Notes under the pieces: model-generated
Database searches by the model: none
Told to the model about the DNA's origin: nothing
What the model saw: only the letters and a program-made list of their open reading frames with translations
Translations under genes and position numbers: made by a program
Shown: positions 1 through 46,059 of the stretch, piece by piece
Numbering within the stretch: the stretch's first letter is position 1
How the letters are laid out: every line of letters starts with the position of its first letter
Origin: Verrucomicrobiales bacterium
GTDB lineage: Bacteria > Verrucomicrobiota > Verrucomicrobiia > Verrucomicrobiales > DEV007
Reading direction: 5' to 3'
Assembly: GCA_029213065.1 (NCBI GenBank)
Contig: JARGPH010000040.1
Location: forward strand, 1 to 46,059
DNA: 46,059 nt

Positions 1-528
1 ATTTTTGCAATGGGAACCGTAGTCACCTGGGGACTTTACGGCATTTTTCTCCACTCAGGCCAAATCGGAATGCAGGACCCGGTGAACGGTCGTTACAAGG
101 CGTTTCTCTTTGTCGGCGTTGCCTATTTCCTGACCGCTGTCCTCGCTCCTCTTGCAATTTTGATCGCTCGCGGTTCCGATTGGAATTTCCCCGGGAAGGG
201 CATGTGGCTCTCACTGCTTGCTGGAATTCTCGGGGCGATTGGAGCCTTTTTCGTCCTCATGTCTCTCGGAGCACTGTTTGCTCAAGGAAACAAAAGTGCG
301 CCTGCGATTGTGATGTCGATCATCTTCGCCGGAGCTCCGATCGTGAATGCGATCGTCTCGATGGTGATGCATCCGCCGGCAGGTGGTCTCGCCGGAATTC
401 GCTGGCCGTTCGTTCTCGGAATTTGCATGGCAGCTTTCGGTGGTTATCTCGTCGTCAAATTCAAGCCGGACCCTGCGCCTGCGGGACACGCAAAAGTTGA
501 GGCGACGTCCACTGAGTCTAAAAGTTGA
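1..528 (+). CDS. Multi-pass membrane protein, DMT-transporter-like, cut by the left edge
   Basis: The frame is open from base 1; an ATG lies at base 10, but the true start may be outside the window, so the gene is treated as 5'-partial. The visible part has four or five hydrophobic segments (around residues 1-20, 35-55, 65-95, 100-120 and 130-150 from that ATG) separated by short loops, followed by a polar tail rich in Pro, Ala, Glu and Ser. The small-residue-rich helices (GILGAIGAFFVLMSLG) resemble the EamA/DMT drug/metabolite transporter superfamily, but no diagnostic motif is visible. The size suggests a half-length carrier or the C-terminal part of a longer one. No substrate can be inferred. 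Confidence 0.6.
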   Translation: MFAMGTVVTWGLYGIFLHSGQIGMQDPVNGRYKAFLFVGVAYFLTAVLAPLAILIARGSDWNFPGKGMWLSLLAGILGAIGAFFVLMSLGALFAQGNKSAPAIVMSIIFAGAPIVNAIVSMVMHPPAGGLAGIRWPFVLGICMAAFGGYLVVKFKPDPAPAGHAKVEATSTESKS

Positions 529-591
529 GTGGCGCGACTTTCTATTCTCGTCGCTTGAATCGGAGCGATACACCGGCTTAACGTAGGGAAC

Positions 592-1869
592 ATGGTAGAA
601 CGTTCCCGAACTGAGGCGAAGCAGCTTAAAAAGCTTCAAGGGCTCATTGGCGAGCTCTTGAAGGGAAATGATTTTTATCGCCCGCGGCTTCAGGCTGCCG
701 GGGTCGATGCAGGCATTGCATCGTTGGCGGAATTTTCCCGCCTCATGCCCTTTACCTCGAAGATGGATCTGGTTTGGGATCGTGAGGAATTTGCTCCCTA
801 CGGGTCGAATTTGACCTATCCACAGAGCGATTATTCGCGCTTTTGCCAAAGCAGCGGGACGACGCGCGGGCCCTTACCCTCACTTGATACGGCGGAAAGC
901 TGGTCGGCGATGCTGGACTGCTGGGATCGCGTCTTTGAGGCGGCTCAGGTGGAGAAGAGTGAAGTGGTCTTTTTTGCCTTTTCGTTCGGGCCGTTCCTCG
1001 GGTTCTGGACCGCATTCGAGTCGGCGACACGACGGGGTAATCTTTCGATTCCCGGAGGTGGCCTCAGCAGTAAAGCGCGATTGCAGGCGATGGTCGCGCA
1101 CAAGGCGGATGTCCTTTGCTGTACCCCTACCTACGCGATGCGGCTCGGGGAACTCTTTGCCGAGCACGAGAACGATGAAATTTCCGCTTATCGCCTCAAG
1201 AAAATTATCGTAGCCGGCGAGCCGGGGGGAAGTATTCCCGAGGTGCGGACGCGTCTCTCAGAGTTGTGGAAAGGAGCGGTGGTTTTCGATCATCACGGCA
1301 TGACAGAAGTCGGTCCGGTTACCTTTGAGAATCCTGACAAACCGCTCAGCCTTTGCGTGATTGAGGATGCCTATCATGTGGAAGTGATAGACCGCGAGAC
1401 ACATCGGGAAGTCGCTCCCGGAGAGAAGGGCGAGCTGGTTATCACCACTCTGACCCGCAAGGCCTGCCCGCTCCTGCGATACCGGACGGGCGATCTCGTC
1501 GAAAAAGCATTTCTCCCTGATTCAGGCGGAGGTGAACCTGTCTTTTGTCTCGAAGGTGGCATTCTCGGGCGCGTCGATGAGATGGTTGTGATTCGAGGGG
1601 TGAACATTTACCCCACCGCGGTGGAGAAGATCATTCGCGGGTTTCCCGAGGTGGTCGAATTCCAGGTGGTGCAGACAATGCGACAATCCATGGCTGAACT
1701 CGAAGTGACTCTCGAAGCAAAATCAGCGGCGAACAAGAGCGGCGATCTGGCTGAGCGGGTTGCCCGTGAATTGGCCGATGCCTTTACCCTCAGGATCCCT
1801 GTCCGGCTTGTCGAACCCGGATCGCTCCCTCGATACGAATTTAAATCCAAGCGCTGGCTGAAACAGTAG
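592..1869 (+). CDS. Phenylacetate-CoA ligase-like adenylate-forming enzyme (PaaK family)
   Basis: A 425-residue cytoplasmic enzyme of the ANL superfamily, the usual length for PaaK-type aryl-CoA ligases. The ATP-binding P-loop is SSGTTRGP at residues 87-94 (PaaK has SSGTTGKP), so the usual Gly-Lys is Arg-Gly. Further motifs are the adenylate-binding HHGMTEVGP, the hinge YRTGDLVE, and a C-terminal subdomain with GRVDEMVVIRGVNIYP and a basic tail near KSKRWLKQ. Enzymes of this family activate an aryl or acyl carboxylate with ATP and transfer it to CoA; the substrate cannot be read here. An AGGGA sequence sits just upstream of the ATG. It heads a + strand gene run; the ABC ATPase starts 6 bases after its stop. 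No other phenylacetate catabolism genes are nearby, so another acyl substrate is likely. Confidence 0.85.
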   Translation: MVERSRTEAKQLKKLQGLIGELLKGNDFYRPRLQAAGVDAGIASLAEFSRLMPFTSKMDLVWDREEFAPYGSNLTYPQSDYSRFCQSSGTTRGPLPSLDTAESWSAMLDCWDRVFEAAQVEKSEVVFFAFSFGPFLGFWTAFESATRRGNLSIPGGGLSSKARLQAMVAHKADVLCCTPTYAMRLGELFAEHENDEISAYRLKKIIVAGEPGGSIPEVRTRLSELWKGAVVFDHHGMTEVGPVTFENPDKPLSLCVIEDAYHVEVIDRETHREVAPGEKGELVITTLTRKACPLLRYRTGDLVEKAFLPDSGGGEPVFCLEGGILGRVDEMVVIRGVNIYPTAVEKIIRGFPEVVEFQVVQTMRQSMAELEVTLEAKSAANKSGDLAERVARELADAFTLRIPVRLVEPGSLPRYEFKSKRWLKQ

Positions 1870-1875
1870 ATTGCT

Positions 1876-2562
1876 ATGAGTGACTCTATTCTCGAACTGA
1901 AGAACATTTCCAAGTGGTATCATTCCAATCCGGAGAGGAAAATTCTCGAAGGTCTCGATTTAAAAGTAAACACGGGTGACCGGTTTTCAATTGTTGGTCC
2001 GTCAGGCTGTGGGAAAAGCACTTTGCTGAATATTCTGGGAACACTCGATGCCCCTTCGCAGGGGGAGGTCGTTCTCAACGGGAAGGGGACCGGTGGAATG
2101 GACGAAAAGACTCTCTCGGCTATCCGTGCGCGTACCATTGGATTCATTTTTCAAATGCATCACCTTTTGCCGCAGTGCACCGCGCTGGAAAATGTGCTCG
2201 TTCCCACCCTCGCTCTGGGAAAAGAGGCGAACCCTGTCGAAGCGTCCGAAAGGGGCTTTGAATTGCTCAAGCGGGTTGGTCTTGGTGATAAATGCGACAG
2301 CACTCCTTCGCAGCTTTCCGGTGGCGAGCGTCAACGGGTAGCGGTGGTTCGCTCTTTGATCAACCGCCCCAAATTGCTGCTTGCAGATGAACCGACCGGG
2401 GCGCTGGATGAAGACAATGCGTATCGTCTTGTTGATCTGTTAGTTGATCTGAATGAAACCGAGGGGCTTTCGCTGATTGTTGTTACCCACGATATGGATG
2501 TGGCCGGTCGGGTCGGGAAGGTGCGAACTTTAAAGAACGGAAAAATCGCTTCTGCCTCATGA
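1876..2562 (+). CDS. ABC transporter ATP-binding protein, LolD/MacB type
   Basis: A 228-residue ABC ATPase with all catalytic motifs: Walker A GPSGCGKST (41-49), Q-loop Gln93, signature LSGGE (147-151), Walker B LLLADE (167-172) running into EPTGALD, and the switch His205. The EPTGALD form and short length are typical of ATPases that pair with FtsX-type permeases (LolD, MacB, FtsE), which use ATP for mechanical work such as lipoprotein release rather than classical import. The stop overlaps the start of the permease gene by four bases, so the two are translationally coupled. Its cargo is unknown; lipoprotein or envelope-component trafficking is the family-based guess. Confidence 0.93.
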   Translation: MSDSILELKNISKWYHSNPERKILEGLDLKVNTGDRFSIVGPSGCGKSTLLNILGTLDAPSQGEVVLNGKGTGGMDEKTLSAIRARTIGFIFQMHHLLPQCTALENVLVPTLALGKEANPVEASERGFELLKRVGLGDKCDSTPSQLSGGERQRVAVVRSLINRPKLLLADEPTGALDEDNAYRLVDLLVDLNETEGLSLIVVTHDMDVAGRVGKVRTLKNGKIASAS

Positions 2563-5500
2563 ACTCTTTCAAGCTCGCGATCCGATCTTTGATTCATTAC
2601 CGGTGGATAAATCTATCGGTCCTTGCCGGAGTTGCGTTGACATCTGCTATTCTGAGCGGCGCCCTCGTGGTCGGTGATTCAGTGAAGGAAAGTCTTCGCC
2701 GGAATGCTGCTGCGCGAACCGCGGGGATCGGGCCGGTGTTTCTCGGAGGCGAGCGCTACTTTACCGACTCGCTTGCCTCGCGAATTGCCTCTTCTTCCGG
2801 GATCGAGGGTGTCGTAGCGGGTGTGATCCAGGTTGAGGGAACTGTCCTCAACCGCGAGAGCGGTCAACGCGCTAACAAGGTGCAAATTCTGGGCGTTGAT
2901 GAAAACTTCTGGAAGTTGTCTCCCCGCGGGGAAGCGCCTGAGGGATTCGCCGATGAGAACTGGATTGGAATCAATGAGTCACTGGAGAACCGGGTGCAGA
3001 CGAAAGTGGCTGAGACGCTCATTGTTCGGGTGGAGCTGCCGGGAGCGCTTTCAAAAGATGCGCCTTTGTCAGGGGAATCGGAGCAGACGACCCCGTTTAC
3101 GATTGAAGTGAGCGATGTGCTCGGCCCTGACCATTTCGGGCTTTATTCCCTGAGGGCTGAGCAGGTTCCCCCTTCAACGATTTTCGTGAAGCTCGCAAGG
3201 TTGCAGCAGTTTCTTGAACAGCCGGGGCGGGCCAATGTGATTCTTGCCGGTGTCGAGACAGACGCTGAGAAATTGGAGGTCGCGACTAATTCCCTGTGGA
3301 ATCTCGAAGACCTGCAACTCACGGTGGAGGAGGTTGGCGCGGCAAACGAGAAACAGCTCGCCAGTTCCCGCGTCTTTTTCGACGACGTGATTGTCACTGC
3401 GGTGGGTGAGGTTTCAGAGATTGAGTCGCCGGTGTTAACTTATCTGACCACTTCGATTTCAAAGGGGGAGAAGGCGACTCCCTATTCAATGGTCGCCGGA
3501 GTGGGGACTGCGTTGAATGCCATCGTCGATCAGGATCTCGGCGAGGATGAGATAGTCGTCTCCGATTGGCTCGCAGAGGACCTCGGTCTTGTCGAGGGGG
3601 ACGAAGTTGCTCTGACCTACAATGTTGTCGGCGCGGGGAGGGTCCTCGAAGAAAAAGAGCGCAGTTTTCGTGTTTCCGGGGTAAGGCCGCTCAGTGAGCA
3701 GGGTTGGGATCAATCGTGGACTCCGGCATTCCCCGGGATTTTTGATGTTGAGAACCTTGACGAATGGGAGCCGGGTATCCCGATCGACCGGGATAGGATT
3801 CGGGACAAGGACGATGAATTCTGGGACAAATACCGGGCCACTCCCAAGGCCTTCGTTTCGCTCGTTTCCGCTCAGGAGATGTGGGGGAACCGATTTGGTG
3901 AAGTCACTGCGGTGCGGTTTGTGCAAACGGATCAGGGAACGCCTTTTGAGGATTCCCTGAGGGCGCATCTACAGCTGAGCGACCTCGGCATGATCGTCCG
4001 GGACCTTCCCGCCGAATCTGCGGCGGCGGTTGCGCATTCGTTTGATTTTGGATCGCTGTTTGCCAGCATGAGTTTCTTTCTCATCATTGCTGCGTTGGTC
4101 CTCGCCGGACTCGTCTTCGTTTTCGGAATCGAACAGCGTGCCTCCCAGATCGGGCTTCTTCTTGCCTTGGGATTAACGAAGAAAAAGGTTCGCGGTATTT
4201 TTCTGATTGAGGCGCTCTTCCTCTCCGTTTCAGGGGCTCTTCTGGGCCTCTTGCTGGGGTATATTTACACCAGGCTGGCACTCTATGGCATGTCCGGGGT
4301 TTGGAAGGATGCGGCGGCGGGGATTAAGTTCGTCTACTACCTGAAACCGGAAACTTTGCTGATCGCATTTTTCTCCACCGTAATCATCTCCATCGTTGTG
4401 GTGTATCTGGCGAGTCGGCGTGTCAGTGCGATTCAGCCCGGGTTTCTCATTGCTGGAAGCGATGATGTTTCAGCGGGAAGGAAGAGCAAGTGGCGCTGGG
4501 ACTGGTTCTCGTTGATTGTCGGATTCGCCGGCGGATTGGGATGTCTCTTTGCACCGAAGATCGAGGGGACGATGGCGGAACAGGGGCTCTTCTTCGGGGC
4601 CGGGTTTCTCTTTACAGTTGCGGGGGTGGCCTTTTGTTCGCTTTTGATTCGTCGTTTCATGAAGCCGTCGGCAGTGATGACTTCACTGGGAGCGCTCGGG
4701 CGACAGCATACCGTGAGGCGGCGCGGTCGCAGCCTTGCTGTGATCGGATTGATGGCGTCAGGAGTCTTTATGGTCACGGCAATCAATTCGTTTCGTCTCA
4801 ACGGCGAGAGCGGGGCGGAGCGCCGCGGTGCCGGAACGGGGGGCTTCGCTTATTTCGGTGAGTCCACCCTTCCCGTTTACGAGGATCTGAATTCGACGGA
4901 GGCCTGGGAGAAATACGGGATCAATGATGTCGAGGTCGGTTTCTCGGCACTTTCTTTTCGGGTCAGTGATGGCGATGACGCGAGCTGTCTGAATTTGAAT
5001 CGTGCTCAGCGTCCGCGACTTCTCGGCGTGGAAACGAAATTGATTGCGGAGATCAATCCCTTCACCTTCACCAAGCTAGCCGACCCCGACGCTTCGAAAC
5101 GCCCCTGGCAGCTTTTGGACCGGTCGATGGAAGTGGAGGCTGGAGAGGTCCCCGTCATTCCCGGCGTGATTGATCAGAATACGGCGACGTATGCACTGCA
5201 GGTCGGACTGGGGGACCGGGTCTCTTACGAAACGGTTTCCGGCTCTACCTTCGAAGTGGAGATCGTGGGCTTCCTTGATACCTCAGTTCTCCAGGGATCG
5301 TTGACGATTTCGGAGGCCAATTTTATACGCTTCTTTCCCGATGCGGGCGGGTATGAGATGTTTCTCATCGATGGCGAATCGCCTGAAGTTCTCGAACCGC
5401 TCGCCGCTCACCTCACTCGTATGTTCGGAGATCGCGGGTTGGAGATGCGTCCGACCTCGCAAAAGCTCAACGAATTCAATGCGGTGCAGAATACCTACCT

Positions 5501-5873
5501 CAGTATTTTCTCGACTCTCGGAGGGTTGGGGATTTTCCTGGGAACCCTGGGGCTCGCGGTGATTGTGAGCCGTAATGTTCTCGAGCGGAAAGGGCAGCTC
5601 GGTGTCATGCAGGCGATGGGTTTCACTCGAAAAGACCTCGCCGGGATGGTTTTGTCGGAACATTGGTTTCTGCATGTGTCAGGTGTTGTTGTCGGATTTG
5701 TTGCCGCGTTGGTGGCTGTGTGGCCGATTCTGGCCAAAGGCCCCGGCTCGTTGCCCTGGCTGTTGCTGGCAGGGATTAACGGAGCGGTTCTGGTTGGCGG
5801 TTTAGTGTTTTGCGGGGTCGCCGCCCGGATTGTTCTACGCGGAAACTTAATGGAGGCCATTCGCGAGGAGTGA
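2559..5873 (+). CDS. ABC transporter permease with two FtsX domains
   Basis: 1104 residues, about twice the length of LolC/LolE or MacB-type subunits. An N-terminal helix (about 15-40) is followed by a large extracytoplasmic region (about 45-490), then a three-helix FtsX bundle (about 500-630) containing the FtsX-type stretch QIGLLLALGLTKKKVRG. A second set of helices (about 645-760) leads to another extracytoplasmic domain (about 770-960) and a closing three-helix FtsX bundle (about 980-1100) with the matching GQLGVMQAMGFTRKD. One chain therefore supplies both membrane halves, which the upstream ATPase would power as a homodimer. It is probably in the inner membrane and involved in moving lipoproteins or other envelope material; no substrate is evident. 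It overlaps the ATPase by four bases and ends in TGATG, shared with the next gene. Confidence 0.88.
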   Translation: MNSFKLAIRSLIHYRWINLSVLAGVALTSAILSGALVVGDSVKESLRRNAAARTAGIGPVFLGGERYFTDSLASRIASSSGIEGVVAGVIQVEGTVLNRESGQRANKVQILGVDENFWKLSPRGEAPEGFADENWIGINESLENRVQTKVAETLIVRVELPGALSKDAPLSGESEQTTPFTIEVSDVLGPDHFGLYSLRAEQVPPSTIFVKLARLQQFLEQPGRANVILAGVETDAEKLEVATNSLWNLEDLQLTVEEVGAANEKQLASSRVFFDDVIVTAVGEVSEIESPVLTYLTTSISKGEKATPYSMVAGVGTALNAIVDQDLGEDEIVVSDWLAEDLGLVEGDEVALTYNVVGAGRVLEEKERSFRVSGVRPLSEQGWDQSWTPAFPGIFDVENLDEWEPGIPIDRDRIRDKDDEFWDKYRATPKAFVSLVSAQEMWGNRFGEVTAVRFVQTDQGTPFEDSLRAHLQLSDLGMIVRDLPAESAAAVAHSFDFGSLFASMSFFLIIAALVLAGLVFVFGIEQRASQIGLLLALGLTKKKVRGIFLIEALFLSVSGALLGLLLGYIYTRLALYGMSGVWKDAAAGIKFVYYLKPETLLIAFFSTVIISIVVVYLASRRVSAIQPGFLIAGSDDVSAGRKSKWRWDWFSLIVGFAGGLGCLFAPKIEGTMAEQGLFFGAGFLFTVAGVAFCSLLIRRFMKPSAVMTSLGALGRQHTVRRRGRSLAVIGLMASGVFMVTAINSFRLNGESGAERRGAGTGGFAYFGESTLPVYEDLNSTEAWEKYGINDVEVGFSALSFRVSDGDDASCLNLNRAQRPRLLGVETKLIAEINPFTFTKLADPDASKRPWQLLDRSMEVEAGEVPVIPGVIDQNTATYALQVGLGDRVSYETVSGSTFEVEIVGFLDTSVLQGSLTISEANFIRFFPDAGGYEMFLIDGESPEVLEPLAAHLTRMFGDRGLEMRPTSQKLNEFNAVQNTYLSIFSTLGGLGIFLGTLGLAVIVSRNVLERKGQLGVMQAMGFTRKDLAGMVLSEHWFLHVSGVVVGFVAALVAVWPILAKGPGSLPWLLLAGINGAVLVGGLVFCGVAARIVLRGNLMEAIREE

Positions 5874-6670
5874 TGATCCGGTTTTTTCTGATTCTTACCT
5901 CATTGCTCGGATTGCCCTGTTGGCTGGTTGCCGAGGCGGATGAAAAGAAAGAAGCCATTGAGCCGGAGGAGGCTGTGATTGCTCCGAAGGTTGCGGGGAA
6001 TCTCGATATTAAGAACAGTGCCGACGGTTCTTATCCCGGTGGTTCGACTCCGAAGGTGGGAACGTGGAAGGTTGATGCGGCTTCAAAGAAGTTGAACGTT
6101 TCTCCGGTTCCTCTCGTTGAGGGGTGGATGGAGTTCGGGCAGGAGATCAGAGAAAAAGGGGCGACGATTGCCGCTGTCGTGCGTGGTCCGGGAGACGGCC
6201 GGCTCCAGTCGAGGTTCGGGGCGGGGCTGTATGGAAAGAATGGATTTCAGTTGCGGGCGGTTCAGGTCACCGACCGGCTTCAGTTGGTTCGGCGGGGAGA
6301 GGTTCTGGAGGAAGTGGCGTTCGAGCTGGTGCCGGGTGAGGCGTATCACTTTGAGCTTTCCGTGTTGGAGGATGAAGCGGACTGGATCATTGCAGGACGG
6401 GTTTGGCTTCATGAAACCGAACGTCCGGTCGAGGCAATGATCCGCCTGAAGTTCAGCGCGGATGAGTTGCTTTTCCCGCTCGCGGGGCATCCCGTGATCA
6501 CCGCGACTCCTTTTTCCGGTGAGCCTGTTTCCTTTCTCTCTGCGACCGCTTACCTTGGCGAATTCGTGACCCCGGATCCGGAGCCGGAGCCCGTCGAGGG
6601 CAAAGAGGGCAAAGAGGACAAAGAGGCGGCGGATGAACTCGCGGAAGACGAGGCGGGTGAAGAGGAATGA
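5873..6670 (+). CDS. Secreted protein of unknown function with Glu-rich tail
   Basis: I choose the ATG at 5873 because it overlaps the permease stop (TGATG) and is followed at once by a signal peptide: MIRF, a hydrophobic run through LTSLLGLPCWL, then a likely cleavage after VAEA. The mature part of about 245 residues looks like an extracytoplasmic beta-rich domain, with no catalytic motif recognised. The last 35 residues are almost all Glu, Asp, Lys, Pro and Ala, encoded partly by a short direct repeat (CAAAGAGG-like units near 6600-6630). Coupling to the ABC ATPase and FtsX permease suggests a periplasmic partner or cargo of that transporter, which is inference only. Confidence 0.75.
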   Translation: MIRFFLILTSLLGLPCWLVAEADEKKEAIEPEEAVIAPKVAGNLDIKNSADGSYPGGSTPKVGTWKVDAASKKLNVSPVPLVEGWMEFGQEIREKGATIAAVVRGPGDGRLQSRFGAGLYGKNGFQLRAVQVTDRLQLVRRGEVLEEVAFELVPGEAYHFELSVLEDEADWIIAGRVWLHETERPVEAMIRLKFSADELLFPLAGHPVITATPFSGEPVSFLSATAYLGEFVTPDPEPEPVEGKEGKEDKEAADELAEDEAGEEE

Positions 6671-7812
6671 GTGAGGATCGTGTGGTTACCTATCGTCAAA
6701 AATTGAAGTCACTTCGGGAGGTGCTCTTCGCGAATATCGTGATGGCGGCAGAAGTTCCCGCCCCGACCGGACGGGAAGAGAGGTTGACCGATTTTTTGTG
6801 TCATCGCTTTACGGAGTATGGACTCGATAACATTTCTCTCGATGAAGCGGGGAATGCGGCCGGTGTTTTGTCAGGCGAATCCATGGAGCGAAATATTCTC
6901 GTGGCAGCGCACACGGATAAAGTGTGGAAGGATTCCGAAGATCACACCGTTTCGGTCGGGGCGGGAGAGATGAGCGGGCGCGGAATTGCCGATAACAGTC
7001 TCGGGGTCGCAGCGCTCGCGACCCTGCCTCTGGCACTTGAACTCCTCGGGATTACCTTGAAGTCAAATCTGATTTTGTTAGGGACGACACGGAGCTTCGG
7101 GCGCGGGAATCTGGAGGGAATACGATTCTTTCTGAACAACACGGAGCGGGAGATTGATTCTGCGCTCTGCGTCGAGGGAATGCAATTGGGGCGGCTCAGT
7201 TTTGCGAGCCTCGGAATGGCACGTGGAAAAATAACCATTGAGATTCCCGATGGGTGCGTCTCCGGAATGTGTGGCGTCGTCGATGTGCTGACTCAAGTCG
7301 GATCCCGATTGGTGGAGATGGCAGGGGAAGCGGATGATGATTCCGAACTTCTGATCGGTTCGATTGAGGCGGTTTCCGGCTACAATGTGCCCCCGGTTTC
7401 GGGGTTCATTCGATTTGAGATCAGAAGTTCAGAAGCGGCGAAAGTGTCGGAGATCGAGAAACAGATTTTCGACCTCGTCGCGGGGTTTCAGACCTCGGTT
7501 ACGTTGAGAGCCGATCTTGAAATGTTCGCTCACCGGCGGCCGGGAAAACTGGATTCGGGACATCCGGTTGTGACCGAAGCTCGCGAGGTTTTAGGCGCAC
7601 TGGGGATTGACCCGCGGGAAACACCCAGTATTTCGGAGCTGGCTCCTTTATTGAATCACCGGATTCCGGCTCTGACTTTGGGAGTGACCCGCGGGGAGCA
7701 CAGGCACCTCGCCAATGAATCGATCGAACTCGAGCCTGTTTTTGATGGCCTTGCGCAGCTTGTTGCCATGATTGAGTTTATGGATTCCAACGATCTTTCT
7801 TTCGACCAATGA
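6667..7812 (+). CDS. M20 peptidase-like protein lacking the catalytic Glu pair
   Basis: 381 residues with the overall layout of M20 metallopeptidases: AAHTDKV with metal ligands His82 and Asp84, GIADNS with bridging Asp109, VEGMQLGR with Glu170, and a late ligand His in GEHRH (His345 or His347). At the place where active members have a Glu-Glu pair (general base and metal ligand) in a GEEGLGNL-like segment, this protein has Ser143-Phe144 in TRSFGRGNLEG. The GGHS motif, whose His completes the partner active site, reads DGCVSG. Most zinc ligands are kept while the catalytic base is lost, so this is probably a non-hydrolytic binding protein or an enzyme of altered chemistry. No signal peptide. 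It overlaps its neighbours by four bases on both sides and lies immediately upstream of gpgS. Confidence 0.75.
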   Translation: MSEDRVVTYRQKLKSLREVLFANIVMAAEVPAPTGREERLTDFLCHRFTEYGLDNISLDEAGNAAGVLSGESMERNILVAAHTDKVWKDSEDHTVSVGAGEMSGRGIADNSLGVAALATLPLALELLGITLKSNLILLGTTRSFGRGNLEGIRFFLNNTEREIDSALCVEGMQLGRLSFASLGMARGKITIEIPDGCVSGMCGVVDVLTQVGSRLVEMAGEADDDSELLIGSIEAVSGYNVPPVSGFIRFEIRSSEAAKVSEIEKQIFDLVAGFQTSVTLRADLEMFAHRRPGKLDSGHPVVTEAREVLGALGIDPRETPSISELAPLLNHRIPALTLGVTRGEHRHLANESIELEPVFDGLAQLVAMIEFMDSNDLSFDQ

Positions 7813-8795
7813 GTGATATCGACGCAAGGCTGGATCAGTGGTTGAAGACCAACACCTATCATCACTCTGACTTCTGGGACCTCCGGGAGCTGGTCAAGGC
7901 CAAGGAGGAGGCCGGTCTTACCATCAGCCTTTGTATCCCGACCTTGAATGAGGAAGCCACGATCGGAAAAGAGGTGATCGTTTTTAAGAGCGAGTTGATG
8001 GATCGCTATCCTCTTATTGACGAGTTGGCCGTGATCGATTCGGGGTCCACGGACCGCACCCTTGATATTGCAGCAAGCTTCGGAGCTGACACTTATCTTT
8101 CTTCCGAAATTCTACCGGAGTATGGAGACAAGCCGGGGAAGGGGGAAAATTTGTGGAAAGCGATCTATCAGTTGAAAGGAGACATCATTTGTTACGTCGA
8201 TGCTGATATCAAAAACATTCACCCGAGATTTGCCAGTGCGCTGGTTGCCCCGCTCATCTACCGTCCCGAGGTAGATTACGTGAAGGCGTTTTATGATCGG
8301 CCTCTCGCGTTTTCCGATGAGCTCAGGCCCTCAGGGGGCGGACGGGTTACGGAGATTCTGGTTCGTCCGCTCTTCTCGATGTTCTTCCCTGAATTAACCG
8401 CGCTGATGCAGCCGCTCTCCGGGGAATACGCGGTGCGGCGTTCTGTTCTCGAGACATTGCCGTTTCCGATCGGCTACGGGGTCGAGACATCCCATGTGAT
8501 TGACCTCTATCAGGCCAAAGGTCTCGACGCGTTTGCCCAGGTCGATTTGGATAAAAGGGTTCACCGCAATCAGTCGACCGTGGATTTGGGGAAAATGTCG
8601 TTTGGCATATTGCAGACTTTCTTGAATCGTATTCAAGCGAATGGAATGGTGTCAGACCTGCCTGATTTGCACGGACAATTCCGACAGTTTCTAGCCGAAG
8701 GTCATCGCTACGAGTTGACCCGGAAAGAGATTGTTGAGGAGGAGCGTCCCCCTATGATCTCTTTGCCTGAATATTTAATCAAACATGACCGATAA
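7809..8795 (+). CDS. gpgS: Glucosyl-3-phosphoglycerate synthase (GpgS-like)
   Basis: A 328-residue family 2/81-type glycosyltransferase. Seen in the sequence: PTLNEE (44-49), DSGSTD (77-82), PGKGE (109-113), the metal-binding DAD (131-133), GGGRVTE (176-182), QPLSGEYA (201-208), GYGVE (222-226) and His252 in VHRNQ. This order of motifs is that of GpgS, which transfers glucose from an NDP-glucose donor to 3-phosphoglycerate, giving glucosyl-3-phosphoglycerate, the precursor of glucosylglycerate. The length fits the family. The gene is cytoplasmic, overlaps the M20-like gene by four bases and is followed by an overlapping glycosyltransferase and a HAD protein, consistent with a compatible-solute pathway. 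The related mannosyl-3-phosphoglycerate synthase is less likely because that family does not share this motif set. Confidence 0.88.
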   Translation: MSDIDARLDQWLKTNTYHHSDFWDLRELVKAKEEAGLTISLCIPTLNEEATIGKEVIVFKSELMDRYPLIDELAVIDSGSTDRTLDIAASFGADTYLSSEILPEYGDKPGKGENLWKAIYQLKGDIICYVDADIKNIHPRFASALVAPLIYRPEVDYVKAFYDRPLAFSDELRPSGGGRVTEILVRPLFSMFFPELTALMQPLSGEYAVRRSVLETLPFPIGYGVETSHVIDLYQAKGLDAFAQVDLDKRVHRNQSTVDLGKMSFGILQTFLNRIQANGMVSDLPDLHGQFRQFLAEGHRYELTRKEIVEEERPPMISLPEYLIKHDR

Positions 8796-10251
8796 GACAA
8801 AAATGAAAGTGGTCATCGTGCACTATCACCTCCGCCGCGGAGGGGTTAGTCGTGTCATCGATGCGGCACAACGTGCTCTCATCGATCGGGGACATGATGT
8901 TCTCGTGATATCGGGGGAGGCACCCACTTTTGATGGAATGTCCGGTGAGGTAAGAGTCCTCGACGCTCTTGACTATCGAAATACCGGCAGTTCCGTTATC
9001 GCGGACAGCCTTACTGAAGCTCTCAAGGCTGAAGCTCGGGCGTATTTTGGCGGCGAGCCGGATGTCTGGCATTTTCACAATCCCACCCTCGCGAAGAACG
9101 TTATGTTTCCGACCGTGATTCGGATCCTCGCGGAGGAGGGTGCTCGTATTGTCCTTCAGCTGCATGACTTTTCGGAAGATGGCCGGCCGGGAAATTACAG
9201 TAAGCAGCGCTCCTTTTTCGATTCCGAATCCGGGTTTGAGGGCACTCTTTATCCCACCGCGAAGCAGATTCACTACGCAACGATCAATCATCGTGATTTC
9301 GAGTTTTTACGTGCCGCAGGGGTTTCAAAGCAGAACTTGCACGTGCTGCCGAACGCGATCACAGAGTTTCCCTACTCGACCACTCCTGCTGATCGCCCTT
9401 TTTCGAAAGATCGGCTTTTTGCGCTCTATCCCACGAGGGGAATTCGCAGGAAGAATATTGGGGAACTTCTTCTTCTGGCCCTCATCTACGGCGACAAAGT
9501 GGATTTTGCGACAACGCTGAATCCTGAGAATCCGGAGTGGATGCCGGCTCATGAACATTGGAGCGCTTTGATCGAAGAGCTCGAGTTGCCGGTCGATCTC
9601 GGTATCTCGGAGAACAATCGCCACGATTTCCTTGATCTCGTGGGGTGGGCGGACTTTTTTGTTACGACCAGTGTTGCCGAGGGCTTCGGGCTCGCTTTTT
9701 TAGAACCCTGGGTTTCGGGTAAAGCTGTCATTGGACGCGACCTCCCCGGAATCACCAAAGACTTTGAAAAGGAGGGGGTTGATCTGGGGAATCTTTACGA
9801 ACGAATCGACATCCCGGTGGACTGGTTCGACGTTGCCGCGCTTAAGGCCGAGATCGAATCAGTGCTTCGAAGGACTTATCTCGCCTACGATGTGAAGATG
9901 CCGAAATCAGCATTGAAGCAGACATGGAAAGCCTGGGTGCGAAAAGGGAAAATTGATTTCGGGGTTTTGAATGAAACCTTTCAAACGATCGCTTTGAGAA
10001 AACTGAAGGAGAATCCGGATTTGCTGAAAGAGGTCGGCTTTCCGGCTCTTGAACCCGATTCCGGTGCCGCGATCGAATCGCGTGCCCGTATCATTCGGGA
10101 AGTTTACAGTCCCTCACAGTATGGCGAACGACTTGAAAAGACTTATCTCAAGACGCTCACGGGGCACGCCGGGAAAGTGAGCAATCTCAGTCCCAAGCGC
10201 GTTCTCGATCAGTTTCTCGATCCGGCCCGATTGAATTTGCTTCGCCATTAG
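8785..10251 (+). CDS. GT4-type glycosyltransferase, probably acts after GpgS
   Basis: 488 residues with a GT-B fold. The N-terminal Rossmann domain begins KVVIVHYHLRRGGVSRV, the glycine-rich loop of retaining family 4 enzymes that contacts the acceptor or donor phosphate. The C-terminal nucleotide-sugar site has EGFGLAFLEPW (about 298-308), the E-x7-E motif of GT4. The last 130 residues are an additional helical extension. The start overlaps gpgS by 11 bases and the HAD gene begins 2 bases after the stop. By position it could add a second sugar to glucosyl-3-phosphoglycerate, as in the two-step mannosylglucosylglycerate route described in Petrotoga; donor and acceptor are inference. The family also contains sucrose- and trehalose-type synthases, which would be the alternative. 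Confidence 0.78.
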   Translation: MTDKTKMKVVIVHYHLRRGGVSRVIDAAQRALIDRGHDVLVISGEAPTFDGMSGEVRVLDALDYRNTGSSVIADSLTEALKAEARAYFGGEPDVWHFHNPTLAKNVMFPTVIRILAEEGARIVLQLHDFSEDGRPGNYSKQRSFFDSESGFEGTLYPTAKQIHYATINHRDFEFLRAAGVSKQNLHVLPNAITEFPYSTTPADRPFSKDRLFALYPTRGIRRKNIGELLLLALIYGDKVDFATTLNPENPEWMPAHEHWSALIEELELPVDLGISENNRHDFLDLVGWADFFVTTSVAEGFGLAFLEPWVSGKAVIGRDLPGITKDFEKEGVDLGNLYERIDIPVDWFDVAALKAEIESVLRRTYLAYDVKMPKSALKQTWKAWVRKGKIDFGVLNETFQTIALRKLKENPDLLKEVGFPALEPDSGAAIESRARIIREVYSPSQYGERLEKTYLKTLTGHAGKVSNLSPKRVLDQFLDPARLNLLRH

Positions 10252-10253
10252 TA

Positions 10254-11117
10254 ATGGAGGGAGCGGAATACGTAAAGAGTCTGATGCGGCCGCTGGTTCC
10301 TCTTCCCACCGGGCTGGAGCCGCAACTTCCGCCCCTTCCCGGAATTTCCACGGTCGTGTTTGATGTCTATGGGACGCTTCTAATCTCCGCGGCAGGTGAT
10401 GTCGGGGGTCCGGGGAGAGATGAATCGGGGCGGCTCGCGATGGCGAAAGTAAATGAGCTTCTGGAGGGCGCTTTTACCGGTTCTGAAGAGGCCGTCGCTC
10501 ATGCGATTGTGAACCTTCTCGAGGAGGCTCTTTCGGGAAAACGTGCCGAAGGAGTGGCATTTCCGGAGGTCGATATCAGGACCATCTGGACCGAACTCTT
10601 CAAAGAGTATGCGCCGGGGACTTCGGAGCGATTAATTGATAAGGCCGCATTGGAGTATGAGTGCCGCATGAACCCTGTTTGGGAGATGCCGGGCGCGGTG
10701 AACCTGATTCGATGGTTGGCCGAAAGCGGTATTACCATGGGCATCATTTCGAATGCTCAGGATTACACCCATTCGGTTTTCGCCGGAGTCATGGGAGGCA
10801 GCTTTGAAGCACTTGGATTTGATCCTGACTTGATGGTTTTTTCCTACGAAGAAGGAGAGGGGAAGCCATCTCTAGCATTGTATCATAAAATGAGAGAGCG
10901 GCTTGAGAAACGGGGAGTGGCTCCTGATACGGTTCTTTACGTTGGCAATGACATGACTAAAGATGTTCTTCCTGCTGCGGAAGTCGGTTTCCGAACCTGT
11001 CTCTTTGCAGGCGATGATCGAAGTTTGCGTTCAGGTGGTTTCTCAGGTGATGAAGTCGGGGCAATCGCCGACGCTGTCGTGACCGATCTGAAGCAGATTG
11101 GCGATCTTTTGAAATGA
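10254..11117 (+). CDS. HAD-superfamily hydrolase
   Basis: 287 residues with the four HAD motifs: motif I FDVYGTL with nucleophile Asp37, motif II ISNAQD, motif III with Lys in GKPSLALYHK, and motif IV YVGNDMTKDV. Motif I has Tyr39 where most phosphatases carry the acid/base Asp (DxD), a pattern seen in haloacid dehalogenases and some other HAD groups. The cap domain lies between motifs I and II (about 60-155). Because the gene follows gpgS and a GT4 gene, the economical role is dephosphorylating the sugar-phosphoglycerate product, but the missing second Asp weakens that. The last bases overlap the next gene by four. Confidence 0.75.
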   Translation: MEGAEYVKSLMRPLVPLPTGLEPQLPPLPGISTVVFDVYGTLLISAAGDVGGPGRDESGRLAMAKVNELLEGAFTGSEEAVAHAIVNLLEEALSGKRAEGVAFPEVDIRTIWTELFKEYAPGTSERLIDKAALEYECRMNPVWEMPGAVNLIRWLAESGITMGIISNAQDYTHSVFAGVMGGSFEALGFDPDLMVFSYEEGEGKPSLALYHKMRERLEKRGVAPDTVLYVGNDMTKDVLPAAEVGFRTCLFAGDDRSLRSGGFSGDEVGAIADAVVTDLKQIGDLLK

Positions 11118-11716
11118 TGAAAATTTACGAAGTAAGATTCTCTGAGGACCTGGAGGTAAACAAGGGGGGGCTTCTTGAGGATTTTTCGTGTCCCTGGAAA
11201 AGTGAGGCAATTCCGAAGACGCAGTTTCGGGCGGTATGGAATAATGAATTTCTGAAATTCTACTTTGAAGTCGAGGATCATGACCTCGTTCTCGCGGAAG
11301 ATGCGGATTCCGGGGAGGCGGCTTTGGGATCGGACCGGGTTGAATTGTTCTTCGCGAGTTCCCCTGATCTGACGACGCCTTACTACGGGGCCGAAATGGA
11401 TCCGCGGGGCAACGTCTATGATTACGAAGGGCTCTATCACCGGCAGATTAATCCCGCGTGGTCGTTTGATTCTTTGTCATATTCCGGGACGATCATTGAG
11501 GGGGGATACACCGTTGAGGGCACGTTTGCTCTCTCAGAACTTGAGCAGCTCGGCTGCCTGCGCGACGGGGAGATGACCACCGGTGTCTACCGGGCCGAGT
11601 TTTCTCACGGGGACGGGGACAGTGTCATCAACGAATGGATCTGCTGGGTCGATCCGGAAACTGAGGTTCCGGATTTTCATGTGCCCTCATCTTTTGGAAA
11701 ATTTAAACTGGTTTAG
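11114..11716 (+). CDS. CBM9-like carbohydrate-binding domain protein
   Basis: A 200-residue single-domain protein. The beta-sandwich pattern, with FRAVWNNEFLKFYFEVED near 45-62, then LGSDRVELFFA and a tail of the type EWICWVDP, is that of family 9 carbohydrate-binding modules and related DOMON-like domains, here without an attached enzyme. No signal peptide or lipobox is visible (it begins MMKIYEVRF), so it is predicted to be cytoplasmic, unusual for this family. Two ATGs, at 11114 and 11117, could start it; the first overlaps the HAD stop. Its place behind two glycosyltransferases and a HAD protein suggests binding of a sugar product or intermediate. Function is not proven by the sequence. 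Confidence 0.68.
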   Translation: MMKIYEVRFSEDLEVNKGGLLEDFSCPWKSEAIPKTQFRAVWNNEFLKFYFEVEDHDLVLAEDADSGEAALGSDRVELFFASSPDLTTPYYGAEMDPRGNVYDYEGLYHRQINPAWSFDSLSYSGTIIEGGYTVEGTFALSELEQLGCLRDGEMTTGVYRAEFSHGDGDSVINEWICWVDPETEVPDFHVPSSFGKFKLV

Positions 11717-11719
11717 GGA

Positions 11720-12856
11720 ATGAGAGAAGTTCACGAGATTGATCAACTGGCTGCTTTCCTCGAAAGGGAGCATGACCTCAAAGATTGTGTGGTTCAGGGA
11801 TTGGATTTAGGCGAGGTCAATGTGAACTGGGAGAGCGTTCAGCTGGCTGGCGCTGTCTTTCTCGGCTGCCGTTTTCCATCGCTTATTTTTCAGGAACGAC
11901 TTCGCGAGGCCGGCGTTTTGATTTTTCCACGACTTCCGAGGTTGCCATTCAACCCCTACCGCCCCGGACTTTACACGCGGGATGAACTCATGGACGGGTG
12001 GTCCGAGGAGGAGGACCTTTCCGTCGACAAGCGCATTTACGATCACTTCGTTGCCAACGGGCGGCATCGCCCCCATATCCTCGAAGCTCTTGCCCAGCGA
12101 CTTCACGATCATGCGATCGATGACGGCTTAGCTGATCTTCTTGAAGGCCGGGTCGAGGCCGGTGGGGAGAAAAAGGTCGTCGCGATCATGGGCGGTCATG
12201 GGACGCTGCGAACTGACCCTTATTATGAAAAGGTGGTTCGCATTGCCCGCAGTCTGACGCGAAACGGATACTTCGTTGCCAGCGGCGGCGGCCCCGGCAT
12301 TATGGAGGCGTCGAACCTCGGGGCCTGGCTCGCGAACGGTCCGGATGAACTTCTCGAATCGGCGTTGGAACTGCTTTCCGTTGCTCCCGGGTATTCTGAT
12401 GAAGGATTCAACGAAGCCGCGGTGCGGGTCATTGAAATGCATTCGGAAGGGGATTCCTCGTTGGCTATTCCAACCTGGTTTTACGGGCATGAACCCAGTA
12501 ATCAGTTTTCAACGCACGTCGCCAAGTATTTCAGTAACGGGCTCAGGGAAGACGGGCTGCTCGCGATTGCCCGCTATGGAGTCATCTATGCTCCGGGGAG
12601 TGCAGGGACGACTCAGGAAATTTTTATGGACGCTGCTCAGAATCACTATGGGACGTTTGAGTTCGTGAGTCCGATGGCGTTTTTGGGCGTAGCCCGTTAT
12701 GGGAAGGAGACCGGATTGTTCGATACCCTGTCTCGACTCGCTGAAGGCAGGGCCTACCGTGAGATGCTTGCGCTCAGTGACGATGCGGATGAAATCGTCG
12801 ATTTCATTGTGGCCAATCCGCCGAAAACGTATGGGAATGCGGAGAACGCGACGTAA
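11720..12856 (+). CDS. LOG-family (lysine decarboxylase-like) Rossmann protein
   Basis: 378 residues. The first 130 form a separate region with a short pentapeptide-like stretch (LDLGEVNVNWESVQLAGAVF). The rest is a LOG/TIGR00730-like Rossmann domain: GGHGTLR near 155, SGGGPGIMEASN at about 188-199, and APGSAGTTQE at about 291-300. The last two correspond to the GGGxxGxM and PGGxGTxxE motifs, with PGG changed to PGS. Active LOG enzymes release bases from nucleoside 5'-monophosphates; larger family members are mostly uncharacterised. It is the last gene of the + strand run, starting 3 bases after the CBM9-like gene, and converges with the receiver gene. Role unknown; nucleotide binding is the safest statement. 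Confidence 0.75.
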   Translation: MREVHEIDQLAAFLEREHDLKDCVVQGLDLGEVNVNWESVQLAGAVFLGCRFPSLIFQERLREAGVLIFPRLPRLPFNPYRPGLYTRDELMDGWSEEEDLSVDKRIYDHFVANGRHRPHILEALAQRLHDHAIDDGLADLLEGRVEAGGEKKVVAIMGGHGTLRTDPYYEKVVRIARSLTRNGYFVASGGGPGIMEASNLGAWLANGPDELLESALELLSVAPGYSDEGFNEAAVRVIEMHSEGDSSLAIPTWFYGHEPSNQFSTHVAKYFSNGLREDGLLAIARYGVIYAPGSAGTTQEIFMDAAQNHYGTFEFVSPMAFLGVARYGKETGLFDTLSRLAEGRAYREMLALSDDADEIVDFIVANPPKTYGNAENAT

Positions 12857-12936
12857 AAAAGTCGGTTTCGTGAGATACGATGACAGTTCACGCTGTCAGA
12901 AGAATCCAAGAGGGGCTCTTCAGGCATTCGTCTGCT

Positions 12937-13323
12937 TTAAATCACTCCAGCCAGTTTATCCTGAATGCATTGGTGCACGAATTCAGGCGGGGAGGTTTTA
13001 GGTATCATGATGTTATCGCCACTCTGAACGAGGGAGTCGTCGGAGGTATCATCCTGCGAGACCATCGAGGTGACAAATAACACCGGAATCGATTTCAGGA
13101 CGGGGTCATCGTTAAAGCGGGCGAGGACATCGCCCCCATCCAGTTCAGGCATTACGAGATCCAGAAGAATGAGGTCCGGATTGGTTGACCTGGTTGTTTC
13201 GACGGCTTTCATGCTTTCGGTTTCGTAGGAAACATCGTAGTCGCCCTTCCCCTCCAGGAAGATTTTAGTCATGCGGGCAAAGCTCGCTTCATCGTCGATG
13301 ATCAGTATCGATTTCTTTTTCAT
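12937..13323 (-). CDS. Single-domain response regulator (CheY-like)
   Basis: 128 residues, a lone receiver domain with a full active site: acidic pair Asp10-Asp11, phospho-acceptor Asp55 in LLDLVMPELDGG, the switch Thr85 in LFVTS and Lys109 in IPKTSPP. There is no DNA-binding output domain, so it must act by protein interaction. The start overlaps the end of the histidine kinase gene by four bases, making that kinase its likely phosphodonor. It converges with the LOG-family gene across 80 bases. Confidence 0.92.
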   Translation of the reverse strand: MKKKSILIIDDEASFARMTKIFLEGKGDYDVSYETESMKAVETTRSTNPDLILLDLVMPELDGGDVLARFNDDPVLKSIPVLFVTSMVSQDDTSDDSLVQSGDNIMIPKTSPPEFVHQCIQDKLAGVI

Positions 13324-14597
13324 GTTTTCATCAGTGTTTGGGTTTCCGGAGGAGAAAGGGTAGTGGTGACAGGGGGGACTCCGAAGTAGATGCGAGTCCG
13401 CAGTCCGCTCGGATTCTTCATGTTCTTCAGGCGGATCAGTCCGTTGTGACGGCTCACGATTTGCATGACGACGGAAAGTCCGAGCCCGGTTCCTTCGCCT
13501 ATGCGCTTCGTTGTAAAGAAGGGTTCGAAAAGAGCGGCCGGCTTTTGATCTCCAATCCCCGGACCTTCGTCACGAATTTCCAGAGCGATTAAGGTCGCGC
13601 TGCCTGTCTTCACTGCGAGCTCTTGAAGCCAGGGCGAATTCTCTCGTTTTTCAGGTGAAACGACAAAGGTTGAGAGGTGAATCACCTTGTCGCAGCTCTG
13701 CATAGCTTGAATAGAGTTCCGGATCAGATTGATCAGGATTTGCTCCATTTTCCCTATATCAAATTCGGAGGCAGGCAGAGAGGGATCGAGATTGAGGTGA
13801 ACCGTGGTCTTGTTCTTGTTGATCTCGTAGCGAAGGAGATCCACTGATTTCACGACGACATCATTGAGACTGCCGTTTTTAATCGCGACGCAATCATTCC
13901 GGGAGAAATCCACCATTCCAGAAATGATTTCAGAGGCGCGGTTGATCGCTGTTGTGGCAAGCTCGCAGGCTTCACCAAATTGCGGGTCCTCCACATCCGG
14001 CACCAGCGTCGAAATGTAGGCCATCGCCATTTGCACGGTGGCGAGCGGGTTCTTAACTTCGTGGGCAACCCCGGCAGCGATACGGCCCAGTGAATCCAGT
14101 TTCTCAGCCTGGATCAACTGGTCCTGAAGGACTCGCTTATCGAGGTCCTGCTTGCGCCTTTCGATCACTGTGAAAACAGAGCGGGCCACCAGTTGAGGGT
14201 AGTCAATGTATTCGCGGGGAAGAAAGTCGTCTGCTCCCCGTCCCAAAGCGTCAATCGCGAGATCCATATCGTTGACCTCACTGAACACGATAATGGGAAG
14301 ATACGGCGCAAGCTTTCGCAGGTTCTCCAGCGTGTCGACGCCTTCGGGAGCATCGAGCAGGAGATCTAACAGAATGACATCATAGGAGGTCTCGCTGTTG
14401 AGTGCCTCCACCACCATCTCGAAATCCGGCATGTGGATGACGCGAAAGTGTTCAGGCAGAGAATCTCCAAAATCGAGCTGCTCTTGAAATGAGTGGCAGT
14501 CCTCTTCAGCTTTTACGGCACAGATTACGGTAATTTGCGGCACCCTTCCTTCAACGCACTCCATAGAGGCGGCGAAAATCGGTGCCGTGTTTCCCAT
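13320..14597 (-). CDS. Receiver-histidine kinase hybrid
   Basis: 425 residues, soluble. An N-terminal receiver-like domain (about 20-145) has Asp78 in ILLDLLLD, but the usual acidic pair after strand 1 is not clear and the conserved Lys is replaced by Arg128 in FLPRE, so it may be degenerate. Then follow a helical linker, HisKA with phospho-acceptor His179 in AAGVAHEVKNPL, and a HATPase domain with the N-box NLIRNSIQAM, G1 DEGPGIG, F-box FEPFFTTK and G2 GTGLGLSV. It should autophosphorylate and pass phosphate to the receiver encoded next. The ATG follows AAGGAG with no spacer; Met12 is an alternative start. A good promoter candidate lies 60-90 bases upstream. Confidence 0.9.
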   Translation of the reverse strand: MGNTAPIFAASMECVEGRVPQITVICAVKAEEDCHSFQEQLDFGDSLPEHFRVIHMPDFEMVVEALNSETSYDVILLDLLLDAPEGVDTLENLRKLAPYLPIIVFSEVNDMDLAIDALGRGADDFLPREYIDYPQLVARSVFTVIERRKQDLDKRVLQDQLIQAEKLDSLGRIAAGVAHEVKNPLATVQMAMAYISTLVPDVEDPQFGEACELATTAINRASEIISGMVDFSRNDCVAIKNGSLNDVVVKSVDLLRYEINKNKTTVHLNLDPSLPASEFDIGKMEQILINLIRNSIQAMQSCDKVIHLSTFVVSPEKRENSPWLQELAVKTGSATLIALEIRDEGPGIGDQKPAALFEPFFTTKRIGEGTGLGLSVVMQIVSRHNGLIRLKNMKNPSGLRTRIYFGVPPVTTTLSPPETQTLMKT

Positions 14598-14954
14598 CTC
14601 CTTTTACCTTTCACTGTTCCTGAAGAGTGAAGCTGGGAGGGATATCTCACTCTGTAAGTTATACCGTTTTGAGTTACCCTTTACAAGTTGGCTCGTTTAA
14701 CTAGGCTTTTGTCGGTCATTTCCTCCCCAAATGACACAACCTGTTTCACCTTATATCTACTCTAAATTTTCCCGATGATTACACATGCGGCACAATTAAG
14801 TCAATGAAACTCGGAATTGGGTATGGGTATTATAGTAATGTCTCGTAATGCATACTTATCGCCCGGGAAATTGCTATGGAAAGCTTCCCCCTCCCGGCGA
14901 GTTCTGTGCAGGGGAGTGCTGTTCTGCTCCGGAGGATGAAGTAAACGTGTAAGA
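14598..14954. other. Intergenic region between divergent genes
   Basis: 357 bases separating the histidine kinase (-) from the 193-residue + strand gene. It holds the kinase promoter candidate and its inverted repeat near 14624-14653. The middle part is relatively AT-rich. On the + side TATTAT at 14828-14833 could be a -10 box but has no convincing -35 partner. GGAGGA at 14931-14936 is too far (about 19 bases) from the ATG at 14955 to be an ordinary ribosome binding site. No tRNA-like or other RNA structure was recognised. Confidence 0.5.
14658..14686 (-). promoter_or_regulatory. Candidate sigma70-type promoter for the kinase/receiver pair
   Basis: Read on the - strand: TTGTAA (14686-14681), a 17-base spacer, then TATAAC (14663-14658), which differs from TATAAT at one base. 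Transcription would start near 14651, about 55 bases before the histidine kinase ATG. An inverted repeat (AGAGTGA at 14624-14630 and TCACTCT at 14647-14653) lies just at and downstream of the predicted start, as an operator or 5' leader hairpin would. Confidence 0.45.
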
Positions 14955-15536
14955 ATGAATGACTGGATTGTGAATCAAATGGAGTGTCCTTTTCTTCCCG
15001 TTGTCGACGGGCCCCTTCGCGCGGCGGGAATGAAGAAATTCGGTAAAGCCCGCGGTGTGGATTTCTATCGGGGGGCGCTTGAGTGTGCACAATCACTCTG
15101 GATGCAAGGGCTTCCCGCACAGGCGCTCCTGCAGCTGAACAGAGCGTTTTCTGCTGACCTCAACGGCAGCGAAGCGGTTCTCGACGAGTGGGAACTGCCT
15201 TATCGCGCGATGAGATGGATAATGGCGGAGTGCCCCCGGGATCAATTTATCGGGAATCCGCGGCGGCATTTTCAGCATCTTGCGACTCGGATGGTCGAGC
15301 CCCGTCGTGAGTTGCGATCCTCCCGGGCGTGGGCATGCTGGTTGCACGCGGTTGAGATATTCCCCAACTTTCCGGGAGACGAAAAACAACTCGTTGAAGA
15401 GGGGATTGCTGAGCCTGACAAAGACCGAATACTTGAGGGCTTGAGGAAATATGGCCACGCGGAAGAGGATAATCTATGGCTGGATTCCCTCACTCGTCCA
15501 TTTCCAGGAGAGCGGAAAGAGAGTCATTGTAAGTGA
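14955..15536 (+). CDS. Conserved hypothetical protein, soluble
   Basis: 193 residues, no signal peptide or membrane segment. It contains a helical, TPR-like stretch (FYRGALECAQSLWMQGLPAQALLQLNRA in pieces around 36-65) followed by regions rich in Arg, Trp and Pro. I know of no functional assignment. The ATG at 14955 is the first possible start after an in-frame stop at 14937; Met9 and a later Met-Lys-Lys are alternatives. Its last 47 bases run antisense to the 3' end of the Ser/Thr kinase gene. Coding likelihood is supported by the length and by amino-acid composition unlike a shadow frame. It stands alone on the + strand inside a - strand region. Confidence 0.65.
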   Translation: MNDWIVNQMECPFLPVVDGPLRAAGMKKFGKARGVDFYRGALECAQSLWMQGLPAQALLQLNRAFSADLNGSEAVLDEWELPYRAMRWIMAECPRDQFIGNPRRHFQHLATRMVEPRRELRSSRAWACWLHAVEIFPNFPGDEKQLVEEGIAEPDKDRILEGLRKYGHAEEDNLWLDSLTRPFPGERKESHCK

Positions 15537-17682
15537 TGATATTCGTCTGAATGTCATCCCGGTTTCGGAACTCAGGTGGGAGTCCGCCAAGAATGCGAAT
15601 CGCCTCTTCCAGATAGAAAATGGCGTTGTCACGCGCCGTCGGATTTTCGTAGTCGAGGCATTTGGCCGCGTAAGAATAGGCTCTCGCGAGGGTGATCTTT
15701 TCCTCGGCATCGTAGGGGCGGCTCTTCGATGAAACGATTCTCAGATCGATTTCCTGCCGGAACAGAGCGAGTGCGCTTTCGAGCTGTTCGAGGTCCAACT
15801 CAATAACACCCAATGCATGGATCGCGTCGACCGATGCCGCTTTGGCTTCAGTTACTATCTCGGGACGCGAGCTGTTCAAGGTTCCAGCGAGAGCGAGTAC
15901 TGTCTGAAATGTTTCCGATGCTGCCGCAGGACTTCCCGAGGAATATTCGATGGAGCCTTTCAATTCGAGCGCTCTCACTTTTTCAATCAGAAAGCTGTCG
16001 AGATCGGTTGATGTTGCGCCGGCCTGCGCATCATCAAGGACCTGGAGAAGCTCATCGATCGTCTTTATGGCCACGGCTGATTCAGCGTTCGCGAAGTGCA
16101 GGAGACTGAGCGTTCGGTAGGTGGAGGCGAGGTCTTTCGTTCTCGAAAGATTGAACTGGGGCTCGCCGTTTGATGGTTTCAGTCGCCATTCGAGCGATCG
16201 GGAATAGGCATCGACCGCATCGGGATACTCGCCCTTTAACTCGTAGATTTTTCCAATGCGGGCGAGATCTCTCGAAGTGAGCCGGGCAAGTTCTGCTGAG
16301 TCAGCAGGAGAGTTGGGGTCCTCATAGAGCTCGGAACGGATTTCGTAGGCGTTTGTAAAATGCTTCAACGCTTCATCCAGTTCACCTGCCTCAAGGGCCT
16401 GGCGCCCGCTCGCAATAGCGGTCGCTGCTGAGAGTTTGAGAATGGGCGTGGAGGCCACCCGGTTTTTAAAACGGTTCGCAAGGAAGGTTGACGCGTTTTC
16501 CGCAACAATCGAATGAAGCCGGACACTGCCATCGCCGGAGAAGTCTCCGTTGTTCAGTTCGGTAACGAAAAGCTCCATGATCTCAAAGGCAGCGCTCGCA
16601 TTCTGTTTGGATTCTTCGTTGGCGATCCGCTGTTCAGCAGTGGCGCGGCGTGCTTTCTGAGCCTGGACAAAGGCAAAGCCGGATGCCCAAATGGCGACGA
16701 CTAACAAAGTGGCAAAAATGGTATTGAGGCGTCTCGCTCTTTTGACAATATCCTGCTGGTCGATTCTCTGAATGTGTCCCCAGACTTCCCGCATATCGGC
16801 AGGGCGATCATTCGGGACGAGGCTGAGGCATTGTTCGATGAGCTCCTTTTTCGCACTGGGGACGTACAAATCGGGCGGCCAGGAAATCTCCTCGACCGCT
16901 TCGGTGAGTGTCGCGAGCTGATCACTGTCGATTTCGTTTCCTGTTTCCGCGAGAGTCGATTCGAGGCTCAGTTCCGCGAGAGTGGAATCCGGATCAAAGC
17001 TGAGGTCTTCCGCATCCGCGAGGCCCTGGAGACGGGGGAGTTCCCCGGTGAGCAATTTGTAGGCGACCACTCCGTAGCTGTAGACGTCCCAGCGAAATCC
17101 TTTGCCGTCGGCCGAGTCTCTCGGGTTTCGCAGCTGCTCGGGACTGGCGTAGAGCGGCGTTCCCACGGGGTCGAATTCTTCGGTCGCAAAACCACGGCTC
17201 TGTCCGAAATCACAAATTTTGATGTGATAAGGGGTCTCATCCGTTAGAAGGATGTTAGACGGCTTGAGGTCGCAGTGGATGATCTGATTCCGGTGGAGGT
17301 AGGCTATGGCGTCAGCGATATCGCGAATCAGTCTCCAGCCTTCACGGTGATCCACTTTGCCGGTGAGCCTTTCGAGGGTTCGCGTCTCCCATGTGCCGTC
17401 AGAGCCCTGATCGGCGTGCAATCCCATTGCGTAGTAGGGCGGGTCGTGGAGCAGATCAAAATCGTGAAGAGTCACGATGCCCTGGTGTTCCGCAACCTTG
17501 GATAGCTTTTCAAGCTCTCTTGCCATGGTCGACAAATCGACCGCACCGGGGCGGAAAATCTTGAGAGCACGATCCGAAATTCCCCGGTAGGTGGCGCGAT
17601 AGACACGACCGAACGCGCCTTCCCCGAGAGGAGGGAGGTGGGTTTGATAGTCTTTAATCCGGATCTGTTCGTCGTCTTCCAA
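15490..17682 (-). CDS. Membrane Ser/Thr protein kinase with TPR-like sensor region
   Basis: 730 residues. The kinase domain (about 10-310) has the glycine loop GEGAFGRVY (20-28), Lys41 in ALKIF, a candidate helix-C Glu56, the catalytic loop HCDLKPSN (136-143) with Asp138 and Asn143, DFG (158-160) and GTPLYASPEQ (174-183). Cys137 replaces the common Arg, so it is a non-RD kinase. One transmembrane helix (about 320-340) is followed by about 390 residues of TPR-like helical repeats, probably extracytoplasmic. The only start that keeps the glycine loop is TTG at 17682. The gene follows the FHA-cyclase gene after 10 bases, so the two are probably co-transcribed and FHA could read phosphothreonine made by this kinase. 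Planctomycetes and Verrucomicrobia commonly carry such kinases. Confidence 0.9.
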   Translation of the reverse strand: MEDDEQIRIKDYQTHLPPLGEGAFGRVYRATYRGISDRALKIFRPGAVDLSTMARELEKLSKVAEHQGIVTLHDFDLLHDPPYYAMGLHADQGSDGTWETRTLERLTGKVDHREGWRLIRDIADAIAYLHRNQIIHCDLKPSNILLTDETPYHIKICDFGQSRGFATEEFDPVGTPLYASPEQLRNPRDSADGKGFRWDVYSYGVVAYKLLTGELPRLQGLADAEDLSFDPDSTLAELSLESTLAETGNEIDSDQLATLTEAVEEISWPPDLYVPSAKKELIEQCLSLVPNDRPADMREVWGHIQRIDQQDIVKRARRLNTIFATLLVVAIWASGFAFVQAQKARRATAEQRIANEESKQNASAAFEIMELFVTELNNGDFSGDGSVRLHSIVAENASTFLANRFKNRVASTPILKLSAATAIASGRQALEAGELDEALKHFTNAYEIRSELYEDPNSPADSAELARLTSRDLARIGKIYELKGEYPDAVDAYSRSLEWRLKPSNGEPQFNLSRTKDLASTYRTLSLLHFANAESAVAIKTIDELLQVLDDAQAGATSTDLDSFLIEKVRALELKGSIEYSSGSPAAASETFQTVLALAGTLNSSRPEIVTEAKAASVDAIHALGVIELDLEQLESALALFRQEIDLRIVSSKSRPYDAEEKITLARAYSYAAKCLDYENPTARDNAIFYLEEAIRILGGLPPEFRNRDDIQTNIITYNDSLSALLEMDE

Positions 17683-17692
17683 AATAGTAAGG

Positions 17693-19612
17693 TTATTTGC
17701 TGAGACTTGCGATTTCCCCCGCCCAGCCCGGTGGAGGGGGATCTTTTCGGAAAATCTGAGCCTTCTCTTTCAGCCAGAGGGAAGGCGGGTCTCCTTCAGA
17801 CAGAATATCCAGAAGGTCTATGGCATCTTCCCATTCCCGGTTGTGGAAGAACGCTAGCGCCTTTTCGTAGGTGAGAATATCCTGATCGGAGATTCCCGAA
17901 CCTCCCACGGAGGTCGGTAATACCAGTTCGTAAATCGGGTAGCTCTCATCGAAACCGGCGGGCCGGATCAGGCAGAGGCGACGGAATCTGCGGTTCCCGA
18001 ATCCTTCAATTCGACAGTAGGTATCGTCGGAAACCAATACCGGAATTTTGAATTCTTTGGCGATTCGTTCGAGTCGGGCTCCGAGGTTTGCGACGCTGCC
18101 GAAAACACTGATGTGCCATTGCTGCTTCGGTCCTGTTTTGCCTACCGCAATTCGTCCCGTGCTGATCCCGATTCGGACTGCGGCCATTGATCGTCCGATT
18201 TCCTCCTCGAACACCACGTGATGGGCAAGACGTTCGACGATGGCTTCAGCCGCTTCGACCGCTTCGAGAGCGTGGACCTGATCTGAGTCAACGAGGCTCG
18301 GCCATCCCCAGAGCCCGAGCGCTCCATCGCCTGCAAAATCGGTGATGACTCCGTGGCTTCGGAAGACCTCCTCGGTGATTAGACCCACGACGCGCTGGTT
18401 ATCGTCGAGGCGGTCGAGGATCTCGTCGTCACTCTTAGCCGTTTCAAGCATGCGGGAATGACCGCGTCGATCCGCGAACATGACGGTGCAATCAACCATT
18501 GCCGGCTTGAGCACCTCCGGGTCGCTTTCGCGCATAATTTTTCTCAGACCGGGTGAGAAATAGGCCGCCATTTGATCCTGCAACTTCTGGTCAGCCCGGG
18601 CTGAAAGAAGGCTTGCGACGAGCGAACTGATCAGCCGAAGGAAGGGAATGTATGCGGCACCGGCTGCCTCTGAGCCCTGCGTTGTTTGAACGTAGAGGAA
18701 GACCGGTCTGCCGATGTCGTCCTTGTAAATCTTGGCCGAATCCTCCATCCGGGCGACGGGGACCGCTGCGACCCAGTCGATCGCTCCATGGAGACTCTCC
18801 GCCGCAAACGTGCGGTGATTCTGTTTCGAGGTCCAGAGGTGGATGTCGGCTCCCTTGGCGTTTTCGAAATCGAGTCGGTGGAGCAGGGTCCGGCTCGGGC
18901 GGAAATCGGCCCGGGCGAGAGGGTCGGGATTCAGAATCTCGCTTTTGATGTTGCCCTCACTGTCGCGTTCGAGTGCGATAAAAACAGCGGTGACTCCTTT
19001 CTGGCCCGGCAGAGCACCCTCGACGAATATGGCCGCCCGGGTGAGTAGGTCGGCATCGTCAGTCCAGCCGGAAAGCACCTGCTCAGGCAGTTCTTTTTGC
19101 AGCATCTTGAGCTGAAACCGCAGGCTGTATTCGTCCAGTTTTTCGACATCGTCGTAGTCCTGACTTGCGGTCCGACTCTCAACATACTCACCTTTTTCCT
19201 GCTCGAGGGCGTTGAAGTATCCGGCGATGTTACCCTCAAGGTCTGTGAGAGACTTCAACCAGTAAATCGCGGTGACGCCCTTCGCGCCAACTGCGACCGA
19301 ATCTCCCAATTGCAGGGAAATGGGTTCTTCGAGAGCCTTTCGCTCGCGGGGAGGGGCGCAGGTGTAGAGGGCGTTCGGTTTATTTCGTCCTTTGATTGCG
19401 GGGAGGCGGGTGAGAACAAGAGCCTGTCCGTCGCTCCGCGCTTCGCAGTGATTCCGGCTCACGAGGCGATCCTGCCAGGTGATGCGGATCGGTTTCACGT
19501 CCTCGCCTTCCTCGATGCGGGGTTTTCTCCCAATGCGGAACGCCTCTCCCGGAGAAGCTTGCGTGGCGACCATTTCACGCGGGTTTTCCAGGTTAACTAC
19601 GACCAGAAACAT
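17693..19612 (-). CDS. FHA domain-class III nucleotide cyclase
   Basis: 639 residues. The N-terminal FHA domain (about 5-120) has GRK (28-30) and SRNH (52-55), the phosphothreonine-binding residues. A GAF-like middle region (about 165-340) follows, then a cyclase domain (about 365-555): metal ligands Asp381 in MFADRRGHS and Asp429 in AGDGALGLWG, and the transition-state pair Asn509 and Arg513 in ANLGARLE. By alignment with the class III pattern, the two purine-selecting positions (Lys and Asp in adenylate cyclases) are Asp425 and His500 here, so the substrate is uncertain. The C-terminal 80 residues are helical. No membrane segment was seen. It lies directly upstream of the kinase gene. Confidence 0.87.
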   Translation of the reverse strand: MFLVVVNLENPREMVATQASPGEAFRIGRKPRIEEGEDVKPIRITWQDRLVSRNHCEARSDGQALVLTRLPAIKGRNKPNALYTCAPPRERKALEEPISLQLGDSVAVGAKGVTAIYWLKSLTDLEGNIAGYFNALEQEKGEYVESRTASQDYDDVEKLDEYSLRFQLKMLQKELPEQVLSGWTDDADLLTRAAIFVEGALPGQKGVTAVFIALERDSEGNIKSEILNPDPLARADFRPSRTLLHRLDFENAKGADIHLWTSKQNHRTFAAESLHGAIDWVAAVPVARMEDSAKIYKDDIGRPVFLYVQTTQGSEAAGAAYIPFLRLISSLVASLLSARADQKLQDQMAAYFSPGLRKIMRESDPEVLKPAMVDCTVMFADRRGHSRMLETAKSDDEILDRLDDNQRVVGLITEEVFRSHGVITDFAGDGALGLWGWPSLVDSDQVHALEAVEAAEAIVERLAHHVVFEEEIGRSMAAVRIGISTGRIAVGKTGPKQQWHISVFGSVANLGARLERIAKEFKIPVLVSDDTYCRIEGFGNRRFRRLCLIRPAGFDESYPIYELVLPTSVGGSGISDQDILTYEKALAFFHNREWEDAIDLLDILSEGDPPSLWLKEKAQIFRKDPPPPGWAGEIASLSK

Positions 19613-19616
19613 TGCT

Positions 19617-20246
19617 CTAGAGCTGGTTTTTCAAGGCTTCGAGGTGACTGAGTATCAGTGGTTCGATCGATTTTGCGGCTTCTTCCACCGTGACCGTTTT
19701 CCCAATTTCGTTGGAGATGGACGTCATCGATACGTCTGAAATCCCACAGGGGGTTATAGAATCGTAGCCTGACAGGTCGCTTGAGATGTTGAGTCCAAAT
19801 CCGTGCATCGATACCCATTTTCGAACGCCCACTCCAATTGAAGCAAGCTTGCGAGTTTCCGCCCACACGCCAGTCAGACCTTCACGGCGGTTTGAATTGA
19901 TACCAAATTCCGCCGTAAAATCAATCAGTATGCTCTCGATTTCGCGGAGATAAGTGTGAAGATCTTTGCCGTAGGGAACGAGGTCGAGAATGAGGTAGCC
20001 GACGAGCTGCCCCGGCCCGTGGTAGGTCGCCTGCCCGCCCCGATTGACCTCGAAAACAGGGTGGGGAAGGGTTTTTTTCAGATTCAAACTGGATTGATCA
20101 CGCGTCCGCCCAATCGTATAGACCGGTTCATGCTCAAGGAGTAAGACCGTGTCCCCGATTTCGCCTTTTTGCCGCTGTTCGACGAGTTCGTTCTGCAGAT
20201 CGAGCCCGTCGGAGTAATTGACTCGCCCGAGCCATCGAAATTCCAT
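19617..20246 (-). CDS. lipB: Octanoyltransferase LipB
   Basis: 209 residues from the ATG at 20246. LipB moves octanoate from acyl carrier protein to lipoyl domains, the first step of lipoate synthesis. Family residues are all present: RGGQATYHGPGQ (69-80), the catalytic Lys133 in TRKLASIGVGVRKW, HGFGLNI (148-154) and the catalytic Cys167 in PCGIS. A longer frame begins with TTG at 20288 and would overlap the toroid gene; I prefer the ATG because the family starts close to this point. The 3' end is 4 bases from the cyclase gene. Its cytoplasmic housekeeping role seems unrelated to its operon neighbours. Confidence 0.95.
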   Translation of the reverse strand: MEFRWLGRVNYSDGLDLQNELVEQRQKGEIGDTVLLLEHEPVYTIGRTRDQSSLNLKKTLPHPVFEVNRGGQATYHGPGQLVGYLILDLVPYGKDLHTYLREIESILIDFTAEFGINSNRREGLTGVWAETRKLASIGVGVRKWVSMHGFGLNISSDLSGYDSITPCGISDVSMTSISNEIGKTVTVEEAAKSIEPLILSHLEALKNQL

Positions 20247-20271
20247 AAGAAGTAGGGGGGAACTTCGCCGA

Positions 20272-21456
20272 TCAGGGGGCCTCGTCAACGGTTTCGTCGC
20301 GTTGATAAATAGGAAGCTGGCGGTAGGGGACGGTGAATGACAGGACCATCATTGAGGTGCCGTAGGTGCCTCCGTTCCGTCCGTTGGACCAGGAGCCGTT
20401 CGACTGCTGCTTCGGGAGGTATTCCTGATACATCCAGTCCGCGTATTGCGCCCAGTAGCGGCCGCCGAGCTGGAACATGGCCTGTGCGTTGTAGTAGTTC
20501 GCGTAATATTCGTGAGCATTCTTCACGATGTGCTGGCGATGCTTGAGGATGAAATCGCCCGACTTGTAGGTTGATTCGGTCCCGTGAAAACCACTCAGCT
20601 CGAGGCAGAGGAGGCCGCAACCGGTGAGGGTCTCCGAGTGGCCCCAGGGATCCGTATAGCCGAAACGGCCTTCATTTTTCTCGTGATTCTTCAAAACATA
20701 GGCGACTGCCTTCTCGATGGCTTTGTCGGGAATGGGAGCGCCGTTCAGCTTCGCGGATCGAAGTGCCATGAGCGCCCATCCGCTGCAGGAAAGGTCGGAA
20801 TCGCGGGAATCGGGCTTGTAGCGCCAGCCGCCTTCGTGTTTGTCGCTCTTCGGCACTGCCTGCGCCTCGAGAATCAGTTTGGTCGCCTTCGCGAGAACCG
20901 GGCTGAGTATTTCCTGGGTCTGCGTGTCGACCATGCCGCTGCACTCGGAGAGAAATAAGGTCGCGATGGTGTGTGCATACATGAGTCCGTGGCCGGAGTC
21001 CCCTTTGTCGAGGAGGCCGTTGGGACGCTGGCTTTCGAGCACGTAGCGAATGCACCGGTCAATGTTTGACGAATACTCGCCGTATCCGGGAGTGTGACCG
21101 GCGGAGAGAAAGGCCATCCCCACGAGCGAAACGACCCCGACAGAGCGCCCGTAGGAGTCGTTATAAGTGCCGTCTTCTGACTGGTTTGAGGCGAGATAGC
21201 CGAGGGCCTTTTCCACGGCGTTCTCAACTTCGGTCTGGTGGCGCTGGAAAACGGTGTTCGAGAGTGTTTCTGAACGTGTCGTAACCGGCAAAGCCAGGCA
21301 AAGGAATAAGGTGACGAGCCAGAACTGTGGCCCTTTTTTGCCGGGAAAATGTAGCGGAATGCGTGAGCATTTCGACGAGCGTCGTTTGCGGGTGGCAGCG
21401 GAGAAATTCTCACGAATTCCTCTACGGGGCGAGTGGCGGGTGATGAGTGCGGTCAT
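20272..21456 (-). CDS. Secreted alpha/alpha-toroid repeat protein (prenyltransferase/squalene cyclase fold)
   Basis: 394 residues. An unusually long, basic N-terminus (about 45 residues) precedes a signal-type hydrophobic segment (FWLVTLFLCLALPVTT), so a later start may be used. The rest is a repeat-built helical barrel: VEKALGYLASNQSEDGTY, CIRYVLESQRPNGLLD, GGWRYKP, and a closing YLPKQQSNGSWSN, typical of prenyltransferase/squalene-oxidase repeats. No cyclase DxDD motif was seen, so it is likely a binding or structural protein. The ATG overlaps the stop of the DUF4175-like gene (ATGA), tying it to the MoxR/VWA operon, where such proteins are often found in PVC bacteria. Function unknown. Confidence 0.8.
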   Translation of the reverse strand: MTALITRHSPRRGIRENFSAATRKRRSSKCSRIPLHFPGKKGPQFWLVTLFLCLALPVTTRSETLSNTVFQRHQTEVENAVEKALGYLASNQSEDGTYNDSYGRSVGVVSLVGMAFLSAGHTPGYGEYSSNIDRCIRYVLESQRPNGLLDKGDSGHGLMYAHTIATLFLSECSGMVDTQTQEILSPVLAKATKLILEAQAVPKSDKHEGGWRYKPDSRDSDLSCSGWALMALRSAKLNGAPIPDKAIEKAVAYVLKNHEKNEGRFGYTDPWGHSETLTGCGLLCLELSGFHGTESTYKSGDFILKHRQHIVKNAHEYYANYYNAQAMFQLGGRYWAQYADWMYQEYLPKQQSNGSWSNGRNGGTYGTSMMVLSFTVPYRQLPIYQRDETVDEAP

Positions 21457-24400
21457 TTCTTACCTGCTTCTTTAGCGATTACCTGAAAATAACGCCCTAC
21501 CAGTTCGCGGTATTCGGCGGGGAGCTCGGTCTCGATCGCGGTCGCGTTGCCGCCGGTGAGGGCCCCTTTAAACCGGGCCCAGTCCTCTGCGTTGATTCCC
21601 ATATCAAGTAATTCGGGGGGAACTCCGGAGCCGTCTGAATCGGCTGTTTTCTTTCCGGTTTCATTGAGGTTGTCGGATTGCGGGTCGCCGGCAAGCTCCT
21701 GATTCGGCTGCGGCTGCCCCTCTCCGTCCTGAGGTGGCTGATTGCCCTGTTGCCCCTGACCGAGTTTCTGCATGGCCTGTTGAGCGAGTTTTTGCAAGGA
21801 GTTGGCTGCTTCCTGCGACTGTTGCGCCGCTTCCTCTGCGCTCGATGATTCGGACGCCTCGGAAACTTCTTCGAATCCCTCGGCAAGATCATCGCTGCTC
21901 GCGATGCGTTCGTCCGACTCGGCCGGATCGAGGCCTTCCATCGTCTTGCCGATATTGGTAGCGGTATTGGCAAGGTGCTGTGCCGCCTGGGCGAGTTGGT
22001 TGGCTGACTGGGCCTGATCGCCTTCGCCACGTTGCATCGCCTGCTGAGCGCCCTGAGCAAGTTCGCCTTCAGAGACCTGTCCTTTAGCTTCGGCCTGGGC
22101 CTGTTGCTTCTGAGCCTGATCGAGTTGGTTCGCGGCTTCCTTTGCTTCGCGGACACCCTGTCTGAGAGCATTCTCAGCGCGATCAGCCGATGACTTCGCA
22201 TTGTTCTGGCTCAGGTTCTGCATGGTTTGCTCAAACTGCTCCGCTTCACTTTGAAGGGCATCAGCCTCTGCCGCGAGAGCCTGCTCCATAAGGCTGAGAG
22301 CTTCCTGTAAATTGCCGTCTCTTACCGCTGCAATCTGTTCAGCGATGGCCTCCTGACGCTGAGCAAGCTGAGCCGGAAGCGGTGCGCCGTCTTCTGATGG
22401 CGTCTCGCCCGGTGGGTTACCCTCGCCGGATTCCGCAGCGGTGTCCGCAGCGGATTCTGACGCAGGCGTTTCCGAAGCTGAACCTTCCGCGGCAGGATCA
22501 TTCGCGGCCATTTCTGCGGCGGAAGCGGCATCCGCCTCTGTCGGGGAATCCGGTGCTCCTTCTGCGGTTTGAGCTGACTCGGTATTGGCTTCAGTCGTTT
22601 CACTTTCGGAGGATTTGTCTGCCGCGTCGGACAGCGAGGCGCTGGCACTGAGGGCTGACTCGGTGGCTTCCTCCAGTTTGCGTTCGGCGAGTTCGCCGGC
22701 TGCTTCGGCGGCTTTCGAGGCGGCTTCAGCAAGTGATTCGGAAGCCGCCGCGCTCTCTTCGGGGTTTGATTCCTGAGGTTTGTCGCCGGAATCGGACTTG
22801 GAGGTTTCCTCCGGGGACGATTTCCCGGGGGAGGCATTCTCCTGTGACGCCTGCGCGGCTTTCTGTGCCTCTGAGGTGTCTTCAGCAAGCTGGGTTTGCA
22901 TCGCCTGAAGTTGCTCAATGAGCCGCTCTTTCAAGGCCTCCTGCTGATCCTCTTTTGATTGTGTCGCTTTTTTATTCGCCTCCTTGAGACTTTCCTGATT
23001 CTTAGCAAGGGCTTCCGCTTTCGCGCTCATGGACTCGGCCTTCTCCTTCTGCTCTTCGAGTACTTCAGAAAGGGCTGCCGCGTTGTCTTTGAGCATTTCG
23101 CCGAGTTCTTTCTCAACCTGATTTTGCTTCTGCTTGAACTGATTCAATTCCTTTTGCTGAGCCTGATCAAACTGTTGCTGTTCTTTGGACGCTTCCTGAG
23201 CGTTAGCCGCCATCTGCTCGGCACGCTTCTGCGCTTCCTCCGCCCATTCTTTCGCGTTCTGTGCCAGTTCCTGTTGTTTGTTGGCGAGTTGATTCAGTTC
23301 AGAGATGGCGCGGTATTCATCGTCCGCTTCGCGCATCGCCTTGGCGAGTGAGTCGAGTTCTTTGATCGACTTCTCAATCTCTTCGCGCGATTCGCGGGCT
23401 TCGGAGATCCGCTCCTCTTTCGCATCGGTCACCGGAATCATGTCCGCCTTCTCCATCGCGGTGGCGAGATTCTCATCTGAAATTTTCGAGGCCCGGTCTG
23501 CCTGCTCCTGAAAGATTGATTGCTCCAACTCAGCGGCGATTTCATCGAGATTGTCCCGGGCCTTCTCAGTGTGCTCGCTGAATTCGTCGAGGCGCTGGCG
23601 GGTCTCAGGCTTCACGTCGTCGGAGCGCTGTAATTCCTGCTCTGCTCGTCGCATGTCGTCGCGAGCACGTTCGAGTTCGCGTTTCGCTTCCTGTATCTTC
23701 TCAGTGACTTCTTTCTTCTGTGCTTCGATCGCCTGATCGGCGAGTGATTTGGCTTTCTGATCGAGCGTGATGTAGATCGTTTCGCTCAGTCCCACGCCGG
23801 GGCCGTCGTAATCGACAGGTCGATTGTCCCCGGCCCGCAACTGAACGGCGATCCGCTTTTGATGGGGCTCAAGATTGAGCGAAGCAATGTTGAGCGAGGC
23901 CCGGCCGAAGTAGATCCCGGAAGCGTCCACTTTTGCCGGAGCCGAAAGGGCGATCGAGGTCGGGGCGGGCGCTCCGTCGGGTGTCACCAGCATCGTGAAA
24001 TCAGCGATGCCGAAATCTTCAGTGATCGCGGCGTCGATGGGAAGTGTCTCGGTGGGCTTGAGTTTGAACTCTCGCTGAACCGGGGCCGTAATCTGGATAG
24101 TGGGCGCTTTGTCAGGGAGCGCTTCGATCGGAAAGGAGGCGGGCTCGTTGGTGAAGCCTTCCTCATCCGCCAACTCGATTCTCCATGAGCCGTTCGTCCC
24201 GGATTTCAATTCCATCTCCCAGCTGATCTGATTTTCAGCCGACTCGGTGAGCTCCACCTCGCGATCCTCGTTGATGAAAAGCTTCGATGACCAGATTGGG
24301 CGGTTCAAGGTCGCTTCGACTTTCACTTTGGTATGCGCAATGGCACGGATCTCGCCGGTTTCACTCACGGCGCTGACGTCTTCAAGGCCGGTGTATTCCG

Positions 24401-25322
24401 GGTAGTCGTAGGAGATGCGCAGTTCCTCGACGATGGGGGGATCCACGGCATCGACATCGTAGAATTCAGAGACCGCTGATCCGGCACGGACGCGGTAGTC
24501 AAAGTTCTCCGTCACGGAGGGGAAGGTCATCGAAAAACGTTTCGTTCCGTCCTCGTCCTCTCCCACCAGCGTCATGCGCTCGACCGTCTCAGAGCCGTCG
24601 GCGAGGAGGCGACGGATCTCGGCCCGCTTCAGTTTTTTGTGCTTCACCGAAACCTCAATCGTGACAGGGGAACCGGTTGCCACTCTGACATCACCGGGGT
24701 CGACGATGAGTGAACTGGCGTAGGCGTTTCCAATATCGAGAAACGGGGCCACCGCTCTCGTCAAGAGGGTCCACGATTGCTTCGGCCAGATCGCGAGAAT
24801 CAGAAGGAGGATCGCGAGAGCACCGACTCCGACCGCGAGGAACTTCCGTGAGCGGGCCGGTTTGAATTCCGCCTTGGGATCGACCGCTTCGATATCGACG
24901 ACGGCGGAGTCGACCACTGCGGCGATCAATTCCTCTGATCCTTTGATCGATTCAGGATCGTCGCTGCCCATCAATTCGACCGCCGTGGAGATGCGTTCCT
25001 GAAGCTCGGGGTGGCGGATCTCAAGAATGCGCGCCATGTGCGTGAGCGTAAATTTGCGAGAGAGCGGGCGCACCAGATACCACCACGCCGCGACGAGGGT
25101 GACCCCGAGCCCTGCGAGACTGAGTGCCCACCTCGTGGTTGGTGAGAAAATGGTAATCGCCGCGTCGATCGCCATGATCGTGAGAAGGCAGACCACCGCG
25201 ACGGCGAGGGTTGCAAAAAAGCCGCGAATGAATAGAAGCCGCCTTACGCGCCTGATCATCGACTGAAGTTTGTCGAGAATCGGTTTGGGAAGTTGGTCGA
25301 TGGCAGATTCGAACGTGCTCAT
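21453..25322 (-). CDS. DUF4175-like membrane protein with very long coiled coil
   Basis: 1289 residues from the ATG at 25322. A GTG at 25352 gives ten more residues but overlaps the preceding gene, and the ATG leads straight into FESAIDQLPKPILDKLQ. Three hydrophobic helices (about 30-55, 65-90 and 160-180) are followed by a beta-rich extracytoplasmic part (to about 505) with Ig-like strands. A coiled coil rich in Glu, Gln, Lys and Ala (about 510-790), a Ser/Glu/Ala low-complexity zone (about 790-940) and more Gln-rich helix follow. The end has the DUF4175-type YRELVGRYFQVIAKE. It is probably an envelope scaffold working with the VWA proteins encoded just upstream in the operon. Composition is biased, but the frame is intact throughout. 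Confidence 0.82.
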   Translation of the reverse strand: MSTFESAIDQLPKPILDKLQSMIRRVRRLLFIRGFFATLAVAVVCLLTIMAIDAAITIFSPTTRWALSLAGLGVTLVAAWWYLVRPLSRKFTLTHMARILEIRHPELQERISTAVELMGSDDPESIKGSEELIAAVVDSAVVDIEAVDPKAEFKPARSRKFLAVGVGALAILLLILAIWPKQSWTLLTRAVAPFLDIGNAYASSLIVDPGDVRVATGSPVTIEVSVKHKKLKRAEIRRLLADGSETVERMTLVGEDEDGTKRFSMTFPSVTENFDYRVRAGSAVSEFYDVDAVDPPIVEELRISYDYPEYTGLEDVSAVSETGEIRAIAHTKVKVEATLNRPIWSSKLFINEDREVELTESAENQISWEMELKSGTNGSWRIELADEEGFTNEPASFPIEALPDKAPTIQITAPVQREFKLKPTETLPIDAAITEDFGIADFTMLVTPDGAPAPTSIALSAPAKVDASGIYFGRASLNIASLNLEPHQKRIAVQLRAGDNRPVDYDGPGVGLSETIYITLDQKAKSLADQAIEAQKKEVTEKIQEAKRELERARDDMRRAEQELQRSDDVKPETRQRLDEFSEHTEKARDNLDEIAAELEQSIFQEQADRASKISDENLATAMEKADMIPVTDAKEERISEARESREEIEKSIKELDSLAKAMREADDEYRAISELNQLANKQQELAQNAKEWAEEAQKRAEQMAANAQEASKEQQQFDQAQQKELNQFKQKQNQVEKELGEMLKDNAAALSEVLEEQKEKAESMSAKAEALAKNQESLKEANKKATQSKEDQQEALKERLIEQLQAMQTQLAEDTSEAQKAAQASQENASPGKSSPEETSKSDSGDKPQESNPEESAAASESLAEAASKAAEAAGELAERKLEEATESALSASASLSDAADKSSESETTEANTESAQTAEGAPDSPTEADAASAAEMAANDPAAEGSASETPASESAADTAAESGEGNPPGETPSEDGAPLPAQLAQRQEAIAEQIAAVRDGNLQEALSLMEQALAAEADALQSEAEQFEQTMQNLSQNNAKSSADRAENALRQGVREAKEAANQLDQAQKQQAQAEAKGQVSEGELAQGAQQAMQRGEGDQAQSANQLAQAAQHLANTATNIGKTMEGLDPAESDERIASSDDLAEGFEEVSEASESSSAEEAAQQSQEAANSLQKLAQQAMQKLGQGQQGNQPPQDGEGQPQPNQELAGDPQSDNLNETGKKTADSDGSGVPPELLDMGINAEDWARFKGALTGGNATAIETELPAEYRELVGRYFQVIAKEAGKK

Positions 25323-25338
25323 AAATGATAAGGTCGTG

Positions 25339-28300
25339 TTAGACGAGTCCACTGCGTCGGCGAATGATCCACTCGGCTGTGATCAGTCCGAGAAATCCGA
25401 GAAGGATGGGCCATTTGTCCCACAAGGTGACATTTCGGCGTTCTGTCAGGATTTCTTTGGGGGTTCCGAAAGAGGAAAGAAGATTCGGCAGCTCGTTGAT
25501 TTCCGCAACGGTGCCGCCGGTGATTTCCGCGGCCCGGTTGAGGAAGTCGCGATCAGCGGTGAGCTCGGCAAGCTCGATAGGGTTTCGTGTCGTCACGACG
25601 AGCAATTCGGTGGAGACCTCATTGTCCTCCACTTCGTCACCGGAAAGCCGGAGTTCGTATTCTCCCTCCTCGCGCAAACCGCTCAGGCTCGTTTCGTAGA
25701 GTCCTGAGGAATCGGTCAGGTAACTGAGCCGCTGCTTGCGAAGTCGTTCTCCATCTTTCCAGACTTCGACATCGAGTGTCGCGTCGGTGACAGGGCGGCG
25801 CTCCTTGTCGAGCAGCTTGGTGGTCACTTCGATGGAATCATTCGGTGTGTAGCTGAGGCGGTCCGTTCCCATGCGGATCTGGTCGGTTCCCGATCGAAGA
25901 TTCGGTCCGGCACCCCAGCGGGTCACCTGTCCCCAGAAGCGGTGATGATAGGTGTCACCGACGCCGTAGCGAAAGCGCCAGGTGCGATCGAAATTGAGCA
26001 TGAGCACTTTCCCGAGTCCGGCCGAAGTCGTCGTGATGAGAGCATGCTCTTTTTCGAGCGTTTCCTGATTCGCGAGTTGCTCAATCGCCGCTTCTACCGA
26101 GCCGGGTGATCCGTCAGGATTAACGATGGATTTCAAAGGCGGGCTTCCAACCGGCTGCGCGTAGGCGAGCACTTCGGCGGTCTCCTTCACTTCTCCGCCA
26201 TTGTATCTCCAGCGCAGTGGCGGGAAGGACTGCCAGCGTTCGTTGTTGAGGGCGCGGCTCGTCGACTGGGAGGTCACCGCATGGTCACGTCCTGAAGCGG
26301 TGAGGCTGATTCGATAGGCCGCTTCAGGCGATTCGAAGTTCGCAGCGTTCCCGGGAGTGTAAGTGACGGGGAGCAAATTCTGAAGTACTTCGCTGGAGTG
26401 GGCATGAGGCATGTAGCGCTGTCCCGCGATACAGACGAGCATCGCCCCGCGCTTTGTGACCGCCTCTTCGATCGAATCCCAGTCTCTGGTGCTCAGAGAG
26501 GCGGGATCGATGTCTCCCAGAATGATGACGTCGAAGAGCTGCCATTCATCTTTGTTCTGTGGCAGCAGGGTGGCCTCCGCTTCGCCAAAAGGACGCGTCG
26601 CGCTCGCGGCAATATCGCTGTGTCCGCGGGAGCGGTAAATTTCGTCGGGGTCGAGAAGGACATACTGAAGGTGCACCGATTTGTCGCGTCCGTAGAAGAG
26701 GTTCCGGAGATAGCGGAATTCCCATCTGGGAAAACCGTCAACGAGGAGCACGTTGGTGCGGTCATCTGTCACTGCGACTTTGAATTCCCACGCGTTGTTG
26801 GTTCTGAAAATCTCTCGTTCGTCGGGCTGCAGTCGAACCTCGTAGTCGATGATTCCTTTTTCCTCGGGCTGATGAACGAAACGGATTTCCGAGCGGAAGC
26901 TCACATCCGTGACCTTGATCGAAACGGTATCGACAATCTCCCCGCCGCTGAGAAGATTCGCCTCGACGGTTTCACCGAGAAAGCCGTCCAGTTTTGCCAT
27001 CGCAGTGATGACGACCCGGTCGTCGAGATAAATGGATTCCGGCGCACGAAGATCGAGAATCGAAATGTCGACCGGCCCTAACTCTCCCCCAATTGGAACC
27101 GCGGAGAGCGGGGTGTTTCGCACTGCAAGCTGACGCAGACTGTCTTCGGGGAGGGCCGCGCCATTGTGTCGCCCATCACTGAGGAGGAGTATTCCGGCGA
27201 GCGACTCGGGTGAGGTGTTGTCGAGAACGTGTTCAAGCGCGTGAGTGAGGTCCGTCTGAGAGTGGCCGGTTTTGACAGCCTCCGATTCCTCGCTGTCGGG
27301 GTCGGTGATTTGTTCAATGTCTCTGTCGTAACGATAGAGTCGCAAATTGTAGTCCTCGCCAAGGGCACTCAAGAGGGTTAGGTCATCGGCTTGACCCTGT
27401 TGGGTTTCGCTCTCCCGGGAATCTTCCTTCCGGGTTTCTCCGGTTTCAGCCGAATCAACGGGACGCGTCACTTTGGCGGCGAGGACTTTCTTCGATACTT
27501 CGAGGCGGTCTTTACCGGCGGCTTCTTCGAGTGCGTTTCGCTCCTCTTCGCTGAGCTTGGAAATGAAGAATTCATCCGCTTTCGCGGTCGTCACTTTGGC
27601 GGATTCGAGAATGCCTTCGAGCTCTTTCTTTGCGATTTCGAGTTGTTTGATGAGTTCCTCAGGCTTGCCTTCGCTTGCTGCTTTCTCCGCGAGCGGGAGA
27701 ATGCGACCGAGCCCGTCGCGGGATCGTTTCAGGTAGTCGGAGATTTTTCCGCCGGCTTCACCGGGGATAGCGAGGGATTGTGTCTCGGTAAGGACTTTCG
27801 AAAGGTCTTCTGCATCCGCTTTGATCTGTGTGAAAAAGTCAGGCAGCTGGGCAGCGCGGTTTTCCAGTCCGGCGGCAGGTGTCGGTGCGGAACTGAGTGC
27901 GGTAACCTCGTTCTCAATTTTCTCAGTGAGTTTGCCTGCGCGGCTTTCAATCTCACGCAGAGGTGGTCGCACGCGGGGGAATTTCACCTCGAACAATTCC
28001 GCTCGATCCAGTTTTTGAGAAGCGGTGAGTCGCTGGTCGGAAATGCGCATCGAATCGGAGTCATCGATAAGAATTGCGATTTCGCGCTCGATTTCCCGTT
28101 CCTCAAGAAAGGAGCGAACCGGTTGAGCGAGGATGAGAAGGAGGATTGCGAGAGCCCCGAGGCGAAGAGCGAGAAGCCAGCGGCCTTTCGCTTTTTTCAC
28201 GAGAGACTTTTCGAACTGGTAAATCCAGAGGATCGCTTCGGCGGCGAGGCCTCCCATGACCGCAATGGTGACGACTGACCAGGAGGTGGCGAGAGAGAAG

Positions 28301-28509
28301 AACTGAGCGAGAAACTGAAAGGAAAACCAGATCGCGAGGGTGGCGATGATTGCTCCGGCAATGGCTCCCGGAATCGCGATGATCGGGAAACGCTTTCGGA
28401 GGAGGACGCTGACGAGCCAGAGAATCGCGAATACAGCCGCTCCGGTGCCTGCGGTCCAGGCATTGAGGGATTCAATGAGGTCGTCTCGACTGTAGTCTTC
28501 GGGATTCAA
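25339..28509 (-). CDS. Membrane VWA-domain protein with glutamine amidotransferase-like domain
   Basis: 1056 residues. Four hydrophobic helices occupy about 1-130, including LLALRLGALAILLLILAQP, then a VWA-like domain whose MIDAS begins IDDSDSM (about 147-153, a DxSxS motif), interrupted by a helical insert (about 165-330). A class I glutamine amidotransferase-like fold (about 585-715, starting VLLVDGFPRWEF) carries no evident catalytic Cys-His pair. A beta-rich domain (about 860-970) precedes a last membrane helix near 1030-1050. This arrangement is seen in PVC and Bacteroidetes VWA operons. The metal site suggests ligand binding. It lies between the PA14/VWA gene (17 bases away) and the DUF4175-like gene. 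Confidence 0.83.
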   Translation of the reverse strand: MNPEDYSRDDLIESLNAWTAGTGAAVFAILWLVSVLLRKRFPIIAIPGAIAGAIIATLAIWFSFQFLAQFFSLATSWSVVTIAVMGGLAAEAILWIYQFEKSLVKKAKGRWLLALRLGALAILLLILAQPVRSFLEEREIEREIAILIDDSDSMRISDQRLTASQKLDRAELFEVKFPRVRPPLREIESRAGKLTEKIENEVTALSSAPTPAAGLENRAAQLPDFFTQIKADAEDLSKVLTETQSLAIPGEAGGKISDYLKRSRDGLGRILPLAEKAASEGKPEELIKQLEIAKKELEGILESAKVTTAKADEFFISKLSEEERNALEEAAGKDRLEVSKKVLAAKVTRPVDSAETGETRKEDSRESETQQGQADDLTLLSALGEDYNLRLYRYDRDIEQITDPDSEESEAVKTGHSQTDLTHALEHVLDNTSPESLAGILLLSDGRHNGAALPEDSLRQLAVRNTPLSAVPIGGELGPVDISILDLRAPESIYLDDRVVITAMAKLDGFLGETVEANLLSGGEIVDTVSIKVTDVSFRSEIRFVHQPEEKGIIDYEVRLQPDEREIFRTNNAWEFKVAVTDDRTNVLLVDGFPRWEFRYLRNLFYGRDKSVHLQYVLLDPDEIYRSRGHSDIAASATRPFGEAEATLLPQNKDEWQLFDVIILGDIDPASLSTRDWDSIEEAVTKRGAMLVCIAGQRYMPHAHSSEVLQNLLPVTYTPGNAANFESPEAAYRISLTASGRDHAVTSQSTSRALNNERWQSFPPLRWRYNGGEVKETAEVLAYAQPVGSPPLKSIVNPDGSPGSVEAAIEQLANQETLEKEHALITTTSAGLGKVLMLNFDRTWRFRYGVGDTYHHRFWGQVTRWGAGPNLRSGTDQIRMGTDRLSYTPNDSIEVTTKLLDKERRPVTDATLDVEVWKDGERLRKQRLSYLTDSSGLYETSLSGLREEGEYELRLSGDEVEDNEVSTELLVVTTRNPIELAELTADRDFLNRAAEITGGTVAEINELPNLLSSFGTPKEILTERRNVTLWDKWPILLGFLGLITAEWIIRRRSGLV

Positions 28510-28526
28510 AAGGAAGGTGGGGTGGG

Positions 28527-31500
28527 TCAGGTTTTGCTGAATTTCGCGAGCTGTTCACGAAAGGCATTGGAGGGAGCGTCTTTCGCCTCGAACTGGATAT
28601 TGATCTCTTCGCCCATGCGGCGGCTCTTTGCGATCCAGCGGGAAAGGGCGATTTCGACGAGGAGAAAGAAGAAGGCTCCGACAGCGAGGTACTTCCACAG
28701 TTCCTGACCAAACTGATTGCCGTTGAGAAATCCCACGAGCTCCTCGAGTGTCTTGGGTTGTGTCAGGGTGACGAAGTTCGCGAGGAAGGTATAGTCACTT
28801 TCGTTGAGGCGTTTCAACTGGCTCTCGGCTGGGTCGCGCTTCACGGTGAAAGGGATCTCGTTGTGGTCCTCTTTTAGAAAATCGGCGAAGTAGGCGCGCT
28901 GGTCGTCAGGGATCGTGACGCGATAGAGCCCCGAGGAGATTTCCCCTTGAAGCTTGAGGACTGATCCTTCCTCCTTCGAACTGAGTTGGGCGGTGCGGGG
29001 GCGTCCTCCCGGGCCGATTACATCGTAGCTGGTGAGAGCGGACTGGCGCCCGGTTCCTTCCTCGATTGATTGAAAACTTCGCAGTTGAATCGAGGGGATC
29101 AGCTCGCGTTTCAGCTTTGATGACTCCCAGAAAAGCGCCACTTTCGACTCACCGGAATCTTCCCGGTAGATTGCTTTGATGTCATACCAGCGTCCTGCTT
29201 CGAACTTCTGAGAAACCTTTCGGCGACCTCCTGGGTATTTGTAATCACCGATGCGTTTGCCATCGATCCAGACTTCAAGGTAGTCGTCGACTTCGGCGGA
29301 GAAGGTGTAGCGATCCGGAGCGGGGAACTGAATCTTGCCGACCCATTCAACGCGGAAATTATCGGCGGGAATGCCGGGGGCGGGGCTACCGTTGAGCCAG
29401 TTGAAGGAAAGCGTTTCGTCCTGTCGAACATGGGTTGGAGTCTGCGCCGAATGGCTCGCGAAATAACTGCCGATGAGGCCTTCTCCAATCGCGCGTGAAC
29501 GCTTTCCGCTGAGGCCCAGATTCACTTCCCAACCCGGATCGAGGTTAAGGCGGTAGGCGGCGGGATTGGCGAGATCGTAGACGAGCTCGTGAATGAAGGG
29601 GAGAAACGATTGACGCGTCACGAGGTTGCCGGACGAGAGATCGAGTGGAATCGCGGACTGCACGACCTGTCCGCGACCAACGCGACGCGAGGCAATGAGA
29701 ATGTCGCCGTTGTTGAGGCGGGCTCCCACCGAGGTCTCCGCGGCGAGATCGTCGGGGATGGTTTGCTTGCGGTAGTTCGTGATCACGGTGTTGGAAAAGT
29801 CGCTCTTGGCGGTGTCGGCGATTTTCTCCAAAGAGGGATGTGTCAGGGTTTGCGCGGAGGGCGTGAATGACTCATCGGGCGAGGTCATCGTGACGGTGTC
29901 TCCGACGGTGACAGGAAGGAAAGGGTCGTCGTTTTTGGTTCTCCATCCGTTGTAAAACGCGGCGTCCGATTTCCGGCCGGAGGCGATGAGAAGTCCGCCA
30001 CCCTGCTCGACGTATCCGGAAAGTGCGTCAGCGGTTGCCGAAGGGAGTTTGGGAACGTCGGCTAGGATCACCGCATCAAATTCGGAGAAGTCAGTGATTG
30101 TTGAAGCGTCGGGGAGGTCGATCACCTGCGGTTCGACGAGGAAGCTGATTCGATCGAGGGTGGGGTCGTAGTTGGCGTGGTAATCATCCGAGGCTTCGTC
30201 GCTGACTCCCTGAATGTTTGCATCGAGCGTGGGATCCAATGTCAGTGATGATGGTGCCAGCGCCACCGCGGCAAAGGAAGAAGCCCGGTCAAAAGCCCGT
30301 GAAGAGGGGTGACCGTCGACGATGAGAGTGCGCAGGCTGTGGGCGATGTTCACGGCGGTGAATCCGGTGTTGTCGGTTTCGATGTCATCCTCCACCTCCA
30401 GTGTGAATGTCAGGGCCTGCGCGCCTGCCGCACTGAACTGATGGGAGAAGGTCACGGTTTGCCGCTCCCCGGGAGGAAGCTGCCCCAGTGATTCGTCGCG
30501 GTATTCACGTTCGTCATCGATCGAAAGAATCAGCGCTCCCGGTGTGACCGATTCGTTGCCGGTGTTCTCCACCGTGACCGTAATGTCGACGGGACGGTCA
30601 ACCCCGACGATGTCGCGGGAGATCTCGATGTCCCTGACGGCGAGGTTTCGCACGTAGTCTGGAAGTGGCATCTTGCGCAGCATGATCTGCGGTTCGGTCG
30701 GCAGATTTTTGAAGGCGTCCTGCAGAAAGTTCCAGCGTCCGCTTTTTCCGATCTCCCATCCCACGTTTTGTTCGTCGGAAAAGAGGACGATCTGTTTGGC
30801 GGGATTGTCACCTCTGGCGAGGCTGAGGGAGGCCAGTGTGAGGGCCTGATAGGTGGTCATCGCGCCGTCGAGGGGCGCGAGCTCTTCGAGGGCTGCGTCG
30901 AGTTCCTGACGGTCTGTCGTCGGATCAAGAATGAGAGCGGCGGGGCTCGGTCCTCCGAGGATGAGGCTGAAGGCGTGCCCGCGGGGAGCGCGCTTGACGA
31001 GGTCGCGGGCTTCTTCGACAGCTCGCTCGAAGTTGGTTGTTCCGTCGACCGCAACCGTCATTGAGGTAGAGCCGTCGATGACGAGGGCGATGTCCTGGCG
31101 GGCTCCGGGAGTGAAACGGGAAAGATTGAGATACTTTTCAAAAAGAACCAGTGCGATGCAGGAGAGAAGCAGAAAGATGGAGATTCCCGCGATCCAGCGC
31201 CGCCACTTCGGTTCGTTGTGGAGGACCACAGCAACGCCGAGTCCGATCACGGCGAGGAGCAATAGAGGAAGCACCAGCAGCCAGGGAATCGTGGAGCCGG
31301 GCGGAATAAAGGGGCGCGCGAGGGCGAGAGCGAGAAGCCCGACGAGGAGGCACCGCGTCGCCATGAGGAGGGCTTCCTCGAGCTGGATGCGGCGGTTCCG
31401 TATCGCGAGCGATTCGAGAAGGAAGTTCATCGCACCCCAGTCAACAACGCGGCTCGAACGCCGGTTGAGCAAATGAATGACGATCGGAATGAGAATCCCG

Positions 31501-31538
31501 AGTGCACCGATGAGCAAAGCTGTATTGAGGAAGAGCAT
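28527..31538 (-). CDS. BatA-like VWA membrane protein with PA14 domain
   Basis: 1003 residues. It starts with a BatA-type N-terminal module (MLFLNTALLIGALGILIP, then LLNRR), further helices at about 58-80, 84-106 and 116-136, and a VWA domain with MIDAS DGSTSM (155-160). A glutamine amidotransferase-like region (about 410-560) is followed by a PA14 domain (about 680-815, with VEWVGKIQFPAPDRYTFSAE and DDYLEVWIDGKRIG), a carbohydrate- or glycan-binding fold. A helix near 965-985 precedes a charged C-terminus. PA14 fused to this scaffold suggests contact with a cell-wall or extracellular sugar. It lies downstream of DUF58 across a 270-base repeat-rich gap, which could separate its expression from moxR. 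Confidence 0.85.
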   Translation of the reverse strand: MLFLNTALLIGALGILIPIVIHLLNRRSSRVVDWGAMNFLLESLAIRNRRIQLEEALLMATRCLLVGLLALALARPFIPPGSTIPWLLVLPLLLLAVIGLGVAVVLHNEPKWRRWIAGISIFLLLSCIALVLFEKYLNLSRFTPGARQDIALVIDGSTSMTVAVDGTTNFERAVEEARDLVKRAPRGHAFSLILGGPSPAALILDPTTDRQELDAALEELAPLDGAMTTYQALTLASLSLARGDNPAKQIVLFSDEQNVGWEIGKSGRWNFLQDAFKNLPTEPQIMLRKMPLPDYVRNLAVRDIEISRDIVGVDRPVDITVTVENTGNESVTPGALILSIDDEREYRDESLGQLPPGERQTVTFSHQFSAAGAQALTFTLEVEDDIETDNTGFTAVNIAHSLRTLIVDGHPSSRAFDRASSFAAVALAPSSLTLDPTLDANIQGVSDEASDDYHANYDPTLDRISFLVEPQVIDLPDASTITDFSEFDAVILADVPKLPSATADALSGYVEQGGGLLIASGRKSDAAFYNGWRTKNDDPFLPVTVGDTVTMTSPDESFTPSAQTLTHPSLEKIADTAKSDFSNTVITNYRKQTIPDDLAAETSVGARLNNGDILIASRRVGRGQVVQSAIPLDLSSGNLVTRQSFLPFIHELVYDLANPAAYRLNLDPGWEVNLGLSGKRSRAIGEGLIGSYFASHSAQTPTHVRQDETLSFNWLNGSPAPGIPADNFRVEWVGKIQFPAPDRYTFSAEVDDYLEVWIDGKRIGDYKYPGGRRKVSQKFEAGRWYDIKAIYREDSGESKVALFWESSKLKRELIPSIQLRSFQSIEEGTGRQSALTSYDVIGPGGRPRTAQLSSKEEGSVLKLQGEISSGLYRVTIPDDQRAYFADFLKEDHNEIPFTVKRDPAESQLKRLNESDYTFLANFVTLTQPKTLEELVGFLNGNQFGQELWKYLAVGAFFFLLVEIALSRWIAKSRRMGEEINIQFEAKDAPSNAFREQLAKFSKT

Positions 31539-31616
31539 TTTTCGCGCTGCGCGCGGTGAAAAGTTAAAGGTAAAAAGTAAAAGGTGGCTTGGTTTCGGGG
31601 GCGCTTCGCGCTGTGA

Positions 31617-31680
31617 GAAAGTGGGAAAGTGGGAAAGTGGGAAAGTGGGAAAGTGGGAAAGTGGGAAAGTGGGAAAGTGG
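31617..31680. repeat. Tandem repeat, 8 copies of GAAAGTGG
   Basis: Eight perfect, uninterrupted 8-base units GAAAGTGG fill 64 bases. A unit length of 8 is not a multiple of three and all frames through it are shadows, so it is non-coding. The all-purine/pyrimidine asymmetry could allow triplex DNA, and perfect units are prone to slippage. Confidence 0.97.
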
Positions 31681-31718
31681 CTTCTGGTGGACGAGAGGAG
31701 ATCTTTTTCTTAATCTTT

Positions 31719-31799
31719 CTCTTTTTCTTTTTCTAATTCGCAGGCCGGGGATCGAAGCTTTGTGGAGATTAGGAGTAAAATTAGGAAAAAGAAAAAGAG
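31719..31799. repeat. Long inverted repeat (about 20-bp stem, 40-base loop)
   Basis: The left arm, 31719-31738, is CTCTTTTTCTTTTTCTAATT. The right arm, 31779-31799, is its reverse complement with one extra G. The transcript of the - strand would form a 20-bp A/U-rich hairpin between the DUF58 stop and the PA14/VWA start. It may act as an attenuator or RNA-processing site. The right arm (ATTAGGAAAAAGAAAA) recurs in the tandem array at 42941-44057. Confidence 0.85.
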
Positions 31800-31808
31800 G
31801 TCTGGAGG

Positions 31809-32735
31809 CTATCGTTGGGAAAAGTAGCTGAACAATGCTTCGGGGACGGGGGTGGAGGTGTTGATAGGGACGTAGTCAGCTTGCATTTGGCCGCAGGCGA
31901 GTTCGATCGACTTGAGATGTGCCTGGACCCGGTCGAGGGAGGAGGCGCGAATCGTCGAGGGATCAATGTTGAGTCGACGTCCTTCGATTTCGAGGCACTT
32001 GAAGTCGTCGAATTTCTCAAAAGGAAAGGTGAACTCCTCTTCCGCCATGAGGTGAAAGACGACCAGCTCGTGGTTTCGGTAGCGAAAGTGGTGCAGTGCC
32101 TTTTTGATCGCTTCGGCATCGTCGAAGAGATCGCTGATGATGATGACGAGTCCACGGGAGGGGATACGGTCCGCGATCTCGTGGAAGGTGTCGGCGCAGC
32201 GGGTGTCCTCGGCCGGTTCGGTTGCTGCGAGTTCCTCGAGCACCTTTCGAACCTGGCTGGGCTTCGCGGCGGGGCGCAGATACTGGCGAATCCCGTCGGC
32301 AAAGGTGACCAGCCCGACTGCGTCCTGCTGGCGGATCAGGAGATAGGTGAGCGCTGCCGCGAGATAGCGACCGTAATCGTATTTGGAGATGTTCTCTTTT
32401 CCTCCGAGCGAGGTCGATTTGTCCCCTTTGTATCCCATCGAGCCGGAGGCGTCGACGAGGATCGTCGCCCGCATGTTGGTTTCCTCGATGTACTGCTTGA
32501 TGTAATAGCGGTCACTTTTTCCGTAGACGCGCCAGTCGAGATTGCGAAGGTCATCGCCGGAGACGTATTGGCGGTGCTCCGCAAACTCGACCGAGAATCC
32601 CTTGTGGGGACTGGTGTGACGACCGTTGATGGTCCCTTCCTTGGCGCTGCGCGCCAGGAATTCAAGCCTGCCGATCATGTTGGTGATCTCTTTGGGCAGG
32701 AGATCGGAAAATTGGGTGGGACCCGTTTCGGCCAT
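31809..32735 (-). CDS. DUF58 domain protein (VWA-like)
   Basis: 308 residues with the signature of DUF58, here YVSGDDLRNLDWRVYGKSD within residues 57-77, followed by a VWA-like core whose metal site is DASGSM (95-100). No transmembrane segment is present, so this is the short soluble form of the family. DUF58 proteins are constantly encoded beside MoxR ATPases and are thought to be their adaptors or substrates. It starts 24 bases after the moxR stop, in the same direction. The exact role in the envelope module is unknown; the family assignment is secure. Confidence 0.92.
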   Translation of the reverse strand: MAETGPTQFSDLLPKEITNMIGRLEFLARSAKEGTINGRHTSPHKGFSVEFAEHRQYVSGDDLRNLDWRVYGKSDRYYIKQYIEETNMRATILVDASGSMGYKGDKSTSLGGKENISKYDYGRYLAAALTYLLIRQQDAVGLVTFADGIRQYLRPAAKPSQVRKVLEELAATEPAEDTRCADTFHEIADRIPSRGLVIIISDLFDDAEAIKKALHHFRYRNHELVVFHLMAEEEFTFPFEKFDDFKCLEIEGRRLNIDPSTIRASSLDRVQAHLKSIELACGQMQADYVPINTSTPVPEALFSYFSQR

Positions 32736-32759
32736 GGGACGCGTGGGAAGGAAGGTGGC

Positions 32760-33797
<1,038 letters not shown>

Positions 33798-33846
33798 GAT
33801 TTGAAAAGGTGATTGCAGGTTTTAGCGGCACTGCCGGTAGTTTGAA

Positions 33847-33876
33847 ATACTAATCGTGAACAAAAGACTGTGTCGA
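33847..33876 (-). promoter_or_regulatory. Candidate promoter of the moxR operon
   Basis: On the - strand TCGACA (33876-33871, five of six bases of the -35 consensus), an 18-base spacer, then TAGTAT (33852-33847, four of six for -10). It would give a leader of about 43 bases before the moxR ATG. There is no Shine-Dalgarno sequence in that leader. A moderate match that could be chance. Confidence 0.3.
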
Positions 33877-33960
33877 ACGGGTTTTTCGCCTAATAGCGCG
33901 TATCGGGATGCTCTAAATGACTAGTTCGAATGGGTCTTCAGGCAACTGTCGGCGGATCGA

Positions 33961-34602
33961 CTACTCTGAAATACGGATATCGGAGATCGTGACGCTGAAA
34001 GTTGAATTGGTGTCGTCGCCGTCAGCGAGAAGCCACAAGCCGGCTACGGGCAGCGGTTCATCGGGGAAGCTGACTTTTAATACAAAGGAACCGTCCGCTT
34101 CCGGGGCTGCTTGAATTTGCTCAAAGAACATGTCACCCATGGGATTGACCCGGTTTTTCCCGATCAGTGAGGCGTCCGGCATGAGATGAAAGCACTGAAT
34201 CCTGCCGAGTCCCTTCATTTTCCCGCTGAACATTTTTTCGAGCGTTTTGATCCAGGTGGGAGCCGCGAGGCGCTGGATCGATGACAGCTTCTTCGTGCCC
34301 GGTTCGATGAGGCCAAGTCGCAGGAGGGCGTCGTCGTGACCTTTCGTCCAGAGATCTGCGGAATCGAGGTTCAGGGTGCCTTTAACCGTTCCGGTGACGG
34401 TGACCTCCTTCACTTTGATGATCCCGGGAAACTCTGAAACGAGAGGGGAACCGCTTCCGGCCACTCCGATGGTCATGGCTCCCTCGGCGTAGGAGAGCCG
34501 GTTCGCAGGGACGCCGTCGAATTCCAGTGCCTTCCAGGCGGCGGGCTGGGTAAAGGAGGCAAGGAGTCCTGCTGATAGGAAAATCTGAAAGAAGAGGAGC
34601 AT
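33961..34602 (-). CDS. Secreted protein of unknown function
   Basis: 213 residues with a clear signal peptide (MLLFFQIFLSAGLLASFTQPA) and probable cleavage around residue 22. The mature part is mixed alpha/beta with several strands (MTIGVAGSG, KVKEVTVTGTVKGTLNL, SFVLKVSFPDEPL, TFSVTISDIRI), so a beta-sandwich is plausible. There are no catalytic motifs, Cys pairs or membrane helices. It is transcribed toward moxR and separated from it by 163 bases, so a separate unit is likely. It diverges from the DUF817 gene across 134-149 bases. I do not recognise a family. Confidence 0.7.
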   Translation of the reverse strand: MLLFFQIFLSAGLLASFTQPAAWKALEFDGVPANRLSYAEGAMTIGVAGSGSPLVSEFPGIIKVKEVTVTGTVKGTLNLDSADLWTKGHDDALLRLGLIEPGTKKLSSIQRLAAPTWIKTLEKMFSGKMKGLGRIQCFHLMPDASLIGKNRVNPMGDMFFEQIQAAPEADGSFVLKVSFPDEPLPVAGLWLLADGDDTNSTFSVTISDIRISE

Positions 34603-34680
34603 TAGGACCGAATAGAGGAGGATTCGAACTTCTACCCAGAGTCACGAATTAAGGCGGCGGGGTCAAGCCCTCTCACGTTT

Positions 34681-34735
34681 TTCATGCAGTCTTCATCACC
34701 TTTTCACGCCGCATTCATCATCGTTTCACAGGGGC
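34681..34735 (+). promoter_or_regulatory. Five 11-bp direct repeats (TTCAY...), PHO-box-like operator
   Basis: TTCA recurs at 34681, 34692, 34703, 34714 and 34725, exactly every 11 bases (TTCATGCAGTC, TTCATCACCTT, TTCACGCCGCA, TTCATCATCGT, TTCACAGGGGC). One unit per helical turn is how OmpR/PhoB-family regulators bind, and actinobacterial PHO boxes use 11-base units with a TTCAC-like core. The array ends two bases before the GTG at 34737. A TATTCA sequence at 34747-34752 could be the -10 box, placing the array where a -35 would be. The regulator is not in the window. Confidence 0.6.
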
Positions 34736-34751
34736 GGTGAATCTTCTATTC

Positions 34752-35582
34752 ATGATTCAGTCAGAAATTACCATCGCGAGAGGAAGCATCGGATTAAACG
34801 AGCTGCTCTGGTTCGGGCGGCAGCAGGCCTTTGCCTGTATTTTCGGAATTCTCCTCCTCGGCGGGCTTGTTGTCACGAAGCATTGGGATCCGGACGGCGT
34901 CCTCTCGAGGTCTGATTTTCTCTTTCTCTACGCGCTCAGTCTTCAGGGGGCTTTGCTGGCCTTTCGATTGGAACACCGCGACGAGCTCATTGTCATTTTC
35001 GCGTTCCACGTCCTCGCGACCCTGATGGAATGGTTTAAAACCTCCCCTGCGATCGGATCGTGGCAGTATCCTGACACTGACGTCATTTTTCGTATCTACC
35101 AGGTGCCGATGTTTGCGGGATTCCTTTACAGTGCGGTGGGTAGTTACATCGCACGAGCCTGGAGGCTCTTTGATTTCCAATTCACCGGTTACCCGCCGCT
35201 ATGGACTACGATTGCTCTCGCGGTGCTCGCTTATGTGAATTTTTTCACGCATCACTTCGTGCCGGATTTTCGCTGGGTCCTGATCGCGCTTTCCGTGGTG
35301 ATGTTCTCGAAATGCGAACTGACCTTTCGCACCGGAGCAACCTACCGGCAGATGCCTTTGTTAGTCGGTCTGGGAATGGTCGCCCTTGCGATCTGGGGCG
35401 CGGAAAATATCGGGACCTATGTGAATGCGTGGAGTTATCCGGGGCAGGAGACGGAGTGGAAACCGGTTTCGATTCAGAAATTCTGGGCCTGGTATTTGCT
35501 CATGATGCTGAGCTTTGTCCTCGTATCGCTGGTGCATTTCCGTCGCGATTCTCCTGGTGACAAATCTGAAAAAAATGCGTAA
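34752..35582 (+). CDS. DUF817 family integral membrane protein
   Basis: 276 residues from the ATG at 34752; a GTG at 34737 would add five. The preceding GGTGA could serve as a ribosome site, but if the 11-bp repeats drive transcription the mRNA may start near this ATG. About eight or nine hydrophobic helices. DUF817 hallmarks are visible: ETF-like MEWFKTSPAIGSWQYP, VPMFAGFLYSAVGSYIARAW, FTGYPP, VNFFTHHFVPDFRW and AENIGTYVNAWSYPGQE. Conserved His and Asp/Glu within helices suggest metal or substrate chemistry, but the family has no assigned function that I know. Probably in the inner membrane. Confidence 0.88.
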   Translation: MIQSEITIARGSIGLNELLWFGRQQAFACIFGILLLGGLVVTKHWDPDGVLSRSDFLFLYALSLQGALLAFRLEHRDELIVIFAFHVLATLMEWFKTSPAIGSWQYPDTDVIFRIYQVPMFAGFLYSAVGSYIARAWRLFDFQFTGYPPLWTTIALAVLAYVNFFTHHFVPDFRWVLIALSVVMFSKCELTFRTGATYRQMPLLVGLGMVALAIWGAENIGTYVNAWSYPGQETEWKPVSIQKFWAWYLLMMLSFVLVSLVHFRRDSPGDKSEKNA

Positions 35583-35591
35583 TCGTACCCG

Positions 35592-36197
35592 GTGAAATTG
35601 AAATCCAGCTATCTCCTTCAAGCGGTTGTGCTCCAGGTTGTTGCCTTGAATGCTTTTGCGCTCGATTACGAAGACGACATCATGCCTGTCCTCGTGAAAA
35701 AGTGCGCCGATTGCCACAGCAATGAATCCGGCAAAGCCAAGGGTGGCTTTAAGGTGGATGATCCGAAACACCTTCTCGGTCGCCTCAGCAAAAACAATCT
35801 CGTCGTTCCGGGGGACTGGGATGCGAGCTATCTTTTTATTACGCTCTACCGGCCGGAAGGTCACGAGGATGCGATGCCGCCGGAAGGGAAAGGGGAGCGA
35901 CTCACGGAGAAGGAAGTGAAGCTGGTTCAAGACTGGATTACCGAAGGCGCACCGATTCTGGGCGAGCGCGGGGAGAAAGGCGATATGCCGGCGTCCACTG
36001 AACCGGAGAAGAAAGAGGAGACGATGGCCGAGTCTCCCAAGCCGGAGAACTGGACCAATCAGGCGGGGAAAACCATCGTCGCGACCTTGTTGAAAGTGGA
36101 TGGCGATGTTGCCCTGCTGCGAATGGCGAACGGGAAAGTTTACAAGGTTCCTGTAGCGAGCCTGTCGGCCGAGAGTCAGGCGAAGTTGAAAGAGTGA
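35592..36197 (+). CDS. Small secreted c-type cytochrome (PSCyt1-like) with SHD1-like tail
   Basis: 201 residues starting with GTG at 35592. The signal peptide covers about 1-24 (ending NAFAL). A heme-binding site CADCH has Cys38, Cys41 and His42, inside the PVC cytochrome type marked by KGGFKVDDPKHLL, GDWDASYL and a candidate axial Met in DAMPPEG. The region 120-150 is charged and Pro-rich. Residues about 152-201 (WTNQAGKTIVATLLKVDGD through VPVASLSAESQ) match the SHD1 pattern of PVC secreted proteins. Such domains are usually fused to large dehydrogenase-like proteins, so a free short version is unusual. It starts 9 bases after the DUF817 stop and is probably co-transcribed. Confidence 0.85.
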   Translation: MKLKSSYLLQAVVLQVVALNAFALDYEDDIMPVLVKKCADCHSNESGKAKGGFKVDDPKHLLGRLSKNNLVVPGDWDASYLFITLYRPEGHEDAMPPEGKGERLTEKEVKLVQDWITEGAPILGERGEKGDMPASTEPEKKEETMAESPKPENWTNQAGKTIVATLLKVDGDVALLRMANGKVYKVPVASLSAESQAKLKE

Positions 36198-36271
36198 GAA
36201 GCCGGAGGCCCGGCGCGTGAGAGGGTGAGGCATATCCATCTCGTCTGAGATTTGGATTGTTCGGGTGGTAG

Positions 36272-36292
36272 ATGCCTTTTGCCAAAAGGCAT
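36272..36292. terminator. Perfect 9-bp hairpin between convergent genes
   Basis: ATGCCTTTT, loop GCC, then AAAAGGCAT: a 9-bp perfect stem with a three-base loop, in the 133-base gap between the cytochrome gene (+) and the SDR gene (-). There is no clear U-run outside the stem, although the stem itself holds T4/A4. A bidirectional terminator or mRNA-end-stabilising hairpin is likely by position. Confidence 0.5.
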
Positions 36293-36330
36293 AGGTAGCG
36301 ATGCTCGGATATCAGCGGGTTAAACGCCCC

Positions 36331-37149
36331 TCACAGAAAGGTCCGAATCACCCAATCGAAGACGCGATCCGGAAGCAGCGCTCTAGCGATCATCGTCGGT
36401 CTCGCGAGATAGCCGGCGACGTATCTCGTTTTGGGTCGTTTCGATTCGACGGCTTTCACGATGACCTTTGCAATCACGGACGCACTGGAGGCTCTGCCGC
36501 TTCCGAAGGTGGCACGGGTCGCCTTTGCCATTTTGTCGGCAAGGTTTTCGTAGGGGCCGCCCTGCGAGCGCTCGATGAGGGGATCGACTAAGACCTTATC
36601 AAAGCCGGTTTCGATCGCACCGGGTTCGATGATGGCGACGTGAATCCCAAAAGGTGCCACTTCGATGCGTAGGCAGTCGGACCAGCCTTCGAGGGCGTGT
36701 TTGCTGGCGTGATACCAGGCACCGAGGGGGGTGTAGACCTTTCCTCCCATCGAGGAGAGGTTGATGATCGTGCCGCTGCCCTGCTCTCTCATTGTCGGGA
36801 GAACGAGCTGGGTGAGGCGTGCGAGACCGAAGAGGTTCACTTCAAATTGTTCCTTCGCTTCGCGAATACTGATGTCTTCGACTGAGCCGTAGACTCCGTA
36901 GCCGGCGTTGTTGACGAGGGCGTCGATGCGGCCTTCGCGTTTTAAAATATCAGCGACCCATTCTTCGATCGAACTTTCGTCAGTGAGATCGAGAAAGTGA
37001 ATTGAAACGCCTGATTCAGTGAGGCCGTTCATCAGGTCGGTGCGTCTCGCTCCGGCGGAGACGCGATGGCCCTGTTCCGCCAGAGCGAGGGCGGTTGCTT
37101 TTCCTATTCCACTGGAGGCGCCGGTTACGAGGATGACTTTGGATTCCAT
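36331..37149 (-). CDS. Short-chain dehydrogenase/reductase
   Basis: 272 residues, classical SDR: the cofactor loop TGASSGIG (9-16), with Arg35-Arg36 after strand 2 suggesting NADP(H), NNAG (80-83), catalytic Ser132/Ser133 in NLSSMGG, Tyr146 and Lys150 in YHASK, and PGAIET. The last 50 residues have the R/K-rich, aromatic end of SDRs that act on lipids or retinoid-like substrates. The ATG overlaps the end of the MtfA-like gene by 25 bases, so it is translated from the same - strand message. The substrate is not predictable. Confidence 0.92.
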   Translation of the reverse strand: MESKVILVTGASSGIGKATALALAEQGHRVSAGARRTDLMNGLTESGVSIHFLDLTDESSIEEWVADILKREGRIDALVNNAGYGVYGSVEDISIREAKEQFEVNLFGLARLTQLVLPTMREQGSGTIINLSSMGGKVYTPLGAWYHASKHALEGWSDCLRIEVAPFGIHVAIIEPGAIETGFDKVLVDPLIERSQGGPYENLADKMAKATRATFGSGRASSASVIAKVIVKAVESKRPKTRYVAGYLARPTMIARALLPDRVFDWVIRTFL

Positions 37150-38015
37150 TCTGAGTCGGTCAGTTTACTGGAATAGGTTTCATCCCACGAGGCTGGATCG
37201 AGATGAAAATACGAGCTCAGTTCGGCGTAGAGATCGGGGTGTTTGATCTTGAGATCGCGGGCTTCTTCGAAAAACGTTTCCGCGGCAACGGCGAAAAACT
37301 CAGCCGGATTGGTCGCCCCGTAAGGATCGAGAAAGGATCGCCCCCCTTTACCGGCTTCGACCTCTTCGACGAGTTTTTCGTAGTTGCGGTAAAATACCTC
37401 GACCCAGCGCTTGTAGGCGGCCCGGTTCTTGAGGATCGGAATTCCATCGGCGGCGCCATCGACCTGATCGAGCTGATGCGCGAACTCATGAATGACAACG
37501 TTCATGCCGTCGTCATCGTTCGCGGCACCGGCAACGACGCTGTCCCATGAGAGGATCACGGAACCGGTTTGCCAGGATTCGCCGAGGTTGGAGTGCGTCG
37601 ATTCCTCCTCGGAAATGCCCCAGCGTCTTCGTCCGCGGTCCCGGAAGGCGCCCGGGTAAACGAGGATGGATTTGAGCCTTGGATAAAATTTGTGATGGGG
37701 AAGGGCGACGATGGGCAGCGCCGCCTGCGCACAGATGAGGACTTTCTGATGTTCTGTGATTTCCTCCAACCCGCCGCAGGGAACGAATCGTTTCCGGTGC
37801 ATGAGCACGTTGACGATGCCTTCGAAGTCATCTCGAAGGTCAGATGGTATGACACCGTATCGGGGGAATTGTTTGAGAAGGATTTCCCGCTGGGCCTCAC
37901 TCAATTTCTCATTGAGAAGGAGGGCGGTTTTCCTGTTTTTCGAAAGCGTTGCTCCGATCATGCCGAAGGAGACTCCGAGGAGAATAACGACGGTGATGGT
38001 GATCGGGTCTAACAT
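37125..38015 (-). CDS. mtfA: MtfA-like zinc metallopeptidase (M90)
   Basis: 296 residues from the ATG at 38015. A longer frame to 38054 would overlap the RF3 gene, and this start leads directly into a membrane helix (ITITVVILLGVSFGMIGATL). The body has the MtfA family pattern: QREILLKQFP, a conserved YPGAF, the zinc site HEFAH in VIHEFAHQLDQVDG, and the third ligand Glu in NPAEFFAVAAETFF. In E. coli MtfA interacts with the repressor Mlc and has aminopeptidase activity; whether that holds here is unknown. The N-terminal helix makes this form membrane-anchored, unlike the E. coli protein. Start 7 bases after the RF3 stop. Confidence 0.88.
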   Translation of the reverse strand: MLDPITITVVILLGVSFGMIGATLSKNRKTALLLNEKLSEAQREILLKQFPRYGVIPSDLRDDFEGIVNVLMHRKRFVPCGGLEEITEHQKVLICAQAALPIVALPHHKFYPRLKSILVYPGAFRDRGRRRWGISEEESTHSNLGESWQTGSVILSWDSVVAGAANDDDGMNVVIHEFAHQLDQVDGAADGIPILKNRAAYKRWVEVFYRNYEKLVEEVEAGKGGRSFLDPYGATNPAEFFAVAAETFFEEARDLKIKHPDLYAELSSYFHLDPASWDETYSSKLTDSEWNPKSSS

Positions 38016-38022
38016 GGTCTGA

Positions 38023-39657
38023 TTAATCCCGGAAAGGGCTGTCGGAAAATTCAAACGCCTCGTTCCGGTCGTGGAGGATACTCACGAGGTAAGCAGCGGG
38101 AAGCAGTGCCATCCAGTTGTCGTCCTGATCGAGGGCGAGGGAGCTTCCTGACGGTAGCTGAATGTTAGGCGCGTCGCGCTTGCTTGCTTCGGGATCGACC
38201 ACTTTGGGGCGCAGCCATTGAGCGACGCTCCAGGGGGATTGCTCGAGACGGCACTCAACATTGTACTCGTTCTCGAGGCGCGCTTTCATGACCTCGAACT
38301 GCAGTGGTCCAACCGCACCGAGGAGGGGAACCCGCTGGGCGCTTTGATGCACGTCGTAGGCCTGGGCGACGCCTTCTTTGAGAAGCTGCTCGATTCCGGA
38401 GCGGTAGCGTTTGATGTTCGCGGTATCGCTGTTGAAGATGTAGGCAAAGCACTCCGGCTTAAAGCGCGGCATCTCATTGTAAACGATCTTTGAGTCACTT
38501 GTCAGGGTGTCGCCGATTAGAAAGTCGTAGTTGCCAACCAGTGCGAGAATGTCCCCGGCGTAGGCTTCGTCGAGGGTTTCCCTGTCCTGACCGAACAATT
38601 TCTGAGCGTTGCTGAGACGAACTTTCTTTCCCGATCGAATGTCGGTCACCTGCATGTCCCGCTCGAAGGTGCCGGAAACGATCCGCACGAAGACAGCGCG
38701 GTCGCGGTGGCGGGGATTCATGTTCGCCTGGATTTTGAAAACGAATCCCGAAAAAGCGTCGTGGTGAGGGTTGATCGGACCTTCTTCCGATTTTCTCGGG
38801 GCCGGTTTCGGTGCGAGTTCGAGGAAGCGTTTCAGCATCAGTTCGACGCCGAAGTTGTTCATCGCACTGCCGAAGAAGATCGGCATCTGCTTCCCCGCGA
38901 GAACCCGTTCCATGTCGAGTTCTTCGGTAACGCCGTCGAGGAGGTCGATTTCCTGTTTTGCTTGTTCGTGAATTTCCGAGTCGAGTGTCTCAGCCACTTT
39001 CTCGTCATCGATTCCGCCGACGGAAAGAGGCGCTTTGTAGGAACCGTGCGGGGTCCTTTCAAAGAGGTTCACCTCGTTGGTTTCACGGTTGAAGATTCCG
39101 CGAAAGCGGGGGCCGTCACCGAGAGGCCAGTTGAGAGGGACCGGGGGCAGGCCGAGGACGCGCTCGAGCTCGTCGATGAGTTCGAGCGGCGGACGGGAGG
39201 GGCGGTCCAGTTTGTTCACGAATACAAAAATGGGAACGCCGCGTTTCCGGCAGACTTCGAAGAGCTTCAGGGTTTGGGCCTCGATCCCTTTACCGGCATC
39301 GATCACCATGACGGCGGAGTCGACCGCGGAGAGAACCCGGTAGGTGTCTTCGGAAAAGTCGTGGTGACCCGGGGTGTCGAGGAGATTCACGCAGGAGCCG
39401 TCGTAATCGAACTGAAGCACGGTCGATGACACGGAAATTCCACGTTCCTTCTCCATGTCCATCCAGTCACTCGCAGTGGAGTTCTGATTTTTACGGGCGG
39501 TGACGCTGCCGGCGAGGTGAATCGCGCCCCCATAGAGAAGGAGCTTTTCGGTGAGCGTCGTTTTCCCGGCATCGGGGTGGGAAATGATCGCAAAGGTTCG
39601 ACGGCGGTCGATTTCGCGGGCGACGTCAGGTGAAACGGTTTTGGTGGGAGCTGTCAC
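38023..39657 (-). CDS. prfC: Peptide chain release factor 3
   Basis: 544 residues, start codon GTG at 39657. The translational GTPase recycles RF1/RF2 from the ribosome after termination. G-domain motifs: SHPDAGKT (26-33), the switch region ASDWMDMEKERGIS, DTPGH (94-98), NKLD (148-151). Domain II and III signatures follow (VFKIQANMNPRHRDR, GAVGPLQFEVMKARL). The longer spacing after the P-loop and the KNQNSTASDW stretch separate RF3 from EF-G and LepA. Full length. It begins a - strand group with the MtfA-like and SDR genes. Confidence 0.96.
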   Translation of the reverse strand: MTAPTKTVSPDVAREIDRRRTFAIISHPDAGKTTLTEKLLLYGGAIHLAGSVTARKNQNSTASDWMDMEKERGISVSSTVLQFDYDGSCVNLLDTPGHHDFSEDTYRVLSAVDSAVMVIDAGKGIEAQTLKLFEVCRKRGVPIFVFVNKLDRPSRPPLELIDELERVLGLPPVPLNWPLGDGPRFRGIFNRETNEVNLFERTPHGSYKAPLSVGGIDDEKVAETLDSEIHEQAKQEIDLLDGVTEELDMERVLAGKQMPIFFGSAMNNFGVELMLKRFLELAPKPAPRKSEEGPINPHHDAFSGFVFKIQANMNPRHRDRAVFVRIVSGTFERDMQVTDIRSGKKVRLSNAQKLFGQDRETLDEAYAGDILALVGNYDFLIGDTLTSDSKIVYNEMPRFKPECFAYIFNSDTANIKRYRSGIEQLLKEGVAQAYDVHQSAQRVPLLGAVGPLQFEVMKARLENEYNVECRLEQSPWSVAQWLRPKVVDPEASKRDAPNIQLPSGSSLALDQDDNWMALLPAAYLVSILHDRNEAFEFSDSPFRD

Positions 39658-39742
39658 GAGAGGATATCAGGTCAAATTGGCGTTCAGGGGGCTAGACCAC
39701 TACGCTCACAGTATTGCCGTCGCAACGCCGGATTTTGGGAGC

Positions 39743-42700
39743 TTACTTCAGGCTGAGCAAATAGGCGACAAGGTCGCTTAATTCATCGGGCGCGAGCGTC
39801 CCGTCGAGTCCCATCGGCATGAGCGATGCCGGGATTCTTTCGATGGACTCGATCGCTGAGCGGGGAATTTCGTGCTTTTGCCCTGCGATGTCGATCAGCT
39901 CAATATCGCTTTGAGTGCGTTTTTCGATGAGCCCGAGCTGCGGCGGAGCCTCTCCCTTCAGGTTGACCTGAAAAGTTTCGAAATCCCTGGCGATCGATTC
40001 GCTTGGATAGAGAATGGACTCGAAAAGGTCGCGGGCCGTCCTGATCCGTCCAATTGTGCTCAGCTCAGGGCCTATTTTACCACCATCGGAGTCAATTTTG
40101 TGGCAGACGAGGCAGGTTCCTTTGCCCGATTTGAAAATCTCAGCCCCTCTTACCGGATCGGCTCCGTCGAGGCCCTCGACGAGTGATTCGATCTTTTCGT
40201 CGCGTTTTGCTTTCTCGGCCTCGACCTCTTCCTGGCGTGCTTCGAGCTGCTCGGTGATTTCTGGAAACGGCTTGAAGCGCTGCCTTAGTTGATTGATGGG
40301 CAGGTTCGGAAAGGCGGGAGATTTGAAGATGATTTCACCGAGTTGAGCTGCCAGTTCGGGGGTGTCGATCTTTTTGAATAAATCAAGAAAAGAGCCGAGC
40401 TCGACGATGCTGAACTGTCCGAGGAGCTTTGCCAACTCCTCCCGATGTGCTGCTGTGAGGGCGCTTTTCGAGAGCATCGCTATGGACTCGGCCCGGGCTT
40501 CGGTGTCCGTTTCGTTCTCGAGGAGATCGATGAGAAGGGCGAAGGTCTCGTCGGCGATGGCGGTGCTGTTTTTCGAAAGACAGCGGGCTGCTTTGACCCG
40601 GGAAAGCCGCGAAACCCGGTCATTACTCACGATGCCCTTGAGAAGATCGGTGAATTGATCGGAAGGAGCGGCTAGCAAGGCTGAGAGGGTGCTTGCGAGG
40701 GTGGCTTCCGTCGCTGTATCGGAGAGATTGGCTTCAAAGACTTCGGTCCACTCCGGCTGAAAGGGAATCCTGTTTGCCGCGGCAATCAACTGAAGACCGA
40801 GGTCCTGACGAAGCGGTTCTTCGGATCTCAGCAGTGAGGTGACAAATCCCTGCATCGGCGGCGAATCGAGAAAGGGCGGGACAATCTCGAAAAGGGTTTC
40901 GAGACGATTCTCGTTGAAATCGGAATTCCAGCGAATGAAGCGATTGGCGAGGGCTGCGTCCCATTTGTGGTTCTCCACGCAGATTTGATGCACGGTTTTC
41001 CGCAGGGCGTCATTGGGATGGGCGAGGAAAGGCAGCACGTCGAGTGCCTCCAGTTTGCTCTCTGACATTTCATTCAGTGCGATGAGCGCTCCTTTGATGA
41101 CGCGGGGATTTTCGGAACTTAGCGCATTCTTTGTTGTTTCGTAGTCATCGATTTCAATGAGCGCGTAAATGAGAGCGTGCTCGAGAAATCTGTCATCGGC
41201 GACGCGGCCCATTCTTCCGAGGATCGCACCGATGGCGCGGAATTCTCCCATGACGCCGAGGGCGGCCGCTGCTGTGCGTGCCACTGAGGGCGTGTCATTG
41301 CGAACCATGGAGGCGAGGGCGCCGCTGATGGTTTTGTTCCGGTCGAGTTCGATCTGGCGTTCGGCGGGTTCATTTGCGGCGATCGATTGCCAGCTGCGGG
41401 TCACGAGAATGCCGTTGCAGGCGGTCTGCCTCACGCTGGGGCTCGGGTCGGTCAGCGCCGCGTAGATCAGATCGGTCGCTTCGGAGAATTTCATTCGTGT
41501 GAGCGTCCAGAGAGCGTTGCGGCGGGCCATCTCGGAGGTGTTGGTGTCTTCGAGGATGCGTTTCAGTTCAGGAAAGGCAGGGTCGCCTCTCACCGCCAGC
41601 TCAGTAATCGCGCGGTCACGAATCCAGAACTCGGGAGCATCGAGAAAACCGGAGACATCCTCGCTCGTGTAGCGTGGCCAGTCCGGCATTGCCCCGGGTT
41701 TCTTTGCGGTGGTGTCCTTGGGGCGAATCCGGTAAAGGCCGCCGGAAATCTCGGGCTTTGCGATTTGGGAATTCGGGCAGCCGATGCGAAACCATCCACC
41801 CGTGTCGACGACGATGAGGCCACCTTCGCGATCTTCAAAGACATCGGTAAAGTGCGAATCCGGCTCGTTGAGCTGGAAGATCGTCTCCGTTTTTGTCGCG
41901 ATGAAGCTGGCCCCTTTTTGCTCGGTGACGGTGCGTGTGATTTTCGATGTGTTGAAATGAGAGATGAGCCAGTTGTCTTTCCACTCGGGATTGAGAGCGG
42001 TGCCACGGTAACGGCTCATCCCTGAAATCGCGATGTGCCCGAAATTGTGCACCGGAGGAAGAAGGTCTCCGGTCTTTTTGAACTCATCAATGACGAGCTG
42101 CTGATCGTAGCGCGGGTAGGCTCCGCCGTGAACCCAGTGCGTCAGGGTGTCCCCGCGGGGGCGACCGTAGAATAAATTGACGGTTCCGAGGATTTCCCCT
42201 TCCTCCGTGAAATCGACCTCAACGGGATTGTCCATGCCACCTCCGGCGAAGGCCTCGACTTCACCGCCACTGAGCTGAGAGGACCAGACACGAGCGCCTT
42301 TCCCCGTCTCCATGATCTGGCCTGTGTCATTGTCAGGGATCGCGAAGCCTTTCCGCCCGTGGCACCAGTAGAGCCTCCCGTTGGGGTGGAGGAAAGGGCC
42401 GTGCACGTCAGCGGCATTGCCTGTGAAATCAAAGCCGGTCACGAGTTCCTCCCTCACTTCGGCTACACCGTCACCGTCCTCATCTGCAAAGCGCCAGAGG
42501 CTCGGCGGGGACATCACGTAGAGTGAATCGTAGACCCAGAGCGCCCCCTGCGGGAAGGTGAGGCCGTCGGCAAAAATCGTTTTTTTGTCGAAGACGCCGT
42601 CCTTGTCCGTATCGACGAGAAGACTCACAAAGTTGGGCTTCTGCGCGAGGAGCTCCTCCTTGTTCAGATTGAGCCCCGCATTTTCGGCGACAAAAAGGCG

Positions 42701-42856
42701 GCCATTGTCATCGTAGTTCGCCATCACAGGATGGCGAACCAGCCCCGGCGTCGTTGCCGGAACCATTTCGAGACCTTCCGCGATCTCGTAGTTATCCGCC
42801 GCGAAAAGCGCCGGGGTTAACAGAGAGAGGAGAAGGAGACGCACAGATTGATGCAT
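39743..42856 (-). CDS. PVC-type secreted dehydrogenase/HEAT/cytochrome c protein
   Basis: 1037 residues from the ATG at 42856 (a longer frame begins at 42898; this start gives a proper signal peptide MHQSVRLLLLSLLTPALFA). Residues about 20-400 form a six-bladed beta-propeller of the putative membrane-bound dehydrogenase type (DTDKDGVFDKKTIFADGLTF, HGPFLHPNGRLYW). About 400-860 are HEAT-like helical repeats. The C-terminus is a cytochrome domain with CLVCH (about 916-920), then SESIARDFETFQ and a candidate axial Met in PMGLDGTLAPDELSDLVAYL. This architecture is nearly restricted to Planctomycetes and Verrucomicrobia, is predicted periplasmic, and is thought to oxidise sugars or alcohols. Substrate unknown. 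Confidence 0.9.
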   Translation of the reverse strand: MHQSVRLLLLSLLTPALFAADNYEIAEGLEMVPATTPGLVRHPVMANYDDNGRLFVAENAGLNLNKEELLAQKPNFVSLLVDTDKDGVFDKKTIFADGLTFPQGALWVYDSLYVMSPPSLWRFADEDGDGVAEVREELVTGFDFTGNAADVHGPFLHPNGRLYWCHGRKGFAIPDNDTGQIMETGKGARVWSSQLSGGEVEAFAGGGMDNPVEVDFTEEGEILGTVNLFYGRPRGDTLTHWVHGGAYPRYDQQLVIDEFKKTGDLLPPVHNFGHIAISGMSRYRGTALNPEWKDNWLISHFNTSKITRTVTEQKGASFIATKTETIFQLNEPDSHFTDVFEDREGGLIVVDTGGWFRIGCPNSQIAKPEISGGLYRIRPKDTTAKKPGAMPDWPRYTSEDVSGFLDAPEFWIRDRAITELAVRGDPAFPELKRILEDTNTSEMARRNALWTLTRMKFSEATDLIYAALTDPSPSVRQTACNGILVTRSWQSIAANEPAERQIELDRNKTISGALASMVRNDTPSVARTAAAALGVMGEFRAIGAILGRMGRVADDRFLEHALIYALIEIDDYETTKNALSSENPRVIKGALIALNEMSESKLEALDVLPFLAHPNDALRKTVHQICVENHKWDAALANRFIRWNSDFNENRLETLFEIVPPFLDSPPMQGFVTSLLRSEEPLRQDLGLQLIAAANRIPFQPEWTEVFEANLSDTATEATLASTLSALLAAPSDQFTDLLKGIVSNDRVSRLSRVKAARCLSKNSTAIADETFALLIDLLENETDTEARAESIAMLSKSALTAAHREELAKLLGQFSIVELGSFLDLFKKIDTPELAAQLGEIIFKSPAFPNLPINQLRQRFKPFPEITEQLEARQEEVEAEKAKRDEKIESLVEGLDGADPVRGAEIFKSGKGTCLVCHKIDSDGGKIGPELSTIGRIRTARDLFESILYPSESIARDFETFQVNLKGEAPPQLGLIEKRTQSDIELIDIAGQKHEIPRSAIESIERIPASLMPMGLDGTLAPDELSDLVAYLLSLK

Positions 42857-42996
42857 GGGGAAAGATGCCAAAGCTAAGGCGCTCCTGCAAGGCGGCATTG
42901 CGGACTGATAAAATTGTCGGTTTGCCCCGGGGGCGGGGCTTCTGATGAGATTAGGAAAAAGAAAATGATAAAGAAAAAGAAGCGGGGCTTGATAGT

Positions 42997-43078
42997 GGGG
43001 GGGGGCCCAACAATGCCGGATTTAGATAGTTGCTGGAACTAAATTCACTGATACCCCCCCCCCCCCCACCCCCCCCCC
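42997..43078. repeat. Homopolymer G and C tracts flanking an insert in unit 1
   Basis: G9 at 42997-43005 is followed by CCC and about 45 bases of unique sequence, then C14 (43054-43067), A, and C10 (43069-43078). Units 2 and 3 have only a G7 run at this place. The opposed G and C runs could fold back, and the - strand G14-T-G10 could form a quadruplex. Run lengths this long are error-prone in sequencing. Confidence 0.85.
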
Positions 43079-43136
43079 GCGCGCACGAAGGCCTGATTGC
43101 TTGAGAGGCTGTCAGATAATGCAGTGATGCCCACCG

Positions 43137-43243
43137 GATCTGTGTGAATCCATCTTCGATCCTTTTAAATCTGTGCCAAAATCGGTGGCTATGAATTTTA
43201 ACACAGATTTGGAACGGATTAATCGGATTTACACAGATTGATC
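43137..43243. repeat. 107-bp element, copy 1
   Basis: Begins GATCTGTGTGAATCC and ends GGATTTACACAGATTGATC; the ends are inverted repeats (13 of 14 bases of ATCTGTGTGAATCC match). A nested inverted pair, AAATCTGTG and CACAGATTT, lies inside, so the copy can form a cruciform or a stable RNA. No coding content. Confidence 0.85.
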
Positions 43244-43465
43244 TCTTTCCTTTCGAGAGCTTCCCGGAGTCTCTATCCTTATCCTTATCCTTATCCTTAT
43301 CTTCAACTTTTTCTGCCGACCGGAAATCGTCGGCGTTCGCCCTTCGGGGCGGGGCTTCTGATGAGATTAGGAAAAAGAAAATGATAAAGAAAAAGAGGCG
43401 GGGCTTGATGGGGGGGCTTTTCACGCACGAAGGCCTGATTGCTTGAGAGGCTGCGTATTTGCCGG

Positions 43466-43572
43466 GATCTGTGTGAATCCATCTTCGATCCTTTTAAATC
43501 GGTGCAAAAATCGGTGGCTATGAATTTTCACACAGATTTGGAACGGATTAATCGGATTAACACAGATTGATC
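43466..43572. repeat. 107-bp element, copy 2
   Basis: The same element, the same length to the base, in tandem unit 2. Ends GATCTGTGTGAATCC and CACAGATTGATC; the inner left arm is changed (AAATCGGTG), so the inner pairing is weaker than in copy 1. Confidence 0.85.
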
Positions 43573-43788
43573 TCTTTCCTTTAGAGAGCTTCCCGGAGCC
43601 TTTATCCTTATCCTTTTCTTTATCTTCAACTTTTTCTGCCGACCGGAAATCGTCGGCGTTCGCCCTTCGGGGCGGGGCTTCTGATGAGATTAGGAAAAAG
43701 AAAATGATAAAGAAAAAGAGGCGGGGCTTGATGGGGGGGCTTTTCACGCACGAAGGCCTGATTGCTTGAGAGGCTGCGTATCTACCGG

Positions 43789-43895
43789 GATCTGTGTGAA
43801 TCCATCTTCGATCCTTTTAAATTGGTGCAAAAATCGGTGGCTATGAATTTCTACACAGATTTAGAACGGATTAATCGGATTTGCACAGATTGATC
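43789..43895. repeat. 107-bp element, copy 3
   Basis: The third copy, again 107 bases. It has point changes (for example TTGCACAGATTGATC at the right end) but keeps both outer arms. Conservation of arms and length across three copies, while flanking simple repeats vary, points to the element as the constrained part. Confidence 0.85.
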
Positions 43896-44060
43896 TCTTT
43901 CCTTTCGAGAGCTTCCCGGAGCCTTTATCCTTATTCTTATCTTTATCCTTTTCTGTATCTTTAACTTTTTCTGCTGACCGGAAATCGTCGGCGTTCGCCC
44001 TTCGGGGCGGGCTTCTGATGAGATTAGGAAAATGAAAATGATAAAGAAAAAGAAGTGATT

Positions 44061-44086
44061 GCCCGAAGTTTATCGGGCTCTTTTTC
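44061..44086 (-). terminator. Rho-independent terminator, bidirectional
   Basis: GCCCGA, loop AGTTTA, TCGGGC (44061-44078): a six-bp G/C-rich stem. On the + side it is followed by TCTTTTTC; read on the - strand, the stem is followed by AATCACTTCTTTTTC, so it can end the SMP-30-like transcript (stop at 44098) and any transcript leaving the repeat array. Confidence 0.75.
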
Positions 44087-44097
44087 GGTGTCGGTGG

Positions 44098-45159
44098 TTA
44101 CCAGCCGGCGCCTTTGGTGAGTGTTTGAATCCGGCAGAGATAGGTATCCGCGGTGATATAGAGAACCGATCCGTCGTTGCCCCAGGCGCAGTTCGCGGTC
44201 TTTTCGCCGGTCGCGATCCGGCCGAGCAATTTTCCTTCGGGTGAGAGGACGTGCACACCGCCCGGAGCGGTCGCCCAGAGATTGCCCGCCTCATCGACTT
44301 TTAATCCATCCGGAAGACCGGGGAGCCCTTCTTTGACGAGGTTGGTCGCATCGTAGAAAAGACTTCCTTCGCCGAGGGTGCCGTCATCATTGACTGGAAA
44401 CGCTTTGATGATCGCGGCTTCGGGATCGGACTGGGCGACGTAGAGGGTTTTAAAATCGGGGGAGAAAGCGATCCCGTTGGGGCGGGTCATTTCTTTAGTG
44501 AGAAGGGTGATTTCGCCTTTTTCGTCGAGTCGGTAGACCCCGCAGAAATCGAGTTCGCGAAGAGGATCGTCCCAGCGATTGGGAAGTCCGTAAGGAGGAT
44601 CGGTAAAGTAAAGGGTCTTTCCATCCGCGCCGAGGCAGACGTCGTTCGGGCTGTTGAGGCGTTTCCCTTCGTAGTTGTCCACGAGGGTGCGTTTCCCGCC
44701 CCCTTCGGTGAGGACCGAGAGCCGGCGATCGCCATGTTCGCACGAGATGAGCCGGCCTTTCGCATCGAGAATGAGCCCGTTGCAACCCGGTTCGCCTCCG
44801 TAGGGAGCCTGCCCCGTGTAGCCGGACGGCTGCAGCCAGGTCTCAGCTCCTTTTCCTTCGTCCCAGCGAACGACGCGATTGTTCGGAATGTCGGAAAAGA
44901 GAATGAAACCACCGTGAGGGTGCGATTTTTCGGGAACCCAGACCGGCCCTTCCGACCAGACGAAACCGGACGAGAGCACCTCGATTTTCGCGTCGGGAGC
45001 GATGAGGCTGTCGATCCTTTTATCTTTCCGTATGATTTCTCCAATGGTAGGAAAATTGAGAGAGTCCTGCGCAGATAGCGAAACAGCGAGGATGATGGAA
45101 ATGGAAAATATGAAAGAAACGGTATCTCTATAATGTGGTTTGAGGATCAGTTTGCGCAT
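44098..45159 (-). CDS. SMP-30/gluconolactonase-like secreted protein
   Basis: 353 residues. The N-terminus has a basic start and a hydrophobic segment (about 14-30, FIFSISIILAVSLSA) consistent with a signal peptide. The remainder is the six-bladed propeller of the SMP-30/gluconolactonase/LRE family: the metal-binding Glu in FVWSEGPVW, Asn in LNSPNDVCLGADG, a second Asn in RPNGIAFSPD, and Asp in GLPDGLKVDEAGNLW. Such enzymes hydrolyse sugar lactones with a divalent metal, so it could follow a periplasmic sugar dehydrogenase such as the PVC-type protein encoded beyond the repeat array. The gene diverges from the acidic protein gene across 47 bases. Confidence 0.9.
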   Translation of the reverse strand: MRKLILKPHYRDTVSFIFSISIILAVSLSAQDSLNFPTIGEIIRKDKRIDSLIAPDAKIEVLSSGFVWSEGPVWVPEKSHPHGGFILFSDIPNNRVVRWDEGKGAETWLQPSGYTGQAPYGGEPGCNGLILDAKGRLISCEHGDRRLSVLTEGGGKRTLVDNYEGKRLNSPNDVCLGADGKTLYFTDPPYGLPNRWDDPLRELDFCGVYRLDEKGEITLLTKEMTRPNGIAFSPDFKTLYVAQSDPEAAIIKAFPVNDDGTLGEGSLFYDATNLVKEGLPGLPDGLKVDEAGNLWATAPGGVHVLSPEGKLLGRIATGEKTANCAWGNDGSVLYITADTYLCRIQTLTKGAGW

Positions 45160-45206
45160 TGTGATGAAAGAGTGATTGTATTGTTTACCTAACTTTTAAC
45201 AGATCA

Positions 45207-46059
45207 ATGAAGGACAAGGCAAGCGGTAAGGAGGGATCCGCGGACTCACCATCAGAGGAAGAACAGGCAACCCAACCGGGACTGTCTGAAGGCGCCGAGA
45301 TATCAATAAAGCCCGATGACGTCGAGTTCATTGATCCCATCGAGAAGTGGTGGGACGAAAAGCCGGATGCAAACGACGCGATGCCGGATGTCCGCGATGT
45401 CGTTGCTCAGGACGTCGTCCTCGATTCTGAAGGAGATGAACCCCGCCTTGTTCCGGACGAGAACGACAGTATCAGCTTGATCAAGAGCAGGAAGGCCGCC
45501 CCCGCGGAGGATGCGACGGAAGCGGTCGGTGAAGATTCTCCTCCTCCTCTGCCGCCTCTGGATGACTTCGAGGCGAGTCCAAAGGCGGAAATCGCGGAGG
45601 ATTCCGGGACTGAAAGTGCCGAAGAAATTACCGAAGAGAAAGTGGTAAAAGTCGTTCGCAGCGGGAAGAAAGTTAAGAAGGGACCGCCGGCGCTTCCACT
45701 GAATGAATCGGCTGAGGATTCGGGGAAAGAGGAAGTCGAAGAGGAAACTGATTCCGAAATTCTACCTCTTTCTGTTCCTCCGCTTGAACGCCTTGGCGAG
45801 TCGGGTGATGACGATGAACCGTCTCCTTTGCCGCTGGATCAGGAGGAGGTGCCGGAATCTGAAGATTTGTTGAAATCCGACAAAGCGCTGGAACCCGAAG
45901 AGACGCAGGACTCGGACAAAGCTGACGAAACGAACAAAGTAGACGAAGCGGACGAAGCGGACGAAGCGGACGAAGCGGACGAAGCGGACAAAGCCGACAA
46001 AGCTGACAAAGCTGACAAAGCTGACAAAGCTGACAAAGCTGACAAAGCTGACAAAGCTG
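45207..46059 (+). CDS. Highly acidic repeat protein, cut by the right edge
   Basis: An open frame from the ATG at 45207 to the last base, 284 codons with no stop; the gene continues outside the window. It starts MKDKASGKEGS, without a signal peptide. The composition is dominated by Glu, Asp, Pro, Ser and Ala with Lys patches such as VVRSGKKVKKGPP, so it is probably disordered. Several short sections end in a PPLPPLD/PLPLD pattern (for example SPPPLPPLDDFE and EPSPLPLDQEE), suggesting degenerate internal repeats. From 45915 it becomes a tripeptide repeat, Asp-Glu/Lys-Ala. No family recognised; it might be the N-terminal disordered part of a larger protein. Confidence 0.8.
   Translation, partial: MKDKASGKEGSADSPSEEEQATQPGLSEGAEISIKPDDVEFIDPIEKWWDEKPDANDAMPDVRDVVAQDVVLDSEGDEPRLVPDENDSISLIKSRKAAPAEDATEAVGEDSPPPLPPLDDFEASPKAEIAEDSGTESAEEITEEKVVKVVRSGKKVKKGPPALPLNESAEDSGKEEVEEETDSEILPLSVPPLERLGESGDDDEPSPLPLDQEEVPESEDLLKSDKALEPEETQDSDKADETNKVDEADEADEADEADEADKADKADKADKADKADKADKADKA
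45915..46059 (+). repeat. 9-base in-frame tandem repeats coding Asp-Glu/Lys-Ala
   Basis: Sixteen 9-base units from 45915, running past the window end. The first three are diverged, then five are identical GACGAAGCG, one is GACAAAGCC, and seven are GACAAAGCT. The blocks of identical units indicate recent slippage. The frame is preserved because the unit is a multiple of three; the charge shifts from acidic (DEA) to neutral (DKA). Confidence 0.97.

Follow-up and report, generated by a model that had tools for sequence, protein, structure and literature searches.

A conserved four-gene cassette of Verrucomicrobiota predicted to make a glucosylglycerate-type solute

What does the tightly packed run of genes around a glucosyl-3-phosphoglycerate synthase (GpgS) make in a Verrucomicrobiales bacterium, and is a second sugar part of the product? 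The genes lie in positions 1–46,059 of contig JARGPH010000040.1 (the window). The original prediction had placed GpgS, a GT4-type glycosyltransferase and a HAD protein in that order at 7809–11117, with overlapping or 2-base junctions, and the ORF coordinates agreed: the reading frames occupy 7809–8795 (GpgS, 328 aa), 8785–10251 (a GT4-type (GT-B) glycosyltransferase of a family without a name, 488 aa) and 10254–11117 (HAD protein, 287 aa), all on the + strand, with an 11-base overlap between GpgS and GT4 and a 2-base gap between GT4 and HAD. A fourth member absent from that prediction, an M20-fold gene at 6667–7812 on the + strand (381 aa), shares 4 bases with the GpgS gene and is kept together with it. 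Judged from the sequences, the four genes, which recur across many Verrucomicrobiota, very probably serve to make a protective sugar-acid of the glucosylglycerate type, probably one that carries a second sugar.

The cassette is embedded in a longer + strand run. Upstream, in the same series of overlapping genes, are an ABC ATPase (1876–2562, +; PF00005) and an FtsX-type permease (2559–5873, +; PF02687), the permease gene being upstream of the cassette also in L039–L042. Downstream, a CBM9-like gene (11114–11716, +; PF06452, 47.0 bits) overlaps the HAD gene by 4 bases and adjoins it only in the five nearest relatives (L039–L043), and the run ends with a SLOG/LOG-like gene (11720–12856, +; PF18306, 30.6 bits), which among the relatives stands beside the cassette in none but the nearest, L039.

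The assignment of the first enzyme was upheld by two lines of evidence. The window GpgS scored 391.6 bits against the curated equivalog cut-off of 262 for NF010496 (NCBIfam), and a PDB search matched it to solved GpgS/MpgS relatives at E values of 1e-65 to 1e-61. The top PDB score, 224 bits, went to an entry that bears the name mannosyl-3-phosphoglycerate synthase, against 217–219 bits for GpgS entries, so PDB similarity alone does not fix the sugar donor. The YcjM-type genes neighbouring the cassette in relatives (see below) appear to favour glucose, not mannose.

A chance neighbourhood was rejected by co-occurrence over a sample of 288 Verrucomicrobiota genomes, 52 with GpgS over the NF010496 cut-off and 236 others. 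GT4 was found in 49/52 GpgS genomes versus 2/236 others (Fisher p = 4e-49, with no correction for shared ancestry), the HAD protein in 48/52 versus 1/236, and the M20-fold protein in 42/52 versus 0/236, GpgS being present in all 42 genomes that have the latter. GT4 was missing at E 1e-10 from 3 of the 52 GpgS genomes and the HAD protein at E 1e-25 from 4; GpgS and HAD alone may therefore make plain glucosylglycerate. Stretches around GT4 were collected from 48 of the 50 remaining genomes that matched (all except G057 and G275). Among the 54 GT4-holding loci, the fetched stretch contained GpgS in 41, HAD in 39 and M20 in 36; in 30 loci GpgS, GT4 and HAD share a strand. Three loci (L071, L081, L084) carry GT4 and HAD fused as one gene; a comparable synthase/phosphatase joining occurs in the window's genome, where sucrose-phosphate synthase and phosphatase domains (TIGR02472 and TIGR01485) are both over cut-off. 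Gene order, co-occurrence and fusions thus bear out a dedicated GT4 partner of GpgS and a link between GT4 and HAD.

The HAD protein exceeded the Pfam cut-off for PF00702 (49.3 bits). The alignment comprised 36 of 39 relatives (the broken frame L043 and two fusions were left out, the HAD part of the fused L084 was kept). Its motif I reads D-x-Y-G-T in the window, and where D-x-D-x-T/V was looked for, D-x-Y-x-T was found in 36/36; the Tyr in place of the second Asp (Y39), noted in the original prediction, is thus kept throughout. The nucleophile D37, T41, motif II S166, motif III K204 and, for the acidic motif IV, D237 were likewise present in 36/36, with D233 in 34/36. Ordinary phosphatase chemistry is not assured, because the usual second Asp is missing in all 36 relatives; even so, the HAD protein is the probable phosphatase of the pathway. 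The MPGP/GpgP-type HAD-IIB model TIGR01486 was not among its matches at E 0.01. A canonical MPGP-type phosphatase serving the cassette was considered and rejected, since one was over cut-off in 0/52 GpgS genomes versus 15/236 others, an exclusion that is not significant (p = 0.08). In three GpgS genomes without GT4 (L119–L121) the HAD gene still adjoins GpgS; HAD therefore probably acts on something that GpgS makes.

The M20-fold protein scored 34.0 bits on PF01546 (cut-off 24.6), and the best match of its profile was the poly(aspartic acid) hydrolase 7ljh. In an alignment covering 26 of 36 loci, Glu was absent from positions 143–144, which align with the Glu pair of 7ljh, in 26/26. Among the metal ligands, the first His was present in 22/26, Asp84 in 26/26, Asp109 in 23/26, Glu170 in 20/26 and the last His in 11/26. 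With the Glu pair missing and the metal ligands incomplete, an ordinary active M20 metallopeptidase was rejected.

The GT4-type call stood, with three Pfam domains over cut-off (PF13439, PF13579, PF00534) and an E-x7-E motif. An alignment of 49 of the 54 loci (one long N-terminal extension, three fusions and one fragment left out) showed E-x7-E at 299/307, H-D-F-x-E-D-G-R-P-x-N at 127–137 and R-x-I-R-R-K at 218–223, with E307 in 49/49 rows and E299 in 48/49 (Asp in the remaining one). An AlphaFold model built from a six-row alignment (pLDDT 72.7, pTM 0.59) matched a broad list of GT-B folds in the PDB (7mi0: Z 15.3, rmsd 5.4, 316 aligned), with HepE, PimA, WaaG, BshA, TreT and sucrose-phosphate synthase all within about 3 Z, a spread that does not decide the function. 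Searched by sequence, the PDB gave nothing beyond short C-terminal stretches of TreT and Gtf1, from which no function could be assigned, and a search against plasmids gave no match. The donor and acceptor of GT4 cannot be read from its sequence.

Membership of GT4 in the mannosylglucosylglycerate synthase (MggS) family was not supported: it scored 14.8 bits on the MggS model NF041101 (cut-off 640), outside the family, and the better MggS/MggA candidate is a separate gene adjoining the cassette in relatives. The GT4 profile matched the profile of these MggS-like neighbours (22 of 23 rows) at E 2.6e-12 over 374 columns. Tested singly with the GT4 profile, 6 of 8 of those 22 neighbours scored above all 20 GT4-type paralogues of the window's genome (paralogues without assigned roles) and 2 of 8 gave no signal, while among 5 closer MggS homologues 4 failed to exceed the best ordinary paralogue. 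In the reverse direction, the MggS-like profile gave the window GT4 50.9, below 4 of 20 paralogues (73.2, 66.2, 59.9 and 56.6). A tree of 16/49 GT4 rows, 11/22 MggS-like neighbours, 4/5 closer MggS homologues and 17/20 paralogues from the window's genome set GT4 apart from the 17 paralogues, with long branches joined, which weakens it. Kinship of GT4 to MggS is, as far as sequence comparison reaches, remote, and the controls are mixed. The refuting condition of the original prediction, a grouping of GT4 with lipid or cell-wall glycosyltransferases, was approached through these paralogues of the window's genome, the profile controls being mixed and the tree long-branched.

Neighbouring genes in relatives point to glucosylglycerate and to an MggS-type glycosyltransferase, which supports the original prediction. 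A glucosylglycerate phosphorylase lies alongside in 17/54 GT4 loci, one of them (L086, 118 bits) a weak or partial match, and all 14 tested were 40–47% identical to E. coli YcjM over most of their length; glucosylglycerate is therefore the likely chemistry. A second glycosyltransferase, homologous to MggS, occurs in 27/54 loci (L041, at 64 bits, is weak or partial). This homologue scored about 208–252 bits on NF041101 in most of 37 matching genomes and was present in 38/52 GpgS genomes (33 by a search at E 1e-40, 5 from the locus profile); GT4 was present in 11 of the 14 GpgS genomes missing it. Through these two neighbours the locus is likely tied to glucosylglycerate. In Synechococcus PCC 7002, GpgS, glucosylglycerate phosphorylase and GpgP have consecutive locus tags (PMC10873239). 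In the window's own genome no MggS homologue was found, and the sole match of the phosphorylase search was a GH13 gene after the sucrose-phosphate synthase gene; over no NCBIfam cut-off and amylosucrase-like by eye only, it was rejected as the phosphorylase. A GNAT-type gene also stands by the cassette in some genomes.

We propose, as an even call for the scheme as a whole, that GpgS, GT4 and HAD act in turn to yield a negatively charged hexosylglucosylglycerate solute, with the M20-fold protein as a partner of GpgS. GpgS, whose family is clear from its sequence, would transfer glucose from NDP-glucose to 3-phosphoglycerate, giving glucosyl-3-phosphoglycerate. GT4 would add a second hexose, most likely on the still phosphorylated intermediate, and HAD would take the phosphate off the resulting hexosyl-glucosyl-3-phosphoglycerate. 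The M20-fold protein would be a non-peptidase partner, perhaps a scaffold or regulator. In many relatives, the YcjM-type phosphorylase would probably recycle glucosylglycerate and the separate MggS-type enzyme would offer a second entry. We infer that the product may be mannosyl and a disaccharide and that HAD may act as a phosphatase.

How far this scheme is new depends on Rhodopirellula baltica. The cassette could be the mannosylglucosylglycerate (MGG) pathway known from that bacterium (GpgS, MggA, MggB), GT4 being MggA and HAD the phosphatase MggB. The 'uncommon enzymes' of R. baltica reportedly described by Cunha et al. in 2013 were GpgS, one glycosyltransferase and a phosphatase said to be novel, the same set as here. 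Planctomycetota and Verrucomicrobiota share one superphylum. R. baltica accumulates MGG (PMC3694870), and its biosynthesis is said to have been characterised there (PMC13342039). Against this, MggA reportedly shows sequence homology to MggS, but the clear MggS homologue in Verrucomicrobiota (about 208–252 bits on NF041101) is another gene, and the cassette GT4 reaches only 14.8 bits; we regard the identity as rather unlikely. Slightly better placed, and held tentatively, is a distinct Verrucomicrobiota glycerate-solute pathway, built from a GT4 family that no named model covers, a phosphatase whose motif I has Tyr for the usual second Asp, and a GpgS-linked M20-fold pseudo-enzyme, and yielding an undescribed sugar-glycerate. 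On this reading, genomes with the MggS-like gene possibly make a trisaccharide glycerate, and those with the GNAT-type gene by the cassette possibly an acetylated sugar-glycerate.

Two other readings take one protein out of the pathway. HAD might be an inactive or regulatory partner of GT4, as with some sucrose-phosphate synthases that carry a phosphatase-like domain. The invariant Tyr and the GT4-HAD fusions would fit, as would an M20 partner that likewise looks catalytically dead; yet inactive HADs usually lose the residues that are kept here in 34 to 36 of 36 relatives, and the absence of an MPGP-type phosphatase over cut-off from GpgS genomes also speaks against it, at the non-significant level given above. 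We consider this improbable. More doubtful still is that GpgS and HAD make plain glucosylglycerate while GT4 acts elsewhere, for example on a polysaccharide primer or glycolipid. The GpgS-HAD pairs without GT4 in L119–L121 and the mixed profile controls of GT4 versus MggS-like enzymes are in its favour, and the predicted GT4 model comes closest in fold to a set that includes HepE, PimA and WaaG, though all its matches form one broad GT-B neighbourhood. It is opposed by the near restriction of GT4 to GpgS genomes, by the overlap of GT4 with GpgS in the window and by the GT4-HAD fusions.

The hexosylglucosylglycerate scheme resembles known systems in part. Petrotoga mobilis reportedly has two MGG routes, GpgS-MggA-phosphatase and Ggs-MggS (Fernandes et al. 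in 2010). There too GpgS adjoins a glycosyltransferase, and an MggS homologue is also found in most GpgS genomes here; unlike in P. mobilis, the cassette GT4 is below the MggS cut-off, the window's genome yielded no MggS homologue, and the P. mobilis routes are not known to include a HAD of this type or an M20 partner. R. baltica offers a PVC bacterium with the same three-enzyme logic and a phosphatase reported to be novel. The GpgS/GpgP pathway of cyanobacteria, Persephonella and mycobacteria starts with the same enzyme, whereas the cassette has GT4 and the pseudo-M20 in addition and no GpgS genome has an MPGP-type phosphatase over cut-off; mycobacterial GpgP is of the histidine-phosphatase type. 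The relatives' phosphorylase resembles E. coli YcjM (GH13_18); in the window's genome none was found.

When R. baltica was reported, MGG was known from only a few organisms; it rises about 25-fold in R. baltica under nitrogen limitation (PMC3694870). If our proposal is true, the GpgS-GT4 pair, present in 49/288 sampled genomes, would make such solutes common in the widespread phylum Verrucomicrobiota, and the cassette would provide three enzyme families open to testing as well as a charged osmolyte made without nitrogen.

On the forward strand of the window, genes for an ABC ATPase, an FtsX permease, a small unassigned protein, an M20-fold protein, GpgS, a GT4-type glycosyltransferase (GT4), a HAD protein, a CBM9-like protein and a LOG-like protein formed a close-packed run. 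The cassette within it consists of the M20-fold gene (6667-7812), directly upstream of GpgS, followed by GpgS (7809-8795), GT4 (8785-10251) and HAD (10254-11117). The ORF map confirmed the positions of the last three genes in the original prediction, and their tight junctions were also borne out, with an overlap of 11 bases between GpgS and GT4 and a gap of 2 bases between GT4 and HAD. Upstream of the cassette, at 1876-6670, the ABC ATPase, the large FtsX-type permease and the small gene, which has a signal-like start, overlap by 1 or 4 bases; the permease and small gene are also found upstream in four loci of relatives (L039-L042). The genome comprises 5.9 Mb in 80 contigs, and its closest named relative as judged by GT4 (90% identity) is Verrucomicrobiales bacterium AH-707-L10.

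Across 288 Verrucomicrobiota genomes, matches were obtained for GpgS in 52 (model cut-off), GT4 in 51 (E 1e-10), HAD in 49 (profile, E 1e-25) and M20 in 42 (profile, E 1e-60). GT4, HAD and M20 were present in 49, 48 and 42 of the 52 GpgS genomes, and in 2, 1 and 0 of the 236 genomes without GpgS over the cut-off, respectively. Fisher p values for co-occurrence with GpgS, which ignore shared ancestry, were 4e-49, 9e-49 and 3e-41. GT4 was, however, spread over 32 of 152 genera. Fifty-four GT4-holding loci were compared (48 fetched from the genome set, five named records and the window), and their fetched stretches also contained GpgS in 41, HAD in 39 and M20 in 36 cases; GpgS, GT4 and HAD shared a strand in 30 of the 54, and M20 was included in 27. 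The cassette is a real unit, conserved and functionally coherent, and the predicted GpgS-GT4-HAD pathway was broadly right, with its mannosyl and MggA details remaining conjectural.

The window's GpgS scored 391.6 bits against model NF010496 (cut-off 262), and its family membership is secure. At E 1e-62 or better, its PDB relatives comprised five that scored 217-219 bits, of which four bear the name GpgS, and one, at 224 bits, named mannosyl-3-phosphoglycerate synthase. Because of this last entry, the sugar donor is less secure than the family.

The HAD protein carries Tyr at the second motif-I position in all 36 aligned rows, and retains the nucleophile, motifs II and III and the acids of motif IV. 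The pattern fits an enzyme that is active but whose acid/base chemistry is altered. Haloacid dehalogenases also have Tyr at this position and lack an acidic motif IV; a dehalogenase would make little sense next to GpgS, where a phosphatase role fits. GT4 and HAD formed a single reading frame in three loci (L071, L081, L084). Three loci (L119-L121), from the only three GpgS genomes where the GT4 search came up empty, pair GpgS with HAD and lack GT4; in L118 GpgS lay with HAD, apart from GT4. Because of these fusions and GpgS-HAD loci, HAD is tied to both GT4 and GpgS, as expected for a phosphatase acting on a phosphorylated glycoside. An MPGP-type phosphatase over the cut-off was found in 0 of the 52 GpgS genomes versus 15 of the 236 others (p = 0.08), and none of these 15 genomes held the cassette GpgS. 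In other Verrucomicrobiota, the MPGP-type phosphatase adjoins a reading frame, about 1000 aa long, that matches GpgS-type sequence in part (for example G172:C1:2011652-2013442 and G048:C60:121828-123543), and the two perhaps constitute a separate glycerate-glycoside route.

The top match of the M20-fold profile was poly(aspartic acid) hydrolase. At the positions of that hydrolase's Glu pair, Glu was found in 0 of 26 rows, and the last ligand His was kept in 11 of 26. All 42 genomes with the gene, among the 288 searched, were GpgS genomes. Lacking the catalytic Glu pair, the protein would be a pseudo-enzyme encoded within a solute cassette. In seven loci a GNAT-type acetyltransferase gene adjoined GpgS or the cassette, between GpgS and GT4 in L070, L072 and L082 and also in L071, L081, L084 and L126; the genomes bearing it form one related family, and the M20 gene was found in none of the seven loci.

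Two further genes recurred near the cassette in relatives. An MggS-like second glycosyltransferase (c4) was present in 27 of the 54 GT4 loci, divergent in 22 and on the same strand in five, and a GH13_18-like, YcjM-type protein (c5) in 17. Against NF041101, the model of mannosylglucosylglycerate synthase (MggS; cut-off 640), two of three c4 members tested scored 242 and 231 bits over their full length and the third, a divergent one, 63.9 bits; 37 of the 288 genomes matched at E 1e-40, all of them below the cut-off. The highest NF041101 score among the genomes, 449.5 bits (L108, G055:C62), belongs to a match directly followed by one to a YcjM-type phosphorylase; in that genome GpgS does not pass its cut-off. 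E. coli YcjM, which carries the annotation glucosylglycerate phosphorylase, shared 40-47% identity with all 14 c5 proteins tested, and one c5 searched against the PDB had sucrose phosphorylase as top match (184 bits). In Synechococcus PCC 7002, according to an excerpt of PMC10873239, GpgS, glucosylglycerate phosphorylase and GpgP have consecutive locus tags. The YcjM-type neighbours are the strongest sign that glucosylglycerate is the theme of the locus. In the window's own genome, which is 96% complete and so may miss a stretch, NF041101 had no match at E 0.001, a relative's c4 had none either (an empty answer that alone says little), and the sole c5 match was the GH13 gene of a sucrose locus. 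That locus (L130, G000:C46:40500-53000) also holds sucrose-phosphate synthase with phosphatase domains (over the cut-off) and a fructokinase-like gene (below the cut-off).

GT4 contains Pfam GT4 domains and the invariant motifs H-D-F..E..R..N, R..R-K and E-x7-E, with F129 and E299 nearly invariant in the alignment; its predicted structure is GT-B (pLDDT 72.7, pTM 0.59). On NF041101 it reached 14.8 bits, under the MggS cut-off. Profile comparison of GT4 with c4 gave E 2.6e-12 over 374 columns at 19% identity. The GT4 profile scored 74-85 with six of eight c4 proteins and 28 with two, 60.6, 54.3, 41.1, 40.2 and 35.9 with five closer MggS homologues, and at most 59.4 (37 columns) and 52.7 (183 columns) with 20 GT4-type paralogues of the same genome. 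In the reverse direction, the c4 profile gave the window's GT4 alone 50.9, and four of the 20 paralogues scored higher (73.2, 66.2, 59.9 and 56.6). In a quick tree, one branch (SH-aLRT 98) parted GT4, c4 and MggS-like proteins from 17 paralogues, with long branches meeting, including at the GT4-c4 join. GT4 and the MggS-type enzymes are possibly sister to each other. GT4 was present in all 38 GpgS genomes with c4 (33 by search, five counted from the locus profile), and is independent of c4, because 11 of the 14 GpgS genomes without c4 retain it.

In the proposed pathway, GpgS would form glucosyl-3-phosphoglycerate, GT4 would add a hexose to a presumed acceptor, and the HAD protein, a putative phosphatase, would take off the phosphate. 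GT4 acting before HAD is favoured over the reverse order because of the GT4-HAD fusions. The Petrotoga pathway of Fernandes et al. in 2010 and the R. baltica pathway of Cunha et al. in 2013 reportedly follow the same logic. Mannosylglucosylglycerate accumulates in R. baltica, as stated in an excerpt of PMC3694870, and its biosynthesis there is said to be characterised in an excerpt of PMC13342039. Open-licence literature on Verrucomicrobi- yielded none naming GpgS in full, and the excerpt of PMC12057145, found in a search with Verrucomicrobi-, names glucosylglycerate solely as a degraded reserve molecule; another paper from that search concerns Planctomycetota. There is a fair chance that the R. 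baltica work already covers the cassette; by its sequences, it would be a variant of a known glycerate-solute pathway logic, itself new.
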